NCBI RefSeq assembly: GCF_016904885.1
Contig: NZ_JADWYI010000001.1
Location: 2,790,001-2,854,000 of the forward strand
Origin: Archangium primigenium
GTDB taxonomy: Bacteria; Myxococcota; Myxococcia; Myxococcales; Myxococcaceae
Reading direction: 5' to 3'
Length of the DNA: 64,000 bases
Of this stretch, positions 1 to 64,000 are shown one piece after another. The notes under the pieces were generated by a model. The model was not told the DNA's origin and did not search any database. It saw nothing but the letters and a program-made list of their open reading frames with translations. The stretch's first letter is position 1; each line of letters begins with the position of its first letter. Both the position numbers and the translations under genes were made by a program.

Positions 1-773
1 CCGCCCGACCCGCCCACGGTGGCCGAGCCATTGCCGGGACCGTTGTTGGAGAGGTTGACGCCAGCGGCGCAGCCGGGCGCCGAGTGGTCGGCGATCCAGT
101 ACGAGCCGCTGCCGGTGCTGGAACTGCGGGGCCAGGAGTGGCCGCACATGGGCTTGCCGGTGGATCCCACGGCGCTCGTCCAGTCGTTGCAGGTGTTGCC
201 CTTGCTGCCCGAGAAGGTGCCCTGTTTGGTCGAGCCGGTGAGGACGTCGTGGTTGTCGACGCCCTGGTGGTTGGGCTCACCGCGCTCGTTGGGCAGGTCG
301 TTCTTGATGGTGGCGTCCGCCGCCGGACGGGACGCGCTCAGCAGGCCGGCCTTGTCCTGGGCCACGAGCCGGCCCTTGCGGTCGTACCAGGGGCCCTCGC
401 CGATGCGGTCGATGGCGTTGACGGCGCCGCCCGTGGCGCTCCCGGTGGAGGCGCTGAGGAAGGCCCGCCACTCCTTCTGGCCCGCGCCGGGCAGGGCCAT
501 CTCGGCGATGGTGCGGCAGATCTTGTCCGCGCCCGCCAGGCCGGTGGCCTCGCCGTAGCGCAGGTCTCCACCGAAGCCGTTCGGGCTGCCGGACAGCTGG
601 CGCATGGCCTCGATGCTGGTCACGAAGAAGCTGAACGTGGCGCCATCGGTTCCACCGCCCTCGGGCGTCTCGGTGCCGGGCGAGGTGGAGTCGGTGGGCT
701 CGGCGTTACACGCGGCGATGCCGCCACCCAGGCAAAGGGTGGCGATCACGGGCAGCACGAAGGAAGCGCGCAT
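1..773 (-). CDS. Secreted lipoprotein with DUF1554/collagen-like lectin fold (3' end cut off)
   Basis: The gene enters from the window edge, so its C-terminus is missing; about 257 residues are visible. The N-terminus is a type II signal peptide (MRASF, a hydrophobic stretch, then a lipobox ending IAAC with Cys22 as the lipidated residue). A Thr/Gly/Pro/Glu-rich linker follows. The body has the pattern seen in DUF1554 and related endostatin-like lectin domains: ADKICRTIAE, then EWRAFLS, then GPWYDR, and a Cys-containing second half. This start is chosen because an AAAGGA element lies about 6 bases upstream. The likely role is an outer-surface protein of unknown ligand. Lipoprotein nature is clear; the domain name is by pattern only. 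Confidence 0.7.
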   Translation of the reverse strand, partial: MRASFVLPVIATLCLGGGIAACNAEPTDSTSPGTETPEGGGTDGATFSFFVTSIEAMRQLSGSPNGFGGDLRYGEATGLAGADKICRTIAEMALPGAGQKEWRAFLSASTGSATGGAVNAIDRIGEGPWYDRKGRLVAQDKAGLLSASRPAADATIKNDLPNERGEPNHQGVDNHDVLTGSTKQGTFSGSKGNTCNDWTSAVGSTGKPMCGHSWPRSSSTGSGSYWIADHSAPGCAAGVNLSNNGPGNGSATVGGSG

Positions 774-1036
774 GAGGGGTCCTTTTGAAGAGGGAGACGA
801 CCCAGGCGTCCTCCGCCGGCCCAGAAGCTCTACCGGACGCCAATGATTGTCACCCCATTCATGGGTACCACGGCGCTCGCGCGGGAAGATGACTGGAAAT
901 GAATCGTAACAGTCTCGTCACGGACGCCCACCCTGGCTCCCCGTCGACAGGAGGCGAGGCGCGCTTCAGGGAAACTTCAGATTCGGGGCGTAGAACCGCT
1001 CACACCCGGCGCGGCGTCTGTCTTTGACTCGCGTGT

Positions 1037-2281
1037 CTAGAATGAGGCGAAGACAAGCGTCTTGCCCAACGTCTGGGCACCCCGCCCGGTGCCCTCCAGC
1101 CCCCGGGCGAGCGTGAGGAATTCCGGAGAGGTCTCCACGTGCCGGGCCACGAGCTGGAAGGTCTCCACCACGGCCAGGTCCAGGGAGGCGGAGGCCTCGG
1201 GAGTCGCGGGCGCGAGGTGGAGGGCTTCCACGCGGGGATGGCCCATGAGCACGAAGCGCAGCAGGCCCAGGCGCAGGGCCAGACGGAACACGTACCCGAG
1301 CAGGGTGGGCGCGTCCGTGAAGGGCGTGCGCCACACGGCATGCAGGGCGTAGTGCCGGAACACCTGGTCGAGCCGCGCCCCGTGGGTTCCCGTCAGGTGG
1401 CGCCAGCGGGCGTCGTGAAGGCGCCAGGCCGCCTCCAAGCGCTCGGGGTCGTCCGTGTCGAGTCCCAGCGAGGTCAGTACGCCATGCGCCAGGGCGCGGA
1501 AGCGAGGCCCGCGCAGCGCCGCCATCCGGGCGCGGAGGATTGAGGCGAAGAGTCCCACGCTGGGGGCACCCGGCAGCGCGAGCGGGGCGAAGTCCTGGTG
1601 CACGGCCTGCTGGGTGTCCGCGCGGTCGAAGTGCTGGAGGGCGGCGTCCAGGTGGGCCTGGAGCGCTTCCCGAGACGCCCGCGTGCCCTGGAAGTACACG
1701 TCCTCCACGGCGTGGGCGAAGTGTCCCAGCAGGGCGATGCGGGACGCGAGGGGATGGGTCCTCCGGTCGAGCCAGCGCAGCAGGGCGTCGCGCACGGTCT
1801 CGGCGTGGGCGGTCCAGGCCTCGCCGGGCTCGATGGCCCGCGCGACGTCCGGGCGGGGCAGGAGGGACGCGGGCGGCACGGCGGCCTCGAGGTGGAAGGC
1901 GTCCTCGGCGAGCAGACACAGCCGGGCCACCTCCGGACAGGCCAGGGTGCCCGCGAGTTCCCAGCGCTCACCCCAGCGGGTGACGACCCGGGGAAAGGTG
2001 GCGCAGATGTCGGGCAGGAGCGCCTCGCCGTGGTGGCGCTGCAGCGAGCACAGCCGCTCGGCATCCAGGAGGGCGCAGCCTCCATCGGGCCGCATCCGGA
2101 GGACGGCGCCGAGCGAGGGGTCTTCCTCGGAGAGCGGCGCCGTGTCGCCGAGGGCGTCCCGGATGCGCCGGGCCTGGGGTGGGCTCACCGGCACCGTGAG
2201 CCCCGCGCAGCAGGAGTCCTCGCAGCGCTCCGCGATGCAGCGGAAGCGCGACATGTAGCGGGGTGGGGCGAGGGCGGGCAT
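1037..2281 (-). CDS. FliB-like lysine N-methylase
   Basis: The 414-residue product matches the FliB (flagellin lysine-N-methylase) family by its cysteine pattern. Near the N-terminus, Cys15, Cys20 and the pair Cys24-Cys25 sit in RCIAERCEDSCC. A second cluster follows with GGCALLD, RLCSLQ and DICATFPR. Family members are thought to use an Fe-S cluster and to methylate surface lysines on flagellin or other exported proteins. I chose the ATG at 2281, giving MPALAPPRYMSRF, because longer versions run into the upstream protease gene. That protease ends 25 bases upstream, so the two are probably co-transcribed. The substrate is unknown; no flagellin gene is present. Confidence 0.75.
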   Translation of the reverse strand: MPALAPPRYMSRFRCIAERCEDSCCAGLTVPVSPPQARRIRDALGDTAPLSEEDPSLGAVLRMRPDGGCALLDAERLCSLQRHHGEALLPDICATFPRVVTRWGERWELAGTLACPEVARLCLLAEDAFHLEAAVPPASLLPRPDVARAIEPGEAWTAHAETVRDALLRWLDRRTHPLASRIALLGHFAHAVEDVYFQGTRASREALQAHLDAALQHFDRADTQQAVHQDFAPLALPGAPSVGLFASILRARMAALRGPRFRALAHGVLTSLGLDTDDPERLEAAWRLHDARWRHLTGTHGARLDQVFRHYALHAVWRTPFTDAPTLLGYVFRLALRLGLLRFVLMGHPRVEALHLAPATPEASASLDLAVVETFQLVARHVETSPEFLTLARGLEGTGRGAQTLGKTLVFASF

Positions 2282-2306
2282 GGGCGCGCCCCAGCCTACC
2301 GCGTCC

Positions 2307-4007
2307 TCAGGGCAGGGGCGCGAGCCCGTCCAGCGCGTCGAGCGCCGTCCGGGCCTGGACGAGGCCATGCCCGTACTGGTTGTCACGGCCGGGTGTGCCC
2401 AGGTCGAGCGCGGTGCGCTCCATCACCTCGCGCACCTCGCTGGCCGTCAGCTCCGGGTGGGCGCCCCACAGCAGCGCGGCCACGGCGGTGACGTGGGGGG
2501 CGGCCATGGAGGTGCCCATGAAGCGCGCGTAGTCGACGCCCCGCAGGTTCACGTGGATGGGCTTGCCCAGGTGCTGCAGCACGGCGCCCCGCGACTCCCG
2601 GCCCACGCTGAGCGCGGGCACCCAGGCGGCGCTCGGCCCCTCCAGGCTCATCTGCCAGGACTGGGACTCGGAGTCGCTCGTGCCGAAGATGATGGCGCGC
2701 GCGCCCTGGCTCATCACGTTCCGGGCGATGCGCGACGGGTCGGCGCCGTGCTCCAGCCGCACGTAGGCCACGAAGCCCGCGCACGTGCCGCCCTGGCACC
2801 CGAGCGCCTCGCCCTGGCCGCAGTCCACGAGCGTGCCCGTGTAGTCGCCGGGCGGGGAGAAGAAGAGCGAGCGCGAGTCGTAGCTCAGCACGCCCGCGTC
2901 GAGCCGGGACACGGTGTTGCCGCTCACGCTGATGGACGAGAGGATGTCCACGCCCGGGGCCACGAGGCTCAGGCCCTCGCCGCCGTTGGAGAAGGAGGCC
3001 ACCTGGCCATGCGCGTCCACGGCGCCCACGGCGAGCACGGAGGGGTAGGCGGCCGGGTAGCTCAGGGGCGCCTGGCGCGTCAGGTCGCTGTCGTTGCCCG
3101 CCGCGGCCACGATGAGCATGCCGGCGTCGCGGGCGGCCTGGAAGGCCTCGCGGGCCGTGCGGCCCATGTCCACGGGCGACCCGAGCGACAGCGTGGCGAT
3201 GTGCGCCTTCTGCCGCTGGCACCACTCGAGCGCCGAGAGCACGCCGCTGACACTCGCGCGCTCCTCCACGTTGAGCACCCGGGCGATGAGCAGGTCCACG
3301 CCGGGCGCCACGCCCACCATGCCGCCGCGGCTCAGGCCGTCCCAGATCTCTCCGCCCGAGGCGAGCTGCGCCGCGACGATGCCCGCCACGTGCGTGCCGT
3401 GGCCGAGGCCCCGGACGCCGCGCGACTCGTCGCTCGGATCGCTGTCGCCGTCCACGAAGTCGTAGCCCCCCACGTAGGGGATGCCGAGCTCGGGGTGGCG
3501 CCGGTCGAGCCCGCTGTCGATGACACACACGCGGATGCCCGCGCCCACGGGCGCGCCCCGGTCGAGCACGCCGTCCTGGTTGGCGTCCCACACGTGGGGG
3601 GCCTGCACGAGCCGCAGCGCGTCGGTGTACTCGTCCACGGAGCCCACGCTCATGGGCATGCCGAGCGCGCGCACCTCCAGGTCCGGCTCGATGCGCTCCA
3701 CGTCGGGATTCGCGGCCACGCGGGCGATCTCCTCCGGGGTCAGCCGGGCGGACACCGCGGGCACGAGCGTGTGGCGGGTGTTCACGGCCACGCCCAGGGA
3801 CTCCACCGCCCTCGCGGCGCGCACCCCCGAGCGGTAGCGCACGATCACCGCCTGGCGATCGTCCTTCGGAAGGGGATCCTGGAGCCGGTTGGACACCGCC
3901 TCCTCCCGCGTATCCACGCACCCCGGGTGGCTCAACCCCGAGGACTCCCCCTCCGTGTTCGAGCACGCCGCCAGGACCGCCAGTCCAAGAACCGCCCACG
4001 CCCTCAT
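2307..4007 (-). CDS. S8 (subtilisin-like) serine protease lipoprotein with PA domain
   Basis: The 566-residue protein starts with a lipoprotein signal (MRAWAVLGLAVLAAC). An I9-type inhibitor propeptide follows at about residues 48-115 (from QAVIVRYRSG to VERIEPD). The S8 catalytic domain has Asp164 in VIDSGLD, His203 in GHGTHVAGI, the oxyanion Asn305 in AAAGND, and Ser500 in GTSMAAPH. A protease-associated (PA) domain of about 100 residues is inserted between Asn and Ser (about 385-490), as in many large secreted subtilases. The ATG at 4007 is used because it begins the signal peptide. Predicted location is the cell surface or periplasm, with a role in protein degradation, consistent with a predatory lifestyle. 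The FliB-like gene follows closely. Confidence 0.92.
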   Translation of the reverse strand: MRAWAVLGLAVLAACSNTEGESSGLSHPGCVDTREEAVSNRLQDPLPKDDRQAVIVRYRSGVRAARAVESLGVAVNTRHTLVPAVSARLTPEEIARVAANPDVERIEPDLEVRALGMPMSVGSVDEYTDALRLVQAPHVWDANQDGVLDRGAPVGAGIRVCVIDSGLDRRHPELGIPYVGGYDFVDGDSDPSDESRGVRGLGHGTHVAGIVAAQLASGGEIWDGLSRGGMVGVAPGVDLLIARVLNVEERASVSGVLSALEWCQRQKAHIATLSLGSPVDMGRTAREAFQAARDAGMLIVAAAGNDSDLTRQAPLSYPAAYPSVLAVGAVDAHGQVASFSNGGEGLSLVAPGVDILSSISVSGNTVSRLDAGVLSYDSRSLFFSPPGDYTGTLVDCGQGEALGCQGGTCAGFVAYVRLEHGADPSRIARNVMSQGARAIIFGTSDSESQSWQMSLEGPSAAWVPALSVGRESRGAVLQHLGKPIHVNLRGVDYARFMGTSMAAPHVTAVAALLWGAHPELTASEVREVMERTALDLGTPGRDNQYGHGLVQARTALDALDGLAPLP

Positions 4008-4253
4008 CGCCGCCCCCTCCGCCGATTCCGCCCCACAGGGATGTGGGCAGGGGTCGGGAAGAAAGCCAGGGGTCCCCGTGCTTTCGGACAGGGGGCCGGT
4101 GCCCGGTTCCACAGAGTTCCCGTCGTCTGTGGAGCGGTGAGCGGTCCGGGCGTTGGCTGGCCAACGGTGGCCGCGCGGGCGGGGGTGGCGGGCGGGGGGC
4201 CCCGGTGTGCGCGAAGGAACGGATCAGGGACCCTGGCGTGCTACACCGTGCGG

Positions 4254-4703
4254 ATGCCCGAGATTCCCTTCCCCGCTGGGCTGCCGAGCGAGCCCGAGAT
4301 CCTGATCGAATCGCCCCGGGGCTCCGTGGTGAAGCGCACGGCGGAGGGCGGGGTGGACTTCGTCTCGCCGCTGCCGTGTCCCTACAACTACGGCTGCATC
4401 CCCGGCCTGGACTCGGGGGATGGGGATCCGCTGGACGTGGTGGTGCTGGGCCCGCGGCTGCCGCGGGGCGCGCGGGTGCGGCTGCCGGTGGTGGGGGTGA
4501 TTGGCTTCCTGGACGCGGGGTGCGCGGACCCCAAGGTCATCTGCAGCCCCCGGCCGTTGAGCGCGGCGGACCGGGCGGGCCTGGCGGCCTTCTTCCACGT
4601 GTACGCCTTCTTCAAGCGGGGCCTGCACCGGGTGCGGGGCCGCCGCACGGGGGCCACGCGCTACGTGGGGTGGTTGCCGGGCGTCACGGACGGGCCAGCA
4701 TGA
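4254..4703 (+). CDS. Small family I inorganic pyrophosphatase-like protein
   Basis: The 149-residue product carries the soluble pyrophosphatase signature: YNYGCIP followed by DGDPLDVVVLG, whose aspartates bind catalytic Mg2+. An EILIESPRGS segment lies near the N-terminus. The third conserved acidic segment appears as ADPKVIC, where ordinary family I enzymes usually have a D-x-K-x-x-x-V pattern. The protein is about 25 residues shorter than the E. coli enzyme. It probably hydrolyses pyrophosphate, though the divergence leaves room for another phosphoanhydride. The last 20 bases overlap the 3' end of the convergent DUF885 gene. Upstream it is divergent from the S8 protease across about 245 bases that probably hold both promoters. 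Confidence 0.82.
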   Translation: MPEIPFPAGLPSEPEILIESPRGSVVKRTAEGGVDFVSPLPCPYNYGCIPGLDSGDGDPLDVVVLGPRLPRGARVRLPVVGVIGFLDAGCADPKVICSPRPLSAADRAGLAAFFHVYAFFKRGLHRVRGRRTGATRYVGWLPGVTDGPA

Positions 4704-6399
4704 AGCGCCGCAGGTGGGCGGGGGGCACCGGGCCGAACGAGAACAGCTCCTCGTGGAAGCGCGCCTCGTCGAAGTGGCTCCCGCGCTCGCGTCGGCAGTC
4801 GGCCTCCAGCCGCTCGAACTCGAGCGCGCCGAGCAGATAGGTGATGGCCTGCATGGGGATGCGCTTGTAGCGGAGGACTTCCCGCTGGGCGTTGGGCTCG
4901 GGCATGCAGGCGTCCTGCACCAGGTGGCGCACCGCCGTGGCGTCGTCCATGCGCCGGGTGTGCAGGCCGATGTCCACCCGCACGCGTACGGCGCGCAGGG
5001 CCCGGGCCACGAGCGCGGTGAGCTCCTCCGCGGCGGTGTAGAAGCCGGCGCGGCGCATGCGCTCCTCGGCGTAGGTGGCGTAGCCCTCGATGTTGAGCAT
5101 GGGTCCGAAGTGGCCGCGCGCCATGGCCACGTGGTCCGTCACGAGCAGGAAGCGCACCGGCGCCGGGTGGTGGGAGAAGGCGCGCTGCCAGGCGACGCTC
5201 TGCAGGAAGTGGCCGGGGATGCCCTCGTGCACCGCGAGCAGCGCGGCCCAGACCTTGGGGTGCGCGGCGGCCATGGGCGCCACCACGAACCAGCCCACCT
5301 TGCGCGTGTCCAGCAGCGGGGCGGGCCAGTTGGTGCCCCGCACATCCACCATGCCCGGGGGCAGGGCCTTGATGCCCAGGCGCAGGCCCTCGGGGACGTG
5401 GAACATGCCGTGCTCGAGGATGAACTGCTCCGTGTGGCCCACGAGCTCCCGGTACAGGGGGATGACGTCCTCGTCCCGTTCGGGGTGGAGCGCCTCGAGC
5501 CGGGCGAGCAGGGCGCGGGCCTCGGCCAGACTGTCGAGAGAGGCGGGCGCGTCGGGCAGCTCCCGGGCGAGCGTGGGGGCGAGCCGGGCGATGGCGCGCT
5601 GGGCGTCCTCCTGGACCTCCCGGGCCCGCTGCATCAGGGCCTCGGGGGACTCGGTGATGCCGAACATGTGCTCGAGCCGCCAGGCGTACTCGTCCGCGCC
5701 GAGCACGACGCCGGGCCGGGCCCGGGGCAGCACCCGCTCGGTGAGGAAGCGCTGGTGCGCGGCGAAGGCGCCGTGGGCCTCCCGGGCCGCCAGCTCCAGC
5801 TCGCGCGAGGCCCCGCCCGTGAGCGCCACCCCGTGGGCACCGGGCAGTTGGGGGAGGATCTCGTAGTAGCGCGCGATGACGGGCAGCTGGTCCTCGGCGA
5901 AGTCGCGCACGCTGTGCAGGTCCGGCGGCGCGTCCGAGGCCAGTCCCGCGAGCAGCAGCGCCTCCTGTTGCTGGAGGAAGAGGGGGATGCGCGCCAGCCG
6001 GCTGGCGATGGCCGCCCAGTCCTCGGACGTCTCGGCCTGGCCGATCTGGTACTGCACCATCGTGTGGGGATAGGTCGACAGCTCGATGTTGCGCCGGTGG
6101 GCCCCGAGCGCCGCGTAGGCGTGCACGTGGAAGCGCGTGAGGTCGAGCATCGCCCGCCAGTCGAGTCCATCGCTGGCGGGCAGGTGCTCGACGGGCAGCC
6201 GCTCCAACTGGGCGAGCGTGTCGCGGTGCAGCGCGTACTCATCCCCCAGGGCCGAGTCGGACAGGTCCTTGAGCCGGTCATCCAGGTGGTGCAGGCCGAG
6301 CGTCGTGGCTTCCTCCGGCTGGGCGCGCAGGTAGCGCTGGAAGAAGGAGGCGCGCAGTGCCGTGAAGGCCGTGAGGGTGGGTGAGGGAGCCGGGCTCAT
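4684..6399 (-). CDS. DUF885 family protein (putative zinc peptidase)
   Basis: The 571-residue protein is a typical full-length DUF885 member. Its key motif is HEGIPGHFLQ, with His391, Glu392 and His397 as plausible metal or catalytic residues. EGYATYAEE, conserved in the same family, follows downstream. No signal peptide is visible, so it is probably cytoplasmic. DUF885 proteins are distant relatives of gluzincin-type peptidases, but few have an assigned substrate. The ATG at 6399 has no competing upstream start. The 3' end overlaps the pyrophosphatase gene tail to tail by 20 bases. Confidence 0.85.
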   Translation of the reverse strand: MSPAPSPTLTAFTALRASFFQRYLRAQPEEATTLGLHHLDDRLKDLSDSALGDEYALHRDTLAQLERLPVEHLPASDGLDWRAMLDLTRFHVHAYAALGAHRRNIELSTYPHTMVQYQIGQAETSEDWAAIASRLARIPLFLQQQEALLLAGLASDAPPDLHSVRDFAEDQLPVIARYYEILPQLPGAHGVALTGGASRELELAAREAHGAFAAHQRFLTERVLPRARPGVVLGADEYAWRLEHMFGITESPEALMQRAREVQEDAQRAIARLAPTLARELPDAPASLDSLAEARALLARLEALHPERDEDVIPLYRELVGHTEQFILEHGMFHVPEGLRLGIKALPPGMVDVRGTNWPAPLLDTRKVGWFVVAPMAAAHPKVWAALLAVHEGIPGHFLQSVAWQRAFSHHPAPVRFLLVTDHVAMARGHFGPMLNIEGYATYAEERMRRAGFYTAAEELTALVARALRAVRVRVDIGLHTRRMDDATAVRHLVQDACMPEPNAQREVLRYKRIPMQAITYLLGALEFERLEADCRRERGSHFDEARFHEELFSFGPVPPAHLRRFMLARP

Positions 6400-6613
6400 T
6401 GTCCTCCAAGGTAGTCACTGCCCCGGGGGGGCGAGGCGTTGGCTGGTGGATGTTCCCGGGGGGCCTGGGGGGCTTTGCCCCACGGCGGAGGTAGACCGGA
6501 CATCTTCCCGTGTATCCAACCCTGGGCGGCATGGGCTCCGGGCTGTATCCTGCGCGGCACGCCGCGCCATTGCCTCAGCCCCAGGGGGAGGCGCCCGCAC
6601 ACGAGTGAAACCC

Positions 6614-7003
6614 ATGGCCGCCAATCCGCAGACGCCCTTCCACATCCTCCTGGTCGAGGACGAGCCCGTCATCCGGGAACTCGTGCGTTCCATGCTGAGC
6701 GACGGGGCCGTGGAGGTGGTGTGCGCGGCCAACGGCGTCGAGGGCCTCAAGCTGGCCAAGAGCCGGTCCTTCCAACTGGTGCTGATGGACGTGGTGCTGC
6801 CCCAGCTCGACGGCATCTCGGTCTGCCGGATGCTCAAGAGCGATCCGTCGACGTCCAAGGTGCCCGTCTACATGCTCTCGGCGAAGTCCAAGAAGTCCGA
6901 CATGGAGAGCGCCACGCTCGCCGGAGCGGATGGCTACATCCAGAAGCCCTTCAAGGGCGCGGAGCTGATGGCGCTCGTGGAGCGGCTGCGCAAGGGGGAG
7001 TGA
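6614..7003 (+). CDS. Stand-alone CheY-like response regulator
   Basis: The 129-residue product is a single receiver domain with no output domain. The acidic pocket is Glu15-Asp16-Glu17 (LLVEDEP), the phosphoacceptor is Asp59 (LMDVVLP), the switch Ser/Thr is Ser89 (MLSAKS) and the invariant lysine is Lys111 (IQKPF). A GTG codon nine bases upstream (6605) is an alternative start; the ATG at 6614 is preferred. No partner kinase is adjacent, as is common for orphan single-domain regulators in myxobacteria. It converges on the PilZ gene, leaving only three bases between stop codons. Confidence 0.9.
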   Translation: MAANPQTPFHILLVEDEPVIRELVRSMLSDGAVEVVCAANGVEGLKLAKSRSFQLVLMDVVLPQLDGISVCRMLKSDPSTSKVPVYMLSAKSKKSDMESATLAGADGYIQKPFKGAELMALVERLRKGE

Positions 7004-7006
7004 GGC

Positions 7007-7333
7007 TCAGGGCAGGCGCGGGTGGAGGTAGCGCGCGAGCAGCAGCAGGTGATCCCAGTCCAGCTCGTCGAACTCCACCGCCACGCCATGCGCCTCGCGG
7101 CGCACGATGCAGCACGTGGTGGTGATGTCGCCCACGCCCGGCAGCGGCAGGGTGAGGGTGAGCCTGCGCACCGCGTCCTCGGGGTGTCCCTGCAGGAAGA
7201 GGCCGGCCATGGACAGGTCCAGCGCCTTGACGAGCACCCGGCGCTCGCCCAGGTGCACCTGGACCATCCAGTTGGCATCCACGCGCGGGTGGTAGCGCCC
7301 CTGGGGACGGGCGGGATCGGTGGGCGGCGTCAT
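7007..7333 (-). CDS. PilZ domain protein
   Basis: The 108-residue protein is essentially one PilZ domain. It has the two c-di-GMP contact motifs: RYHPR near residues 14-18 (the RxxxR type) and DLSMAGLF near residues 42-49 (the D/N-x-S-x-x-G type). Both are intact, so it probably binds c-di-GMP and acts as a small effector. The ATG at 7333 is chosen because GAGGAG lies at the right distance upstream; longer versions have no PilZ-like residues. It faces away from the type III secretion operon, and about 225 bases between them hold that operon's control region. Confidence 0.85.
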   Translation of the reverse strand: MTPPTDPARPQGRYHPRVDANWMVQVHLGERRVLVKALDLSMAGLFLQGHPEDAVRRLTLTLPLPGVGDITTTCCIVRREAHGVAVEFDELDWDHLLLLARYLHPRLP

Positions 7334-7474
7334 CGGAAACTCCTCGGTGTACGACAAGGGACTACGAGTGTGTAGCAGTCTGGGCGGGTAGCAACTTTTC
7401 AGCCGCCGCCCGCACCGTCCGCCCTCGTGGACATGACCTCCACCGGGTGGGCCCTCGCGGCCCCGGTGTCGTGG

Positions 7475-7486
7475 CCAGGTGCCTGG
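7475..7486. promoter_or_regulatory. Inverted repeat, possible operator
   Basis: The sequence is CCAGG-TG-CCTGG, a perfect 5-bp inverted repeat with a 2-bp centre, about 20 bases upstream of the sigma-54-like element. Its right part, GGTGCCTGG, is repeated exactly at 7501-7509, with a 23-bp period. This placement suits a regulator site, but no specific protein can be named. Confidence 0.3.
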
Positions 7487-7506
7487 GAACACGGGCGCCG
7501 GGTGCC

Positions 7507-7522
7507 TGGCACGAAGCCTGAA
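7507..7522 (+). promoter_or_regulatory. Possible sigma-54 (-24/-12) promoter for the type III secretion operon
   Basis: TGGCACG is a perfect -24 element. After the standard spacing comes CTGA, where the consensus -12 element is TTGC. The GG and the second element are ten bases apart, as required. A transcript starting near 7533 would carry the GAGGAGG ribosome-binding site at about 7546-7552 and the ATG at 7560. The -12 element lacks the usual GC, which weakens the call. Confidence 0.35.
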
Positions 7523-7559
7523 GAAGCTCCGGCGCATCCACGATGCGAGGAGGCTTCAC

Positions 7560-8015
7560 ATGGAGAACGGCAATCGGTTGGGCGGGCTGTCCATCACCCC
7601 CACGGTGGCGCGGCAGACGCCCCGCAACGACTTCGGCACGGTGTTGGCGCACACGGCGCGCGAGGTGGTGCGCTCGGGCGCGGGCGTGGTGGCGTCGTTC
7701 GCGCCGGGCGCGCCCGCGGTGAGCGCGGCGGTGGCGAGCGTGGGCTCGGTGGTGGCTTCGGCCACGTCCGCGCGGAGCGCCGCGGCCACGTCCCTGCCGG
7801 TGGGCGCGGGCGGCGCTTCGCCCTCGGCCCAGGGCGAGCAGTGGGATCTGCTCTCGGCCCAGCGCGAGATGCAGGCGGAGGGCGCGAAGATGAACCTCGC
7901 CTACATGGGCCTGCAGAACGAGATGCAGGCGGAGAGCCGGGCGCACAACGCGCTCTCCAACATCATGAAGGTGCGCCACGACTCGGCCAAGGCGGCCATC
8001 AACAACATCCGCTAG
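7560..8015 (+). CDS. Type III secretion needle-like protein with long N-terminal extension
   Basis: This 151-residue protein is first in the operon and has a strong GAGGAGG ribosome-binding site. Its last 55 residues are helical and end in HNALSNIMKVRHDSAKAAIN, which resembles the C-terminal half of T3SS needle subunits such as PrgI (arrangement R-N-A-x-S-N-x-x-K-x-x-x-D then A-x-I-x-N). The first 95 residues are Ala/Gly/Ser/Val-rich and have no counterpart in the roughly 80-residue standard needle proteins. The classic Pro-containing turn between the two helices is not obvious. Position next to the rod gene supports a needle or filament role. An alternative is another early secretion substrate. 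Confidence 0.5.
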   Translation: MENGNRLGGLSITPTVARQTPRNDFGTVLAHTAREVVRSGAGVVASFAPGAPAVSAAVASVGSVVASATSARSAAATSLPVGAGGASPSAQGEQWDLLSAQREMQAEGAKMNLAYMGLQNEMQAESRAHNALSNIMKVRHDSAKAAINNIR

Positions 8016-8026
8016 GGGCGCGCGTC

Positions 8027-8503
8027 ATGGCCATGGGCAATGTGGGAGCGCTGGGCGGCGCGGGGGTCTCGCCCGTCGGGGAGTCCTCGGCGACGAAGGG
8101 CGACTTCGCTCGACTCCTCGAGGGCATGAAGGGTCCAGCGAAGCCGCCGGGGGTGCCGGTGGCGGGCGAGGCGGGGCGTCACCACCTCGTGCCCGCCGAG
8201 CGGACGGAAGCCGTGCGTGGCCCGTGCGAGGCGCGAGGCGGGGACGCGGCCGTGGGCGGCGTGTCCTCGGTGTCCGCCGCGGCACCGTCTCGGGCGGTCC
8301 GCGTGTTGGACCAGGTGGGCGAGGCCCAGCGGCGGTTGGATCACGTGTTGGCGCTGGCGGAGTCCGGCAGGTCCTTCTCGCCGGCGGAGCTGCTGGCGTT
8401 CCAGGCGCATGTGTACCGGGCGAGCCAGGAGCTCGATCTGGCCGGCAAGGTCGTCGAGAAGGCCGTCGGCGGCGTGAAGCAGATCCTGCAGACCCAGGTG
8501 TGA
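8027..8503 (+). CDS. Type III secretion inner rod protein (SctI-like)
   Basis: The 158-residue product has a low-complexity N-terminal two thirds and a conserved C-terminal helix. The end, from AELLAFQAHVYRASQELDLA through KVVEKAVGGVKQILQTQV, fits the YscI/PrgJ/HrpB inner rod pattern: a LLxxQ start, a central Lys, and a VxxLxxxQ finish. It lies between the needle-like gene and sctJ, the usual location of rod genes. The N-terminal half is longer than in most SctI proteins. The ATG at 8027 follows the preceding stop by 11 bases. Confidence 0.6.
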   Translation: MAMGNVGALGGAGVSPVGESSATKGDFARLLEGMKGPAKPPGVPVAGEAGRHHLVPAERTEAVRGPCEARGGDAAVGGVSSVSAAAPSRAVRVLDQVGEAQRRLDHVLALAESGRSFSPAELLAFQAHVYRASQELDLAGKVVEKAVGGVKQILQTQV

Positions 8504-8515
8504 GGAGAGCCGTCC

Positions 8516-9310
8516 ATGAACGCGCGACGCTGTGTCCTCCTGCTGCTCGTGTGGCTCACCGGGTGCCAGGATCGCATTCAACACGGTCTGGATGAGCGTC
8601 AGGCCAATGAGCTGCAGCGGGTGCTCGTCGAGCGGGGGCTCGACGCACGCAAGGTGCCCGAGGCGGGAAAGAAGCCCACGTGGGCCATCGAGGTGGCCGA
8701 GGAGCAGGGTTCGGCCGCGGTGCGCATCCTCGCCGAGCTGGGTCTGCCGCGGCCCGCGGAGGAGACGGGCTGTGACGTCTTCGGGAGCGGTGGCTTCGTG
8801 CGCACGCCCCTGGAGGAGCAGCTGTGCCGGGGGCGGATGCTGGAGCGGGGACTGGAGAAGACGCTCCAGACCGTGGAGGGCGTGCTGTTCGCGCGGGTGC
8901 ATCTGGTGGTGCCACCTCCGGCGCGATTCGGCCAGTCGCCCGTTCCGGCGAAGGCCTCGGCGCTGGTGCGCGCGGCGCCGGGCCATGCCACGCGGCTCGC
9001 GGCGTCGCGGGAAATGCTGCGCGCCCTGGTCGCGGGCGGCGTGGAGGGCCTGTCCGCCGACGCGGTGTCCCTCATGGTGGATGAAGTGGCCACGCGGGTG
9101 GAGACCCCACCGCCCGGGCCCTCCGTCCTGAGCCGCTTGCGTGTGCTGCTCGCGGTGCTGTGTCTGGTGATCACCGGCCTGTCCGTGGGCTTGTCCGTCA
9201 TGACGCTGCGCGCGCGGCGGGGAAGGGCCCATGAGGAATCGAGGACGAACATGCCTCCCGTGCCCACGCGTCCCGTCGTGACGCCGGGCGGTCCCCGCAA
9301 GGTGGCCTGA
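8516..9310 (+). CDS. sctJ: Type III secretion inner-membrane ring lipoprotein SctJ
   Basis: The 264-residue protein belongs to the YscJ/PrgK/FliF family. It has a lipoprotein signal with Cys17 (VWLTGC), then two ring-building domains (a first at about 18-80 with ERQANELQRVL, and a second at about 100-175 with LEKTLQTVEGVLFARVHLVV). One transmembrane helix near residues 211-232 precedes a short basic cytoplasmic tail. This is the normal non-flagellar layout: lipidated and much shorter than flagellar FliF. It would form the inner ring of the basal body. GAGGAG precedes the ATG, and the next gene starts one base after its stop. Confidence 0.92.
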   Translation: MNARRCVLLLLVWLTGCQDRIQHGLDERQANELQRVLVERGLDARKVPEAGKKPTWAIEVAEEQGSAAVRILAELGLPRPAEETGCDVFGSGGFVRTPLEEQLCRGRMLERGLEKTLQTVEGVLFARVHLVVPPPARFGQSPVPAKASALVRAAPGHATRLAASREMLRALVAGGVEGLSADAVSLMVDEVATRVETPPPGPSVLSRLRVLLAVLCLVITGLSVGLSVMTLRARRGRAHEESRTNMPPVPTRPVVTPGGPRKVA

Positions 9311-9311
9311 C

Positions 9312-9794
9312 ATGGACGCGACACGCATCGTGCGGGTTCGCCCGCCAGCATCCGGCGACGACAAGACCCAGGGGGGACGGGGCCTCGCTCCGCGGGCTTC
9401 CCCGGGCCCGGGAGGTCCGGAGGCGCTTCCCTTGGAGCGATGGGCCCTGGTGGCCCTGATCTTCGGGCGGGAGCGCGCGGCGGCGCTGCTGGAGGGCTTG
9501 CCGGAGCACGTGGTGGGGCGGGCCCAGGCGCATCTGGCCGAGTTCATCGCGCTGTCGTCCGCGCGGCGGCAGGCACGGGTCTCGGTGGAGTTCGGGGGGC
9601 GGCCGGATGCGGCGGTCCGGTTGAGGCGGGTGATGGAGGAAGCGCCCGAGGCCCTGCGGCGCGCGCTCTACCAGCGACTGCCCGCGTTTCACCGCGGCCT
9701 TTTCCCCGAGATGCGGGACACGCCGCTCGACGTTTCCGCCCCAGCGGCGGTGGCGCCGTGGGCCGAGCGGCTGATCCGGGAAGCCACACGTTGA
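9312..9794 (+). CDS. FliG/SctK-like protein of the type III operon
   Basis: The 160-residue protein has a disordered Pro/Gly/Arg-rich start of about 40 residues. Helical segments follow: RWALVALIFGRERAAALLEG then LPEHVVGRAQAHLAEF, and later ALRRALYQRLPAF. The first resembles the N-terminal repeat of FliG (hydrophobic helix, G-x-E-x-A-A, then a L-x-P/E turn). Gene order supports this: it occupies the place fliG holds after fliF in flagellar operons. Non-flagellar systems have SctK at a similar place. It lacks the length and motor charges of true FliG. The name is an inference; a lineage-specific accessory protein is possible. Confidence 0.4.
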   Translation: MDATRIVRVRPPASGDDKTQGGRGLAPRASPGPGGPEALPLERWALVALIFGRERAAALLEGLPEHVVGRAQAHLAEFIALSSARRQARVSVEFGGRPDAAVRLRRVMEEAPEALRRALYQRLPAFHRGLFPEMRDTPLDVSAPAAVAPWAERLIREATR

Positions 9795-9820
9795 GCAGCA
9801 CGGGCCGTTCACGCGAGCGC

Positions 9821-10990
9821 ATGGAGCGAATCATGGGAAGTCCCTCTGTCCTTCATTCTCAATCCACCCGGGTGGTGCCGATGGGGCTTCGCCAGTTGGG
9901 CGTCCGGCGCGTGTCGCGTGCCCATGTGACGCTCCAGCAGCGCCCCCACCTGGGTCGCCTGGGCGCGCGGGCCTTGAAGGCGGTGGAGACGGCGCTCACG
10001 CGGGAGCTGGGCTGCGAGGTTCGGGTGGAGGCTCGCGTGGTGGAGGCGGTGGTGATGCCCGCCTCGGGGCTGGCGCACACGGCCGCGTTCGCCTGGGTGG
10101 ATCTGTCCTCGTTGGGCGGCCTGGCGATCCTGGAACTGGAGCCCGCCGTCCTCTTCGCCGTCCTGGATCGCCTGTCGGGCACGGCCACCCGACCGTGTCC
10201 GCTCACGGGCCTGACCCGTCTGGAGGAGGCGTCGTTCGCCTTCGTGGGGTTGTCGGTGCTGGACGTGCTGCGAGGCCAGGAGGAGCTGTGGCGCCGGTTC
10301 GGTCCGCGGCTCACCGGCGTGACGATGAATCGCACGGACACGCTGGCGCGCATGGATGCCCGGCGAAGACACCTGGGCGTGGAGCTGCGGGTGACGGTGG
10401 GCGGGACGACCGCGGGGGGACGGCTGCTCCTGCCCGCCCAGGTGCTCGACAGCGCGTGCGGGGACCTGCCGCTGGAGCGGGATGGAGGGCTCGCGCCCGA
10501 GGTGCTGGCGGCGAAGGTGGTGGCCGGGTGCCGGCTCGGGCGGGCGTCGCTGCCGCGCGAGTCCTGGCGCGCGCTGGGGCAGGGGGACGTCGTGCTGTTC
10601 GAGGGCGTGCGGTGGGACGGCGCGGCGCTGGTGGGGGCGGGACGCCTGGTGTCGAGCGGCTTCGAGCTGGGGGGGACGGTGGGTCCCGAGGGCTTTTCAT
10701 GGAGCCGCGTACAGGTGCGCGGCGCGCTTCAGGAGTTGGACATGGTGACGCAGGTGAATGAACGGAGCGAGGGCATGCCGCCCCTGCCGGTGGAGGTGGA
10801 GATCGAGCTGACGCGTTGCCTGCTGCCGCTCTCCGAGCTCGCCGCGTTGAAGCCCGGCGGATTGCTGCCGCTGCGCATCAGCGCGAGTGAGCCGGTCGTG
10901 CTGCGGGTGGGCGACCGGGCCGTGGCGCGGGCGGAGTTGGTCGACATCGAGGGAGAGGTCGGGGCGCGAATCCTCTGCCTGCTGCCATGA
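9821..10990 (+). CDS. sctQ: Type III secretion cytoplasmic ring (C-ring/sorting platform) protein SctQ
   Basis: The 389-residue protein is of the YscQ/FliM-FliN family. The middle resembles the FliM-like domain (FAWVDLSSLGGLAILELEPA, with DRLSG further on). The C-terminal 70 residues form a SPOA domain (PVEVEIELTRCLLPLSEL then LPLRISASEPVVLRVGDRAV). It would form the cytoplasmic sorting platform that receives substrates. The ATG at 9821 gives MERIMGSP; a second ATG at 9833 is possible. The stop overlaps the next start (ATGA), indicating translational coupling. Confidence 0.85.
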   Translation: MERIMGSPSVLHSQSTRVVPMGLRQLGVRRVSRAHVTLQQRPHLGRLGARALKAVETALTRELGCEVRVEARVVEAVVMPASGLAHTAAFAWVDLSSLGGLAILELEPAVLFAVLDRLSGTATRPCPLTGLTRLEEASFAFVGLSVLDVLRGQEELWRRFGPRLTGVTMNRTDTLARMDARRRHLGVELRVTVGGTTAGGRLLLPAQVLDSACGDLPLERDGGLAPEVLAAKVVAGCRLGRASLPRESWRALGQGDVVLFEGVRWDGAALVGAGRLVSSGFELGGTVGPEGFSWSRVQVRGALQELDMVTQVNERSEGMPPLPVEVEIELTRCLLPLSELAALKPGGLLPLRISASEPVVLRVGDRAVARAELVDIEGEVGARILCLLP

Positions 10991-11400
10991 GCCCGGGCAT
11001 GACGACACCTCCTGACGCACGTGTGTCTTCCCGGCTCCTGCTCGCCGGAGGAATGTTGACGCTGTGGCTCGCCTTGACGTGGGGGCAAGACACCTCCGCC
11101 ACGTCCACGGCGCGGATGTTGTGGGGCGCCCTCGTGTTGGGGGCGGGGTTGTTCTGGTGGTGCCGCAGGGGCTGGAACCGCGCCCGTTTTCCTGGCGCGG
11201 AGCCCCTGCGGGTGGTGGCCCGGACGGGCCTGTCCCAGCGCTGCGGGGTGGCGGTGCTCGACGTGGAGGGCCGCCATTACCTCGTGGTCTTCGGAGACTC
11301 CTTCGCGGAGATTCGCCGGACGCGCGGTCCCGTGCTCGCGAGGCCGCGGCCCGAGCGCCCTCGGATGGGGCGGGCCGTGGGCGAGGGGCCGTTGTCATGA
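10987..11400 (+). CDS. FliO-like export apparatus assembly protein
   Basis: The 137-residue product has two hydrophobic stretches near residues 18-35 and 43-58. A small FliO-type domain follows: LRVVARTGLSQRCGVAVLDV then RHYLVVFGDSF, close to the FliO pattern (R-V-V-x-R-x-x-L, then V-x-V-x-x-R-x-x-L-V-G-x). FliO assists assembly of FliP in flagella and is normally absent from non-flagellar systems. Its place between sctQ and sctR is exactly that of fliO between fliN and fliP. Both ends overlap neighbours by ATGA, so it is firmly in the operon. FliO is a weakly conserved family, so I rely on both motif and position. Confidence 0.6.
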   Translation: MSPGMTTPPDARVSSRLLLAGGMLTLWLALTWGQDTSATSTARMLWGALVLGAGLFWWCRRGWNRARFPGAEPLRVVARTGLSQRCGVAVLDVEGRHYLVVFGDSFAEIRRTRGPVLARPRPERPRMGRAVGEGPLS

Positions 11401-12065
11401 CGTCCCTCTCCCAGATGTCCTTCGCGGGCAGTCCCTTGTCGATGATGGGGATGCTGGCCGCGCTGTCCGTGCTGCCGTTCGCGGTGATGATGCTGACCTC
11501 CTTCTCGAAGATCGCCGTGGTGCTGTCCCTGGCGCGCTCGGCGATGGGCACCCAGCAGGCCCCGCCCACCCTCGTGCTCACGGGCCTCGCCGCGGTGCTG
11601 ACGGGTCTGGTCATGGCGCCTGTCGTGGAGCGCATGTACGACGTGGGCCAGGCCGTCCATCAAGAGGCGGACTCCGGCGCGCGAATCCTGGAGGCCGCGG
11701 CGAAGGTCACCGAGCCCCTGCGGTCCTTCCTGCTCAAACACGGAAGCGTGGAGGAGCGGGAGCGTCTCGTGGAAATGGCGCGGGAGTTGCGTCCCCCGGA
11801 GGACGCGGCGCGGGTGGGGGCGGAGGACCTCTTCGTGATCATCCCCGCCTTCGTCCTCACCGAGTTGAAGGAGGCCTTCCAGATTGGCTTTCTCGTCTTT
11901 CTCCCCTTCCTGGTGCTGGACATGGTCGTCGCCAACGTGCTGCTCGCGTTGGGAATGCAGTCGCTGTCGCCCAGCCAGGTGAGTCTGCCCTTCAAGATCC
12001 TTCTGTTCGTCGCGGTGGATGGATGGTCGCTGCTCGCGCGCGGCCTCGTCCTCGGCTACCGGTGA
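11397..12065 (+). CDS. sctR: Type III secretion export gate protein SctR
   Basis: The 222-residue membrane protein matches the FliP/YscR/SpaP family. It has an N-terminal hydrophobic region with LPFAVMMLTSFSKIAVVLSL, the conserved FVIIPAFVLTELKEAFQIGF segment, then FLPFLVLDMVVANVLLALGM. SLPFKILLFVAVDGWSLL ends the protein as in family members. It has no long cleavable signal peptide, unlike flagellar FliP. SctR forms the export gate pentamer with SctS and SctT. Start and FliO-like stop overlap by four bases. Confidence 0.95.
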   Translation: MTSLSQMSFAGSPLSMMGMLAALSVLPFAVMMLTSFSKIAVVLSLARSAMGTQQAPPTLVLTGLAAVLTGLVMAPVVERMYDVGQAVHQEADSGARILEAAAKVTEPLRSFLLKHGSVEERERLVEMARELRPPEDAARVGAEDLFVIIPAFVLTELKEAFQIGFLVFLPFLVLDMVVANVLLALGMQSLSPSQVSLPFKILLFVAVDGWSLLARGLVLGYR

Positions 12066-12069
12066 TGCC

Positions 12070-12339
12070 ATGAGTCCGGATGTCTTGCTGTCGTTGGGGC
12101 GGGAGGCGTTGCTCCTGATGGTGCTGGCGTCCTTGCCACCCATCGGGGCGAGTCTGGTGGTGGGTTTCGTGATGAGCCTCTTCCAGGCGACCACGCAGTT
12201 GCAGGAGAGCACGCTCACGGTGGTGCCCAAGTTGTGCGCGGCGGTCGGGGCACTGGTGTTCGCGGGCCCATGGATCGCCGGACAGCTCACCGTGTTCGCC
12301 CAACGGGTCCTGGGCGTCATCGCGGAGGTGGGCCAATGA
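12070..12339 (+). CDS. sctS: Type III secretion export gate protein SctS
   Basis: The 89-residue protein is the right size for FliQ/YscS. It has two transmembrane helices (LLLMVLASLPPIGASLVVGF and a second around LCAAVGALVFAGPWIAGQLT) joined by the signature SLFQATTQLQESTLTVVPK. It packs with SctR and SctT in the export gate. The ATG at 12070 follows the sctR stop by four bases, and its own stop overlaps the sctT start. Confidence 0.95.
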   Translation: MSPDVLLSLGREALLLMVLASLPPIGASLVVGFVMSLFQATTQLQESTLTVVPKLCAAVGALVFAGPWIAGQLTVFAQRVLGVIAEVGQ

Positions 12340-13133
12340 GCCTCGACCTCCTGCGGGCCGCGCTGGAAGAAGGGGGGGGCGGCGTGGTCTCCGTGGCCTT
12401 GTGTTCCGCGCGGCTGTTGCCCGTGGCCTTTCTCTGTCCGTTGTTGGGGGGACAGGCCACGCCCATGCCGGTGAAGCTCGCCGTGGTGCTGAGCCTCGCG
12501 TTGTTCCTCCATCACGGCGCGGGAGTGGCCTTGAGCGCGCCGGTGACGTCACCCGTGGGCCTGATGGCCCTGACCCTCAAGGAGTTGTCCTACGGCACGG
12601 TGCTGGGCCTGGTGGCGGCGTTGCCCTTCGACGCGGCACGCATGGGAGGCCGGTTCATCGACCTGTTCCGGGGGACTTCCGCGGAGGCGAGCCTGCCGGT
12701 GACGGGGACGCGAGAATCCGCCTCGGGGGAGATGCTGTACCAATTGCTCGTCGGCCTGGCCATGACGAGGGGACCGATGCCGTGGGTCCTCGCGGGGGTG
12801 TTGCGGAGTTTTGGTCCGGTCCGGTTGGGCGCTTACGTGCCCTCCGAGGGCGTGAGCTTGCAGGTGGTGGGGCTGGTGGGCCAGGCCTTGTCCACGGGTC
12901 TCTCCGTGGGCGTGCCCGTGGCGGTGGTGACGATGACGGTGGATGGGCTGTTGGGCGTGTTGTCGCGGGTCGCGCCTGCCCTGAACGCGAGGGACCTGGG
13001 GGCGCCGTTGCGCATTCTCGCGGGGGGCGCCTTGTTGTGGCTGGGGGTGGGGGCCCTGTGCGAGCGATTGTGGGTGGATGTCCTGGCCGTGGAGGACGTG
13101 CTTGGACGCCTGACCTGGGGGCACGGTGAGTGA
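12336..13133 (+). CDS. sctT: Type III secretion export gate protein SctT
   Basis: The 265-residue polytopic membrane protein belongs to the FliR/YscT family. It has about six hydrophobic segments and the family stretches LKELSYGTVLGLVAALPFDA, GGRFIDLFRG and SGEMLYQLL. It completes the export gate with SctR and SctS. ATGA coupling joins it to sctS, and its end overlaps the GTG of sctU by eight bases. Confidence 0.93.
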   Translation: MSLDLLRAALEEGGGGVVSVALCSARLLPVAFLCPLLGGQATPMPVKLAVVLSLALFLHHGAGVALSAPVTSPVGLMALTLKELSYGTVLGLVAALPFDAARMGGRFIDLFRGTSAEASLPVTGTRESASGEMLYQLLVGLAMTRGPMPWVLAGVLRSFGPVRLGAYVPSEGVSLQVVGLVGQALSTGLSVGVPVAVVTMTVDGLLGVLSRVAPALNARDLGAPLRILAGGALLWLGVGALCERLWVDVLAVEDVLGRLTWGHGE

Positions 13134-14172
13134 GAAGACGGAGCAACCCTCGGCCAGGCGTCTTCGGGAGGCGCGCCGCAAGGGACAGATTCCGCGCAGC
13201 CGGCTGCTGTCCTCCAGTGTGGTTTTGCTGGGCGGTGGGCTGGGTCTGTCCGCGGTGCTCCCGCGCGTGATCACGAAGTTCGAGGCCTGGACAACCCAGC
13301 TGTTGCTCACGCAGGACGCCTCGGGCGCCTTGCGGGAGGCGACGGTCTGGCTGGCATGGGGGGCGGGGCCGCCGTTGCTCGTGGCCTGGCTGGCGGCGCT
13401 GGGCGTCTCGGTGGCGATGAGCGGCCTGGAATTCAACGCGGACCATGTGATGCCCCGCCTCGAGCGCATCCATCCCGTGGAGGGGTGGAAGAAGCTCTTC
13501 AGCATGAAGCCCCTGGTCGAGTGGGTGAAGGCCCTGCTCGTGGCGGCGCTCCTGGGCTGGCTCGTATGGCGGGAGATCGTGCTCGTGGGACCGGATGTGC
13601 TCCGGGCGGTCCGGGGGACGGGGATGGAAGGCATGGTGCACGGACTGGCGCGAGGGGAATCACTCGTCTCGCGACTCGCCGGAGTGCTCGTGGTGTTGGG
13701 CGTGGGGGACTACCTGCTCGAGCGCCGGAGGCACCTCAAGGACCTGCGGATGACGCGCGAGGAGGTGAAGCGCGAGCACAAGGAGAGCGAAGGAGACCCT
13801 CACCACAAGGGACAGCGTCGGGCGGCGCATCGCCAACTGGCGGCGGGAGGAGGCGCGCGGGGCGTGAAGGCGGCAACGGTCGTGGTCGTCAATCCCACGC
13901 ACATCGCGGTCGCGCTCCGTTACGACGCGGGCGAGTGTGCCGCGCCCTATCTGGTGGGCAAGGCGCGAGACGCGGAGGCACTCCATCTGCGACAGGACGC
14001 CGAGCGGCTGGGTGTTCCCGTGGTGCGGGATGTGCCGCTGGCGCGCGGCCTCGTCCACTACGACGTGGGGGAGGAGATCCCCGAGGAGTTGTACCAGGCG
14101 GCCGCGGCGGTGCTGCGGGTCGCCCGGGAGGGCATGGCCATGGACGTGCGGACGGGAAGGAAGGCGTCGTGA
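13126..14172 (+). CDS. sctU: Type III secretion switch protein SctU
   Basis: The 348-residue protein is a complete FlhB/YscU homologue. It begins with the family start EKTEQPSARRLREARRKGQI. Four transmembrane segments occupy roughly residues 28-195. The cytoplasmic domain contains the autocleavage motif NPTH at residues 256-259, followed by ALRYD and PVVRDVPLARGL. Cleavage at this site normally switches export from rod and needle subunits to later substrates. The intact motif indicates a working switch. The start codon is GTG and lies within the end of sctT. Confidence 0.95.
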   Translation: MSEKTEQPSARRLREARRKGQIPRSRLLSSSVVLLGGGLGLSAVLPRVITKFEAWTTQLLLTQDASGALREATVWLAWGAGPPLLVAWLAALGVSVAMSGLEFNADHVMPRLERIHPVEGWKKLFSMKPLVEWVKALLVAALLGWLVWREIVLVGPDVLRAVRGTGMEGMVHGLARGESLVSRLAGVLVVLGVGDYLLERRRHLKDLRMTREEVKREHKESEGDPHHKGQRRAAHRQLAAGGGARGVKAATVVVVNPTHIAVALRYDAGECAAPYLVGKARDAEALHLRQDAERLGVPVVRDVPLARGLVHYDVGEEIPEELYQAAAAVLRVAREGMAMDVRTGRKAS

Positions 14173-16241
14173 ATCCCTTGATGAAGATGCTGCTCCGGGC
14201 GCGGGAGTCGTCGGAGGGGGTGCTCGCCGTGGCGATGGCCGCGGTATTGGGCGCGCTCATCGTTCCCTTGCCCCCCTGGTTGTTGGACCTGGGCCTGGCG
14301 CTCAACCTGGTGGTGGCGGTGTCCTTGCTGGTGGCGGCCCTCCAGGCCCGGGACGCGCTGCGGGTGACGTCCTTTCCCACGCTGCTCTTGTTCACCACGC
14401 TCTTCCGGCTCGCGCTCAACGTGTCCTCCACGCGGCTGGCCCTGGCGGAGGGCCATGCCGGAGACATCATCCAGGCGTTCGGTGAGTTCGTGGTCCGGGG
14501 TGACTACGTGGTGGGCGCGGTCATCTTCGCCATCCTCACGCTGGTGCAGTTCCTCGTGGTCGCCAAGGGCGCGGAGCGCGTGGCCGAGGTCTCCGCGCGC
14601 TTCACCCTGGATGCGATGCCTGGCAAGCAAATGTCCATCGACGCGGACCTGCGCGCGGGTGCGATCGACCAAACGCGAGCCCGCCAGCGGCGCCGGGACT
14701 TGGAGCGCGAGTCGCAGATGTTCGGCGCGATGGACGGCGCGATGAAGTTCGTGAAGGGAGATGTCATCGCGGGGCTGGTCATCGTCGCGGTGAACCTCCT
14801 GGGGGGCAGTTGTATCGGCGTGCTCCAGAAGGGGATGACCCTGACGGAGGCGGCTTCCACCTATGCCCTCATCGCCATGGGGGATGGACTGGTGTCCCAG
14901 ATTCCCTCGCTCTGCATCGCGATCGCGGCGGGGCTCGTGGTCACGCGCGTGGCCTCCGAGAAGGAAGAGGACTCGCTCGGCTCGGACATCGGCTCCCAGA
15001 TTTTTGGCGAGGCCCGGGCGCTCTGGGTGGTGGCCGCGCTCTGCGTGGCGCTCGCCCTGATGCCGGGCATGCCGCACCTGACATTCCTCGGGCTCGCCGC
15101 GGGCCTGGGCGGCCTCGCCCAGGCGCTCCGGCGCATGAAAGCGCTGTCCGCGCGGGAGGCTCCCGAGGTGGCCTCGCGGGAGAACACCTCCGGATCCGGG
15201 GCCGCCGCGGCGTCTTCCGAGCCCAAGACGGCTCCCGTGGGGGTGGCGCCGTTGACGGTGGAGTTGGCGTCGGATCTCACGCCCTTGGCCCAGGCGCGGG
15301 GAGGCGAGTTCGTGCACCAGGTGCTGCATCGGCTCCGTGAGGAGGTCTTCCTGGAGCTGGGCGTACGTGTGCCGGGAATCCAGGTGCGCACGGAAGCCTC
15401 CTATCTTCCCTCCAGCAGCTACCGGCTGCTGCTCGACGAGGTTCCCGTGGGCGTGGGTCAGGTGGTGCCCGAGGGGCTCTATGCACTGGCGCGGCCCGAG
15501 GAGCTGTCGTTCCTGGAGCTCCAGGCGGAGCCGGTGGTGGAGCCGTTCTCGGGAAGAGCCATCAGCCGGGTGCCGGCGGACGGTCGCGCCCGTCTGGAGA
15601 TGGCGCAGGTGCCCGTCCGGAGCGCCGGCGAGCTCATCGCCGAGCATCTGCGGGGCCTGGTGGGCACCCGCGCCGCGGCCTTCCTGGGCATCCAGGAGGT
15701 GCAGGGGCTGCTGGATGGGTTCGAGGCGCGGGCGCCCACCCTGGTCAAGGAGGCGCTGCAGAAGGTCCCCTTGCCCCTGCTCACGGAGGTGCTGCGCAAG
15801 CTCGTGGAGGAGCGGGTGAGCATCCGCAATCTCCGCGCCATCCTCGAGGCCCTGGTCGCGCCCACCACCGAGGGGGATGCCTCGGCATTGGCCGAGCGGT
15901 GTCGACAGGCGCTCTCCAGCTACCTGAGCCACAAGTTCGCGCCCTCCGGGCCCCTCTTCGCCTACCTCGTGGATCCGGACATCGAGGAGACCCTGCGTGC
16001 CACGGGCCCGAGAGGCCCCGCGCCCGCTCCCGAGCGCATCGCGGAAATCCTGGAGGGGGTGGGACGCATCGCCGTGGGGGGACAGACCGTGCTGCTCACG
16101 GCGCCAGACGTCCGGCGGACCCTGCGCAAGCTCTGCGAGGGCTCGTTTCCCGACGTCGCGGTCCTCACCTACGGGGAGCTGGAGGCACACCTGCGGATCC
16201 GCCCCCTGGGGCGGCTTTCCGCGGTGAGCCCAGGGGCGTGA
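14169..16241 (+). CDS. sctV: Type III secretion major export apparatus protein SctV
   Basis: The 690-residue protein matches FlhA/YscV/InvA. Its first 330 residues hold about eight membrane helices. They include the FHIPEP-region equivalent RVTSFPTLLLFTTLFRLALN, and ERVAEVSARFTLDAMPGKQM SIDADLR in the cytoplasmic loop. The C-terminal 340 residues are the ring-forming cytoplasmic domain (VELASDLTPL, VPGIQVR, LPLLTEVLRKLVEERVSIRN). It forms the nonameric ring that selects substrate-chaperone complexes. GTG at 14169 overlaps the sctU stop; ATG at 14181 is an alternative. It is the last gene of the operon and converges on the HU-like gene with nine bases between. Confidence 0.95.
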   Translation: MNPLMKMLLRARESSEGVLAVAMAAVLGALIVPLPPWLLDLGLALNLVVAVSLLVAALQARDALRVTSFPTLLLFTTLFRLALNVSSTRLALAEGHAGDIIQAFGEFVVRGDYVVGAVIFAILTLVQFLVVAKGAERVAEVSARFTLDAMPGKQMSIDADLRAGAIDQTRARQRRRDLERESQMFGAMDGAMKFVKGDVIAGLVIVAVNLLGGSCIGVLQKGMTLTEAASTYALIAMGDGLVSQIPSLCIAIAAGLVVTRVASEKEEDSLGSDIGSQIFGEARALWVVAALCVALALMPGMPHLTFLGLAAGLGGLAQALRRMKALSAREAPEVASRENTSGSGAAAASSEPKTAPVGVAPLTVELASDLTPLAQARGGEFVHQVLHRLREEVFLELGVRVPGIQVRTEASYLPSSSYRLLLDEVPVGVGQVVPEGLYALARPEELSFLELQAEPVVEPFSGRAISRVPADGRARLEMAQVPVRSAGELIAEHLRGLVGTRAAAFLGIQEVQGLLDGFEARAPTLVKEALQKVPLPLLTEVLRKLVEERVSIRNLRAILEALVAPTTEGDASALAERCRQALSSYLSHKFAPSGPLFAYLVDPDIEETLRATGPRGPAPAPERIAEILEGVGRIAVGGQTVLLTAPDVRRTLRKLCEGSFPDVAVLTYGELEAHLRIRPLGRLSAVSPGA

Positions 16242-16250
16242 AGCGGGAAG

Positions 16251-16589
16251 TCAGTAGCCGCCGCTGCCGCGCTTGGGGTCGAAGGAGACGTCCGACTGCG
16301 GCGTCTGGGGCGGCGGCCGGTTGACCCGGTCCCGCAGTTCCTTGCCCGTGCGGAACAACAGGCCCCGCTTGGGCTTCACCGGGATGATCTGCCCCGTCTT
16401 CGGATTGCGGCCCTGGTAGCCCTGGTAGTTCTTCACATGGAAGGCCCCCAGGCCGCGGATCTCGATGTTCTCACCGCGACACAGGGCGTCCTTCATGGAC
16501 TCGAAGATCGTCTCGACCGTGGCCTCGGCCTGCTTCTGCGTCATGCCCTTTTTGGCGACGAGGACGTTGATCAGATCGGACTTGAGCAT
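16251..16589 (-). CDS. HU/IHF family DNA-binding protein
   Basis: The 112-residue protein has the complete HU/IHF fold. The dimerising helices begin MLKSDLINVLVAKKGMTQKQ. IEIRGLGAFHVK follows, then the DNA-inserting arm with GRNPKTGQIIPVKPKR, and a final LLFRTGKELRDRV. IHF-like features are the RGLGAF and RNPKTG motifs. A 20-residue tail rich in Pro, Gln and Gly extends beyond the usual end. It bends DNA as a nucleoid protein or a cofactor for sigma-54 promoters. The ATG at 16589 has a GGGAG upstream. Confidence 0.93.
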   Translation of the reverse strand: MLKSDLINVLVAKKGMTQKQAEATVETIFESMKDALCRGENIEIRGLGAFHVKNYQGYQGRNPKTGQIIPVKPKRGLLFRTGKELRDRVNRPPPQTPQSDVSFDPKRGSGGY

Positions 16590-16711
16590 CGCATGCTCCC
16601 GCAAACCGCGTAACCCCTCGTCACAGGGCGCGTGGCCCATGGTCAGTCTCGGGACGATAGCAGACTCAATCCGGCGCGCAAGCCGTGAGGGCCGCCAACC
16701 TCCCAGAAACG

Positions 16712-18106
16712 TTACGGATTTCCGCCATCCACCGCCCCGAGGGACGGGGCGTCCAGGTGGGCGGGACGCGAGGGGGGGAGCGCGAGTCCGGGCCGCACGA
16801 GGATGGCGAGATCCATCCAGCGGGTCCGGCGCAGGACGTCGAGGCCGAGGGCATCCGACTGGCGGAAGAAGGCGTCCAGGGTCTCGAAGCCCTCGGCATG
16901 AGGGGGGCTCCAGGCCCCGGGGGTGATGGGATCGTAGACGCCGTGGACGGCGAGGGTCAGGTCGGCGAGCGTCAGCGTCTCGGGGGAGCGGGCGGGCAGC
17001 AACCCTCCCCGGCGGTGGCGGGTCATCAGGCCCGCGCGGACCAGGGCCTCGGCCACTTCGTCCACCAGGGCCTCGGACACCCGGAGCTCGAGGGCCAGCT
17101 CCCGGGGAAGGGGCGGCGTGCCGCCATCGAACCAGACGAGCGAGGTCTCCTGCGCCAGCCGGGCCGCCACGAGCTCGCGTGCCCGGGGGTGCATGCCGAA
17201 GCCCGACAGCGAGTCGCGGAAGGTGGCGTGCTCCACCGCGTAGGAGAGGCGGGCGCCGGCGAGGAAGATGAGCCAGTCCACGTACAGCCACGCGAGGAAC
17301 ATGGGCAGCGCGCCGAGCGACGCGTAGAGCGGGTTGTTGCGAAAGCCGTAGGCGGCGAGTCCCGTGTACACGTGCCGCGCCACGCTCCAGGCCAGGCCCG
17401 CCACCAGCCCTCCCGCGAGCGCCGAGCGCATCCGCACATGGGTGTTGGGCGCCACCCGGTAGATGAGGGTGAGCCCGCCGGTGATCATCAGCGGAGAGAC
17501 CGCGCCGAACAGTGACTCGAAGACTTCCAGCACGAGGGCGGTGTGCGTGCCGCTGAGCAGGGAGCGCACGCCGCTGGTGCCCGCGAAGGACAAGGCCAGC
17601 ATGAGCGGCCCGAACAGGAGCAGGCCGGCGTAGACGAGGCCCCGGACCCACCAGGAGCGGTGGTTCTTCACGCCCCAGATCTCATTGAGGGAGACGTCGA
17701 TGTTGTGCAGCAGCGAGCCCGCGGACAGCAGCAGGCCGAGAAAGCCCGCGCTCCCGATGGCCGTCGCGTTGCCTGGCTCGAGGAACCGCTCCAGCAAGGC
17801 GGCCGATTCCTCGCGGACGCCCGGGGCGAGCACCGCGGAGATGAATCCCCGGAGCCGGTACTGGAAGGCACTCTGGTGATAGGCGCCCAGGATGCCCAGG
17901 ACCACCGTCAGCAGCGGGACCAGCGAGAAGACGCTGATGTAGGTGAGCGCCGCGGCCCGCAGGCGGATGTTCTCGCCTTGGAATCCCCGAGCCAGCTCCC
18001 GGAGGGCGGCCAGCGTGTCTCCGGCGAAACGCCCCGAGCGGCTCTGGGCCAGGGTCGCCCAGAGGGTACGTGCGTGTCGGAGGACGGGGGGAGGGAAGGG
18101 GCTCAT
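16712..18106 (-). CDS. YihY/BrkB family membrane protein with C-terminal winged-helix-like region
   Basis: The 464-residue protein has the YihY/BrkB (UPF0761) domain over residues 45-310. The family segments are present: RAAALTYISVFSLVPLLTVV, then GSLLHNIDVSLNEIWGVK, LTLIYRVAPNT, and GLAWSVARHVYT. Six membrane helices are expected. About 150 further residues form a soluble region with a helix-turn-helix-like segment (LALELRVSEALVDEVAEALV, then RAGLM), as seen in longer members of this family. The function of YihY proteins is not settled; older names suggesting RNase BN are wrong. No clear operon partner. Confidence 0.88.
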   Translation of the reverse strand: MSPFPPPVLRHARTLWATLAQSRSGRFAGDTLAALRELARGFQGENIRLRAAALTYISVFSLVPLLTVVLGILGAYHQSAFQYRLRGFISAVLAPGVREESAALLERFLEPGNATAIGSAGFLGLLLSAGSLLHNIDVSLNEIWGVKNHRSWWVRGLVYAGLLLFGPLMLALSFAGTSGVRSLLSGTHTALVLEVFESLFGAVSPLMITGGLTLIYRVAPNTHVRMRSALAGGLVAGLAWSVARHVYTGLAAYGFRNNPLYASLGALPMFLAWLYVDWLIFLAGARLSYAVEHATFRDSLSGFGMHPRARELVAARLAQETSLVWFDGGTPPLPRELALELRVSEALVDEVAEALVRAGLMTRHRRGGLLPARSPETLTLADLTLAVHGVYDPITPGAWSPPHAEGFETLDAFFRQSDALGLDVLRRTRWMDLAILVRPGLALPPSRPAHLDAPSLGAVDGGNP

Positions 18107-18192
18107 CCGCGGCCCCCCAGGCTAACCAATGCCGAGGGGGACCGGCCAGCGGACTTCCTGGCTCGCTCGCCCCTCGGGCATCCGTTCATCCC

Positions 18193-20739
18193 TCAGTTCC
18201 CGTTTCCGGAGCCCTGACCATTCCCGGAGGAGGACGGAGGCGTTCCCCCACCCGAGGACTCTCCGGAGGGCGACGTCTGCTGGCCCCGGGCCTCACGCGG
18301 CTCGGAGCGGCGCTGCTCTCCCCGATTGCGGTCACGGCCCCCATTGCGGTCACGGCCTCCGCCGCGGTCCCGATTGCCGCCACCGCCACCGCCACCGCCA
18401 CCGCCGCCACCACCCGAGCGCTCCCGGTCACGGCCGCCGCCACCGCCGCCGCCGCCCGAGCGTTCCCGCTCGCGCTCGCGGTTGCCTTCCGCGCGGAAGC
18501 CGCGCTCACCGCCGCCGCCGCCGTTCTCGGGGCGGCGCTGCATCGACAGCTCGCCGTCTCCGGAGCCCGGAGAGGAGGCCACCTTGTGGTCTCCGCCCTG
18601 GGCGCTGCGGCCGTACACGTCGTACTGCTCGCGGTGGTAGTTCTGCTGGGCCTTGACCTGGATGGACTTGTTGTAGCGGTCCATCAGGTGGCGCAGTTCC
18701 TGGCGCTCCTCGCCCTGGAGCAGCCGCGCCACCTCGGCGTTGCAGTTGATGACGAGCGTGGGATCCTTGTAGCCGGGGGCCTCGCGGCGGATCTCCCCGA
18801 AGATTTCATAGGCCACGGTGGTGGCCGTCTTCACGAAGCCCTTGCCGTCGCAGTACGGGCAGTCCTCGTGCAGCACGCGGCCGATGGACTCGCGCACGCG
18901 CTTGCGCGTCATCTCCACGAGGCCCAGCTCGGAGATGCGCAGCACGTTCGTCTTGGCCTTGTCCCGGCCCAGCGCCTCCTGTAGCGACTTGAAGACCTTG
19001 TCGCGGTTCTGCGTCTTCTCCATGTCGATGAAGTCGCAGATGATGATGCCGCCGATGTTGCGCAGCCGCAGCTGGTAGACGATCTCCTTGGCCGCCTCGA
19101 CGTTGATCTTCGTGATCGTCTCCTCGAGGCTCTTCTTGCCGACGTAGCGGCCCGAGTTGACGTCGATGGCGGTGAGCGCCTCGGCCTGATCGATGATGAG
19201 GTAGCCGCCGCTCTTGAGCCACACCTTGCGCTGGGTGGCGCGCTGCAATTCGTGCTCGATGCCGTAGGCGTCGAACACGGGCTCGTCCGACTCGTGCAGC
19301 ACCACCCGGTCCTTGAGCGCCGGGTCCTGCGCGTTCACGAAGCCGAGGATGCGCTCGTACTCCTCGCGGTCATCCACGACGAGCTTCTCCACGTCATGGG
19401 CGAACAGGTCGCGCGTGGCGCGCAGGATGAGATCCAGGTCCGGGTGCAGGAGCCCCGAGCCGCCGCGCTTCTCGTTGCGGCGCACGACCTGGTTCCACAC
19501 CTCGATGAGGAAGCGGATGTCGCTCTCGAGCTTCTCCTGGGGCACGTTCTCGGCCACCGTGCGCACGATGAAGCCGGTGCCCGGCGGGCGGAAGCGGTCC
19601 ACCATCTCCCGCAGGCGCTTGCGCTCCTTCTCGTTGGAGATGCGGCGGCTGATGCCCACGTGGTCCACCGTGGGCATGAACACCAGGTGGCGGCCCGGGA
19701 TGGAGATGTGCGAGGTGAGGCGCGCGCCCTTGGTGCCGATGGGATCCTTGGAGATCTGGACCACGACCTCCTGGCCCACCTTGAGCAGATCCTCGATCTT
19801 CGCCGTCTTGCGCGGCTTGCTCTTGTCCTCCTCGCGCTTGCGCTGCGGCTCGTCGCGCTGCTTGTTGCGCTTGTCCTTGTCGCCGCGCTCCTTCTCGCCG
19901 CGCTCCTTGGACTCCTTGGGGTCACGGCGGGCTTCACGCGCCTCGCGCGCGGCCTCGCGGTGCTCCCGGGGGGCGCGGCGCTCGCCGGCGGCCTGCTCCG
20001 GCCGGGCGAGGGCGGACTCGGCCTGGGGCGCGGACTCGGCCTGGGGGGCGGACTCGGCCTGGGGGGCGGACTCGGAGGCGGTGACCGGCGTCGCCTCGGG
20101 CGCGAGCTCCACGGTGGGGGGCGCCGCCTCGCTCACCGGCACGGGGGCCTCGTGGTGCGCGGGAGACTCCAGGGCGAGGGGCGACTCGTGCGGCGCCGCC
20201 TCCAGGGCGGACATGGGGGCCTCCGCCTCGGCCGCGGGCGGCACGAAGGGGGGCGGGCTGTCGGACGCGGGCTCGGCGGAGGCCTCGGTGGCCTCTGCCC
20301 CGTGGCCAGACGCCTCGGCCGGGAGGGGGGCCTCGGGCACGGGCCCGGCGACCGCGGGCTCGGTGGGCACGGGCTCGGCGTGGGCGTGCTCGGGGGGCGC
20401 GGGCTCATGGTGCGCCTCCTCGGCGGCCATGGCCTCGGACTCCTCGGGCACGTCCATGGCCTCTTCGTGCTCGCCCTCGGTCAGCTCGAACTGGGCGCGC
20501 GCGAAGTCCGGGTCGTAGACCACGTCACTGACGTAGAGGAAGGCCGCCTTCTCCAGGCCAATGTCCACGAAGGCCGCCTGCATGCCGGGGAGCACCCGGA
20601 CCACGCGGCCCTTGTAGATGTTACCGACGACTCCCTTGTCCTTCTTGCGCTCGAGGTAGAACTCCGCGATGTGCCCGTTCTCGACGAGGGCGACCCGGGT
20701 CTCCCGGCCCGCGGCGTTGATGACGAGGATGCTGCTCAT
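18193..20739 (-). CDS. Ribonuclease E/G family endoribonuclease with insertion in the S1 domain
   Basis: The 848-residue protein contains the RNase E/G catalytic core. The S1 RNA-binding domain starts at about residue 38 (GNIYKGRVVRVLPGMQAAFV DIGL). It is interrupted after FLYVSDVVYD by about 225 low-complexity residues (about 82-308, Ala/Glu/Pro-rich then Lys/Arg/Glu-rich). It resumes with DLLKVGQEVVVQISKDPIGT KGARL. Catalytic aspartates are Asp526 (TAIDVNSG) and Asp569 (ICDFIDM), and the zinc-link cysteines are Cys627 and Cys630 (CPYCDGKG). The last 120 residues are Gly/Arg-rich and probably bind RNA or partners. It acts in rRNA maturation and mRNA decay. Confidence 0.93.
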   Translation of the reverse strand: MSSILVINAAGRETRVALVENGHIAEFYLERKKDKGVVGNIYKGRVVRVLPGMQAAFVDIGLEKAAFLYVSDVVYDPDFARAQFELTEGEHEEAMDVPEESEAMAAEEAHHEPAPPEHAHAEPVPTEPAVAGPVPEAPLPAEASGHGAEATEASAEPASDSPPPFVPPAAEAEAPMSALEAAPHESPLALESPAHHEAPVPVSEAAPPTVELAPEATPVTASESAPQAESAPQAESAPQAESALARPEQAAGERRAPREHREAAREAREARRDPKESKERGEKERGDKDKRNKQRDEPQRKREEDKSKPRKTAKIEDLLKVGQEVVVQISKDPIGTKGARLTSHISIPGRHLVFMPTVDHVGISRRISNEKERKRLREMVDRFRPPGTGFIVRTVAENVPQEKLESDIRFLIEVWNQVVRRNEKRGGSGLLHPDLDLILRATRDLFAHDVEKLVVDDREEYERILGFVNAQDPALKDRVVLHESDEPVFDAYGIEHELQRATQRKVWLKSGGYLIIDQAEALTAIDVNSGRYVGKKSLEETITKINVEAAKEIVYQLRLRNIGGIIICDFIDMEKTQNRDKVFKSLQEALGRDKAKTNVLRISELGLVEMTRKRVRESIGRVLHEDCPYCDGKGFVKTATTVAYEIFGEIRREAPGYKDPTLVINCNAEVARLLQGEERQELRHLMDRYNKSIQVKAQQNYHREQYDVYGRSAQGGDHKVASSPGSGDGELSMQRRPENGGGGGERGFRAEGNRERERERSGGGGGGGGRDRERSGGGGGGGGGGGGGNRDRGGGRDRNGGRDRNRGEQRRSEPREARGQQTSPSGESSGGGTPPSSSGNGQGSGNGN
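18325..18525 (-). repeat. Gly/Arg low-complexity tract in RNase E/G
   Basis: This stretch codes for about 67 residues made of runs of glycine (up to 11 in a row) alternating with R-D-R-E, R-E-R-E-R-E and R-D-R-N-G blocks. Such RGG-like tracts are RNA-binding and prone to length change by slippage. Confidence 0.7.
20017..20070 (-). repeat. Three 18-bp tandem repeats in the S1 insertion
   Basis: Three nearly identical 18-bp units code for the hexapeptide SAPQAE three times in a row (residues 224-241). They lie inside the Ala/Glu/Pro-rich insertion and probably arose by slippage. Confidence 0.7.
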
Positions 20740-21297
20740 GGATGAATCCTGGGCGCGCGCGCGGGCGCGGGGACTCCGGCGGACGGGAGTCGACGGCGTC
20801 TGCCGCTACCGAGCGCGCTGCGAGGGGAGAGGCGGTCCTGGCTCCTGCCCGTGCGCGGACGCGGATCCGCCCGCGGATGCGGGAGGGGGCTGTTCGCGCG
20901 CGAGAGGGGGCTGAGGGGACCACGACCTGCTCCTCCGGTGTCATGTCGTCCCGCGGCTACCGGCACCTCGCCGGGCGGGACTGGCTGCCATATCGAGCGT
21001 TCGAGGCAGTCCAGGCGCTCGTGCCTTCCGGCTGCTGGCCTTCCTCACCCGGTCGGTGCCCATCCGCGGGCGCCTTGGGGGCGGCGAGAAGCTCGGAGTG
21101 GCAAGCGCGTCCGGGTTGCCGGGAACGCACCCGTCTTGAAATCTCGAATCCACTGGCGACTGAACCCCCCGCCCCTGGCGGAGAGTTCCGAGGCCTGAAA
21201 ACCCCAAAAGGTTTTCACGCTTGATCCGGCGTGTAAAGGCGGGACGTGGAAAATGTCCAATGGACGCCGTCCGCCGGTCTGGGGGCCCGGGGGGGGG
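20740..21297. other. 558-bp intergenic region upstream of the RNase E/G gene
   Basis: No convincing gene is seen. Short open frames here are Pro/Arg-rich shadows without motifs. The region should contain the promoter and leader of the RNase E/G gene on the minus strand, though I could not identify consensus elements. One A/T-rich inverted repeat, GAAAACC with loop and GGTTTTC at 21197-21216, lies about 80 bases beyond the DUF3052 stop and could help end that transcript. The leader is long enough for the 5'-end autoregulation known for RNase E in enterobacteria, but no matching structure was identified. Confidence 0.4.
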
Positions 21298-21744
21298 TCA
21301 GGCCTGGGCGGTGGGGGCGCGCTTGCGGTGGTCCGGCTTGTCCAGGCGGCCCCGGGGCCGACGCACCAGGCGCAGGCCCGTCCAGGTGGAATCAATGAGG
21401 CACAACTTGTTGTCCACCATGCCGATGTCGAGCGCGGCCTGACGGATGAAGTCCTCGGACAGGGCCGTCTTGATGCCCTCGCCGCTGGGCCAGCACACCC
21501 AGATGCCGCCCTGCAGCGTCATGGCGCGCGAGAGGGCCGGCAAGCGCTGGACGAGCTCGTGCGTGTCCTGGGTGAAGAAGAGGATGATGTCCAGGCCCGT
21601 CTGGGCGGTGATGAGGAATTCCACCCCCTCGGGCAGGGGGTTGAGCCGCTGCACGAAGCCGCGCGGGGGGTTGATGACGGACACCTTGCTGCCCGACTTG
21701 ATGCCCAGCATGGAGCTCAAGGAGGCTGGCGCGTAGGGATTCAT
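21298..21744 (-). CDS. DUF3052-like protein
   Basis: The 148-residue protein matches the DUF3052 family pattern: an early [20 protein letters not shown], then [20 protein letters not shown], then GGIWVCWPS, then the closing [22 protein letters not shown]. Members are cytoplasmic and of unknown function. The ATG at 21744 overlaps the acylphosphatase stop (ATGA), so it is translationally coupled to that gene. A basic Arg/Lys tail of about 15 residues follows the domain. Confidence 0.8.
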
Positions 21745-22052
21745 GAACTGCGCTCCACGATGAAGGTAGTGAACTCCCCGAGCGCCGGGGCCTCGGCGCG
21801 CGCCACGTCCGTGACCCGGGCGAGGGGAGGGCCCTGGTGGCACCAGGTGGTGAAGGCGTCGAGGGCGGGGGCGGGGCCCTCGGCGAGCGCCTCCACGGAG
21901 CCGTCCGAGCGGTTGCGCACCCAGCCGGTGAGCCCCAGCCGTACGGCCTCGGCGCGGGCGCTCTCCCGGTAGGAGACCCCCTGCACCGTGCCCCGGATGC
22001 GCAGCACCACGCGCCGTCTGTCCTGGGTGCCGTCGTTCATGCGCTCGCTCAT
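21741..22052 (-). CDS. acyP: Acylphosphatase
   Basis: The 103-residue protein contains the complete acylphosphatase domain. [10 protein letters not shown] carries the phosphate-binding loop and catalytic arginine, and [17 protein letters not shown] carries the catalytic asparagine. It hydrolyses acyl phosphates such as 1,3-bisphosphoglycerate. ATG at 22052 is preferred; a GTG at 22058 and an ATG at 22040 are also in frame. The gene begins about 12 bases after the ligA stop and overlaps the DUF3052 start, so ligA, acyP and DUF3052 probably form one operon. Confidence 0.92.
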
Positions 22053-22063
22053 GCCCACATGCC

Positions 22064-24235
<2,172 letters not shown>

Positions 24236-24389
24236 TCACTTCCCAGCACAAGGTTCCTCCACCCGCGTGGTCCCGGCAAGAAGGGATCCCGGTGCCGCCC
24301 TGAGGGCGTTTCGCGTTCCGCGTTTCCCCCGGACATCGTTCACGACATTCCCGGGCGCGTCCCATCGCGCCGCCAGTGACCCCCGCACC

Positions 24390-26018
24390 ATGGCCAAAGC
24401 CCGTTCACCCAAGGAAAAAGTTCTGCTTCCCCCGGTTGTCGAGGAGGAGAAGCCCAAGCGGCGCTCGACACGGGCCAAGACGGTGGAGCGCGAGGAGCCG
24501 GAGAAGCCCACGCGCTCGCGCCGCACGGCGGCCCGCCGCGAGGAGGAGCCCGCGGTCGAGGCAGCCCCCGCCCCCGCGCCCCCGCGCCCGGTGCTCACGC
24601 CCATGCCGTCCCAGCCGGTGCCCGTGCGGGACGACGAGTACCAGGAGGCGCGCGCCTCCGAGGAGCCGCGGGAGGAGGAGCCCTCGGCTCCGGCCCCGGC
24701 GCCCGAGGCGACGGACGCTCCCGTGGTCACCGAGGTGACGCGCGACGGGGCGCCCATGCAGGTCATCAAGCTCAATGACCTCAAGCGCATGAAGATCACC
24801 GACCTGGCGAAGATGGCCCACGACTTCGGCATCGAGGGCTACCAGGGGCTCAAGAAGCAGGATCTCATCTTCGCGCTGCTCTCGGGCATCGCGGACAAGA
24901 AGTTCGAGGTACACGCCGAGGGCGTGCTGGAGCTGCTCAGCGACGGCTTCGGCTTCCTGCGCAGCGCGGACAGCGACTACCAGGCGAGCCCGGACGACCT
25001 CTACGTGTCGCCCTCGCAGGTGCGCCGCTTCAACCTGCGGCCCGGCGACACGGTGACGGGCCCCATCCGCCAGCCGCGCGAGGGCGAGCGCTTCTTCGCG
25101 CTGCAGAAGGTGGACAAGGTCAACTTCGCCGACCCCCTGTCGGAGGTGACGCGCGACCGCATCCTCTTCGACAACCTCACGCCGCTCTACCCCACGCGCA
25201 AGCTCAAGCTCGAGCACGACGGGGCGGAGATGACCACGCGCATCATCGACATGTTCTGCCCCATCGGCCTGGGCCAGCGCTGCCTCATCGTGGCGCCGCC
25301 CAAGGCGGGCAAGACGGTGCTCCTGCAGAACATCGCGCACGCCATCTCCAAGAACCACCCGGACGTCTACCTCATCGTGCTGCTCGTGGACGAGCGCCCC
25401 GAGGAAGTCACCGACATGGCGCGCAACGTGCGCGGCGAGGTGGTCAGCTCCACCTTCGACGAGCCCGCCACGCGCCACGTGCAGGTGGCCGAGATGGTCA
25501 TCGACAAGGCCAAGCGCCTGGTCGAGCAGAAGTATGACGTGTGCATCCTGCTCGACTCCATCACCCGTCTGGCGCGCGCCTACAACACGGTGGTGCCCGC
25601 CTCGGGGAAGATCCTCTCGGGCGGCGTGGACGCCAACGCCCTGCACAAGCCCAAGCGCTTCTTCGGCGCCGCGCGCAACATCGAGGAGGGCGGCAGCCTC
25701 ACCATCATCGGCACGGCGCTCATCGACACCGGCAGCCGCATGGACGAGGTCATCTTCGAGGAGTTCAAGGGCACGGGTAACTCGGAAATCGTCCTGGACC
25801 GCAAGCTGATGGAGAAGCGCATCTTCCCCACGCTGGACATCAACAAGTCCGGCACGCGCAAGGAGGAGCTGCTGCTCACCCAGGCGGACCTGGTGCGCAT
25901 CACCGCCCTGCGCCAGGTGCTCCACCCCTTCACGCCCATCGACGCGATGGAGTTCGTGCTCAAACACATGCGTCCCACCGCGGCGAACGCCGAGTTCCTC
26001 GGCTCGATGAACCGCTAG
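24390..26018 (+). CDS. rho: Transcription termination factor Rho
   Basis: The 542-residue protein is Rho with an N-terminal extension of about 115 residues, rich in Arg, Glu, Pro and Ala. The usual N-terminal helices start at [20 protein letters not shown]. The primary RNA-binding cold-shock-like domain has DGFGFLRS. The ATPase domain has its P-loop at residues 302-310 (APPKAGKTV), Walker B ending at Asp389 (CILLDS), and [20 protein letters not shown] nearby. It is an RNA helicase that ends transcripts. The ATG at 24390 begins the extension; the next in-frame methionines come far inside it. Confidence 0.96.
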
Positions 26019-26024
26019 ACTCGG

Positions 26025-26042
26025 GGCCTCCTGGAGGAGGCC
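26025..26042 (+). terminator. Hairpin after rho that contains the next gene's ribosome-binding site
   Basis: GGCCTCC, loop TGGA, GGAGGCC makes a perfect 7-bp stem six bases after the rho stop codon. No T-run follows, so it is a weak intrinsic terminator at best. Its 3' arm is the GGAGG ribosome-binding site of the lipoprotein gene starting at 26046, so the fold would hide that site. Confidence 0.45.
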
Positions 26043-26045
26043 TTC

Positions 26046-26360
26046 ATGTCGCGCATCCGTTGTTCTTCTCTCGCCGCCCTCGCCCTGGGGGCGGCGTTCG
26101 TTTTGCTGGCGGGCTGTGAGCCGGTGGACCTGGACTTCGGCAACATCCCCGTGTCCGAGTCCGACCGCGTCTGCTACTCGGACGCGGACTGCACGGGCAA
26201 CGCGTGCTGCGGCCTGGGCACCCGGCCCACGCACGTGCAGGACGGGCCCAACTGCTCCGGGGTGCGCTGCGGCGGAGACTGTCCCGAGGACGGCCTGGAG
26301 TGTGGCCGCTGCACCGTCATCTGCCGCGACTCGCGCTGCGCGGCGGCCTGCCAGGGCTGA
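26046..26360 (+). CDS. Small cysteine-rich lipoprotein
   Basis: The 104-residue protein has a lipoprotein signal ending in the lipobox LAGC (Cys24). The mature part has about 13 further cysteines in about 80 residues, in patterns such as VCYSDADCTGNACCG, and CGRCTVICRDSRCAAAC. This suggests a compact disulfide-bonded domain on the cell envelope. No family with a known role is recognised. It begins 27 bases after rho and may be read through from it; the hairpin between them may tune its translation. It converges on the permease gene. Confidence 0.72.
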   Translation: MSRIRCSSLAALALGAAFVLLAGCEPVDLDFGNIPVSESDRVCYSDADCTGNACCGLGTRPTHVQDGPNCSGVRCGGDCPEDGLECGRCTVICRDSRCAAACQG

Positions 26361-26376
26361 GCGGCCCCGGGCTCAG
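26357..26376. terminator. Palindromic hairpin spanning two convergent stop codons
   Basis: CTGAGC, an eight-base GC loop, and GCTCAG form a 6-bp stem. The left arm contains the stop of the Cys-rich lipoprotein and the right arm contains the stop of the permease on the other strand. It could act as a two-way terminator, but there is no T-run on either side. Confidence 0.35.
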
Positions 26377-27560
26377 TCGATCGCGCCCGACAACTCGATG
26401 GCCGAGGGCTGGGTGGGCTGGGCCTTGAGGCGCGCGTAGTCGAAGCACGCCACGAGGATGGAGGCCACGGGCACCGCGAAGAGCGCGCCCACCAGGCCGA
26501 ACATCTTCTCGCCGCCAATGAGGCTGAAGGCCACGATGACCGGGTGGATGCGCGCCGCCGAGCCCATGATCTTCGGGTTGAGGAAGTAGGCCTCCAGCGC
26601 GTGGATGCCGATGATCCACACGAGGATGATGACGCCCTTCTGGAAGCCGTCCGCCAGCGCGATGAGCACGATGGGCACCGAGCTCAGGATGGTGCCGAAG
26701 ATGGGGATGAGGCTGAACACCGTGGCCACGCTGGCCAGCAGGAAGGCGAACTTCACCCCGAACAACAAGAGCCCGATGAAGGTGAGCGCCCCGTTGACGA
26801 GGCAGATGGTGACCTGGCCGCGCACCACGCCGGACAGCGAGCGATCGATGCGCTCGAGCAGCCGCTGGGAATCCGTGCCGTACTCGGCCGGCAGCAGGCT
26901 CGTCACGTAGGCCACGATGGCGTGCGCGTCGATGGACAGGAACGCGGCCACCATGAGGATGAAGAACATCATGAACACGCCCGTCACCACCGAGGTGATG
27001 ATGCCGCGCGAGAGGGTGACGATGTCGCCCAGGTGCCGGCTCACCAGCAGGCGCAACTGCGCGGCGCTGTCCTGGATGAGCTTCTCCATGTCCAGCATCA
27101 GCCCCACGCCGGGCGTGCCGCTGCGCATCTCCGCGGGCGTGGCGAGCGCCACGGGAATGCCCCGCGCGCGCAGCCACTCCTCCACCCGGTCGGCCAGCAC
27201 GTGGATGCGCTCGGGCGTGAGCGAGTTGACGAAGGCCACGCCCTCGCGGCTCACCCGCGCCAGCTCGCCGTAGAGCTGCGGCACCATGGCGATGAAGAAC
27301 AGGTAGAGCACGAGGAAGAAGAGCGAGTAGATGAGCAGGATGCCCGCCCAGCGGGGCACGGCGTGGCCGCGCACGCGCACGCGCGTGAGCCGGGTGACGA
27401 GCGGATGCACCAGGTAGGCGATGAGCGCGGCGCTGGCGAAGGGCAGCAGCACCGAGTGGAACACGACCAGCACGACGGCGATGGCCGCCCACAGTCCGGC
27501 GAGGATGACCAGGCGCTTGCGGCGCGGGTCCGGGATGTCCGACTCGTGAGGCTCCGGCAT
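26373..27560 (-). CDS. AI-2E family transporter (PerM/YdiK-type permease)
   Basis: The 395-residue protein has the layout of the AI-2E exporter family (also called UPF0118). Hydrophobic segments occur near residues 18-52, 68-92, 190-215 and in a dense cluster at 255-370. The conserved late segments FSLIPIFGTILSSVPIVLIA, then LNPKIMGSAARIHPVIV and VGALFAVPVASIL are present. A long soluble loop at about 95-185 is usual. Members export autoinducer-2 or exchange Na+/H+; the substrate cannot be assigned here. The ATG at 27560 is chosen over longer frames that merge with the upstream gene. Confidence 0.9.
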   Translation of the reverse strand: MPEPHESDIPDPRRKRLVILAGLWAAIAVVLVVFHSVLLPFASAALIAYLVHPLVTRLTRVRVRGHAVPRWAGILLIYSLFFLVLYLFFIAMVPQLYGELARVSREGVAFVNSLTPERIHVLADRVEEWLRARGIPVALATPAEMRSGTPGVGLMLDMEKLIQDSAAQLRLLVSRHLGDIVTLSRGIITSVVTGVFMMFFILMVAAFLSIDAHAIVAYVTSLLPAEYGTDSQRLLERIDRSLSGVVRGQVTICLVNGALTFIGLLLFGVKFAFLLASVATVFSLIPIFGTILSSVPIVLIALADGFQKGVIILVWIIGIHALEAYFLNPKIMGSAARIHPVIVAFSLIGGEKMFGLVGALFAVPVASILVACFDYARLKAQPTQPSAIELSGAID

Positions 27561-27592
27561 GGCGCGGCTTATGGCAGAGGGGCGCCTGGGGC

Positions 27593-28051
27593 TCAAGCGG
27601 TGGGCCCCTGGATGAGCCGCCGACGGGCCTCCAGCCGCTCCAGGCACTTGAGCATCAACCGGCGGTTGACCCGGCCCTCGGTGGCCTCGCCCAGGCCCAG
27701 CATCTGGTCCACGAGCCACCGGTTGAGCAGGAGCAGCGGCAGCCGGTCCGTGGGCGCGAGTCCCCGCTCCAGGTAGCGCTTGTTGCGCATGTAGTCGTCG
27801 TACGCCTCGTGCTCCCGCTCCAGCTCCCAGCGCGACAGCCGCAGCGCCTCGTCGTAGACGGCCTCGGCGGGGCGGGGGGTCGGCTCGGTGAACAGGGGCG
27901 CGAACGTGCCGCCCACGTCCAGGTCCACCTCCTGCACCGGGGGCGGCCACTGCCGCAGGTCCTTGGCCAGCAGCTTGGCCACCTCCTCCAGGAGGTGGTC
28001 CATCATGGGAACCGGTTTGGTCTCGAAGAGGTAGTCCCAGCGCGACGCCAT
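27593..28051 (-). CDS. Hypothetical protein, alpha-helical, lineage-specific
   Basis: The 152-residue protein begins MASRWDYLFETKPVPMMDHL and has no signal peptide or membrane segment. It is predicted mostly helical, with charged stretches such as RWELEREHEAYDDYMRNKRY and a C-terminal helix RLMLKCLERLEARRRLI. I do not recognise a family. It lies between the amidotransferase (26 bases upstream) and the permease (32 bases downstream) on the same strand, so all three are probably one transcript. The start has no close competitor. Confidence 0.65.
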   Translation of the reverse strand: MASRWDYLFETKPVPMMDHLLEEVAKLLAKDLRQWPPPVQEVDLDVGGTFAPLFTEPTPRPAEAVYDEALRLSRWELEREHEAYDDYMRNKRYLERGLAPTDRLPLLLLNRWLVDQMLGLGEATEGRVNRRLMLKCLERLEARRRLIQGPTA

Positions 28052-28077
28052 GGGGAAGTCCTACCCCAGGCGGGTCC

Positions 28078-28815
28078 TCAGGTGAACCGCTCCACGAAGT
28101 TTCGGAGGATCTGCTGCCCGGCGCTGGTGGGCAGGATTCCCGCCAGCAGCCGGGGCACGCGCTCGCCGGGCGCGAGCCCATGGCGCGGGGCGTCGGCCTC
28201 CAGCTTCTCCGCGCGCGCGAGGATGAGGGCGCGCATGGCGGCCGGATTCACCTCCGGGTGGAACTGGACGCCGCGGATGCGCGGCCCGTAGGCGAGCGCC
28301 TGGATGGGGGTGTGCGCGTTGCCCGCCAGCAGCGTGGCCCCCTCGGGCACCCGCTCCACGACGTCCTCGTGGGTGGTCTGCACCGCGAAGCTGCCCGGCA
28401 GCCCCGCGAAGAGCGCGTCCTCCCGCCCCTCGGCGTTGAGCCGCACCTCCACGGTGCCAATCTCCCGGCCCTGGGTGCTGCGCACCACCCGGCCCCCATG
28501 GGCATGCGCGAGGAGTTGGTGCCCAAAGCATACCCCGAGCACCGGCGTGCCCCGGGCGGCGGCGGTGAGCATGAAGTCCGCGGCGCGCTCCATCCAGGGC
28601 TCCACCTGGGTCACGGACAGGGGCGAGCCGGTCATCATCACCCCGTCGTAGCCCGCGGCGCTCGCGGGCAGGGGGGCGTCGCGGTGGACGTGGAGGATGT
28701 CGAAGCGGCATCCGCCGGGCGCGAGCGTCTCGACGAACCAGTGTTCGTAGTCGCCGACGCTCAGTTGCACGGGCCGGGCCGCGTCGCCAGCTTTCAACAG
28801 GAGAACGTTCTTCAT
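28078..28815 (-). CDS. Class I glutamine amidotransferase-like protein (GMP synthase GATase type)
   Basis: The 245-residue protein is a stand-alone triad amidotransferase. The nucleophile is Cys96 in GVCFGHQLLA, and the other triad residues are His186 and Glu188 in GVQFHPEV. GYDGVMMTGSP forms the oxyanion-side loop. No synthase domain is attached. Such proteins hydrolyse glutamine or gamma-glutamyl compounds; PuuD, the gamma-glutamyl-GABA hydrolase, is a more distant relative in the same superfamily. The gene is divergent from a glutamine-synthetase-like gene across about 270 bases, which makes a gamma-glutamyl substrate plausible but unproven. ATG at 28815 starts directly at the domain. Confidence 0.85.
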   Translation of the reverse strand: MKNVLLLKAGDAARPVQLSVGDYEHWFVETLAPGGCRFDILHVHRDAPLPASAAGYDGVMMTGSPLSVTQVEPWMERAADFMLTAAARGTPVLGVCFGHQLLAHAHGGRVVRSTQGREIGTVEVRLNAEGREDALFAGLPGSFAVQTTHEDVVERVPEGATLLAGNAHTPIQALAYGPRIRGVQFHPEVNPAAMRALILARAEKLEADAPRHGLAPGERVPRLLAGILPTSAGQQILRNFVERFT

Positions 28816-29087
28816 GGTCTTGCTCCAGGTCGGGTTGCCGCGGCGGCGGGGGTTCCCTACGTTCGGCTGCCGCTTGTGTTGACGTCCGTCCAATTCACAC
28901 GTGCCGTCCGGGATTCCGAACATCTTGGAGGGCCCCTGCCCGTACACTCGCGCCACGGCGGCTTGGGTTCAAGCTGTGCATCGCGAGGTGTGGTGGGGAT
29001 CCCGGTGGGCACGCGCGTCCGGGGAAACTGAAAGAAGACGGCACAAGGGGCACTTTCTGAATGGGCGTCGGGAAAAGGAAGAGGCCA

Positions 29088-30557
29088 ATGGCGAGTCGTT
29101 CCAAGGCGAAGGTCATCACGTTGCCATCTCCCGCGAGCAGGCGGGCGCGCGCGAAGGACAAGGAGAAGGAGCGCGACACCGGCAGGCCCCTGGGGCGCGT
29201 TCCCTCGGGCACGGACGTGCTGCACAAGTGGTTCGAGGAAAAGGGCATTCGCCAGGTGAAGCTCGGCGCGGTGGACCTGGACGGCGTGTGGCGCGGCAAG
29301 TACGTGTCGGTGGAGAAGTTCTTCTCCGCCTGCAAGAGCGGCATGGGCTTCTGTGACGTGGTGTTCGGCTGGGACATCGCGGACGAGCTGCTCGACAACA
29401 CGAAGGTGACGGGCTGGCACACGGGCTATCCGGACGGCATGTGCCGCGTGGACACCAGCAGCGCGCGCATCATCCCCTGGGAGCCGGACACGGCCGCCTT
29501 CCTGCTGGACTTCGTGAACCCGGACGGCTCGCCCTTCGAGCCGAGCCCGCGCCAGCTGCTGCAGAAGATTGGCCAGCGCGCGCGCGACATGGGCTACCTG
29601 CCCAAGTTCGGCGCCGAGTACGAGTTCTTCATCTTCAAGGAGACGCCGCAGACGCTCAAGGAGAAGGGCTACTCGCAGCTCACGCCCCTGACGCCCGGCA
29701 TGTTCGGCTACTCGTGGCTGCGCACCTCGCTCAACGCGCCGCTCGTGCACGCCATCATCAATGGCTGCCGCGACTTCGGCGTGGAGCTGGAGGGCTTCCA
29801 CACCGAGACGGGCCCGGGCGTGTTCGAGGCCGCCATCCGCTACGACTCGCTGGAGAAGATCGCGGACAAGGCGGTGCTCTTCAAGACGGCGGTCAAGGAG
29901 ATCTGCGCGCGCCACGGCCTCACCGCCTGCTTCATGGCCAAGGTGGACCCGAAGCTGCCCGGCTGCTCGGGGCACATCCACCAGTCGCTGTGGTCGCTCA
30001 AGGAGGACGAGAACGTCTTCCACGATCCGGACGACCGCGACGGCATGAGCCAGACGATGCGCCACTACCTCGGCGGGCAGATCGCGCTGATGCCGGAGCT
30101 CACGGCGCTCTACTGGCCCACCATCAACAGCTACAAGCGCAGCGTGGAGAACACGTGGGCGCCCACCACCGCCACGTGGGGCAAGGAGAACCGCACCACC
30201 GCGGTGCGCGTGATTGGCGACAGCCCCAAGTCCATGCGCCTGGAGTACCGGCAGACGGGCGCGGACATGAACGCCTACCTCGGCATGGCGGCGAGCCTGG
30301 CCGCGGGCCTGTGGGGCGTGGAGAACGAGGTGGAGCTGCCCGAGCGCTGCGCCGGCAACGGCTATGCCTCCGAGGCGCCGCTCCTGCCGCGCACGCTCAA
30401 GGAGGCCGTGACGCTGCTCAAGGAGTCCGAGCGGGCCCGGCAGATCCTGGGCGAGGAGTTCGTGGACCACTTCGTGCGCACGCGCGAGTGGGAAGCGCGT
30501 CAGTACGAGCGCGCCGTGACGAGCTGGGAGCTCGAGCGCTACCTGGAGCTCATCTAG
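29088..30557 (+). CDS. Glutamine synthetase family protein (glutamate-amine ligase type)
   Basis: The 489-residue protein has the glutamine synthetase fold. An N-terminal beta-grasp domain follows a basic start of about 45 residues (GIRQVKLGAVDLDGVWRGKY). The catalytic barrel has GAEYEFFIFKE, ETGPGVFEAAIRYD, GCSGHIHQSLWS and RLEYRQTGADMNAYL. It lacks the clear adenylylation loop of classical GlnA and has the sequence character of the GlnT/PuuA side of the family, which joins glutamate to amines other than ammonia. It is followed after 19 bases by an alcohol dehydrogenase, unusual for a true ammonia-assimilating enzyme. The ATG at 29088 has GGAAGAGG upstream; ATG 29061 is less likely. Confidence 0.88.
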   Translation: MASRSKAKVITLPSPASRRARAKDKEKERDTGRPLGRVPSGTDVLHKWFEEKGIRQVKLGAVDLDGVWRGKYVSVEKFFSACKSGMGFCDVVFGWDIADELLDNTKVTGWHTGYPDGMCRVDTSSARIIPWEPDTAAFLLDFVNPDGSPFEPSPRQLLQKIGQRARDMGYLPKFGAEYEFFIFKETPQTLKEKGYSQLTPLTPGMFGYSWLRTSLNAPLVHAIINGCRDFGVELEGFHTETGPGVFEAAIRYDSLEKIADKAVLFKTAVKEICARHGLTACFMAKVDPKLPGCSGHIHQSLWSLKEDENVFHDPDDRDGMSQTMRHYLGGQIALMPELTALYWPTINSYKRSVENTWAPTTATWGKENRTTAVRVIGDSPKSMRLEYRQTGADMNAYLGMAASLAAGLWGVENEVELPERCAGNGYASEAPLLPRTLKEAVTLLKESERARQILGEEFVDHFVRTREWEARQYERAVTSWELERYLELI

Positions 30558-30576
30558 TAGGAGAGCGAGAACCGCA

Positions 30577-31761
30577 ATGAAACCCTTCGACTTGCCGAGC
30601 GAGCCGCGCATCACCGAGATGTCCTGGCCCACGAAGATCGTCTTCGGGGCCGGGGCGCTGCAGCGCGTGCCCGCGCAGGTGTCCCGGCTGAACATGAAGC
30701 GTCCGTTGGTGGTGACGGACGGAGGCGTGGTGAAGGCCGGGCTCGCGCAGCGGCTGTACGACGTGCTCAAGGGCGCGGGCGTGGCGTATGTCGCCTTCGA
30801 GCAGGTCAAGCCCGACCCCACCGAGCACGATGCCTTCGCGGGCCTGGAGGCGTACCGCGCCGGGGGCTGCGACGGCATCATCGCCATTGGCGGTGGCAGC
30901 CCGCTGGACGCGGCCAAGCTCGTGCAGGTGCTCGTCACGCACGAGCCGCCCCTGTCGCGCTACGACGACGCCACGGGCGGCGACCAGTACGTGCGCGACA
31001 ACATGCCGCCGCTCATCGCCATCCCCACCACCGCGGGCACGGGCTCGGAGGTGAGCCGCTCGGGCGTGGCCACGCTGTCGGACACGGGCCGCAAGACGGT
31101 CATCTTCAGCCCGTTCCTCATGCCCAAGGCGGCCATCTGCGACCCGGAGCTCACCCTGGGGCTGCCGCCCGGGCCCACCGCGGCCACGGGCATGGACGCC
31201 TTCACCCACTGCCTGGAGGCCTACCTGTCCAACGGCTTCCACCCGCTGGCGGACGCGGTGTCCATCGACGGCATCGCCCGTGTGGCGCGCTCGCTGCCCC
31301 TGGCCGTGAGTGACGGCAAGAACCTGCTGGCGCGCACGGACATGATGGTGGCCGCCTTCCAGGGCGCCATGGCCTTCCAGAAGGGGCTCGGCGCCTGCCA
31401 CGCCCTGGCGCATGCGCTCACGCCCACCTCCGGCGTCCACCACGGTCTGGCCAACGCCATCGTGCTGCCCGTGGTGATGGAGTTCAACCGGCCGGTGTGC
31501 ACCGCGCGCATGGCCCGCGTGGCCCAGGCCATGGGGGACTCCTCCAACGCGCGCGAGGAGGTGCTCGCCGCCAACGCCGTGGAGCGCGTGCGCAAGCTCA
31601 ACCAGACCGTTGGCATTCCGACACGTCTGCGCGACGTGGGCGTGCAGGAGAAGGACCTGGAGCGCATCGCCGACAAGGCCTTCCAGGACGCCTCCCATCG
31701 GGGCAATCCTCGCCCTTGCACCCAGGAAGACCTACTCGCGATGATCCGCGAATCGTATTAG
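30577..31761 (+). CDS. Iron-containing alcohol dehydrogenase
   Basis: The 394-residue protein is a full-length group III alcohol dehydrogenase. The NAD(P)-binding part has DGIIAIGGGSPLDAAK and IPTTAGTGSEV. The metal-binding half offers Asp207 and His211 (TGMDAFTHCLEAY), His275/His279 (CHALAHAL) and His288/His289 (HHGLANA) as iron ligands. It interconverts an alcohol and an aldehyde with NAD(H) or NADP(H). Its closeness to the glutamine-synthetase-like gene suggests a shared pathway, perhaps oxidation of a glutamylated amino alcohol. The ATG follows an AGGAG sequence. Confidence 0.93.
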   Translation: MKPFDLPSEPRITEMSWPTKIVFGAGALQRVPAQVSRLNMKRPLVVTDGGVVKAGLAQRLYDVLKGAGVAYVAFEQVKPDPTEHDAFAGLEAYRAGGCDGIIAIGGGSPLDAAKLVQVLVTHEPPLSRYDDATGGDQYVRDNMPPLIAIPTTAGTGSEVSRSGVATLSDTGRKTVIFSPFLMPKAAICDPELTLGLPPGPTAATGMDAFTHCLEAYLSNGFHPLADAVSIDGIARVARSLPLAVSDGKNLLARTDMMVAAFQGAMAFQKGLGACHALAHALTPTSGVHHGLANAIVLPVVMEFNRPVCTARMARVAQAMGDSSNAREEVLAANAVERVRKLNQTVGIPTRLRDVGVQEKDLERIADKAFQDASHRGNPRPCTQEDLLAMIRESY

Positions 31762-31863
31762 GTCAAACCGACGGGACTGGGACCCGGAGGCAATGCACGT
31801 TCCAACCCCGAACATACTCACTTCACAGCGCGCTCGGTGGCCACAAGATTACCGGTCGCGCTT

Positions 31864-32199
31864 ATGGACAATGAGAAAGCCATCCTTTCGGGGCGGTTCG
31901 GTAGCCATGTGAAGCGCCTCCGGAATTCACGTAAACTGACGCAGGAGCAACTCGCCGAGCGCAGTGCGCTGTCCGTCGATGCCATCCGGCGCATCGAGCG
32001 CGGCGGGTTCTCTCCTTCTCTTGAAACCCTCAACAAGCTGTCGGGCGGTCTGGACCTGTCCTTGAAGACGCTGTTTCACGGCTTCGGCCGGGAGAAGCCC
32101 GATCGGGTCGCGGAGCTGTGTGACTTCCTCGGGCGCCTGTCCGGGCGCGAAGTCCAGTTGGCCTGGCGGGTCATTCATGCGATGTTCGAGGAGAAATGA
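31864..32199 (+). CDS. XRE-family helix-turn-helix regulator
   Basis: The 111-residue protein has an HTH_XRE domain at about residues 13-70 (VKRLRNSRKLTQEQLAERSA, then IRRIERGGFSPSLETLNKLS). A helical C-terminal part of 40 residues may mediate dimerisation. ATG at 31864 is chosen; a GTG at 31837 would add nine residues. The stop overlaps the start of the receiver gene (ATGA), so the two proteins are made together and may work as a pair. The DNA around the start is slightly richer in A/T than its surroundings. Confidence 0.88.
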   Translation: MDNEKAILSGRFGSHVKRLRNSRKLTQEQLAERSALSVDAIRRIERGGFSPSLETLNKLSGGLDLSLKTLFHGFGREKPDRVAELCDFLGRLSGREVQLAWRVIHAMFEEK

Positions 32200-32558
32200 C
32201 GGGAACACCCCGCGTCGTGCTGCTGGTCGAGGATGAACTCGACTTGCGAACGGTCATCGAGGAGTTGCTCATCGAGGAGGGCTTCCAGGTCGTGTGCGCG
32301 GCGGATGGTGTGGCCGCGCTCGACTGGGTGTCCGCCGGAGGGAAGCCCTCCCTCGTGCTTCTCGACTTCTTCATGCCCCGGCTGAGCGGGGATGAGTTCA
32401 TCCAGCGGCTGCGGGCCATTCCCGCGCTCGAGCGGGTGCCGCTGGTGGCCATGAGCGGCGCGGAAGTGAAGCACGCCGATCTCACGGCCTCGCTGCGCAA
32501 GCCCTTCGAGCTGTTCGATCTCGTGGATCTGGTGCATGCGCTGGCCCGAGCGCCCTGA
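32196..32558 (+). CDS. Stand-alone receiver domain protein coupled to the XRE regulator
   Basis: The 120-residue product is one receiver domain: acidic Glu12-Asp13 (LLVEDELD), phosphoacceptor Asp57 (LLDFFMP), switch Ser87 (AMSG) and Lys102 (LRKPF). There is no output domain. Translational coupling to the XRE gene suggests that phosphorylation of this receiver could alter the DNA-binding partner, replacing the usual fused receiver-HTH. No histidine kinase is adjacent. Confidence 0.9.
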   Translation: MTGTPRVVLLVEDELDLRTVIEELLIEEGFQVVCAADGVAALDWVSAGGKPSLVLLDFFMPRLSGDEFIQRLRAIPALERVPLVAMSGAEVKHADLTASLRKPFELFDLVDLVHALARAP

Positions 32559-32576
32559 GGCTCCCCGAGGGGAGCC
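32559..32576. terminator. Strong GC hairpin between convergent genes
   Basis: GGCTCCC, loop CGAG, GGGAGCC forms a 7-bp GC stem directly after the receiver stop codon (TGA at 32556-32558) and before the stop of the opposing lipoprotein gene. It is symmetric, so it could slow polymerase from both sides. No T-run follows. Confidence 0.45.
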
Positions 32577-32588
32577 CGGGACGCCGCG

Positions 32589-33161
32589 TCAGGGTTGAAT
32601 GCCCGCGTCCGGTGCGGCCAGCTGCATGCCGGGCTCGTCGGCCTCGGGCTCCGCGCCCTCGGGCACGTCGTTGAGCTCCGTCGTGCCCACCACGGCGTTG
32701 GGCACCGCGTCCCCGCCCGCCTGGGGCGTGAACTCCAGCATCTCCACCGCCACCGAGCCCGGCATGCGGAAGTCCATGGCCGTCACCCGCGGCTTGTCGC
32801 GCAAGTCGTAGAGCTGCTGCGCCAGCGAGCCCGCCTGGACGCGCTGGTCCGAGAAGAAGACGTAGATGCGCACCTTGCCTTCCTCCACGGGCACCCGGAA
32901 GCTGGAGTTGTAGATGCGCTTGCCGGGCTCGCATCGGATGGAGCGGTTCTCGCGCGTCATCGTCAGCTGCCGGATGACCCCTTTCTCGGACACCGTGTAG
33001 AGCAGGCAGTAGGGGTACTGGCCCTCCTTGGGGATGATCTCCACCGTGGACCCACTCAGCGTCTTGAGCTCCGCACGGGAGGGCAGCGCGGACTTCTGCT
33101 CCTGCTGGCAGCCCGCTGTCCCCAGTGCCACCGTCATCATGGCCCACATCCACCGCGTCAT
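32589..33161 (-). CDS. Lipoprotein of unknown function
   Basis: The 190-residue protein has a lipoprotein signal (MTRWMWAMM, a hydrophobic run, then GTAGC with Cys18). The mature part contains two further cysteines (PYCLLYTV and IRCEPGKR) and predicted beta strands, followed by an acidic Pro/Glu/Ala tail of about 40 residues. No known domain is recognised. The ATG at 33161 follows GGAGGG. It would be anchored in the envelope. Confidence 0.75.
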   Translation of the reverse strand: MTRWMWAMMTVALGTAGCQQEQKSALPSRAELKTLSGSTVEIIPKEGQYPYCLLYTVSEKGVIRQLTMTRENRSIRCEPGKRIYNSSFRVPVEEGKVRIYVFFSDQRVQAGSLAQQLYDLRDKPRVTAMDFRMPGSVAVEMLEFTPQAGGDAVPNAVVGTTELNDVPEGAEPEADEPGMQLAAPDAGIQP

Positions 33162-33309
33162 GCGCCCTCCTGGTGCTGGTTGTCCCGATTCTGGGAATAC
33201 CCGTTCTCGGACGCCAGACGTTTCGTGCACGAGACGCCTGCCCGTCCGCGCGTGAACAGACGCCTCGCGTCATGGCGGGGGGCCGTGGGGAAGCGCGCTC
33301 GGGGCGGGC

Positions 33310-35145
33310 TCAGGGCCGCTGGTAGACGATGACCTGGGGCGCCTCGTCCAGGTAGAGCCCGGTGACGGGCGTGCGGGTGCCGTAGGCCTGCCAGAGGGCG
33401 AACTCGTGCTCGCGGAACTCCTGGTGGTACTGGTAGGCCGCGACGTCCGAGTCACCGAGGCCCGCCGGGCGCAAGTCGGCGCGCAGCAGGCCCTCTCGCT
33501 GGTAGTCCTGGAAGGCGAAGCCCGTCACCTCGTGCAGGAAGAGGCGGGCGTTGCGCGGCGCGTGCGCGTTGATCCACGGCAGCACGGCCGTCACGTTGCT
33601 CGACCAGAACTGGCGCTGCATGCCCAGGGAGGCGGCGCCCGGAATGCCGCCGGCGAGCTCCGAGTAGTAGCTCGTGCCGTAGGGGAACACGCGCACGAGC
33701 GCGAGCAGCGCGGGCAGCAGCACCGCGGCGAACACGGGCGCGGCCACGGCGGAAAAGGGCAGGCGAGGCCAGCGCGCGCGGAGCGTCTCGACGAGCGCCG
33801 CGCACCCCCGGCACACGGCCACGCCCGCGAGCAGGCCCAGGAACGGCATCGAGGGCAGCCAGTGCTTCACGCCGCCGAAGTGCGGCACGCTCGGCGGGCT
33901 GATGATGAGCAGGGCGGCGATGGCGTGCAGCCCCACCAGCCCCTCGGCGAGCGTGAGGGGCGTCACCCAGGCGCGGGTGCGGGCCGCGAGGCCCAGGAGC
34001 GCGCGCGCGGCGAGCACGAGCCCGCCCGTCACCATGGGCACGAAGAGGCTGGTGGGCACGGTGAGCGCCGTCTTCACGACCACGTAGCTCCACGGGAAGG
34101 GCGGCTCGCGCATGAGCGTGCCCAGGTAGAACCAGGCGTAGTGGTTGTGGGTGGCGTGGAAGACGAGGTACCAGGCCGTGCGGTCCACCGGCGCGTGCCA
34201 GAGGTAGGGCCAGTGCAGGTAGAAGACGACCGGGCCGAACGTGGCCATGGTGGCCAGGGGCAGCAGGGCGAGCGCGGTCGTGGGGTGCGTCGCGTGGAGC
34301 ACGTGCAGCAGGCCCAGGGCGCCCACGGCGAGCACGACGAACAGCAGGGTGTGGGGGCTGAGCAGGAAGAACTTCCGCTGGAAGCCCTCGGGCCCGAGGC
34401 TCACGAGGAGCAGCGCGTAGAGCACCGCCACGGCGCCGAACAGCCCCACCACCCGCCATAGGGCGGTGCGCGCCACGGGCTGCCCCTCGCTGCTCGTCCA
34501 CGCGCGCCACAGGGCGAAGGGCGCCAGGGTGAAGGGCAGGAAGAGGGCGTTGTGCTTGGTGGCCACGGCCAGCCCGAAGAAGACGCCGCACAGCACGCCC
34601 CAGTGGCGATCCTCCAGCGCGCGCCAGAAGGCGTAGACCACGAGCAGCCACATGGCCGCGATGGGCATGTCGAAGCACGCCAGCTCCGCGTTGAAATACT
34701 GGCGCGGCACGAGCAGGAAGGAGAGGGCGGCGAAGAGGCCCGCGGCGCGGCTGAACACCGCGCTGCCCAGCAGGAAGGCGAGGGCGGGGATGAGCGCCGC
34801 CAGGGCAAAGGCCGGCAGGCGGAAGGCCGCGGCGGGGCGCAGCCACCCGAGTGTGTCGTGGAAGAGCAGGTGCGACAGCCCGAAGAGCGTCTTCATCAAC
34901 GCCGGGTGCTCGTGGTTGTAGTCCCAGGCGCGCACGATGGCCGCGTCGGTGAGGGCCCGCCCGGGCTCGTGCACGAGCTGCTGGAACCAGCGCGCGTAGT
35001 CCCGCGCGGCGTGGAAGTAGAAGCTCTCGTCGCGGGTGAAGCCCACGGCGGACTCGGTGGCCCACAGCGCGCAGAAGGCGAGCGCCCACAAGCCCAGGGC
35101 GATGAGCTTCTCCGGGCGGGTCGCGGCGCGGCCTCGGGTCGTCAT
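33310..35145 (-). CDS. GT39/ArnT-like membrane glycosyltransferase (GT-C fold)
   Basis: The 611-residue protein has the GT-C layout. After one membrane helix, the first periplasmic loop has TRDESFYFHAARDYARWFQQ with the catalytic Asp in the D-E pair (about residue 39). Around ten further hydrophobic segments follow, up to about residue 490, with HWPYLWHAPVDRTAWYLVFH in a loop. A C-terminal soluble domain of about 110 residues ends the protein. Such enzymes use polyprenyl-phosphate sugars to modify proteins or lipids at the outer side of the membrane. The start overlaps the stop of the upstream gene (ATGA). The acceptor is unknown. Confidence 0.85.
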   Translation of the reverse strand: MTTRGRAATRPEKLIALGLWALAFCALWATESAVGFTRDESFYFHAARDYARWFQQLVHEPGRALTDAAIVRAWDYNHEHPALMKTLFGLSHLLFHDTLGWLRPAAAFRLPAFALAALIPALAFLLGSAVFSRAAGLFAALSFLLVPRQYFNAELACFDMPIAAMWLLVVYAFWRALEDRHWGVLCGVFFGLAVATKHNALFLPFTLAPFALWRAWTSSEGQPVARTALWRVVGLFGAVAVLYALLLVSLGPEGFQRKFFLLSPHTLLFVVLAVGALGLLHVLHATHPTTALALLPLATMATFGPVVFYLHWPYLWHAPVDRTAWYLVFHATHNHYAWFYLGTLMREPPFPWSYVVVKTALTVPTSLFVPMVTGGLVLAARALLGLAARTRAWVTPLTLAEGLVGLHAIAALLIISPPSVPHFGGVKHWLPSMPFLGLLAGVAVCRGCAALVETLRARWPRLPFSAVAAPVFAAVLLPALLALVRVFPYGTSYYSELAGGIPGAASLGMQRQFWSSNVTAVLPWINAHAPRNARLFLHEVTGFAFQDYQREGLLRADLRPAGLGDSDVAAYQYHQEFREHEFALWQAYGTRTPVTGLYLDEAPQVIVYQRP

Positions 35146-36089
35146 GCGCCCTCCCGGGGGCCGAGCGCGAGCAGGTCCAGGCACACCTGGCGCGTCTCCG
35201 GGTTGTCCGCCTGGACCCAGAGCTTGAGCGTACGGGGCTCGCCCGGAGGCACCTGGCGCGAGACCTTCTGCACGCCCTCGAGCCCCGGGGGAATGGCGAT
35301 GGACAGCGCGGGCGCCTGGCTCCGGGCCTCCTCCACGCCCAGGTGGGTGATGCTCAGGTGGGGCGCGTGGGCGGCGGCGAACTCGAAGATGAGGCCCCCC
35401 TCGAGCCGCCACTCCGTGCCCGCGGGCACGCCATCGAACTCGGCCACGAGCCGCTGGGGCCCCCCGGGCGGGTGCATCCACAGGCAGTGGCGGGGCTGGT
35501 AGCGCAGCTCGTGCCACTCGGGGGCCACGTACAGGTGGGAGGCGCCCAGGCATCGGTGCGCCCGGCCATCGAAGGGGCAGTCCGTGCGGGTGCCGTCCGG
35601 AGACTCCAGGTAGACGCGGGCCCGGGCATGGGCCTCCGAGGCCACGAAGCGCCGGGGCTGGTGACGGCCGTTCGTGTACAGCGTGAGCGTCAGGGGCCCG
35701 GCCTGGCGGGGGGCGCCCACGGCGGTGCGTCCGGGGAGGAACGCGGCCTGGAAGCCGGCCGCGTCGGCGCGCGGCAGGCCGGGCTGTCCGAGCACCCAGA
35801 CGCGCGGGTGGGCGTCCAGGTCATCCGCGTCCGAGCCGAGGTAGCCGTATACGGGCGTCTGGGAAGGCAGGTAGAGCCGGGCGCGCTCCGTCCACCAGGG
35901 AAAGAGCAGCACCGCGTCCCCCGGGCGGGCCTCGGCGCTCAGCCAGCCGGCTACGGCGCGGTAGTCCTGCTCCGAGGGGAACAGGCCCGGCAGCCGCAGC
36001 TGGAACACGAGACAGGCGAGGGCGACGAGCAGCAGCCCTCCCAGCTCCACCAGGGGGAGGGCGCGCGACGGCGACCTAGGACTTGGCAA
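35142..36089 (-). CDS. GT-C-associated protein: membrane anchor plus soluble GT39-like C-terminal domain
   Basis: The 315-residue protein has one N-terminal membrane helix (LPLVELGGLLLVALACLVFQ), then a soluble part. The first section (YRAVAGWLSAEARPGDAVLL then VYGYLGSDADDLDAHPRVWV) looks like the lumenal C-terminal domain of GT39-type transferases. The rest is beta-rich (CLGASHLYVAPEWHELRYQP then EWRLEGGLIFEFAAAHAPHL) and may bind carbohydrate. No multi-span catalytic region is present. The TTG at 36089, 14 bases inside carG, is the best start; GTG at 36050 is an alternative. It is translationally coupled to the glycosyltransferase, suggesting a two-protein complex. Confidence 0.65.
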   Translation of the reverse strand: MPSPRSPSRALPLVELGGLLLVALACLVFQLRLPGLFPSEQDYRAVAGWLSAEARPGDAVLLFPWWTERARLYLPSQTPVYGYLGSDADDLDAHPRVWVLGQPGLPRADAAGFQAAFLPGRTAVGAPRQAGPLTLTLYTNGRHQPRRFVASEAHARARVYLESPDGTRTDCPFDGRAHRCLGASHLYVAPEWHELRYQPRHCLWMHPPGGPQRLVAEFDGVPAGTEWRLEGGLIFEFAAAHAPHLSITHLGVEEARSQAPALSIAIPPGLEGVQKVSRQVPPGEPRTLKLWVQADNPETRQVCLDLLALGPREGA

Positions 36090-36588
36090 GGCGGAGCTTC
36101 TGCTCGCTCTTCTCGCGGCAGAAGCTGCAGAAGGAGGGCTCACCCGTGTTGAAGGACGGCGTCCAGGGCGGGTACATCGCGCAGCGCGGATCCAGGCAGT
36201 GGTGCAGGCCCCACAGGTGGCCAATCTGCTGCAGCGCGTTGCGGGCGATGGGCTTGAAGGCCGCCTCGAAGTCCTTGTGCCCGTGCGTGGTGATGATGGC
36301 CCGGTTCTGGTTGTACAGGGCGTAGCCGGTGGTGGGCGCCTTGCCGCCGGGCAACTCGCGCTCCTTGAGCTTGCGCGAGGTGATGAAGAGGACCTTGTCG
36401 TCCTCGTAGGCGCGCACGCCCTTGATGTCCTTGATGAGCTGCTCCGCGTCCAGGGGCTCGGACATGCCCGGGGGCACCTCCTTCTGGCCGGAGTGCTCGC
36501 TGCCCACGCCAAACGCCGTGTAGAGCGCCTGGCAGAGCTTGGCGGTCTGCTTTTCGTCGAAGGAATCCAGCGTCACGACGCGAATCAC
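36076..36588 (-). CDS. carG: CarG, zinc-bound archaemetzincin-like transcription cofactor
   Basis: The 170-residue protein follows carD by 42 bases. It has the archaemetzincin layout, but the protease motif is degenerate: residues 120-131 read QQIGHLWGLHHC where active enzymes have HExxHxxGxxH. Gln120 replaces the first His and Gln121 the catalytic Glu. His124, His130, Cys131, Cys136, Cys154 and Cys157 remain as zinc ligands (the last two in CSFC). This is known for Myxococcus xanthus CarG, which binds zinc, lacks protease activity and works with CarD in light-induced carotenogenesis and fruiting body development. The start is GTG at 36588 after GGAG. Confidence 0.88.
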   Translation of the reverse strand: MIRVVTLDSFDEKQTAKLCQALYTAFGVGSEHSGQKEVPPGMSEPLDAEQLIKDIKGVRAYEDDKVLFITSRKLKERELPGGKAPTTGYALYNQNRAIITTHGHKDFEAAFKPIARNALQQIGHLWGLHHCLDPRCAMYPPWTPSFNTGEPSFCSFCREKSEQKLRLAKS

Positions 36589-36630
36589 GGCGGGTCTCCT
36601 CGGAGACGGGACACGCGGTCCCGGGGGACG

Positions 36631-37671
36631 TCACTCATCGGACTCGAAGTCCTCGTCCAGGTCGGCCTCGGGCTCGGCCTCGGTGTCCTCGGCCTCGTTG
36701 GGCCGGGCCTTGGGCGGACGGCCGCGCTTCTTGGGCGCGGCGGCGGCGGCCTCGGCACCCTCGGGCTTGGGCTTGGGCGGACGGCCGCGCTTCTTGGGCG
36801 CGGCGGGAGCGGCCTCGGCGCCCTCGGGCTTGGGCTTGGGCGGACGGCCGCGCTTCTTGGGCGCGGCGGGAGCGGCCTCGGCGCCCTCGGGCTTGGGCTT
36901 GGGCGGACGGCCGCGCTTCTTGGGCGCGTCGCCGTCGCCGGACGCCGCGGCCTTCTTGGCCTTGGGCTCGCCCTCCTCGTCGGAGTCCTCGCCGCCCTCG
37001 CCGCCCTCTTCCTCGGAGGACTCCTCCTCCTCGGCGGGCTCCTCCTCGTCCGGAGGCAGGTCCAGGTCGCCGTCCAGCCCGAGCAGGTCCGCGTCCAGGC
37101 CGAGATCCTCGTCGCCCTCGCCGCGGGTCTTGAACTCGGCGGCGGTGCGCTTGGGCCGCTCGCGGCCGGGCGGGAAGAGGACCACGTCGAGGGAGTCCTC
37201 GGCGTTGGCCTCGGAGATGTTGAGCGCCGCGGCCAGCTCGGACACCAGCAGGTGCCGGGCGTTGTCGTAGAGCTCGCGCTCCTTGGTGGGCAGGGGCCGC
37301 AGCTCGCTGAGCACCTGCAGGCCCTTGACGACCTCGGCCAGACCGAGCAGCCCGCCCTGGGTCATGCGATCCAGGTTGGTGCGGGCGCGCTGCTTCCAGT
37401 CCAGGTCCGCCTTGTCGCTGTCGGAGCGGAGGAAGTCGAAGACCTGGGTCACGTCCTCGCCGCCCGCGACCTTGCGCACGCCGATGGAGAGCACCTTGGC
37501 CTGAGGCACCATCACCACGGCCCCGTCTTCTTCCCGGCGCATCGTGACGAACGTGAGCTTCTGACCGGCCACTTCTTTGACGTCGATGGCCGAGACCCGG
37601 CAGACCCCCTGGTTGGGGTAGACCACCCGGTCGCCAACCGAGAGCTGGAGTGACGCGGAGCCTTCTGGCAT
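36631..37671 (-). CDS. carD: CarD, HMGA-like global transcription regulator
   Basis: The 346-residue protein has the CarD/CdnL/TRCF RNA-polymerase-interacting domain at residues 8-70 (VGDRVVYPNQGVCRVSAIDV). A helical domain follows to about 165. Then come an acidic region (about 200-236, many Glu/Asp) and four AT-hooks KKRGRPPK at residues 251, 272, 293 and 314. This combination is specific to myxobacterial CarD, which binds A/T-rich minor grooves near sigma-factor-controlled promoters and needs CarG. ATG at 37671 is chosen because MPEGSASLQLSVGDR matches the domain start. carG lies 42 bases downstream in the same operon. Confidence 0.95.
   Translation of the reverse strand: MPEGSASLQLSVGDRVVYPNQGVCRVSAIDVKEVAGQKLTFVTMRREEDGAVVMVPQAKVLSIGVRKVAGGEDVTQVFDFLRSDSDKADLDWKQRARTNLDRMTQGGLLGLAEVVKGLQVLSELRPLPTKERELYDNARHLLVSELAAALNISEANAEDSLDVVLFPPGRERPKRTAAEFKTRGEGDEDLGLDADLLGLDGDLDLPPDEEEPAEEEESSEEEGGEGGEDSDEEGEPKAKKAAASGDGDAPKKRGRPPKPKPEGAEAAPAAPKKRGRPPKPKPEGAEAAPAAPKKRGRPPKPKPEGAEAAAAAPKKRGRPPKARPNEAEDTEAEPEADLDEDFESDE
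36709..36921 (-). repeat. 63-bp tandem repeats coding AT-hooks in carD
   Basis: Three full 63-bp units and part of a fourth code for the AT-hook KKRGRPPK plus a spacer of about 13 residues (PKPEGAEAAPAAP). Units are nearly identical at the DNA level, so the number of hooks can change by recombination. Confidence 0.85.
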
Positions 37672-37838
37672 GTCCCCCTCATCGTCGGAGAGTAAGAGAG
37701 CGGCGCAGGTCGTAACATAACCCTTCGCCGATGCCACGACTTACCGCCGGGGATTTCCGTTCCCCTCTTGTGCGGCCGTGCGGACGAGCGGGTGTCCCCT
37801 TTCCGGGAGGGCCCGGTGCTACAGGCCGCTACAGGCCG

Positions 37839-37858
37839 AGCGTTGGCTCGCGAACGCT
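37839..37858. terminator. Hairpin downstream of the tandem PilZ gene
   Basis: AGCGTT, an eight-base loop, and AACGCT form a 6-bp stem just beyond the PilZ gene stop on the minus strand. A direct repeat, GCTACAGGCC twice, lies next to it at about 37818-37837. It may separate the PilZ gene from carD transcription; there is no T-run. Confidence 0.3.
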
Positions 37859-37869
37859 TGGAGGAGGAC

Positions 37870-38592
37870 TCAGGGCATGCGCATCACGGCGTCGATGCCG
37901 AAGCAGATGCGGGCGCGCCAGGGCGGCGGGGGCATGGCGGCCAGGGTGAGCAGCTTCTCCAGCCGCTCCACGGTGTCCTGGCGCAGGGTGCCGAAGTTGA
38001 CGCCGAAGGAGGGCAGCACCTCGGCGCCGCCCGCGGACGTCCAGGCCACCTCGCCATGCAGCATGAGCGTGCCGAGCGACAGCTCCATCTCCAGGAGGAA
38101 GGGCATGCCGACCTTCACCGTGGTGGGCAGGGCGGGGGCTTCCACCTCCAGGCCCACGCCGCCGCGCGACAGGTCGCGCACGAAGAAGAGCGGGGCGAAG
38201 GGCGTCTCCTCCTCGGAGGCCGGCAGGTTCAAGGGGATGCGCGCATGGCGGCGCAGCTTCTCGTACTCCTGGAGATCGAAGATGCGCTGGAGCACCGTGT
38301 CCAGGCCGCCCCGGTCCTGACCCGGGTCGTACTTCACGGTGAGCAGGTAGCGGTCACCGGGCTGGGGCGTCGAGCGCACCACCTCGCCCAGCACCTCCAC
38401 GGGCTTGGTGAGGCCCGGGTTGTGCAACTCGAAGACGAACCGCGTGCCCACCGGAAGGCTCTTCTGGGTGTGCAGCGTCACACCCCCCCGACCGATGCTG
38501 CGTGTGTACTCACTCAGCAGATCCTCGGGCTTCTTGTAGGCCACCTTGAGGCGCACCTCGCCGAGGGTCTGCTTCGTGCCGCTCTCGCTCAT
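37870..38592 (-). CDS. Tandem PilZ domain protein
   Basis: The 240-residue protein has two PilZ-like modules. The first (about 10-90: RLKVAYKKPEDLLSEYTRSI GRGGVTL, then VGTRFVFELHNPG) is the variant called TIGR02266 in myxobacteria and lacks the RxxxR motif. The second (about 105-220: LRRHARIPLNLPA, then VRDLSRGGVGLEVEAPAL) has RRHAR and DLSRGG and should bind c-di-GMP. It probably acts as a cytoplasmic c-di-GMP effector. ATG at 38592 is used; an ATG four codons upstream is possible. Confidence 0.8.
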   Translation of the reverse strand: MSESGTKQTLGEVRLKVAYKKPEDLLSEYTRSIGRGGVTLHTQKSLPVGTRFVFELHNPGLTKPVEVLGEVVRSTPQPGDRYLLTVKYDPGQDRGGLDTVLQRIFDLQEYEKLRRHARIPLNLPASEEETPFAPLFFVRDLSRGGVGLEVEAPALPTTVKVGMPFLLEMELSLGTLMLHGEVAWTSAGGAEVLPSFGVNFGTLRQDTVERLEKLLTLAAMPPPPWRARICFGIDAVMRMP

Positions 38593-38672
38593 GCCGGGAA
38601 GCATACGGCAAAATCCGGAGCGGGCCTCTTTCGTGCCCGCCCCGTTCCTCGTCTCGTCCGGCGAGCGGGCAC

Positions 38673-39281
38673 TCAGGCCTTGGGCAGCTCGCCGACGTGG
38701 AGGGAGAGGGCCTCCTTCTTGTAGACGTACGTCGCCTCGGACGTCTGGATGGTGCCGTCGAACACCAGCTTCACGCTGCCGGCGTGCGTCGCGGTGGCCG
38801 ACACGTCCATGGTGAGCTTCACGTCCACGTCGAGCGTGTCGGAGATCTCCCCGTCGATGCTCACCCGGCCCTTGTGGGCGATGGCGAAGCCCAGGCCCAT
38901 GAGGTCCGGCTCCAGGTTCAGGCCCATGGAGGTCTTCAGGGTGCCGTTGAACTCGTTGCGCCCGTCCTCGTTGCACGCGTCGTAGGTGACGGAATAGGTG
39001 AACAGTCCGCCGCCCGGGCCGCCCTCGGTCGTCAACTCCAGGTGGGCCGTGCCGCCGTGGAAGCACGTGGCGCTGAGCGTGAACCCGGAGGTGGCGCCGC
39101 TGGCCATCGCCCGCGAGATGAGCGCCTGGCCCGTCGTGTTGTGGCCCCGGCCCGGCGCCTGCGAGAGCTGGAACACGGCCTGGGCGGCCCCGTCCTTGCC
39201 TCCTCCGAGCTTCGCGCCTCCACAAGCGGACAGACCCAGGGCCAGCGCGGAGACCACCAGCGGACGAATCGAACGCGTCAT
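38673..39281 (-). CDS. Lipoprotein of unknown function
   Basis: The 202-residue protein has a lipoprotein signal (MTRSIRPLVVSALALGLSAC, with Cys20 lipidated). The mature part has two cysteines (SATCFHG and YDACNED) that may form a disulfide, and alternating strands ending KKEALSLHVGELPKA. It looks like a beta-sandwich envelope protein. No family is recognised. It is divergent from the dcw operon across about 230 bases. Confidence 0.75.
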   Translation of the reverse strand: MTRSIRPLVVSALALGLSACGGAKLGGGKDGAAQAVFQLSQAPGRGHNTTGQALISRAMASGATSGFTLSATCFHGGTAHLELTTEGGPGGGLFTYSVTYDACNEDGRNEFNGTLKTSMGLNLEPDLMGLGFAIAHKGRVSIDGEISDTLDVDVKLTMDVSATATHAGSVKLVFDGTIQTSEATYVYKKEALSLHVGELPKA

Positions 39282-39402
39282 GTGTGCACCTTTCGTCGTG
39301 TCGCGGCGGCGTGCTGCCCGGGGCCGCTCGCGAGGCGCGTCATGACAGAGGGCCTCGCGCGGGGTCAATGCGACACGGGTCTGTACGGGCCTGTTGCATT
39401 TC

Positions 39403-39431
39403 TTGACCGGGTAGGGGGCCGCGCGTATTTT
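39403..39431 (+). promoter_or_regulatory. Sigma-70-type promoter of the dcw operon
   Basis: TTGACC (39403-39408) and TATTTT (39426-39431) are separated by exactly 17 bases, a near-consensus housekeeping promoter in very GC-rich DNA. The predicted start is near 39438, about 70 bases before mraZ, just ahead of the AGTGG repeats. Confidence 0.75.
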
Positions 39432-39441
39432 CCGCCGCCCG

Positions 39442-39468
39442 AAGTGGATCGGAGTGGCAAGGAGTGGC
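39442..39468 (+). promoter_or_regulatory. Three 10-bp-spaced AGTGG repeats, candidate MraZ operator
   Basis: AGTGG occurs at 39443, 39453 and 39463, one helical turn apart, immediately after the predicted transcription start and about 45 bases before mraZ. MraZ in other bacteria binds short G-rich direct repeats with 10-bp spacing (TGGG-N5 in E. coli, related boxes in Mycoplasma) in front of its own gene. A fourth, degenerate copy (ATGGGG) follows at about 39472. Confidence 0.65.
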
Positions 39469-39509
39469 GTGATGGGGATCGGCCGGGCTGACAAGGTGGT
39501 TGCTTCCGC

Positions 39510-39959
39510 GTGTTCCGAGGCGTCTACGAGCACCAGATCGACGCGAAGGGGCGCACGAGCCTCCCGTCACGGCTGCGCGAGACGCTCGTGGGGGGCTACG
39601 ACGAGCGCCTCATCGTCACGACGGCGCTCGATCCCTGTCTGCACGCCTATCCGGTGCGCGAGTGGGAGCAGTTGGAGGTGGCGCTCGCCCGCCGCAACCC
39701 CCTGGAGCCCGGGGTGAAGACGTTGATGCGGCTCTACGTGGCGAGCGCGCAGGAGTGCCCCCTCGACAAGCTGGGGCGGTTGGTGATCCCCCCGTCGCTG
39801 CGAGCGCACGCGGGGTTGGACAAGGACGTGGTGTGGGCGGGGATGGTGAAGGTGATCGAGCTGTGGAGTCGCGAGGGCTGGGCGCGTGCCCAGGAGGAGG
39901 CCCGCAAGGAAGCCTCCAGCGCGGACGTGATGCGCGTGCTCACCGAGCTGCGCCAGTAG
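39510..39959 (+). CDS. mraZ: MraZ, transcriptional regulator of the dcw operon
   Basis: The 149-residue protein has two AbrB-like MraZ modules. The first begins [21 protein letters not shown]. The second has [22 protein letters not shown]. Both DxxGR signatures (DAKGR and DKLGR) used for DNA contact are intact. MraZ forms ring oligomers and represses its own operon in E. coli. The GTG at 39510 starts directly at the domain. It is the first gene of the operon, 47 bases before the STAS gene. Confidence 0.95.
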
Positions 39960-40006
39960 CGGACCAGAAGTTCGACGTGATGCGGGAAAGCCGGGAAGGT
40001 GGCGAC

Positions 40007-40384
40007 ATGAACCAGGTAGCCGAAGCGCAGGGCATCCGCGCGGTCTCCAGTGGCCGGGTGGAGACGCTCATGCTCGAGGGGGAGCTGCTGGAGCGGGATC
40101 TCGTCCAGGTGTGCGAGGACCTGGCGCTGCGCATGCAGCGCGGCCTGCGCAACGCCGTGCTGGACTTCAGCGACGTGAGCCACCTGGACTACCGCGGCGT
40201 CAAGCCCCTGTTGGCGCGCGCCGACGCCTTCCGCAAGGCCGGCGGGGACATCAAGCTGTCGGGCCTGTCGCCCTACCTGGCCGCCATCTTCCGGGCCGCC
40301 GGAGCGCATGACAGCTTCGAGCTCTACCCGCACATGAACGACGCCCGGGCCGCCTTCGCGCTCTCGCGCGCTCCGTTCGTCTGA
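40007..40384 (+). CDS. STAS-domain protein inside the dcw operon
   Basis: The 125-residue protein is a single STAS (anti-anti-sigma factor type) domain: [40 protein letters not shown], and [20 protein letters not shown]. Where SpoIIAA-type proteins have the phosphorylated Ser in D-S-S-G, this protein has Asp61-Tyr62-Arg63-Gly64, so the usual switch serine is missing. It lies between mraZ and rsmH, which are normally adjacent, and ends four bases before rsmH. It may be a structural or partner-binding STAS protein. GAAGGTGG precedes the ATG. Confidence 0.82.
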
Positions 40385-40388
40385 CGCC

Positions 40389-41297
40389 TTGGCTGACTTC
40401 GGCCACCAGACCGTCCTCCTGCGCGAGGCGGTGGATGTCCTCCAACCGGGCGCGGGCAAGGTGATCATCGACGGCACGCTCGGTGGGGGCGGGCACTCGG
40501 CGGCCCTGCTCGCCCGGGGCGCGCGGGTGCTCGGCGTGGATCGGGATCCCGTGGCGCTCGCGGCCGCGCGGGCCCGGCTCACGGACGCGTCCGCCTTCGA
40601 GGCCCGTCAGGGCAACTTCAGTGAGCTGCTCACGGTGGCCGCGGACGTGCTGCCCGTGGACGGCGTGCTGGTGGACCTGGGCGTGTCCTCGCCGCAGCTG
40701 GACGTGGCCGAGCGGGGCTTCTCCTTCCAGAAGGACGGGCCGCTGGACATGCGCATGGGCGACACGGGCCGCACCGCCGCGGAGCTCATCGACGAGGAGG
40801 ACGAGGCGCAGCTCGTGCAGGTGCTGCGCGAGTACGGCGAGGAGCCCTTCGCCCGGCCCATCGCCCGCGAGCTCAAGCGCGCCCTGCCCGCGCGCACCCT
40901 GGAGGCCGCCGAGGCCGTCAAGCGCGCGGTGCCGCGCAAGGCCTGGCCCCAGAAGATCCACGTGGCCACGCGCACCTTCCAGGCGCTGCGCATGGCGGTG
41001 AATCAGGAGCTGGAGTCCCTGGAGTCGCTGCTGGCCGCGCTGCCGCGCCTGCTCAAGGTGGGGGGCCGCGCCGCCGTCATCTCGTTCCACTCGCTGGAGG
41101 ACCGCAAGGTGAAGGAGACCTTCCGGGACCTGGTGGGTGGGTGCAAATGCCCGCCGGGCCTCCCGGTGTGCGTGTGTGGTGGCCAGGGGGACTTCACCCT
41201 GGTGACGCGCAAGGCGCTCGCGCCCTCGGACGACGAAATCGCCGCCAACCCCCGTGCCCGTAGCGCGCACCTGCGCGTGGTGGAGAGGATTCGATGA
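40389..41297 (+). CDS. rsmH: 16S rRNA (cytosine1402-N4)-methyltransferase RsmH (MraW)
   Basis: The 302-residue protein has the RsmH pattern: the start [15 protein letters not shown], the SAM-binding [12 protein letters not shown], then [28 protein letters not shown], and [17 protein letters not shown]. It methylates C1402 of 16S rRNA in the decoding site. The start codon is TTG at 40389, the only one that keeps the conserved N-terminus. Its stop overlaps the ftsL start. Confidence 0.95.
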
Positions 41298-41719
41298 GCC
41301 GCAGCAAGTTCATGTCGTCGCGAGGGATGGGCGGGACCGCCCGGGCCCTGGGTCCCAATGGCGCGTCGGTGGGCCGGGTGTTCCTGCACCTCTTGCCCGC
41401 GGTGCTGCTCTTCGGACTGTTCGCCGGGGTGGGCATCCTCCACGTGACGAGCCGGGTGCTGGTGGTGGACATGGGCTACCGGCTCTCCAAGGCCGAGGCG
41501 GAGGGGCGGGACCTCACGCGCGAGAATGATCGGCTCAAGCTGGAGCTGGCCACGCTCAAGAACCCAGCGCGCCTGGAGCGGCTCGCGCGCGAGAAGCTGG
41601 GCATGGCCATGCCCGCGGGCCCGGCCGTCATCGCCCTGCCCGAGTCCGGTGGCAAGCGTCCCGTTCAGGCCCGAAGCGCCCCGGTGGTGCGCGTGGCGGA
41701 GCGCGGCGGAGCACTCTGA
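41294..41719 (+). CDS. ftsL: Cell division protein FtsL
   Basis: The 141-residue protein has one membrane helix at about residues 28-52. A coiled-coil follows ([31 protein letters not shown]), then [11 protein letters not shown], the usual FtsL layout. A disordered cytoplasmic start and a 35-residue basic tail flank it. FtsL joins FtsQ and FtsB to activate FtsWI. It is placed by position and layout, since sequence conservation is low. Its start overlaps the rsmH stop by four bases. Confidence 0.85.
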
Positions 41720-41729
41720 GGAGGCGGGC

Positions 41730-43736
41730 GTGAGGGACTTCAAGACCACGCGGGCTCCCGAGCCCAACACCCAGTGGATGCGGCTGCGCGTGAAGCTGCT
41801 GGCCGGCTTCTTCGTCTGTCTGCTGATGGCCGCCTTTGGCCGCGCCGTGTTCCTGCAGGTCGTCGAGCGCGACAAGCTGCGCGGCATGGCCCAGGATCAG
41901 TACGTGCGGCAGATCGAGATTCCCGCCCGGCGCGGGGACATCTTCGATCGGCGCGGCTCGCCCCTGGCCCAGAGCGTGGAGGTGGACTCCATCTGGGTGG
42001 ATCCCTCCCTGCTGCCGGACGTGAAGGACACGGCGCGCGCGCTGGCCCGCACGCTCAAGCTCGACCCGAACGACGTGCTCAACCGGCTCACCCGGGGCCG
42101 GCGCTTCGCCTGGGTCAAGCGCCAGGTGACGCCGCGCGAGGTGGAGGCGGTCAAGGCCCTGGGGCTGCCGGGGTTCGGCTTCACCAAGGAGCCCAAGCGC
42201 TTCTATCCCCAGCGGGAGCTGGGCGCGCACGTGGTGGGCATGGTGGGCCTGGATGGCCACGGCCTCGAGGGCCTGGAGATGGCCTTCGAGGACGAGCTGT
42301 CCGGCCAGAACTCGCGCCTGTCGGGCTTCCGGGACGCCAAGGGCCGCAAGCTGCTGATGACGGGCGCGCCGGACACCCAGGATCGCCAGGGCGCCACCGT
42401 GACGCTCACCCTGGATCGGCACCTGCAATACGTGGCCGAGAAGGCGCTCTCGCGCGCGGTGGTGGACGCCCAGGCCACCGCCGGCATGGCCATCGTGATG
42501 GATCCGCTCACCGGGGAGCTGCTCGCCATCGCCAACGAGCCGCGCTTCAACCCCAACGCCCCGGAGAAGCAGGCGCGCGCCGGCATGCGCAACCGCGCCG
42601 CGCTGGACGCCATCGAGCCGGGCTCGACGATGAAGTCCTTCGTCGTGGCGGCCGCCCTGGAACAGAAGGTCATCAAGCCCGAGGACTCCTTCTTCTGCGA
42701 GAACGGCTCCTGGCGCGTGGGCAAGCACACCATCCACGACACCCACGAGCACGGCTGGCTCACCCCGAAGGGCGTGCTGCAGGTGTCCTCCAACATCTGC
42801 TCGGCGAAGATCGCCCAGCTGCTCGGCCGCGAGCGCTTCGTGAAGAGCTACCGGGACTTCGGCTTCGGCGAGCGCACGGGCCTGTCCCTGCCCGGCGAGA
42901 GCCGGGGCGCCATCCCCTTTCCCAAGGCGGAAGTGTCCCTGGCGACCCAGGCCTTCGGCCAGGGCATGACGGCCACCGCCGTGCAGATGGCGGCGGCCTG
43001 GAGCGCGCTGGCCAACGGCGGCGTGCTGATGCGGCCCTACCTGGTGTCCAAGGTGGTGGACCCGGACGGGGTGGTGTTGCTGGAGAACCGTCCCACCGAG
43101 GTCCGGCGTGTCATTTCCCCCCAGACGGCCCGCACGGTGGTATCCATGCTCGAGAGCGTGGTGGTCAAGGGGGGAACCGCGACGAAGGCGGCCATGGAAG
43201 ATTACCGCGTGGCGGGCAAGACAGGCACCGCCCAGAAGGTGGACCCCGTGGCTGGAGGGTACTCGGACAAGCGCATCGCTTCCTTCGTCGGCGTGTTGCC
43301 TGCCGAAAATCCGCGCGCGGTCATCCTCGTGATTGTGGACGAGCCGAAAACAGACGTGTACGGGGGAACCGTGGCCGCTCCCGCATTCAAGGAAATAGCT
43401 ACCGCCGCCATGGCGCACTTGGCCGTCCCGCCTTCGCGGGAGGTGCCGTTGCCGTCCTCCGCCGTGTTGGCGGCGGCCGTGCCGGCTCCCGCGGCCAAGG
43501 CGGTGGCGGCGCGGGCCGTGGTGGAAGAGGTCGTCACCGAGAACGTGGAGCCGGGCTCCGTCCGCGTTCCGGATGTCATGGGTCAGGCAGGACGCGAGGC
43601 GGTGACGAAGCTGCTCTCCGCGGCCCTGGAGCCACAATTGTCAGGTAGTGGACGCGTGGTAGCGCAGACTCCCGCCGCCGGTTCGCTGGTGGAGAAGGGT
43701 GCGCGGGTGACGCTGGAACTGGCGACGCGGCAATGA
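41730..43736 (+). CDS. ftsI: Septal peptidoglycan transpeptidase FtsI (PBP3) with PASTA domain
   Basis: The 668-residue protein has a membrane anchor at about residues 20-42, then a PBP dimer domain (from ARRGDIFDRRGSPLA to about 230). The transpeptidase domain has the active Ser299 in STMK (299-302), SSN (353-355) and KTG (497-499). After an Ala/Pro linker, a PASTA domain occupies about 608-668 (SVRVPDVMGQAGREAVTKLL). It crosslinks septal peptidoglycan with FtsW. The GTG at 41730 has GAGGAGG upstream. The C-terminal PASTA domain resembles Gram-positive PBP2x more than E. coli PBP3. Confidence 0.95.
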   Translation: MRDFKTTRAPEPNTQWMRLRVKLLAGFFVCLLMAAFGRAVFLQVVERDKLRGMAQDQYVRQIEIPARRGDIFDRRGSPLAQSVEVDSIWVDPSLLPDVKDTARALARTLKLDPNDVLNRLTRGRRFAWVKRQVTPREVEAVKALGLPGFGFTKEPKRFYPQRELGAHVVGMVGLDGHGLEGLEMAFEDELSGQNSRLSGFRDAKGRKLLMTGAPDTQDRQGATVTLTLDRHLQYVAEKALSRAVVDAQATAGMAIVMDPLTGELLAIANEPRFNPNAPEKQARAGMRNRAALDAIEPGSTMKSFVVAAALEQKVIKPEDSFFCENGSWRVGKHTIHDTHEHGWLTPKGVLQVSSNICSAKIAQLLGRERFVKSYRDFGFGERTGLSLPGESRGAIPFPKAEVSLATQAFGQGMTATAVQMAAAWSALANGGVLMRPYLVSKVVDPDGVVLLENRPTEVRRVISPQTARTVVSMLESVVVKGGTATKAAMEDYRVAGKTGTAQKVDPVAGGYSDKRIASFVGVLPAENPRAVILVIVDEPKTDVYGGTVAAPAFKEIATAAMAHLAVPPSREVPLPSSAVLAAAVPAPAAKAVAARAVVEEVVTENVEPGSVRVPDVMGQAGREAVTKLLSAALEPQLSGSGRVVAQTPAAGSLVEKGARVTLELATRQ

Positions 43737-43787
43737 GGCCGTGGCGCCGAGGTCCGGCCGTCGCGCGGTATTTGTGAAGGGGAAAAG

Positions 43788-45311
43788 ATGAAGCTGACGG
43801 ATGTCCTCGCAGGGTGTGGTGCCGAGCAGACCTCGGGCGGCCGGACCCCGGTCGATGTGACGGGGGTGTCGCAGGACTCGCGCAAGGTGAAGCCGGGTGA
43901 CCTGTTCGTCGCCGTGCCTGGCACGAAGGAGGACGGCGCCCAGTTCGTGGGTGAAGCCGTGTCTCGCGGTGCCGTGGCGGTGGTGTCGGAGAAGCCGCTG
44001 TCCTCGCAGGTCCCTTACTTCAAGGTGTCCAACGCCCGGAAGGCCCTGGCGCTCATCGCCGCCAACTTCTACGGCCGCCCCGCGGATCAGCTCTCCGTGC
44101 TGGCCGTCACGGGCACCAATGGCAAGACGACCACGAGCTATCTGCTCGAGGCCATGGCCGCCGCGGCCTACACGTCCACGGGCGTGATTGGCACGCTGGG
44201 CTACAAGTTCAACGGCGAGACGCATCCCACCGCCCACACCACGCCCGAGCCCTTGGAGCTGCACCGCATCCTCCGCCAGATGGTGGACGCGGGCGTGGAG
44301 ACGGTGGTGATGGAGGTGTCCAGCCACGCGCTCTTGCAGGAGCGCGTGCACGGCATCACCTTCAAGGCCGCCGCCTTCACCAACCTCACGCGCGACCACC
44401 TCGACTACCACAAGGACCTGGAGGAGTACTTCCAGGCCAAGCGCAAGCTGTTCGTGGAGAACCTCTCCCAGAGCGGCGTGGCGGTGGTCAACGGCGACGA
44501 CACCTACGCCACGCGCATCTACACCGAGCTGCGCGGCCAGAAGCGCATGGCGTGGAAGTTCAGCCGCCAGGGCAACGGGGAGATCTCCTGCGCGGGCGTG
44601 GAGTTCACGCTCAAGGGCATCCAGGGCACGCTCAAGACGCCCGCGGGTGACATCCCGGTGAAGAGCCGGCTGCTCGGCGGGCACAACCTGGAGAACATCC
44701 TGGCGGCGGCCGGCCTGGCGCTCGGCGCGGGCTTCGCGCGGCGCAAGGACGTGCAGACGGGCATCGAGCGCATGGCCGGCGTGGCCGGGCGCATGGAGCG
44801 CGTGGAGAACCACGGTCCCCCGGCGGGCGCGCCCGCGGTGCTCGTGGACTACGCGCACACGGATGACGCCCTCAAGCGCGCGCTGGAGGCGGCGCGGGCC
44901 ATGGCCAAGGGCCGGGTCATCGTGGTGTTCGGCTGCGGCGGCGAGCGCGATCCCGGCAAGCGGCCCCTCATGGGCGCCGCGGCGGCCGAGGGTGCCGACC
45001 TGTCCATCCTCACGAGCGACAACCCGCGCAACGAGAACCCCGAGGACATCATCGCCCAGGTGACGCCGGGCATGGAGAAGGGCGGCCTGCGCCGCATCTC
45101 CGCGGGCAAGGCCAAGAGCGGCGAGAAGGGCTACCTCGTGGAGACGGACCGCAAGGCCGCCATCGAGACGGCCATCTCGCTGGCCAAGGAGGACGACGTG
45201 GTCCTCATCGCGGGCAAGGGGCACGAGACGTCCCAGACCATCGGGAGCGAGAAGCGCGCCTTCGATGACCGCGAGGTGGCGGCGCGGGTGCTCGCCATCC
45301 GCACCCCGTAG
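43788..45311 (+). CDS. murE: UDP-MurNAc-tripeptide synthetase MurE (meso-DAP adding)
   Basis: The 507-residue protein has all Mur ligase parts. The ATP loop is GTNGKTTT (109-116), and the substrate region has VMEVSSHALLQERV. The probable carbamylated lysine is Lys218 (YFQAKRKLF). DNPR at 411-414 is the signature of meso-diaminopimelate specificity, so the cell wall is DAP type. It adds the third residue of the peptide stem. The ATG follows a GAAGGGG. Confidence 0.96.
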   Translation: MKLTDVLAGCGAEQTSGGRTPVDVTGVSQDSRKVKPGDLFVAVPGTKEDGAQFVGEAVSRGAVAVVSEKPLSSQVPYFKVSNARKALALIAANFYGRPADQLSVLAVTGTNGKTTTSYLLEAMAAAAYTSTGVIGTLGYKFNGETHPTAHTTPEPLELHRILRQMVDAGVETVVMEVSSHALLQERVHGITFKAAAFTNLTRDHLDYHKDLEEYFQAKRKLFVENLSQSGVAVVNGDDTYATRIYTELRGQKRMAWKFSRQGNGEISCAGVEFTLKGIQGTLKTPAGDIPVKSRLLGGHNLENILAAAGLALGAGFARRKDVQTGIERMAGVAGRMERVENHGPPAGAPAVLVDYAHTDDALKRALEAARAMAKGRVIVVFGCGGERDPGKRPLMGAAAAEGADLSILTSDNPRNENPEDIIAQVTPGMEKGGLRRISAGKAKSGEKGYLVETDRKAAIETAISLAKEDDVVLIAGKGHETSQTIGSEKRAFDDREVAARVLAIRTP

Positions 45312-45335
45312 CCCTGGCGCGCGAGCCTCCCTTCC

Positions 45336-46733
45336 ATGGCCGTGACATTCTCGGATGAGCAGGTGGTGCGCGCGACCGGAGCCATCCGGCGCGGCGCACC
45401 GGCGGCGGAGTTCCAGGCCGTCTGCACGGACACGCGGGCGCTCGCGCCCGGGTGTCTCTTCGTGGCGCTGCAGGGCGAGCGCTTCGATGCACACGACTTC
45501 CTGGCTCAAGCGGCCCAGGCGGGGGCCGGCGGCGCGGTGGTCAAGCGTGGCCGGGCCTTGCCCCCGCTCCCCGAGGGCTTCACGCTCTATGAGGTGGAGG
45601 ACACGCTCCAGGCGCTCGGCGCCCTGGGGCGTGCCTGGCGCGAGCGCTTCCGGATTCCGGTGGGCGCGGTCGGGGGCTCCAACGGCAAGACGACCACCAA
45701 GGAAATGGTGGGCGCCATCCTCTCCACGCGCGGCCCCGCGCTGAAGACGGAAGGCAACTTCAACAACGAGATTGGCCTGCCCCTCACGCTCTTCCGCCTG
45801 GAGCCCACGCACGTGGCGGCGGTGGTGGAGCTGGGCATGAACCAGCCCGGGGAGATGACGCGGCTCACGCGGGTGGCGCGCCCGGACGCGGCCGTCATCA
45901 CCGTGGTGCAGCCCGAGCACCTCGAGGGCCTGGGCAGCCTCGAGGGCGTGGCCGAGGCCGAGGGCGAGATGTTCCGCGAGCTGCCGCCCGAGTCCGTGGC
46001 GGTGGTGAACCTGGACGACGCGCTCATCGCCGCCCAGGCGGCGCGGAGCCGGGCCCGTCAGCTGACGTTCGGGCGGCACGCCGAGGCCCAGGTGCGGCTC
46101 GTGCGCGTGGAGCCCCGGGGCCGTCAGGGTCTGGACATGACGGTGCGCTGCCAGGGCCAGGACTGGCCGGTGCGGCTGGGCTTCGTGGGCGAGCACAACG
46201 CGCTCAACGCCACGGGCGCCTTCGCCCTGGCGGTGGCGCTGGGCTACGCGCCCGAGGCGTGCGTGGAAGGACTGGAGCGGGCGCGGCCGTACGCGCGTCG
46301 GCTCAACGTGGTGGACGCCCCGCACGGCGTCACCGTGGTGGACGACTGCTACAACGCCAACCCGGCCTCCATGGGCGCCGCGCTGGACACGCTCCGCTCG
46401 CTGGTGGGTGAGGGCGGTCGGGCGGTGGCGGTGCTCGGCGACATGCTGGAGCTCGGGCCCGGGGAGCTGGAGGAGCATGCGCGGCTGGGCGTGCTCGCGT
46501 CCGGCCGGGCGGAGCTGGTGGCGTTTTTCGGGCCGCGCTCGCGCGAGGGCCTGGGCGCGGCGGGCCTGGGCGAGCGGGCCGCCCATTTCACCGAGGTGGA
46601 GCCCCTGTTGGCGTGGCTCCAGCCCAAGCTCAAGGCGGGAGACGTGGTGCTGGTCAAGGCGAGCCGTGGCATGCGGCTGGAGCGCGTGGTGGCGGGTCTC
46701 ACCGGCGTGACGTCGGCGGCGGGGGGACACTAG
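45336..46733 (+). CDS. murF: UDP-MurNAc-tripeptide:D-Ala-D-Ala ligase MurF
   Basis: The 465-residue protein has the MurF features: N-terminal TDTRALAPGCLFVALQGERFDAH, the ATP loop GGSNGKTTTKEM, ALKTEGNFNNEIGLPLTL, VVELGMNQPGEM, and the C-terminal DDCYNANPASM. It adds D-Ala-D-Ala to complete the pentapeptide. It starts 24 bases after murE, and the mraY GTG begins one base after its stop. Confidence 0.96.
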   Translation: MAVTFSDEQVVRATGAIRRGAPAAEFQAVCTDTRALAPGCLFVALQGERFDAHDFLAQAAQAGAGGAVVKRGRALPPLPEGFTLYEVEDTLQALGALGRAWRERFRIPVGAVGGSNGKTTTKEMVGAILSTRGPALKTEGNFNNEIGLPLTLFRLEPTHVAAVVELGMNQPGEMTRLTRVARPDAAVITVVQPEHLEGLGSLEGVAEAEGEMFRELPPESVAVVNLDDALIAAQAARSRARQLTFGRHAEAQVRLVRVEPRGRQGLDMTVRCQGQDWPVRLGFVGEHNALNATGAFALAVALGYAPEACVEGLERARPYARRLNVVDAPHGVTVVDDCYNANPASMGAALDTLRSLVGEGGRAVAVLGDMLELGPGELEEHARLGVLASGRAELVAFFGPRSREGLGAAGLGERAAHFTEVEPLLAWLQPKLKAGDVVLVKASRGMRLERVVAGLTGVTSAAGGH

Positions 46734-46734
46734 G

Positions 46735-47916
46735 GTGCTCATCCTCCTGTACGAGTGGCTCAAGGACACGGACTCGGGGCGGCTGCTCAACTTCCTGCGC
46801 TACCCCACCTTCCGCATCATCGCCGCGGGCGTGGCCTCGCTGCTGCTGGGCATGTTCGTGGGTCCCCGGCTCATCGAGGCCCTGCGGCTCAAGCAGCACG
46901 GGCAGAGCAACGTGCGCGAGCACACCCCGGACACGCACAAGAAGAAGAAGGGCACGCCCACCATGGGGGGCGCGCTCATCCTCCTGTGCATCGCCGTGGG
47001 CACCATCATCTTCGCGGACCTGCGCAGCCGCGCGGTGTGGGCGGCCCTGCTGCTCACGCTCGGCTACGGCTTCATCGGCTTCCTGGACGACTGGCTCAAG
47101 CTGTCCAAGCGCAACTCCAAGGGCCTCGCGGGCCGCTACAAGATGGTCCTGCAGACCGTCTTCTTCCTCGTGGCCGTGTTCGGCTTCATGTGCACGTGGT
47201 CGGGGCCGGATGGGGCCTTCACCGGGCCCCGGCTGCTCATCGACACGCGGCTCACGCTGCCCTTCGTGCCCACGCACCGCTTCAACCCGGACTTCGGCTG
47301 GTTCTACGTGTTCTTCGCGTGGTTCGTCGTGGTGGGCACCTCCAACGCCGTCAACATCACCGACGGCCTGGATGGCCTGGCCATCATGCCCACCATCATC
47401 GCCGCCAGCACCTTCGCGGTGCTCTGCTACGTGGCGGGCTCCTCCATCCGCCTGTCGGACGTGGAGACGGTGGATGGCGCGGCGCGGCTGGTGGGCATTC
47501 CCCTGTGGCGCTACCTCGGCGTGCCCCAGGTGCCCGGCGGCGCGGAGCTGTCCATCTTCTGCGCCAGCATCGTGGGCGCGGGCATCTCCTTCCTCTGGTT
47601 CAACGCCTACCCGGCCTCCGTCTTCATGGGCGACATCGGCTCGCTCGCGCTGGGCGGGGCGCTCGGTGGCCTCGCCGTGCTGTCCAAGAACGAGGTCGTC
47701 TCCGCCATCATCCACGGGGTCTTCTTCGCGGAGATCCTCAGCGTGATGATCCAGGTGACCTCCTTCAAGCTCACCGGCAAGCGCGTCTTCAAGATGGCGC
47801 CCGTGCACCACCACTTCGAGCTCAAGGGAATCGCCGAGCCGAAGATCATCGTGCGCTTCTGGATCGTCGCCATCCTCTGTGGTGGCGTGGCCCTGCTGTC
47901 ACTCAAGTTGCGCTAG
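46735..47916 (+). CDS. mraY: Phospho-MurNAc-pentapeptide translocase MraY
   Basis: The 393-residue protein has about ten membrane helices and the MraY motifs. KKKKGTPTMGG lies in the first loop. FLDDWLKLSKRNSKGL carries the Asp pair, NITDGLDGLAI the nucleophile-side Asp, and PVHHHFE the C-terminal signature. It transfers phospho-MurNAc-pentapeptide to undecaprenyl phosphate, giving lipid I. The start is GTG at 46735. It is slightly longer than the E. coli enzyme because of inserts between helices near residues 160-180 and 245-265. Confidence 0.96.
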   Translation: MLILLYEWLKDTDSGRLLNFLRYPTFRIIAAGVASLLLGMFVGPRLIEALRLKQHGQSNVREHTPDTHKKKKGTPTMGGALILLCIAVGTIIFADLRSRAVWAALLLTLGYGFIGFLDDWLKLSKRNSKGLAGRYKMVLQTVFFLVAVFGFMCTWSGPDGAFTGPRLLIDTRLTLPFVPTHRFNPDFGWFYVFFAWFVVVGTSNAVNITDGLDGLAIMPTIIAASTFAVLCYVAGSSIRLSDVETVDGAARLVGIPLWRYLGVPQVPGGAELSIFCASIVGAGISFLWFNAYPASVFMGDIGSLALGGALGGLAVLSKNEVVSAIIHGVFFAEILSVMIQVTSFKLTGKRVFKMAPVHHHFELKGIAEPKIIVRFWIVAILCGGVALLSLKLR

Positions 47917-47940
47917 TCGCGACGAAGGAGCCTGGCGCGC

Positions 47941-49320
47941 ATGACGCCCGACTTGCTGCGGGACTCGAAGGTGGCCGTGTACGGCCTGGCCAAGAGCGGC
48001 GTGGCCGCCATCCGTCTGCTCGTGGAGAAGGGCGCGCGGGTGACGGCCGTCGACGCCCGCTCCCCGGAGGCCCTGGGCGCCACGGCGCGCGAGCTCCAGT
48101 ACCTGGGTGTCACGCTCGTCACCGCGCCGCCCGCGCCGGGCCTGCTCGAGGCGCACCAGCTGGTGGTGGTGAGCCCCGGGGTGCCGCTCGCGCTGCCGGA
48201 GCTCCAGGCCGCGCGGCGCGCGGGCGTGCCCGTGTGGGGCGAGGTGGAGCTGGCCGGACGCTTCCTCGCGCACGTGCCGCTCTTCGGCATCACCGGCACC
48301 AACGGCAAGAGCACCACCACGGCGCTCACCGGCGAGCTGTTCGCCCAGGGCGGTGGACGCACGTTCGTGGGTGGCAACCTCGGCCGTCCCTTCACCGAGG
48401 CGGCCCTGACGCCCGAGGGCTGGGACGCGCTGGTGGTGGAGCTGTCCAGCTTCCAGCTCGAGGGCATCGACACGCTGCGGCCCCGGGGCGCCGCGCTGCT
48501 CAACCTCACGCCGGACCACATCGACCGGTACGCGGACCACGCGGCCTACGGCGCGGCCAAGGCCCGCATCTGGCGCGCGCAGCGGGACGCGGACTTCGTG
48601 GTGGTCAACGCGGATGACGCGGACGTGATGCGGCTGGCCGAGTCCGCGCCCGGCCGCGTCTACGGCTTCAGCCTCACGGGTCAGCCGGTGGCGGACGCGC
48701 CGCGGCTCGTGGGGCTCGCGGTGGCCCGGCCCGGAGGCTTCCTCTTCGAGGGCGTGGGAGAGCCGGGCGAGGCCTTCACGCTCACCAACCGCGCGCTGCG
48801 CGGCGGCCACAACACACAGAACGCCATGGCGGCGGCGCTCCTGGCCCGGCTCGGCGGCGTGCCCCACGCGGCGGTGCAGGCGGGGCTCGACCGCTACCCG
48901 GGCCTGCCGCACCGGCTGGAGAGCGTGCGCGTGCTGGAGGGCGTGGAGTGGGTGAACGACTCCAAGGCCACCAACGTGGATTCGGTGCTGGTGGCGTTGC
49001 GCGCGTTTTCCCGGGATGTGGTGCTCATCGCCGGGGGCAAGGGCAAGGGCGCGCCGTACGCGCCCATGGTGGAGGAGGGGCGGGGCAAGGTGAAGGCGGT
49101 GCTGACCATCGGTCAGGACGCGCCCCTGCTCGCCGAGGCCTACACCGGGGTGGCGCCCGTGCACGCCTGTGGAACGCTCGAGGAAGCCGTGCGTCAAGCC
49201 CGTGCGCTGGCGCGGGCGGGAGACACCATTCTTTTGTCACCCGCATGTGCGTCCTATGATCAGTTCCAGAACTTCGAGCACCGGGGCGACACCTTCAAGC
49301 GCCTCGTAGGGGAACTCTGA
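47941..49320 (+). CDS. murD: UDP-MurNAc-L-alanine:D-glutamate ligase MurD
   Basis: The 459-residue protein begins with a Rossmann-type domain (KVAVYGLAKSGVAAIRLLVE). The ATP loop is GITGTNGKSTTTALTGELF. VVELSSFQLEGI and LNLTPDHIDRYADHAAYGAA KARIW mark the central domain, and WVNDSKATNVDSVLVAL the C-terminal domain. It adds D-glutamate to UDP-MurNAc-L-Ala. Starts 25 bases after mraY and ends five bases before ftsW. Confidence 0.96.
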   Translation: MTPDLLRDSKVAVYGLAKSGVAAIRLLVEKGARVTAVDARSPEALGATARELQYLGVTLVTAPPAPGLLEAHQLVVVSPGVPLALPELQAARRAGVPVWGEVELAGRFLAHVPLFGITGTNGKSTTTALTGELFAQGGGRTFVGGNLGRPFTEAALTPEGWDALVVELSSFQLEGIDTLRPRGAALLNLTPDHIDRYADHAAYGAAKARIWRAQRDADFVVVNADDADVMRLAESAPGRVYGFSLTGQPVADAPRLVGLAVARPGGFLFEGVGEPGEAFTLTNRALRGGHNTQNAMAAALLARLGGVPHAAVQAGLDRYPGLPHRLESVRVLEGVEWVNDSKATNVDSVLVALRAFSRDVVLIAGGKGKGAPYAPMVEEGRGKVKAVLTIGQDAPLLAEAYTGVAPVHACGTLEEAVRQARALARAGDTILLSPACASYDQFQNFEHRGDTFKRLVGEL

Positions 49321-49324
49321 TCCC

Positions 49325-50497
49325 ATGAAGGCCGCTGCTTCCGTGTCCGCCGCCCCCGTGCGGTTCGACGCGCTGCTGTTGTGTGCCGTGTTGTCCCTCG
49401 TGTCGCTGGGCCTGGTGATGGTGTACTCGGCCAGCGCCGTCATGGCGGAGGACAAGCTGGGCGACAGCTTCTACTTCCTCAACCGCCAGCTCATGGCGGT
49501 GGGCATGGGCGTGGTGGCGATGGCGGTGGGCATGAAGGTGGGCTGGCGGCGCCTGGCGCGGCTCGCCTATCCGCTCTTGCTGGTGACGCTGGTGCTGCTC
49601 GTGCTGGTGCTCATCCCCGGCATCGGCACCACGGTGGGCGGCGCGCGCCGGTGGATCCGCCTGCCGGGCTTCGGCCTGCAGCCGGCCGAGGTGGCCAAGT
49701 TCGCCTGGGTCGTCTACCTGTCCTACTCGCTGGCCAAGAAGCGCGAGAAGGTGGCGTCGTTCTCCGTGGGCTTCCTGCCGCACCTCTTGCTGTGTGGCCT
49801 GCTGGTGGGGCTGTGCATGCTCCAGCCGGACTTCGGCAGCTCGGTGTTGTTGGTGTTCCTCCTGTTCGCGCTGCTCTTCGCCGCGGGCACCAAGCTGAGC
49901 TACCTGGTGGGCTCGGTGCTCCTGGCGCTGCCCCTGGCCTACGCGGCCATCGCCACGAGCCCCTACCGGATGAAGCGCGTGCTGGCCTTCCTGGATCCGT
50001 GGGCCCACCGGCACGACATCGGCTACCAGGTGGCCGAGTCCCTCATGTCCATCGGCTCCGGCGGCCTCACCGGGCTGGGGCTGGGCGATGGGCGGCAGAA
50101 GCTCTTCTTCCTGCCCGAGGCGCACACGGACTTCATCTTCGCCATCATCGGCGAGGAGCTGGGCCTGCTCGGGGTGGGGGTGCTGGTGGCGCTCTACGCC
50201 GTCATCATCTGGCGCGGCGTCCGGGCGAGCCTCGCGGCGCCGGAGGTGTTCGGCACCTACCTGGGGCTGGGCATCACCTCCATCATCGCCTTCCAGGCCA
50301 CGGTGAACATGTGCGTGGCCATGGGCTTGCTGCCGACCAAGGGCCTGACCCTGCCGTTCGTCTCCTACGGGGGCTCTTCCCTGGTGGTGTTGATGGGGGC
50401 GGCCGGTGTATTGCTCTCGCTCAGTGCCAGCGCGCAGCCCGTGGGTGGGGCCCGCGTGACGCGCACCGGTGGTGACTTGAGGGAGGTGGCGGCGTGA
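49325..50497 (+). CDS. ftsW: Septal peptidoglycan glycosyltransferase FtsW
   Basis: The 390-residue protein is a SEDS family member with ten predicted membrane helices. Typical segments are LVMVYSASAVMA, GARRWIRLPGFGLQPAEVAK F, LQPDFGSSVLL, and EAHTDFIFAIIGEELGLLG. GLTLPFVSYGGSSLV ends the family core. The Asp in EAHTDF is in the catalytic loop of SEDS enzymes. It polymerises lipid II at the septum with FtsI. Stop overlaps the murG GTG. Confidence 0.96.
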   Translation: MKAAASVSAAPVRFDALLLCAVLSLVSLGLVMVYSASAVMAEDKLGDSFYFLNRQLMAVGMGVVAMAVGMKVGWRRLARLAYPLLLVTLVLLVLVLIPGIGTTVGGARRWIRLPGFGLQPAEVAKFAWVVYLSYSLAKKREKVASFSVGFLPHLLLCGLLVGLCMLQPDFGSSVLLVFLLFALLFAAGTKLSYLVGSVLLALPLAYAAIATSPYRMKRVLAFLDPWAHRHDIGYQVAESLMSIGSGGLTGLGLGDGRQKLFFLPEAHTDFIFAIIGEELGLLGVGVLVALYAVIIWRGVRASLAAPEVFGTYLGLGITSIIAFQATVNMCVAMGLLPTKGLTLPFVSYGGSSLVVLMGAAGVLLSLSASAQPVGGARVTRTGGDLREVAA

Positions 50498-51699
50498 AGG
50501 TGCTCATCGCGGGTGGCGGTACGGGCGGTCATCTCTACCCGGGCATCGCCCTGGCCGAGGAGGTGGTGACGCGGCACCACGCCAACAAGGTGGTGTTCGT
50601 GGGCACCGAGCGCGGCCTGGAGGCCCGGGTGGTGCCCCGCGAGGGCTACCCCCTGGAGACCATCCGCGCCCAGGGGCTCAAGGGCAAGGGGCTGGTCGGC
50701 CTGCTCAAGGGCATCTTCCTCTTGCCCCTGGCCCTGTTCGAGTCCTTCCGCATCCTGCGCGAGCACAAGCCGGACGTGGTGGTGGGGGTGGGCGGCTACT
50801 CGAGCGGGCCGGTGGTGCTCGTGGCGGCGCTGATGGGCATTCCCACCGCCATCCAGGAGCAGAACGCGCTGCCGGGCCTCACCAACAAGGTGCTCGGCCG
50901 CTTCGCGCGCGTCGTCTTCACCGCGTTCGCGGGGGCGGGGGCCTTCTTTCCCGCCCGCAAGGTGCAGCTCGTGGGCAACCCCATCCGCCGCAAGCTGATG
51001 GACAACTTCCTGCTCGCGCACGTGGCCCAGGACACCTTCTCCCTGCTCGTCTTCGGCGGCAGCCTGGGCGCGCGCGGCATCAACCAGCGCATGCTCGACG
51101 CCCTGGACCACCTGGGCGACCTCAAGGGCCAGCTGCGCATCGTCCACCAGACGGGCAAGAACGACCTGGAGTCCGTGCGCCAGGGCTACGCGGCCCGGGG
51201 CTTCGAGGCCCAGGTGGTGGAATTCATCGACGACATGTCCAGCGCCTACGCCGAGGCCTCGCTCGTCGTGTGCCGCGCGGGCGCCACCACGCTCGCCGAG
51301 CTGATGGTGGCCAAGAAGGCCAGCATCCTCATCCCTTTCCCCTTCGCCACGGACGACCACCAGGCCGTCAACGCCCAGGAGATGGTGTCCGCGGGCGCCG
51401 CGCTCATGTTCCGCGAGGCGGGGCTCACCGGGGAGAAGCTGGCCGCGGAGATCCGCCGCCTCAAGGACGAGCCGGAGCGGCTGCGGCAGATGGAGAAGAA
51501 GGCGGGTCTGCTCGGCCGTCCCGAGGCCGCCAAGGAGCTGGCCGACGTGCTCGTGGACCTGATGGTGAAGAAGTACGGTCCGGACGGGCGCGCCGAGGCC
51601 CGGGGGGAGGATCCCCGCGCCAAGCCCCCGCCCAAGAAGAAAACCGACGGTGGCGGCAAGCCGACGGATGGCAACGAAAAGCAGGCTCGAGGAGAGTAG
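50494..51699 (+). CDS. murG: MurG, UDP-GlcNAc:lipid I transferase
   Basis: The 401-residue protein has the MurG loop GGGTGGHLYPGIALAEE near the N-terminus. VGVGGYSSGPVVLVAALMGI PTAIQEQNALPGLTNK, FGGSLGARGIN, and VVCRAGATTLAELMVAKKAS follow. It makes lipid II from lipid I at the inner membrane face. A tail of about 40 residues after position 360, rich in Lys, Gly, Pro and Asp, is not found in E. coli MurG. The GTG start overlaps ftsW. Confidence 0.96.
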   Translation: MKVLIAGGGTGGHLYPGIALAEEVVTRHHANKVVFVGTERGLEARVVPREGYPLETIRAQGLKGKGLVGLLKGIFLLPLALFESFRILREHKPDVVVGVGGYSSGPVVLVAALMGIPTAIQEQNALPGLTNKVLGRFARVVFTAFAGAGAFFPARKVQLVGNPIRRKLMDNFLLAHVAQDTFSLLVFGGSLGARGINQRMLDALDHLGDLKGQLRIVHQTGKNDLESVRQGYAARGFEAQVVEFIDDMSSAYAEASLVVCRAGATTLAELMVAKKASILIPFPFATDDHQAVNAQEMVSAGAALMFREAGLTGEKLAAEIRRLKDEPERLRQMEKKAGLLGRPEAAKELADVLVDLMVKKYGPDGRAEARGEDPRAKPPPKKKTDGGGKPTDGNEKQARGE

Positions 51700-51705
51700 A
51701 CCTTC

Positions 51706-53136
51706 GTGACGACTCAGCGCCCCGCCAGGACCACGAGCCTCTTCAAGACGCGTCATGCCGCGCACGTGCACTTCGTGGGCATTGGCGGCATCGGCATGAG
51801 CGGCATCGCCGAGGTGCTGCTCAACCTCGGCTACCGCGTGTCCGGCTCGGACCTCAAGGCGAGTGACATCACCCGGCGGCTCGGTCGCCTGGGCGCCACG
51901 CTCTTCGAGGGCCACCGCGCGGACAACCTCGTGCACGCGGACGTGGTCGTCATCTCCTCGGCGGTGCGCAAGGACAACCCCGAGGTCATCACCGCGCGCC
52001 AGCGCAAGATTCCCGTCATCCCCCGCGCGGAGATGCTCGCGGAGCTCATGCGGCTCAAGTACGCCGTCGCCGTCGCGGGCAGCCACGGCAAGACGACCAC
52101 CACCTCCATGGTGGCCACGGTGCTGTCCGCCGCGGGGCTGGATCCCACGGCGGTGGTGGGCGGCAAGGTGAACGTGCTCGACTCCAACGCCAAGCTCGGC
52201 AAGAGCGAGCTCATGGTGGTGGAGGCCGACGAGAGCGACGGCAGCTTCCTGCACCTGCACCCGTCCATCTCCATCGTCACCAACATCGACCCGGAGCACA
52301 TGGACCACTACGGCACGCTGGACAAGCTCAAGGAGGCCTTCACCTCCTTCTGCAACCGCGTGCCCTTCTACGGCCTCAACGTGCTCTGCCTGGACAACCC
52401 CAACGTCCAGTCGCTCCTGCCCCACCTGGAGAAGCGCTTCGTCACCTACGGCAGCTCGCACATGGCGGACTACCGGCTGGAGGGCGTGCGGCTCGAGGGC
52501 TTCACCACGCGCTTCGAGGCCTTCCGGCGCGACGAGCCGCTCGGGGAGTTCCGCGTGCGCATGGTGGGCGCGCACAACGCCCTCAACGCCCTGGCCGTCA
52601 TCGCCGCGGCCGAGGAGATGGACGTGCCGCTGGACGTGGTGCGCGACGCGCTGGCCGAGTTCGGCGGCGTGCAGCGGCGCTTCACCGTGCGCGGCGAGGT
52701 GGCGGGCGTCACCGTGGTGGACGACTACGGACACCACCCCACCGAGGTGCAGGCCACGCTCGCGGGCGCCCGGCGCGCCTTCGGCCGGCGGCTGGTGGTG
52801 GCCTTCCAGCCGCACCGCTACACGCGCACCCACGAGCTGTTCAAGGAGTTCGCCACCTCCTTCAACGACGCGGACGCGCTCTTCGTATGCAGCGTCTACG
52901 CCGCCGGCGAGGAGCCCATTCCGGGCGCCACCGCCGACGCCCTGGCCGAGGCCATCCGCGAGCACGGCCACCGCGACGTCACCTTCGTGGAGAAGCGCAC
53001 GGACCTGGCGCGCGCCCTGCTGCCCCGGCTGCGCGAGGGGGACCTGGTGGTGACGCTCGGCGCGGGCGACATCACCCAGGTGGGTCCCGAACTCGTCGAG
53101 CTGCTCAAGCAACACGGCCTGGGGAAGGGCGACTAG
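51706..53136 (+). CDS. murC: UDP-MurNAc:L-alanine ligase MurC
   Basis: The 476-residue protein has the MurC start [22 protein letters not shown]. The ATP loop is [17 protein letters not shown], then [10 protein letters not shown] and [13 protein letters not shown]. The C-terminal domain has [12 protein letters not shown] and FQPHRYTRT. It attaches L-alanine to UDP-MurNAc, the first ligase step. Start codon GTG at 51706 with GAGGAGAG upstream; it ends six bases before murB. Confidence 0.97.
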
Positions 53137-53142
53137 GACGCC

Positions 53143-54075
53143 ATGGCCGCCGTCTTCTCCTCGTCCCTGCCCGAGCGGGTGGGGCGCCTGTCCGGCTGTG
53201 ACGTGAGCGCGGACGCGCCGCTCGCGCCCCTCACCAGCGTGCGCGTGGGCGGCCCCGCCGAGGCGCTCGTGCGCCCGCGCTCCCCCGACGCCCTGGTGGC
53301 CCTGCTGCGCCTGGCGCGCGAGGAGGGCGTGCCCTTCACCGTGCTCGGTGGCGGCGCCAACACGCTCGTGGGGGACGGCGGCATTCCGGGCCTCACCGTG
53401 AAGCTGCCGGGGGACCTGTTCCCCGAGCAGGCCGAGCTGGGCGAGTCCGAGGGTCGGCTCACGCTGGGCGCGGGCGCGGCCATCGTGCGGCTGTGCAACC
53501 AGATGCGCGCGCACGGGCTCGTGGGCGCGGAGTTCCTCGCCGGCATTCCGGGCACGCTCGGGGGCGCGGTCACCATGAACGCGGGCACCAAGAACGGCGA
53601 GTGCTTCCGCGTGGTGGAGGCCGTGGAGGTGGCCACCGCGGACGGGGTGGGGTGGCTGTCCCGCGCGGAGATTCCGCACCGCTACCGCCACTCGGAATTG
53701 CCGCCGGGCGGCGTGGTCACGCGCGTGCGCTTCCTCCTGCCCAAGGGGGACCTCGTCACGTCCAAGCGGGTGATGGACGAGGACCTCGCCTACCGCAAGC
53801 GCTCCCAGCCCCTGAGCCAGCCCAACTTCGGCAGCGTCTTCACCAATCCCCCCGGGGATTTCGCCGGACGGCTCATCGAGACCGTGCAGCTCAAGGGCCA
53901 TGTCATCGGCCGCGCGCAGGTGTCGCTCCTGCACGCCAACTGGATCGTCAACCTGGGCGGCGCCACCGCCCGCGATGTCCTCTCCCTCCTCACCCTCATG
54001 CAGACGCGCGTGCGCGAGGAGCGGGGCGTCGAGCTACAACCCGAAGTCAAGCGCGTGGGAGTCTTCCTGCCATGA
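53143..54075 (+). CDS. murB: UDP-N-acetylenolpyruvoylglucosamine reductase MurB
   Basis: The 310-residue protein is a type II MurB. It has the FAD-binding region (TSVRVGGPAEALVRPRS, then LGGGANTLVGDGGIPGLTVK), and EFLAGIPGTLGGAVTMNAGTK. The catalytic segment includes YRHSELPPGGVVTRV, then RKRSQPLSQPNFGSVFTNPPG. HANWIVNLGGATARDV lies near the end. It reduces the enolpyruvyl group to give UDP-MurNAc using NADPH. Stop and ddl start overlap (ATGA). Confidence 0.96.
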   Translation: MAAVFSSSLPERVGRLSGCDVSADAPLAPLTSVRVGGPAEALVRPRSPDALVALLRLAREEGVPFTVLGGGANTLVGDGGIPGLTVKLPGDLFPEQAELGESEGRLTLGAGAAIVRLCNQMRAHGLVGAEFLAGIPGTLGGAVTMNAGTKNGECFRVVEAVEVATADGVGWLSRAEIPHRYRHSELPPGGVVTRVRFLLPKGDLVTSKRVMDEDLAYRKRSQPLSQPNFGSVFTNPPGDFAGRLIETVQLKGHVIGRAQVSLLHANWIVNLGGATARDVLSLLTLMQTRVREERGVELQPEVKRVGVFLP

Positions 54076-55016
54076 GCACCCTGTCCAAGGACGAGCTGAA
54101 GCGCAAGCGGGTCGGTGTGTTGCTCGGAGGTCTGTCCTCCGAGCGCGACGTGTCGCTGCGCTCGGGCGCCGCCGTGTCCAAGGCCCTGCGGGGCCTGGGC
54201 TACGACGTGGTGGAGATCGACGTGGGCCGCGACCTGGCCGCCCGTCTGGCCGCGGAGAAGGTGGACGTCGCCTTCATCGCCCTGCACGGCCGCTATGGCG
54301 AGGACGGGTGCGTGCAGGGCCTGCTCGAGTGCCTCGACATCCCCTACACGGGCAGCGGCGTGCTGGCCTCGTCCCTGGGCATGGACAAGGTCTTCGCCAA
54401 GCAGATCTTCATCGCCCACGGCATCCCCACGCCGCCCTACCGCGCCTTCGCCTCCAAGGAGGAGGCCCTGGCGGCCGTGGACTCGCTGCCCTTCGGCCTG
54501 CCCGCCGTGGTCAAGCCCTCGCGCGAGGGCAGCAGCGTGGGCGTGCACCTGTGCAAGACGCGCGAGGCGTACCTCGCCGCCGTGGAGGACGTGGCCGGGC
54601 GCGCGGGCACCATCCTCGTGGAGCAGTACATCAAGGGCCGCGAGGTGCAGGGCGGCGTGCTGGACAACGAGGCCCTGGGCGTCATCGAGGTCGTCGCCGC
54701 GCGGGAGTTCTACGACTACCAGGCCAAGTACCAGTCCGGCGGCACCACCCAGTACCTCTTCCCCGCGCCCCTGCCGCCCGAGCAGTACGCCCGGGTGAAC
54801 GAGGTGTGCCTGGGCGCCCACAAGGCCCTGGGGTGCAGTGGCGGCTCGCGCTCGGACGTCATCCTGACGCCCGCCGGAGACGTCTACCTGTTGGAGACCA
54901 ACACGTTGCCGGGCATGACGGAGTCCAGCCTGCTGCCGAAGATCGCCGCGGGCCAGGGCATCGACTTCCCCGCGCTCTGCGAGCGCTTGCTGCAGGGAGC
55001 CACTGTCAAGGCCTGA
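54072..55016 (+). CDS. ddl: D-alanine--D-alanine ligase
   Basis: The 314-residue protein is an ATP-grasp ligase. N-terminal VGVLLGGLSSERDVSLRSG binds D-alanine. FIALHGRYGEDGCVQGLLE and PYTGSGVLASSLGMDKVFAK come next. VVKPSREGSSVGVH lies in the ATP-grasp core, and the metal-binding end is YLLETNTLPGMTESSLLPK. It makes D-Ala-D-Ala for MurF. It is coupled to murB by ATGA. A gap of about 125 bases follows before ftsQ, the longest within this operon. Confidence 0.96.
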   Translation: MSTLSKDELKRKRVGVLLGGLSSERDVSLRSGAAVSKALRGLGYDVVEIDVGRDLAARLAAEKVDVAFIALHGRYGEDGCVQGLLECLDIPYTGSGVLASSLGMDKVFAKQIFIAHGIPTPPYRAFASKEEALAAVDSLPFGLPAVVKPSREGSSVGVHLCKTREAYLAAVEDVAGRAGTILVEQYIKGREVQGGVLDNEALGVIEVVAAREFYDYQAKYQSGGTTQYLFPAPLPPEQYARVNEVCLGAHKALGCSGGSRSDVILTPAGDVYLLETNTLPGMTESSLLPKIAAGQGIDFPALCERLLQGATVKA

Positions 55017-55143
55017 TTTCGGCGCCTCTCGGAAGTCAACGTGCCGGCCCCTTGCACGAAGGGCGCCGGACTACAGCGACGTGCCTGTAGCGAAAAACTG
55101 GCATGGAGATCCAACCGCGCGCAGCATGCGCCACCCACGCACC

Positions 55144-55998
55144 ATGGCATTCGGTCAGTCCAAGAATCGGCGTCATCAGGACGCCGCCCAGAAGAAAGAG
55201 GCGATGAAGGGCGCCGTGCGCACGCACGGGCCCGGCGTCGCGAAGGCCATTCTCCTGACCGGTCTGACATGCGCCCTGGTGTGGGGCTCCATCGAGCTGC
55301 GGCGCTGGGCGCTCACCTCGCCCTTCTTCCTGCTCAAGGAGACGTCGTTCAGCGGGCTGCAGCGCGCGGGGGCCGGTGAGCTGCTCAAGCTGTCCGGGCT
55401 CACGGTGGGACAGAACCTGTGGTCCCTGGACGTGGGGGCGCTCGAGCGCGCCATGGACACCCACCCCTGGGTGCGCCAGGTGGAGGTGCGGCGGCACTTC
55501 CCCTCCAGCGTGTCCGTGGAGGTGACGGAGCACGTGCCCGCGGCGCTCGCGGTGCTCAGCGACCTGTACCTGCTGGATGACCAGGGCGAGCCCTTCAAGC
55601 GGCTGCAGCCCGGGGACGGGTTGGACCTGGTGCTCATCACCGGCGTGGAGCGCGAGGCGTACCTGACGGACGAGACGCGCACGCGCGAGCGGCTGCGCGA
55701 GGCGCTCGCGGTGCTCGAGGCCCACGCGGCCACGCAGCCCGGCAAGCGCGACCGGCTGAGCGAGGTGCGCATCGGGGCCGGGGGCATGGTGTTGGTGCTG
55801 GCGGACGGGACGGAAGTGTTGTTGGGGCAGGGGGACACGGACGCCAAGCTGAAGAAGCTCGTGCGCGTGCGTGAGGAATTGAAGACCCGCGGCTTGTCCG
55901 CGGAGGTCATCCACCTGGAGAACCGGGCTCGGCCCGGCTGGGTGGCGGTGAAGTTGTCGAGCCCCGTCTCCGAGAGGACCGGGGCCTCGTCGCGGTAG
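55144..55998 (+). CDS. ftsQ: Cell division protein FtsQ
   Basis: The 284-residue protein has a basic cytoplasmic start, one membrane helix near residues 33-50 (AKAILLTGLTCALVWGSIEL) and a POTRA domain. That domain runs from FFLLKETSFSGLQRAGAGEL to HPWVRQVEVRRHFPSSVSVE V. The beta domain follows, with YLLDDQGEPFKRL. It recruits FtsL/FtsB to the septum. ATG at 55144 is chosen; GTG at 55081 and ATG at 55126 are in frame upstream. The gap before it contains an inverted repeat, CTACAG/CTGTAG at 55071-55090, and may hold an internal promoter. Confidence 0.88.
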   Translation: MAFGQSKNRRHQDAAQKKEAMKGAVRTHGPGVAKAILLTGLTCALVWGSIELRRWALTSPFFLLKETSFSGLQRAGAGELLKLSGLTVGQNLWSLDVGALERAMDTHPWVRQVEVRRHFPSSVSVEVTEHVPAALAVLSDLYLLDDQGEPFKRLQPGDGLDLVLITGVEREAYLTDETRTRERLREALAVLEAHAATQPGKRDRLSEVRIGAGGMVLVLADGTEVLLGQGDTDAKLKKLVRVREELKTRGLSAEVIHLENRARPGWVAVKLSSPVSERTGASSR

Positions 55999-56044
55999 AC
56001 GATCGCGCCCCTTTCACGAGAGTGGGGGGCCTGGGAGGGCAGTC

Positions 56045-57277
56045 ATGGCGAAGCAGAAGTCCGGGGAGATCATCGTCGGCCTCGATATCGGCACGACGAA
56101 GATCTGCGCCATCGTCGGTGAGCTGACCGACAATGGGATCGACATCATCGGCATCGGGACCCATCCGTCCAAGGGTCTGCGCAAGGGCGTGGTGGTCAAC
56201 ATCGAGGCGACCGTGTCCTCCATCCGCCGCGCGGTGGAGGAGGCGGAGCTCATGGCGGGCGCCGAGATCTCCCACGTGTACACGGGCATCGCCGGCGGCC
56301 ACATCAAGGGCTTCAACTCCCAGGGCATCGTCGCGGTGAAGGACAAGGAGGTGCGCGAGCCGGACATCGCGCGCGTCATCGACGCGGCCAAGGCCGTGGC
56401 GATTCCGCTCGACCGCGAGGTCATCCACGTCCTGCCCCAGGAGTTCATCATCGACGACCAGGGCGGCATCAAGGAGCCCCTGGGCATGGCGGGCGTGCGG
56501 CTGGAGGCCAAGGTGCACATCGTCACCGGCGCCGTGTCCAGCGCGCAGAACATCGTCAAGTGCGCCAACCGCACCGGGCTCAACGTGGCGGACATCGTCC
56601 TGCAGCCGCTCGCCTCCGCCGAGGCCGTGCTGGGCGAGGACGAGAAGGAGCTGGGCGTGTGCCTCGTCGACATCGGCGGGGGCACCACCGACATCGCCAT
56701 CTTCTCCGGCGGCTCCATCGTCCACACCGCCGTCATCGCCCTGGGCGGCAACAACCTGACGAGCGACATCGCCATCGGCCTGCGCACCCCGGCCCACGAG
56801 GCCGAGCGCATCAAGCAGAAGTTCGGCTGCGCCCTGTCCTCGCTCGTCAACAAGGACGAGACCATCGAGGTGCCCAGCGTGGGCGGCCGTCAGCCCCGCG
56901 TGCTCGGCCGGCAGATCCTCTGTGAGATCCTCGAGCCGCGCGTGGAGGAGATCTTCCAGCTCGTGCACCGGGAGATCCAGAAGTGCGGCTACGAGGATCT
57001 GCTCGCCTCGGGCGTGGTCATCACCGGGGGCTCCACGCTGCTCGCCGGCATGCCGGAGCTGGCCGAGGAAGTGATTGGCCTGCCCGTGCGCCGGGGCATG
57101 CCGCGTGGCATCGGTGGGCTCGTGGACGTGGTGAAGAGCCCCATGTACGCCACGGGCGTGGGCCTGGTCGTCTACGGAGCCAAGCACCTGGACCGCAAGA
57201 TGTTCCGCATCCGCGACGAGAACGTCTACAAGAAGGTCAAGGGCCGCATGCGCGAGTGGCTGGAGGAGATCTTCTAG
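56045..57277 (+). CDS. ftsA: Cell division protein FtsA
   Basis: The 410-residue protein has the actin-like FtsA fold: phosphate 1 loop EIIVGLDIGTTKICAIVGEL, the SHS2 domain (about 80-165, with EISHVYTGIAGGHIKGFNSQ G), phosphate 2 CLVDIGGGTTDIAIFSGG, and the adenosine motif VVITGGSTLLAGMPELAEEV. The C-terminal amphipathic membrane-targeting helix is RMREWLEEIF. It tethers FtsZ to the membrane. ATG with GGGAGG upstream. It is the last dcw gene here; an intrinsic terminator follows at 57308, and no ftsZ comes next. Confidence 0.97.
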   Translation: MAKQKSGEIIVGLDIGTTKICAIVGELTDNGIDIIGIGTHPSKGLRKGVVVNIEATVSSIRRAVEEAELMAGAEISHVYTGIAGGHIKGFNSQGIVAVKDKEVREPDIARVIDAAKAVAIPLDREVIHVLPQEFIIDDQGGIKEPLGMAGVRLEAKVHIVTGAVSSAQNIVKCANRTGLNVADIVLQPLASAEAVLGEDEKELGVCLVDIGGGTTDIAIFSGGSIVHTAVIALGGNNLTSDIAIGLRTPAHEAERIKQKFGCALSSLVNKDETIEVPSVGGRQPRVLGRQILCEILEPRVEEIFQLVHREIQKCGYEDLLASGVVITGGSTLLAGMPELAEEVIGLPVRRGMPRGIGGLVDVVKSPMYATGVGLVVYGAKHLDRKMFRIRDENVYKKVKGRMREWLEEIF

Positions 57278-57307
57278 TCCGCCGTCCCAGCACCCGCCGC
57301 ACCCTCC

Positions 57308-57342
57308 GGGGCCGCCCCTCCCAGCGGCCCCGTTCTTTTTTT
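57308..57342 (+). terminator. Intrinsic terminator at the end of the dcw operon
   Basis: A perfect 8-bp stem, GGGGCCGC and GCGGCCCC around an 8-base loop (57308-57331), is followed by GTTC and seven T residues (57336-57342). It lies 30 bases after the ftsA stop. It is the clearest rho-independent terminator in the window. Confidence 0.92.
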
Positions 57343-57355
57343 CCGCGGCGCGGGC

Positions 57356-60300
57356 TCAGGGCTCGTCGTGGGCGGGGGCCACGGGCTTCGGGCCCCGGCG
57401 CAGGAAGTTCTCCAGCCCGTCGATGTCCACCGGCTTGACGAAGTGCTTGTCGAAGCCCGCCTCCAGCGCGCGGCTGCGATCGCTCGCCTGGCCGTAGCCG
57501 GTGAGGGCCACGAGTGTCAGGCCCGGGCCCAGGGGCCCCGCGCGCAGGCGGCGCGCCACCTCGTAGCCGTCCATGCCCGGCAGGCCGATGTCGAGCAGGA
57601 CCACGTCCGGGCGGTGCTCCTCGGCGGCCTTGAGCGCCGCGTGGCCGTCATGGGCCTGCCAGACGGTGTGATCCCACGTCTGGAGCAGCTCGGCGAGCGT
57701 GTCGGCGGCGTCGACGTTGTCGTCCACCACGAGGATGCGCCGGGTGCTCGGCGGGGGCGCGCTCTCGGGGACGGGCGCGGGCGCGGGGGACACGGGTGAC
57801 GGGGACGCGGGGGCCGGGGACGCGGTCGGAGTGGCGGGGCCCTCGGAGAGCGGGAGCCGGACGATGAACTCGCTGCCCCGGCCGACCCCCTCGCTGCGCG
57901 CCTCGATGGTGCCGCCGTGCAGCTCCACCAGGTTCTTCACCACGGTGAGCCCGATGCCCAGGCCCCCCTGGGAGCGATCCAGGCCGCGCTCGGCCTGCTC
58001 GAAGAGGTTGAACACGCGGCCGAGCATCTCCGGGGCGATGCCGATGCCCGAGTCCTTCACCCGGATCTCCGCCACCGTGCCCGCGCGCTCGAGGCTCACC
58101 CGGAGCAGGCCCTCGGGGTCCGTGTACTTGGCCGCGTTGGTGATGAGGTTGACGATGATCTGCTCGATGCGCACGGCGTCGCCGAAGGTGTACAGGGGCT
58201 TGCGCGGCAGGGTGACGCTCACCTCGTGGCGTCGCTCGTCGAGCAGCGGCTGCACGGACTGCAGGGCGCTGTCCACCAGCGCGGGCAGGGCCACCGGGCC
58301 CTTGCGCAGCTCGATGCGCCCGCGGGTGATGCGCGACACGTCGAGCAGATCATCCACCAAGCGCGCCAGGTTCGTGGTCTGGCGCTCGATGACGTCCAGG
58401 GCGTGCTGGCTCTTCTCGTCCAGGGTGGCGTGGGTGGTGAGCAGCTTGAGCGCCGAGCGCACGGGGGCCAGGGGGTTGCGCAGCTCGTGGGCGAGCATCG
58501 CCAGGAACTCGTCCTTGCGGCGGCTGGCCTCCTGGAGCGAGGCCTCGGCGCGCTTCTGCTCGGTGAGGTCGCGCGCCTCGAGCACGGTGGCCACGCGCTG
58601 GCCTCCGCGCAGCAGGGGGCTGGACGACACGGCCACGGGCAGGGGCTCGCCGCTGACCCGCACGAAGACGTCCTCGTGGCCCGCGCCGAGCGCCGCGCGT
58701 CCGGTGAGCAGGGACTCCAGCGGGCACGGCGCCGCGTCCGTGTGCGTGGGGTGCAGGAGCGTGTGCAGCTTCTGGCCCCGGATGTCCGCGAAGGTGTGGC
58801 CCGTCATCCGCTCGGCCGCGGGGTTCATGAAGGTGCAGCGGCCCTCGGCGTCCGCCATGTACAGCGCCGAGGTGGCGTTCTCGGCGATGGTGCGGCTCAC
58901 CTGGCGCTCGTACTGCTGCAGGGCCTCCTCGGTCGCCTTGCGCGAGGTGATGTCGAAGAGGATGCCCTCGAGCGACCAGGCCTTGCCGTGCTCGTCGTAC
59001 AGGGCGCGTCCCACCTCGGACACCCAGCGGGGCAGGCCGTCCGCGTGCATGATGCGGTACTCGAGCTCGTAGGGCGTGTGCCGGTCCACCGCCCGGGCGA
59101 TGCGGGCCTCCACGTTGGCCAGGTCCTCCGGGTGGACGAGCGGCGCCCAGGTGCGGCCCTCTCCGAGGAACTCCGAGGCGGGGTAGCCGGTGAGGCTCAG
59201 CACCGGCTCGCTCATGAACGTGAAGCGCCAGGGCGCCTCGGGCTCGCACACGTAGACGGCGCCGGGCACGTTGAGCACGAACGAGCGGAAGCGCTCGCTC
59301 TGGGCCTCGGCGCGCAGCCGGGACAGCTCCAGGTGGGCGCGCACCCGGGTGAGCAGCTCCCGCGCGCCGAAGGGCTTGACGAGGTAGTCGTCCGCGCCCT
59401 GCTCCAGGCCCTCCAGGCGCGACTCCTCGCCCGCGCGGGCCGACAGCAGGATGACGGGCAGGGTGTGGGTGCGCTCGTTGGCGCGCAGCGCCTCGAGCAG
59501 GCCGAAGCCATCCAGCCCCGGCATCATCACGTCCGTGAGCACCAGATCCGGCCGCTGCTCGCGCGCCGCGGCGAGGGCCTGGAGGCCATCGGCCACCACC
59601 CGCACCTCGTGGCCCGCGGCCCGCAGCAGCCGGGCCACGTAGTCGCGCATGTCCGCGTTGTCGTCCGCCAGGAGGATGTGGCCCCGCTTGTCCTGGCGCT
59701 CCAGGGCGGGCGCGGCCTCGCGCGGCTCGAGCAACCAGCGCAGGGCCTCCTGGACATAGGGCGCCGCGACCTCCGAGAGGGCACGCGCGGGCTCGCTGGA
59801 GACGCGCAGGCGCTCGGCGGGCAGGTGCGCCACGCCCAGGGGAAGGGTCACGGTGAAGCACGTGCCCTCGCCCACGGTGCTCGCCACCGAGAGCGTGCCC
59901 GCGTGCATCTTCACCAGCTCGCGCACCAGCGCCAGGCCGATGCCGCTGCCCTCGTGGCTGCGGCTGCGCGCGCCCTCCACCCGGTAGAAGCGCTCGAAGA
60001 GGTGGGGCAGGGCCTCGGGGGGAATGCCCGTGCCGGTGTCCGCCACCGTGAGCACCGCCTGGCCGCCCTCCTCCCGCAGCGCCACGGTGATGCCGCCCTC
60101 GAAGGTGTACTTGAAGGCGTTGGACAAGAGGTTCAGGACGATCTTCTCCCACAGGTCCCGGTCCACGTGGACCGGCTCGGACAGGGGCGGGCAGTCCAGG
60201 GTGAGCGTGAGCCCGGCCTGGACGACGGCCGAGCGGAAGACGCTCGCCAGGTCCCCCGTGAGCGCCGCGAGATCCGTGGGCTGGTAGGTGGCCTGGACCC

Positions 60301-61537
60301 GGCCGGCCTCGATGCGCGAGAAGTCCAGCAGGGAGTTGACGAGCTTGAGCAGCCGCAGCGCGTTGCGGTGCAGCGTGTCGACCTGGGCGCTCTGGGCGGG
60401 CGTCAGGGGGCCGAACGCGCCCGAGCGCAGCTCCTCCGCGGGGCCGAGCATGAGCGTGAGGGGCGTGCGGAACTCGTGGCTCACGTTGCTGAAGAACGCC
60501 GTCTTGGCGCGGTCCAACTCGGCGAGGGACTCGGCGCGCTGGCGCTCCTCCTCATAGACGCGCACCTGGGCGATGGCCTCGGCGATGTGGTGCGCCACCT
60601 GGGCGATGAAGTCGCGATAGCCCGGGTCCACGGGCAGCCGGGGGCTGAGCCCGGCGACGAGAAAGCCGGTGGGCGGCCGCTCGCTCCCGCGCACGAGCGG
60701 CTGGACGAGCGCGCTCCGCGCCGGTTCGGGCCAGGGTCCTCCGGGAAGGCCCTCGCCCCGCTCGGCCTCCTCGCGCACGTCCACGTCCCGCGCGGCGCCC
60801 GGGAGCATCAGGGGCCAGGGCGCGGTGGGATCGTTCACCGGCAGGCTCCGGGGCGCGAGCCGCGCGGGAATGCTGCCCGACCGCCCCCGCAGCGTGGCCG
60901 TCTGGCCGTCCGGCTCGAGCACATAGAGCAGGCAGAAGGGCACGTCCTGGGACGAGGCGTCGAGCACCGACGCGGCCACCGCGTAGGTCTCCTCGGCCGT
61001 CTTCTCCTCCGCGGTGCGCAGCGTCAGCTCGCGCAGCACTCGCAGGCGCCGCTCGCCCACCACCTTCTGCGTCGTCTCGCTCACCGCCGTGAAGACGCCC
61101 CCCACCGCGCCCGACTCCACCCGGATGGGGCTATAGGAGAAGGTGAAGTAGACCTCCTCGCGAAAGCCGTGCCGCTCGAGGATGAGCTGCTGGTCCGCCG
61201 ACCACGTCGCCTCGCCCCGGGTGAGGACGCCGCGCAGCATGGGCTCGATGACGGCGCGCGTGTCTGGATCTCCCCACACCGCGCGTGACAGGCCGGGCGC
61301 TCCCAACGCGCCGGGGTGCTTGCGCCCGAGAATGGAGATATACGCGTCGTTGTAGATCGCGATGAGCTCCTCGCCCCACCGCACGATCATGGGGAAGCGC
61401 GAGTCCAGGCAGATGCTCACCGCCGTCTTCAGGCTCTGGGGCCAGCGCTCGGGAGGCCCGAGCGGCGTCCGGGTCCAATCGAAAGCGCGGATGCGCGCCG
61501 CCATCTCCCCGCCGCCGCCAGTCAGTCCCTCATCCAC
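57356..61537 (-). CDS. Hybrid sensor kinase: PAS-GAF-HisKA-HATPase-REC-PAS-PAS-HisKA-HATPase-REC
   Basis: The 1393-residue protein is cytoplasmic by sequence, with no membrane span. Order: PAS-like domain (about 15-155), GAF (165-325), first HisKA with His354 (SHEFRTPL), first HATPase (about 455-567), first receiver with Asp669 and Lys721, two PAS domains (about 745-870 and 880-995), second HisKA with His1017 (AHELRNPL), second HATPase (1115-1230), an Ala/Pro/Ser linker, and a second receiver with Asp1316 and Lys1368. Two complete kinase cores in one chain suggest an internal phosphorelay. GTG at 61537 is chosen because GGEMAARIRAFDW is typical of this family; ATG at 61504 is possible. Confidence 0.93.
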   Translation of the reverse strand: MDEGLTGGGGEMAARIRAFDWTRTPLGPPERWPQSLKTAVSICLDSRFPMIVRWGEELIAIYNDAYISILGRKHPGALGAPGLSRAVWGDPDTRAVIEPMLRGVLTRGEATWSADQQLILERHGFREEVYFTFSYSPIRVESGAVGGVFTAVSETTQKVVGERRLRVLRELTLRTAEEKTAEETYAVAASVLDASSQDVPFCLLYVLEPDGQTATLRGRSGSIPARLAPRSLPVNDPTAPWPLMLPGAARDVDVREEAERGEGLPGGPWPEPARSALVQPLVRGSERPPTGFLVAGLSPRLPVDPGYRDFIAQVAHHIAEAIAQVRVYEEERQRAESLAELDRAKTAFFSNVSHEFRTPLTLMLGPAEELRSGAFGPLTPAQSAQVDTLHRNALRLLKLVNSLLDFSRIEAGRVQATYQPTDLAALTGDLASVFRSAVVQAGLTLTLDCPPLSEPVHVDRDLWEKIVLNLLSNAFKYTFEGGITVALREEGGQAVLTVADTGTGIPPEALPHLFERFYRVEGARSRSHEGSGIGLALVRELVKMHAGTLSVASTVGEGTCFTVTLPLGVAHLPAERLRVSSEPARALSEVAAPYVQEALRWLLEPREAAPALERQDKRGHILLADDNADMRDYVARLLRAAGHEVRVVADGLQALAAAREQRPDLVLTDVMMPGLDGFGLLEALRANERTHTLPVILLSARAGEESRLEGLEQGADDYLVKPFGARELLTRVRAHLELSRLRAEAQSERFRSFVLNVPGAVYVCEPEAPWRFTFMSEPVLSLTGYPASEFLGEGRTWAPLVHPEDLANVEARIARAVDRHTPYELEYRIMHADGLPRWVSEVGRALYDEHGKAWSLEGILFDITSRKATEEALQQYERQVSRTIAENATSALYMADAEGRCTFMNPAAERMTGHTFADIRGQKLHTLLHPTHTDAAPCPLESLLTGRAALGAGHEDVFVRVSGEPLPVAVSSSPLLRGGQRVATVLEARDLTEQKRAEASLQEASRRKDEFLAMLAHELRNPLAPVRSALKLLTTHATLDEKSQHALDVIERQTTNLARLVDDLLDVSRITRGRIELRKGPVALPALVDSALQSVQPLLDERRHEVSVTLPRKPLYTFGDAVRIEQIIVNLITNAAKYTDPEGLLRVSLERAGTVAEIRVKDSGIGIAPEMLGRVFNLFEQAERGLDRSQGGLGIGLTVVKNLVELHGGTIEARSEGVGRGSEFIVRLPLSEGPATPTASPAPASPSPVSPAPAPVPESAPPPSTRRILVVDDNVDAADTLAELLQTWDHTVWQAHDGHAALKAAEEHRPDVVLLDIGLPGMDGYEVARRLRAGPLGPGLTLVALTGYGQASDRSRALEAGFDKHFVKPVDIDGLENFLRRGPKPVAPAHDEP

Positions 61538-61983
61538 GCGCGCACCTCATGGGCGATTGCCTCGCGCAACCATACGTCAGGGGACGCGCCCGAGGCGGGG
61601 AAGACCGAGCGGCTCGCCGCCCCGAGCAGCTCCCGCGTTCGTGGCGAGAACGGCTGTGGCGAATCTCCTCAGTCCCCAAATGCCCCGGTCGTCTCCACGG
61701 CTCCTCTGTCCGAGCCCCCCCTGAGGGGAGGCGGTCCGCCGCTCGCCCGCGGTGGCGCGGAACGCCCCAGCCGCGTGCCTCGCCCGCGCGTGCCCTCACG
61801 AGGGCGCGCCGTGGCACATCCCTCGCACTGCTTGGCCCCGACAGGGGCTGATTCCCGCCTCCGTGCCACGTGCCGACTCAGCATCCGAGCGGTCGCGACA
61901 TCCGTCCTTCAAGTTGCGGGCCCCCCGGACCGCATGCATTCTCGCTGACAATTTTTATCCCCATGAGAATTACGGCTCATTCC
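61538..61983. other. Intergenic region between the hybrid kinase and the surface protein
   Basis: About 445 bases separate the two divergent genes. Short open frames here are Arg/Pro-rich and show no motif, so I see no gene. Both promoters should lie here. The most A/T-rich part is 61943-61975, just before the surface protein; CTGACA at 61945 is the best -35-like element, with no convincing -10 partner. Confidence 0.4.
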
Positions 61984-64000
61984 ATGAATACCCGTCTGCC
62001 TTTCAATTGGACGACCCAGCTTCGTTGGATCTCATCGGTGGCCTGGTTGGCCGTGGGCGTGGCCTGCGGCACTGAAACCGCCCCGGTCTCGAGCCCGAAG
62101 GCTCCCGCGGCGACGGCGAGCGTGCGGCAGGCGAGCGCGGGCAGCCATGGCAACTTCACGGTGACGGCCGCCAACACGGTGCTCAACCGCTACACGGCGC
62201 TCACCGCGGACGCGGCCGTGGGGGCCACGAGCCTCCAGGTGGCCAGCGCCGCGGACCTCAACAGCCCCATCGGAGCCATCGGCAACCTGGTCCCGGGTGA
62301 TCTGCTGATGATCATCCAGATGCAGGGCGCCACCATCAACACGGCGGACACGGCGGCCTACGGCACGGTGACGGCGCTCAACGGCGCGGGCCACCACGAG
62401 CTCGTCACGGTGGAGTCCGTCACGGGCAACACCGTGCGGCTGCGCACCGACGGCGAGTGCACCACGGGCCTGCGCTACCCGTACACGGCCTCGGGGCACG
62501 CCCAGGTCATCCGGGTGCCGCAGTTCAGCGCCCTCACCGTCAACGCGGGCGCGAGCGTGGTGTCCACGCCGTGGAATGGCACGATCGGCGGCGTGGTCGC
62601 GCTCCAGGTCGCGGGCGCGGTCACCCTCAACGGCGCGCTGGACGTGAGCGGCGCGGGCTTCCGGGGCGGCGCGCTGGACAACTTCGCCGGCATGAACTCG
62701 ACCATCTACCGCTCCGCGAGCAACACGGCGGGCGCGGAGAAGGGCGAGGGCATCGCCGGGTTCCAGACGGAGTACGACGCGCTGGGCGGCCGCTATGGCC
62801 GGGGCGCGGCGGCCAACGGCGGCGGTGGCGGCAACTCCCACAACACGGGCGGCGGCGGCGGCGCCAACGGCAACAACGGCAACACCTGGACGGGCCAGGG
62901 CGTGATGAGTGGCTCGACGACGGGCGCCACGGCCTGGCGGTTGGATCCGGGCTACGCCGCCAACGGCAACGCCCTGACGACCTCCTCGGGCGGCGGACGC
63001 GCGGGCTACGCCTACTCCGCCAACGACCGGGACGCGCTCAACGAGGGCCCCGGCAACACCAACTGGGGGGGAGACAACCGCTCCGCGCACGGAGGCCTCG
63101 GCGGCCGGCCGCTGCCCAACGACCCCGCGGTGCGGGTGTTCCTCGGCGGTGGCGGTGGCGCGGGTGATGCGAACGACAACGCGGGTGGCGCGGGCGGTCG
63201 GGGTGGCGGTCTGGTGTGGCTCGCCGCCCTGCAGGTGACGGGCTCGGGCTCCATCGTCGCCAACGGCCAGGACGGTGCGAGCACCACGGGCAGCCACAAT
63301 GACGCGCCCGGCGGTGGCGGCGCCGGTGGCTCGGTGGTGGTGGCGGTCGACTCGCTGGAGGGCATCGTCATCTCGGCCAATGGCGGACGCGGTGGCACCC
63401 AGCTCATCACCACCCCCGAGGCCGAGGGCCCCGGTGGCGGCGGTGGTGGTGGCTATATCGCCACGTCCGGCGGCGTGGTGACGCGCTCGGTGGTTGGCGG
63501 CACGGCGGGCATCACGCGCTCCAGCTCGCTGACCGAGTTCCCCGTCAACGGCGCGACCAACGGCGCCTCGGGTGGGCTGGAGGGCGTGACCTCCATCCCC
63601 ATGTGCTACCCGTCGGACCTGTCCATCACGGTGACGGACGGCGTGACGAGCGCGGTGCCGGGCACCCAGGTGACCTACACCCTCACCGTCACCAACCAGG
63701 GACCCCTGGGCCAGGGCGGTATCTCCGTGACGGACACGTTCCCCGCGATCCTCACGGGCGTGACGTGGACGTGCGCACCGGCGGCCGCGTGCTCGGCGAC
63801 GAGCGGCACGGGCAACATCAATGGCCTGACCCTGGGGCTCGCCAATGGGGGCGTGGCCACCCTCACCGCGCGGGGTACCATCAACCCCGCGGCCACGGGC
63901 ACGCTGGTGAACACGGCCTCCGTGTCCCCGGGCCCGGGCTTCTCGGACTCGAACTTCGCCAACAACTCGGCCACGGACACCGACACGCTCACCCCGAGCG
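61984..64000 (+). CDS. Large glycine-rich secreted surface protein with DUF11 repeat (3' end cut off)
   Basis: About 672 residues are visible before the window ends. The N-terminus is a signal peptide (MNTRLPFNW, hydrophobic WISSVAWLAVGVA) followed by Cys29-Gly, so it may be lipid-anchored. Then comes a beta-helix-like region with long glycine-rich stretches (blocks of G-G-G-G-G and A-N-G-N-N-G, from about residue 260 to 520). From about residue 545, LSITVTDGVTSAVPGTQVTY TLTVTNQGP begins a DUF11-type (conserved repeat) domain, normally present in many copies. Similar proteins in myxobacteria are linked to surface adhesion or gliding. ATG at 61963 would add seven residues; neither start has a good ribosome-binding site. 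Confidence 0.75.
   Translation, partial: MNTRLPFNWTTQLRWISSVAWLAVGVACGTETAPVSSPKAPAATASVRQASAGSHGNFTVTAANTVLNRYTALTADAAVGATSLQVASAADLNSPIGAIGNLVPGDLLMIIQMQGATINTADTAAYGTVTALNGAGHHELVTVESVTGNTVRLRTDGECTTGLRYPYTASGHAQVIRVPQFSALTVNAGASVVSTPWNGTIGGVVALQVAGAVTLNGALDVSGAGFRGGALDNFAGMNSTIYRSASNTAGAEKGEGIAGFQTEYDALGGRYGRGAAANGGGGGNSHNTGGGGGANGNNGNTWTGQGVMSGSTTGATAWRLDPGYAANGNALTTSSGGGRAGYAYSANDRDALNEGPGNTNWGGDNRSAHGGLGGRPLPNDPAVRVFLGGGGGAGDANDNAGGAGGRGGGLVWLAALQVTGSGSIVANGQDGASTTGSHNDAPGGGGAGGSVVVAVDSLEGIVISANGGRGGTQLITTPEAEGPGGGGGGGYIATSGGVVTRSVVGGTAGITRSSSLTEFPVNGATNGASGGLEGVTSIPMCYPSDLSITVTDGVTSAVPGTQVTYTLTVTNQGPLGQGGISVTDTFPAILTGVTWTCAPAAACSATSGTGNINGLTLGLANGGVATLTARGTINPAATGTLVNTASVSPGPGFSDSNFANNSATDTDTLTPS

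Follow-up and report, generated by a model that had tools for sequence, protein, structure and literature searches.

A STAS-domain gene without the switch serine precedes rsmH in the dcw operon across a class of myxobacteria

Of the 145 genomes of the class Myxococcia that possess an rsmH locus, 144 have a gene for a single-domain STAS protein immediately ahead of rsmH, and its product carries a conserved aromatic residue in place of the serine on which related proteins are switched. Among bacterial gene orders that of the dcw operon is one of the best conserved, and it usually opens with mraZ followed by rsmH. The gene was encountered in a 64,000-nucleotide stretch of Archangium primigenium DNA (hereafter, the window), where the order is mraZ, STAS gene, rsmH, ftsL (Table 1). 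It is characterized by its place before rsmH, its conservation, its predicted fold and the replacement of the Ser by an aromatic residue accompanied by His59 and Tyr90.

We tentatively read it, with a confidence somewhat short of even, as a vertically inherited, class-wide member of the dcw operon encoding a STAS adaptor; its docking on a core division or wall protein, perhaps RsmH, would be constitutive and free of any Ser phospho-switch. The first-pass annotation of this DNA had reported a STAS ORF without the switch serine between mraZ and rsmH, an observation that proved right and even understated; the interpretation attached to it was partly supported.

Table 1. Features of the dcw locus in the window (positions in nucleotides from the first letter of the window)
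Feature	Position	Strand	Evidence or remark
Predicted sigma-70-like promoter of the operon, TTGACC-17-TATTTT	39403-39431	+	sole promoter-like site in 39250-41400; 0.1 expected
MraZ-box-like direct repeats	39444-39477	+	GTGG at 39444, 39454 and 39464 (10-nt period), then TGGGG at 39473
mraZ	39510-39959	+	Pfam MraZ, 107 bits; NCBIfam NF001482, 183.5 bits (cut-off 168)
dcw STAS gene	40007-40384	+	125 aa, ATG to TGA; Pfam STAS and STAS_2 over cut-off
Signature H59-L-D-Y62-R-G64, replacing x-x-D-S-S-G	40181-40198	+	alignment with SpoIIAA, members and controls
Tyr90 codon, third family-specific conserved residue	40274-40276	+	Tyr in 143/144 members vs 1/28 controls
rsmH (mraW)	40389-41297	+	NCBIfam TIGR00006, 310.8 bits; begins 4 nt past the STAS stop

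Distribution and descent of the STAS gene

The sample of the class comprised 147 genomes, 145 of which have an rsmH locus (G134 and G146 have none); the DNA upstream of rsmH was read in all 145, and STAS ORFs were recognised with an iterated profile. In the only exception, G020 (locus L079; a 66% complete assembly), mraZ runs into rsmH with no STAS gene between them. This absence may be either a real loss or an effect of the assembly, in which a weak profile match stands elsewhere (E 1.3e-7). A search with a single sequence retrieved 130 of the 147 genomes, the 17 misses being 14 that the profile recovered, G134, G146 and G020. Moreover, only three of the 145 genomes have no mraZ ahead of rsmH, and the STAS gene stands downstream of mraZ in 141. 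Had the gene been strain-specific, the first-pass reading would have fallen; this survey of myxobacterial dcw operons gives no such picture. The gene had also been described as "inserted" between mraZ and rsmH: the position holds, but the word needs care, as the gene is an old resident of the operon throughout the class.

Outside the class, 48 genomes of the phylum were taken, and 39 could be assessed, having mraZ and rsmH on one contig and on the same strand; the other nine were beyond assessment by the gap, five lacking rsmH and four lacking mraZ. The gap between the two domain matches is at most 250 nt in 36 of the 39, leaving no room for an extra gene. In the remaining three (G165, G166 and G167), a gap of 460-507 nt encodes a STAS protein over the Pfam cut-off. 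All three keep His59, with Tyr at residue 62 in G165 and Arg in G166 and G167. The latter two belong to a distant lineage of the phylum, where a divergent STAS gene with Arg at the switch position occupies the same place (L251:1866-2225 and L252:2092-2451). Since profile A1 overlooked both of them, a miss by A1 is no proof of absence.

A scan of named genomes returned 67 loci, 42 of them between mraZ and rsmH. All 42 carry V-x-H-x-x-[YF], in 40 cases as H-[LFV]-[DN]-Y-R-G, and their records are titled Archangium, Corallococcus, Myxococcus, Pyxidicoccus, Hyalangium, Citreicoccus or uncultured relatives, apart from two titled Deltaproteobacteria and one Comamonas. The dcw locus in the last of these (L208, Comamonas sp. 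KCTC 72670) is myxobacterial, and the name of the record is probably wrong. The other 25 loci (from Chloroflexus, Gemmatimonadetes and others) are without H-x-[DN]-Y-R-G, and neither mraZ nor rsmH was present in the flanks fetched.

In the protein tree, families f2, f3, f6 and f19 form clades and f1, the family of the window, does so but for one f9 member, while the branches of f7-f9 are unresolved, with weak support. The clades by family fit vertical inheritance. In comparisons with eleven relatives, the STAS gene has a low dN/dS (0.16-0.35), much like that of rsmH (0.21-0.34); this range and the presence in nearly the whole class mean that the STAS ORF is more than a chance reading frame.

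Such genes are presumably annotated simply as STAS proteins. No description of a class-wide dcw STAS gene was found among the literature matches listed, a search beyond which most subscription papers lay; neither "STAS" nor "Myxococc" appears in the text of PMC8871954.

Sequence signature and predicted fold of the product

The product of the window's gene scores 47.2 bits against Pfam STAS (PF01740; cut-off 22.6) and 39.2 bits against STAS_2 (cut-off 29.2); the PF01740 score and the STAS fold indicated by the model and by PDB matches place it in the STAS superfamily. PF01740 was matched by all 43 members of profile A1 (E <= 0.01). The start codon chosen is backed by three congeners, which conserve its ATG but not the alternative one, in frame, at 39980.

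In the alignment with SpoIIAA, the motif D61-Y62-R63-G64 (40187-40198) falls on D-S-S-G, with Y62 on the first Ser, which we take to be the phosphorylated one. Of the 144 members in the class, 133 have Tyr at position 62 and six have Phe, while Cys, Gly, Ser (G011, the sole case) and His occur there once each; the one remaining row, that of G144, is cut in the alignment, and although the protein reads HLDYRA it is outside the count of 133. The replacement of D-S-S-G by D-Y-R-G, read at first in a single genome, is thus borne out, with Tyr or Phe at the switch position in 139 of the 144 rows. This conservation excludes a Ser/Thr switch at the site for nearly all members and, as far as Ser/Thr at this position goes, supports the suggestion of an unphosphorylatable form.

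H59 is present in 142 of the 144 members, and H59, Y/F62 and Y90 occur together in 139, whereas G038 has none of the three. Among 28 control STAS domains, F/Y occupies position 59 in 24, Ser position 62 in 25, and position 90 is mostly D/Q; these controls are few and biased, being 28 aligned out of 29 (25 loci outside the phylum, found via one search pattern and from few lineages, and four from the window's genome). The fixation of H59, Y62 and Y90, set against the controls, indicates that, beyond the loss of the serine, a different set of residues was fixed. The lack of any conserved surface, which had been named as a ground for dropping the first-pass reading, is therefore not what is found.

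An AlphaFold2 model of the window's protein, built from 43 orthologues, has a mean pLDDT of 88.7 and matches the structures of SpoIIAA and RsbS; in it, helix 2 begins at Tyr62. Judging from the secondary structure, H59, Y62 and Y90 would lie close in space, where helices 2 and 3 have their N-terminal ends. In family f3, perhaps the Anaeromyxobacter family, helix 2 has 9 residues in the models instead of 16 (about eight fewer), and both signature and fold are kept (model pLDDT 93.1), as if selection acted on the predicted patch. An in-frame TGA in f3 could suggest a pseudogene or recoding; an intact ORF of 99-100 aa is present in the f3 loci inspected, and the TGA is taken for a mapping artefact.

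Proposed partner switching and a possible MlaB-like role

The first-pass annotation had proposed that the gene links the expression of cell-wall and division genes to a partner-switching network, a proposal that a search of ten small genomes does not support. In six out of ten small genomes (G124, G125, G126, G127, G140 and G141) the dcw STAS protein is the only match to PF01740, the one of the two STAS models (the other being PF13466, STAS_2) used for the genome-wide search; these six assemblies are 87-99% complete (G125 88%, G127 94%), so that absence is no proof. Matches to HATPase_c_2 are present in all ten small genomes, and each of the ten ORFs scanned (3/3 in G125, 3/3 in G127, 3/4 in G126 and 1/5 in G140) combines HisKA with HATPase_c and is therefore a histidine kinase. 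Histidine kinases thus account for every such match in G125 and G127; the fourth match in G126 lies in a 445-aa frame outside the scan. The class-wide kinase survey did not discriminate, since PF13581 also matches histidine kinases. As for SpoIIE phosphatases, two of the ten small genomes have none, seven have weak matches and G144 a clear one (2.2e-36), with four of the ten over the cut-off.

On this proposal the protein would be a locked antagonist: Tyr or Phe would keep it permanently unphosphorylated, and an RsbW-type anti-sigma kinase would be bound by it at all times, leaving a sigma factor free. SpoIIAA, RsbV and RsbS are indeed the closest to it by sequence and fold, full-length HATPase_c_2 matches occur in short frames of some large genomes (e.g., G068 and G072), and in the window's own genome (G000) such a kinase domain at C1:140039 is near two other STAS domains. 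Nevertheless, the reading is at odds with G125, G126 and G127 (assemblies 88-99% complete), which have no second PF01740 match and where the HATPase_c_2 hits are the histidine kinases mentioned above (all three in G125 and G127, three of four in G126); furthermore, the adjoining genes are mraZ and rsmH, with no kinase or sigma gene next door. We therefore regard it as unlikely, although the RsbW-like kinase candidates of some large genomes imply that the STAS protein may have more than one role.

An MlaB-like role is possible but not favoured, and we consider it quite improbable. The protein would here stabilise or regulate, as a subunit, an ABC ATPase such as MlaF, although its gene is not among the mla genes. 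MlaB, a STAS protein of minimal size, has its partner surface at the same site, around Thr52 (PMC7367683). MlaE was found in 20 out of 20 genomes tested; no STAS ORF was seen by eye beside mlaE at six mla loci (G000, G125, G126 and G127; about 1.5 kb on each side), and G125-G127 contain no other PF01740 match. On the other hand, MlaE is also present in G166 and G167, whose dcw STAS protein is divergent, and the score against the MlaB family model is 17.4 bits for a cut-off of 90. In addition, two MlaF-like proteins of G126 (250 and 248 aa) end about where residue 246 of E. coli MlaF aligns, and hence would be without the C-terminal extension bearing Tyr261, Leu265 and Leu266, which in E. coli is part of the MlaB site (PMC7367683).

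Operon organization and congeners without mraZ

In the scan of 39250-41400 no promoter-like site was found before the STAS gene or before rsmH, and the block of 78 nt around the predicted promoter (39364-39441) is identical at 72-75 of 78 positions in three congeners. The GTGG repeats stand just 3' of the predicted -10 element. Runs of at least three repeats occur in 77 of 141 mraZ upstream regions versus 0 of 2820 mononucleotide shuffles; the repeats fit MraZ boxes, at which MraZ would presumably bind. With rsmH starts estimated from alignments, the median spacing between the STAS gene and rsmH in the 144 genomes is 10 nt; it lies between -8 and 25 nt in 137 out of 143, with an overlap of 1-8 nt in 22 out of 143, G023 being left out of these two counts for its value of -252, due to a STAS stop hidden by masked bases. 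Such tight spacing suggests translational coupling of the STAS gene to rsmH.

Upstream of the operon, on the opposite strand, the window contains a lipoprotein-like ORF without a Pfam match (38673-39281), divergent from the operon and adjoining its promoter, a PilZ-domain ORF (37870-38592), a CarD-family protein (36631-37737; CarD_C and CarD_TRCF_RID) whose C-terminal half repeats the AT-hook-like motif KRGRPPK, and a peptidase M54 ORF of the archaemetzincin type (36076-36588). An ORF similar to the lipoprotein-like one stands at the same place in G073-G075.

These last genomes (loci L151-L153), three of the four in the window's genus, represent a natural deletion of mraZ in a core operon: no MraZ match was found in the whole genome of any of them. 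They keep the promoter block and an intact STAS gene, and are without a run of three GTGG repeats. The STAS start lies 201-202 nt past the promoter block, compared with 565 in the window; with mraZ missing, the operon begins with the STAS gene in these genomes. In G075, the only one of the three compared with the window, dN/dS is 0.29 for the STAS gene and 0.28 for rsmH.

These data bear on the idea that the STAS protein modulates MraZ and so tunes the repression of the operon. Its position 3' of mraZ in most of the class agrees with this, but the retention of the gene in the mraZ-less congeners, intact and with a dN/dS in G075 close to that of rsmH, implies that MraZ is not a needed partner, and the idea appears to have little chance of being correct. 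A tyrosine phospho-switch in place of the serine one is the least probable of the readings weighed here, and very improbable indeed, since, despite the Tyr62 of 133 out of 144 members, the six genomes with Phe belong to three families, so that the Tyr hydroxyl, and hence tyrosine phosphorylation, is not needed in general.

A proposed constitutive adaptor in the dcw operon

A constitutive adaptor for a core protein is the reading that best suits a STAS protein without the phospho-switch that is kept class-wide beside rsmH, its conservation centred on the predicted ends of helices 2 and 3. According to this reading, H59, Y62 and Y90 would form a fixed docking patch near the place where SpoIIAA and MlaB meet their partners, the patch would bind its partner constitutively, and the output would be set by the amount of protein made with the operon rather than by Ser phosphorylation. 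Such a partner would have to occur in the whole class, genomes of 2-3 Mb included, and the first candidates would be RsmH itself or a cytoplasmic division or wall protein of the same operon. RsmH comes first because adjacency to it survives where mraZ is absent; adjacency is, however, weak evidence and may reflect operon history only.

Some data stand against the patch, namely Cys, Gly, His or Ser at position 62 in single members, the absence of the signature from G038 and R62 in G166 and G167; against the class-wide part of the reading stands the STAS gene missing in at least the G020 assembly. The most specific version, in which the His-Tyr-Tyr patch binds RsmH or a divisome protein constitutively and a sigma-switching module has turned into a structural part of the control of division or ribosome maturation in myxobacteria, is doubtful, and we hold it with clearly less confidence than the general one.

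A class-wide extra gene in the dcw operon suggests that these bacteria, known for their complex life cycles, control division or the wall through an additional layer of their own lineage, and it offers a STAS protein that apparently works without the usual phospho-switch. Myxococcus xanthus, whose orthologue is in locus L206, is genetically tractable, and the absence of mraZ from three related species provides a ready comparison.

Comparison with known STAS proteins

Like SpoIIAA and RsbV, the dcw protein consists of a single STAS domain. SpoIIAA provides its best single-sequence match (1auz, E 0.0014) and a fold match (1tid, Foldseek E 1.5e-6, Z about 15). Unlike these antagonists, it has no phosphorylatable Ser, bears the H59/Y62/Y90 signature and sits between mraZ and rsmH. 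It scores 32.8 bits against the anti-sigma antagonist model TIGR00377 of NCBIfam, below the cut-off of 53.45, and the Ser/Thr expected at the switch of an antagonist is Tyr in the window and Ser in one of 144 members.

The highest VIA-align Z, 15.9 (1.8 A over 107 residues), was obtained with RsbS (6jhk), and SpoIIAA comes within 1 of it, in effect a tie. In RsbS a conserved Ser/Thr is phosphorylated (PMC7367683), a site that the dcw protein lacks; a stressosome component would be expected to have this Ser site and rsbR/rsbT as neighbours, and here Tyr, mraZ and rsmH are found instead.

MlaB shares with the dcw protein the condition of a short, stand-alone STAS protein not tied to sigma control. 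The sequence relation between the two is weak (6xbd_K, E 2.6e-5 with the profile), and the MlaB model that the dcw protein fails to reach is NF033618. Where MlaB has Thr52, the dcw protein has Tyr, and its gene stands outside the mla operon, in the dcw operon beside rsmH.
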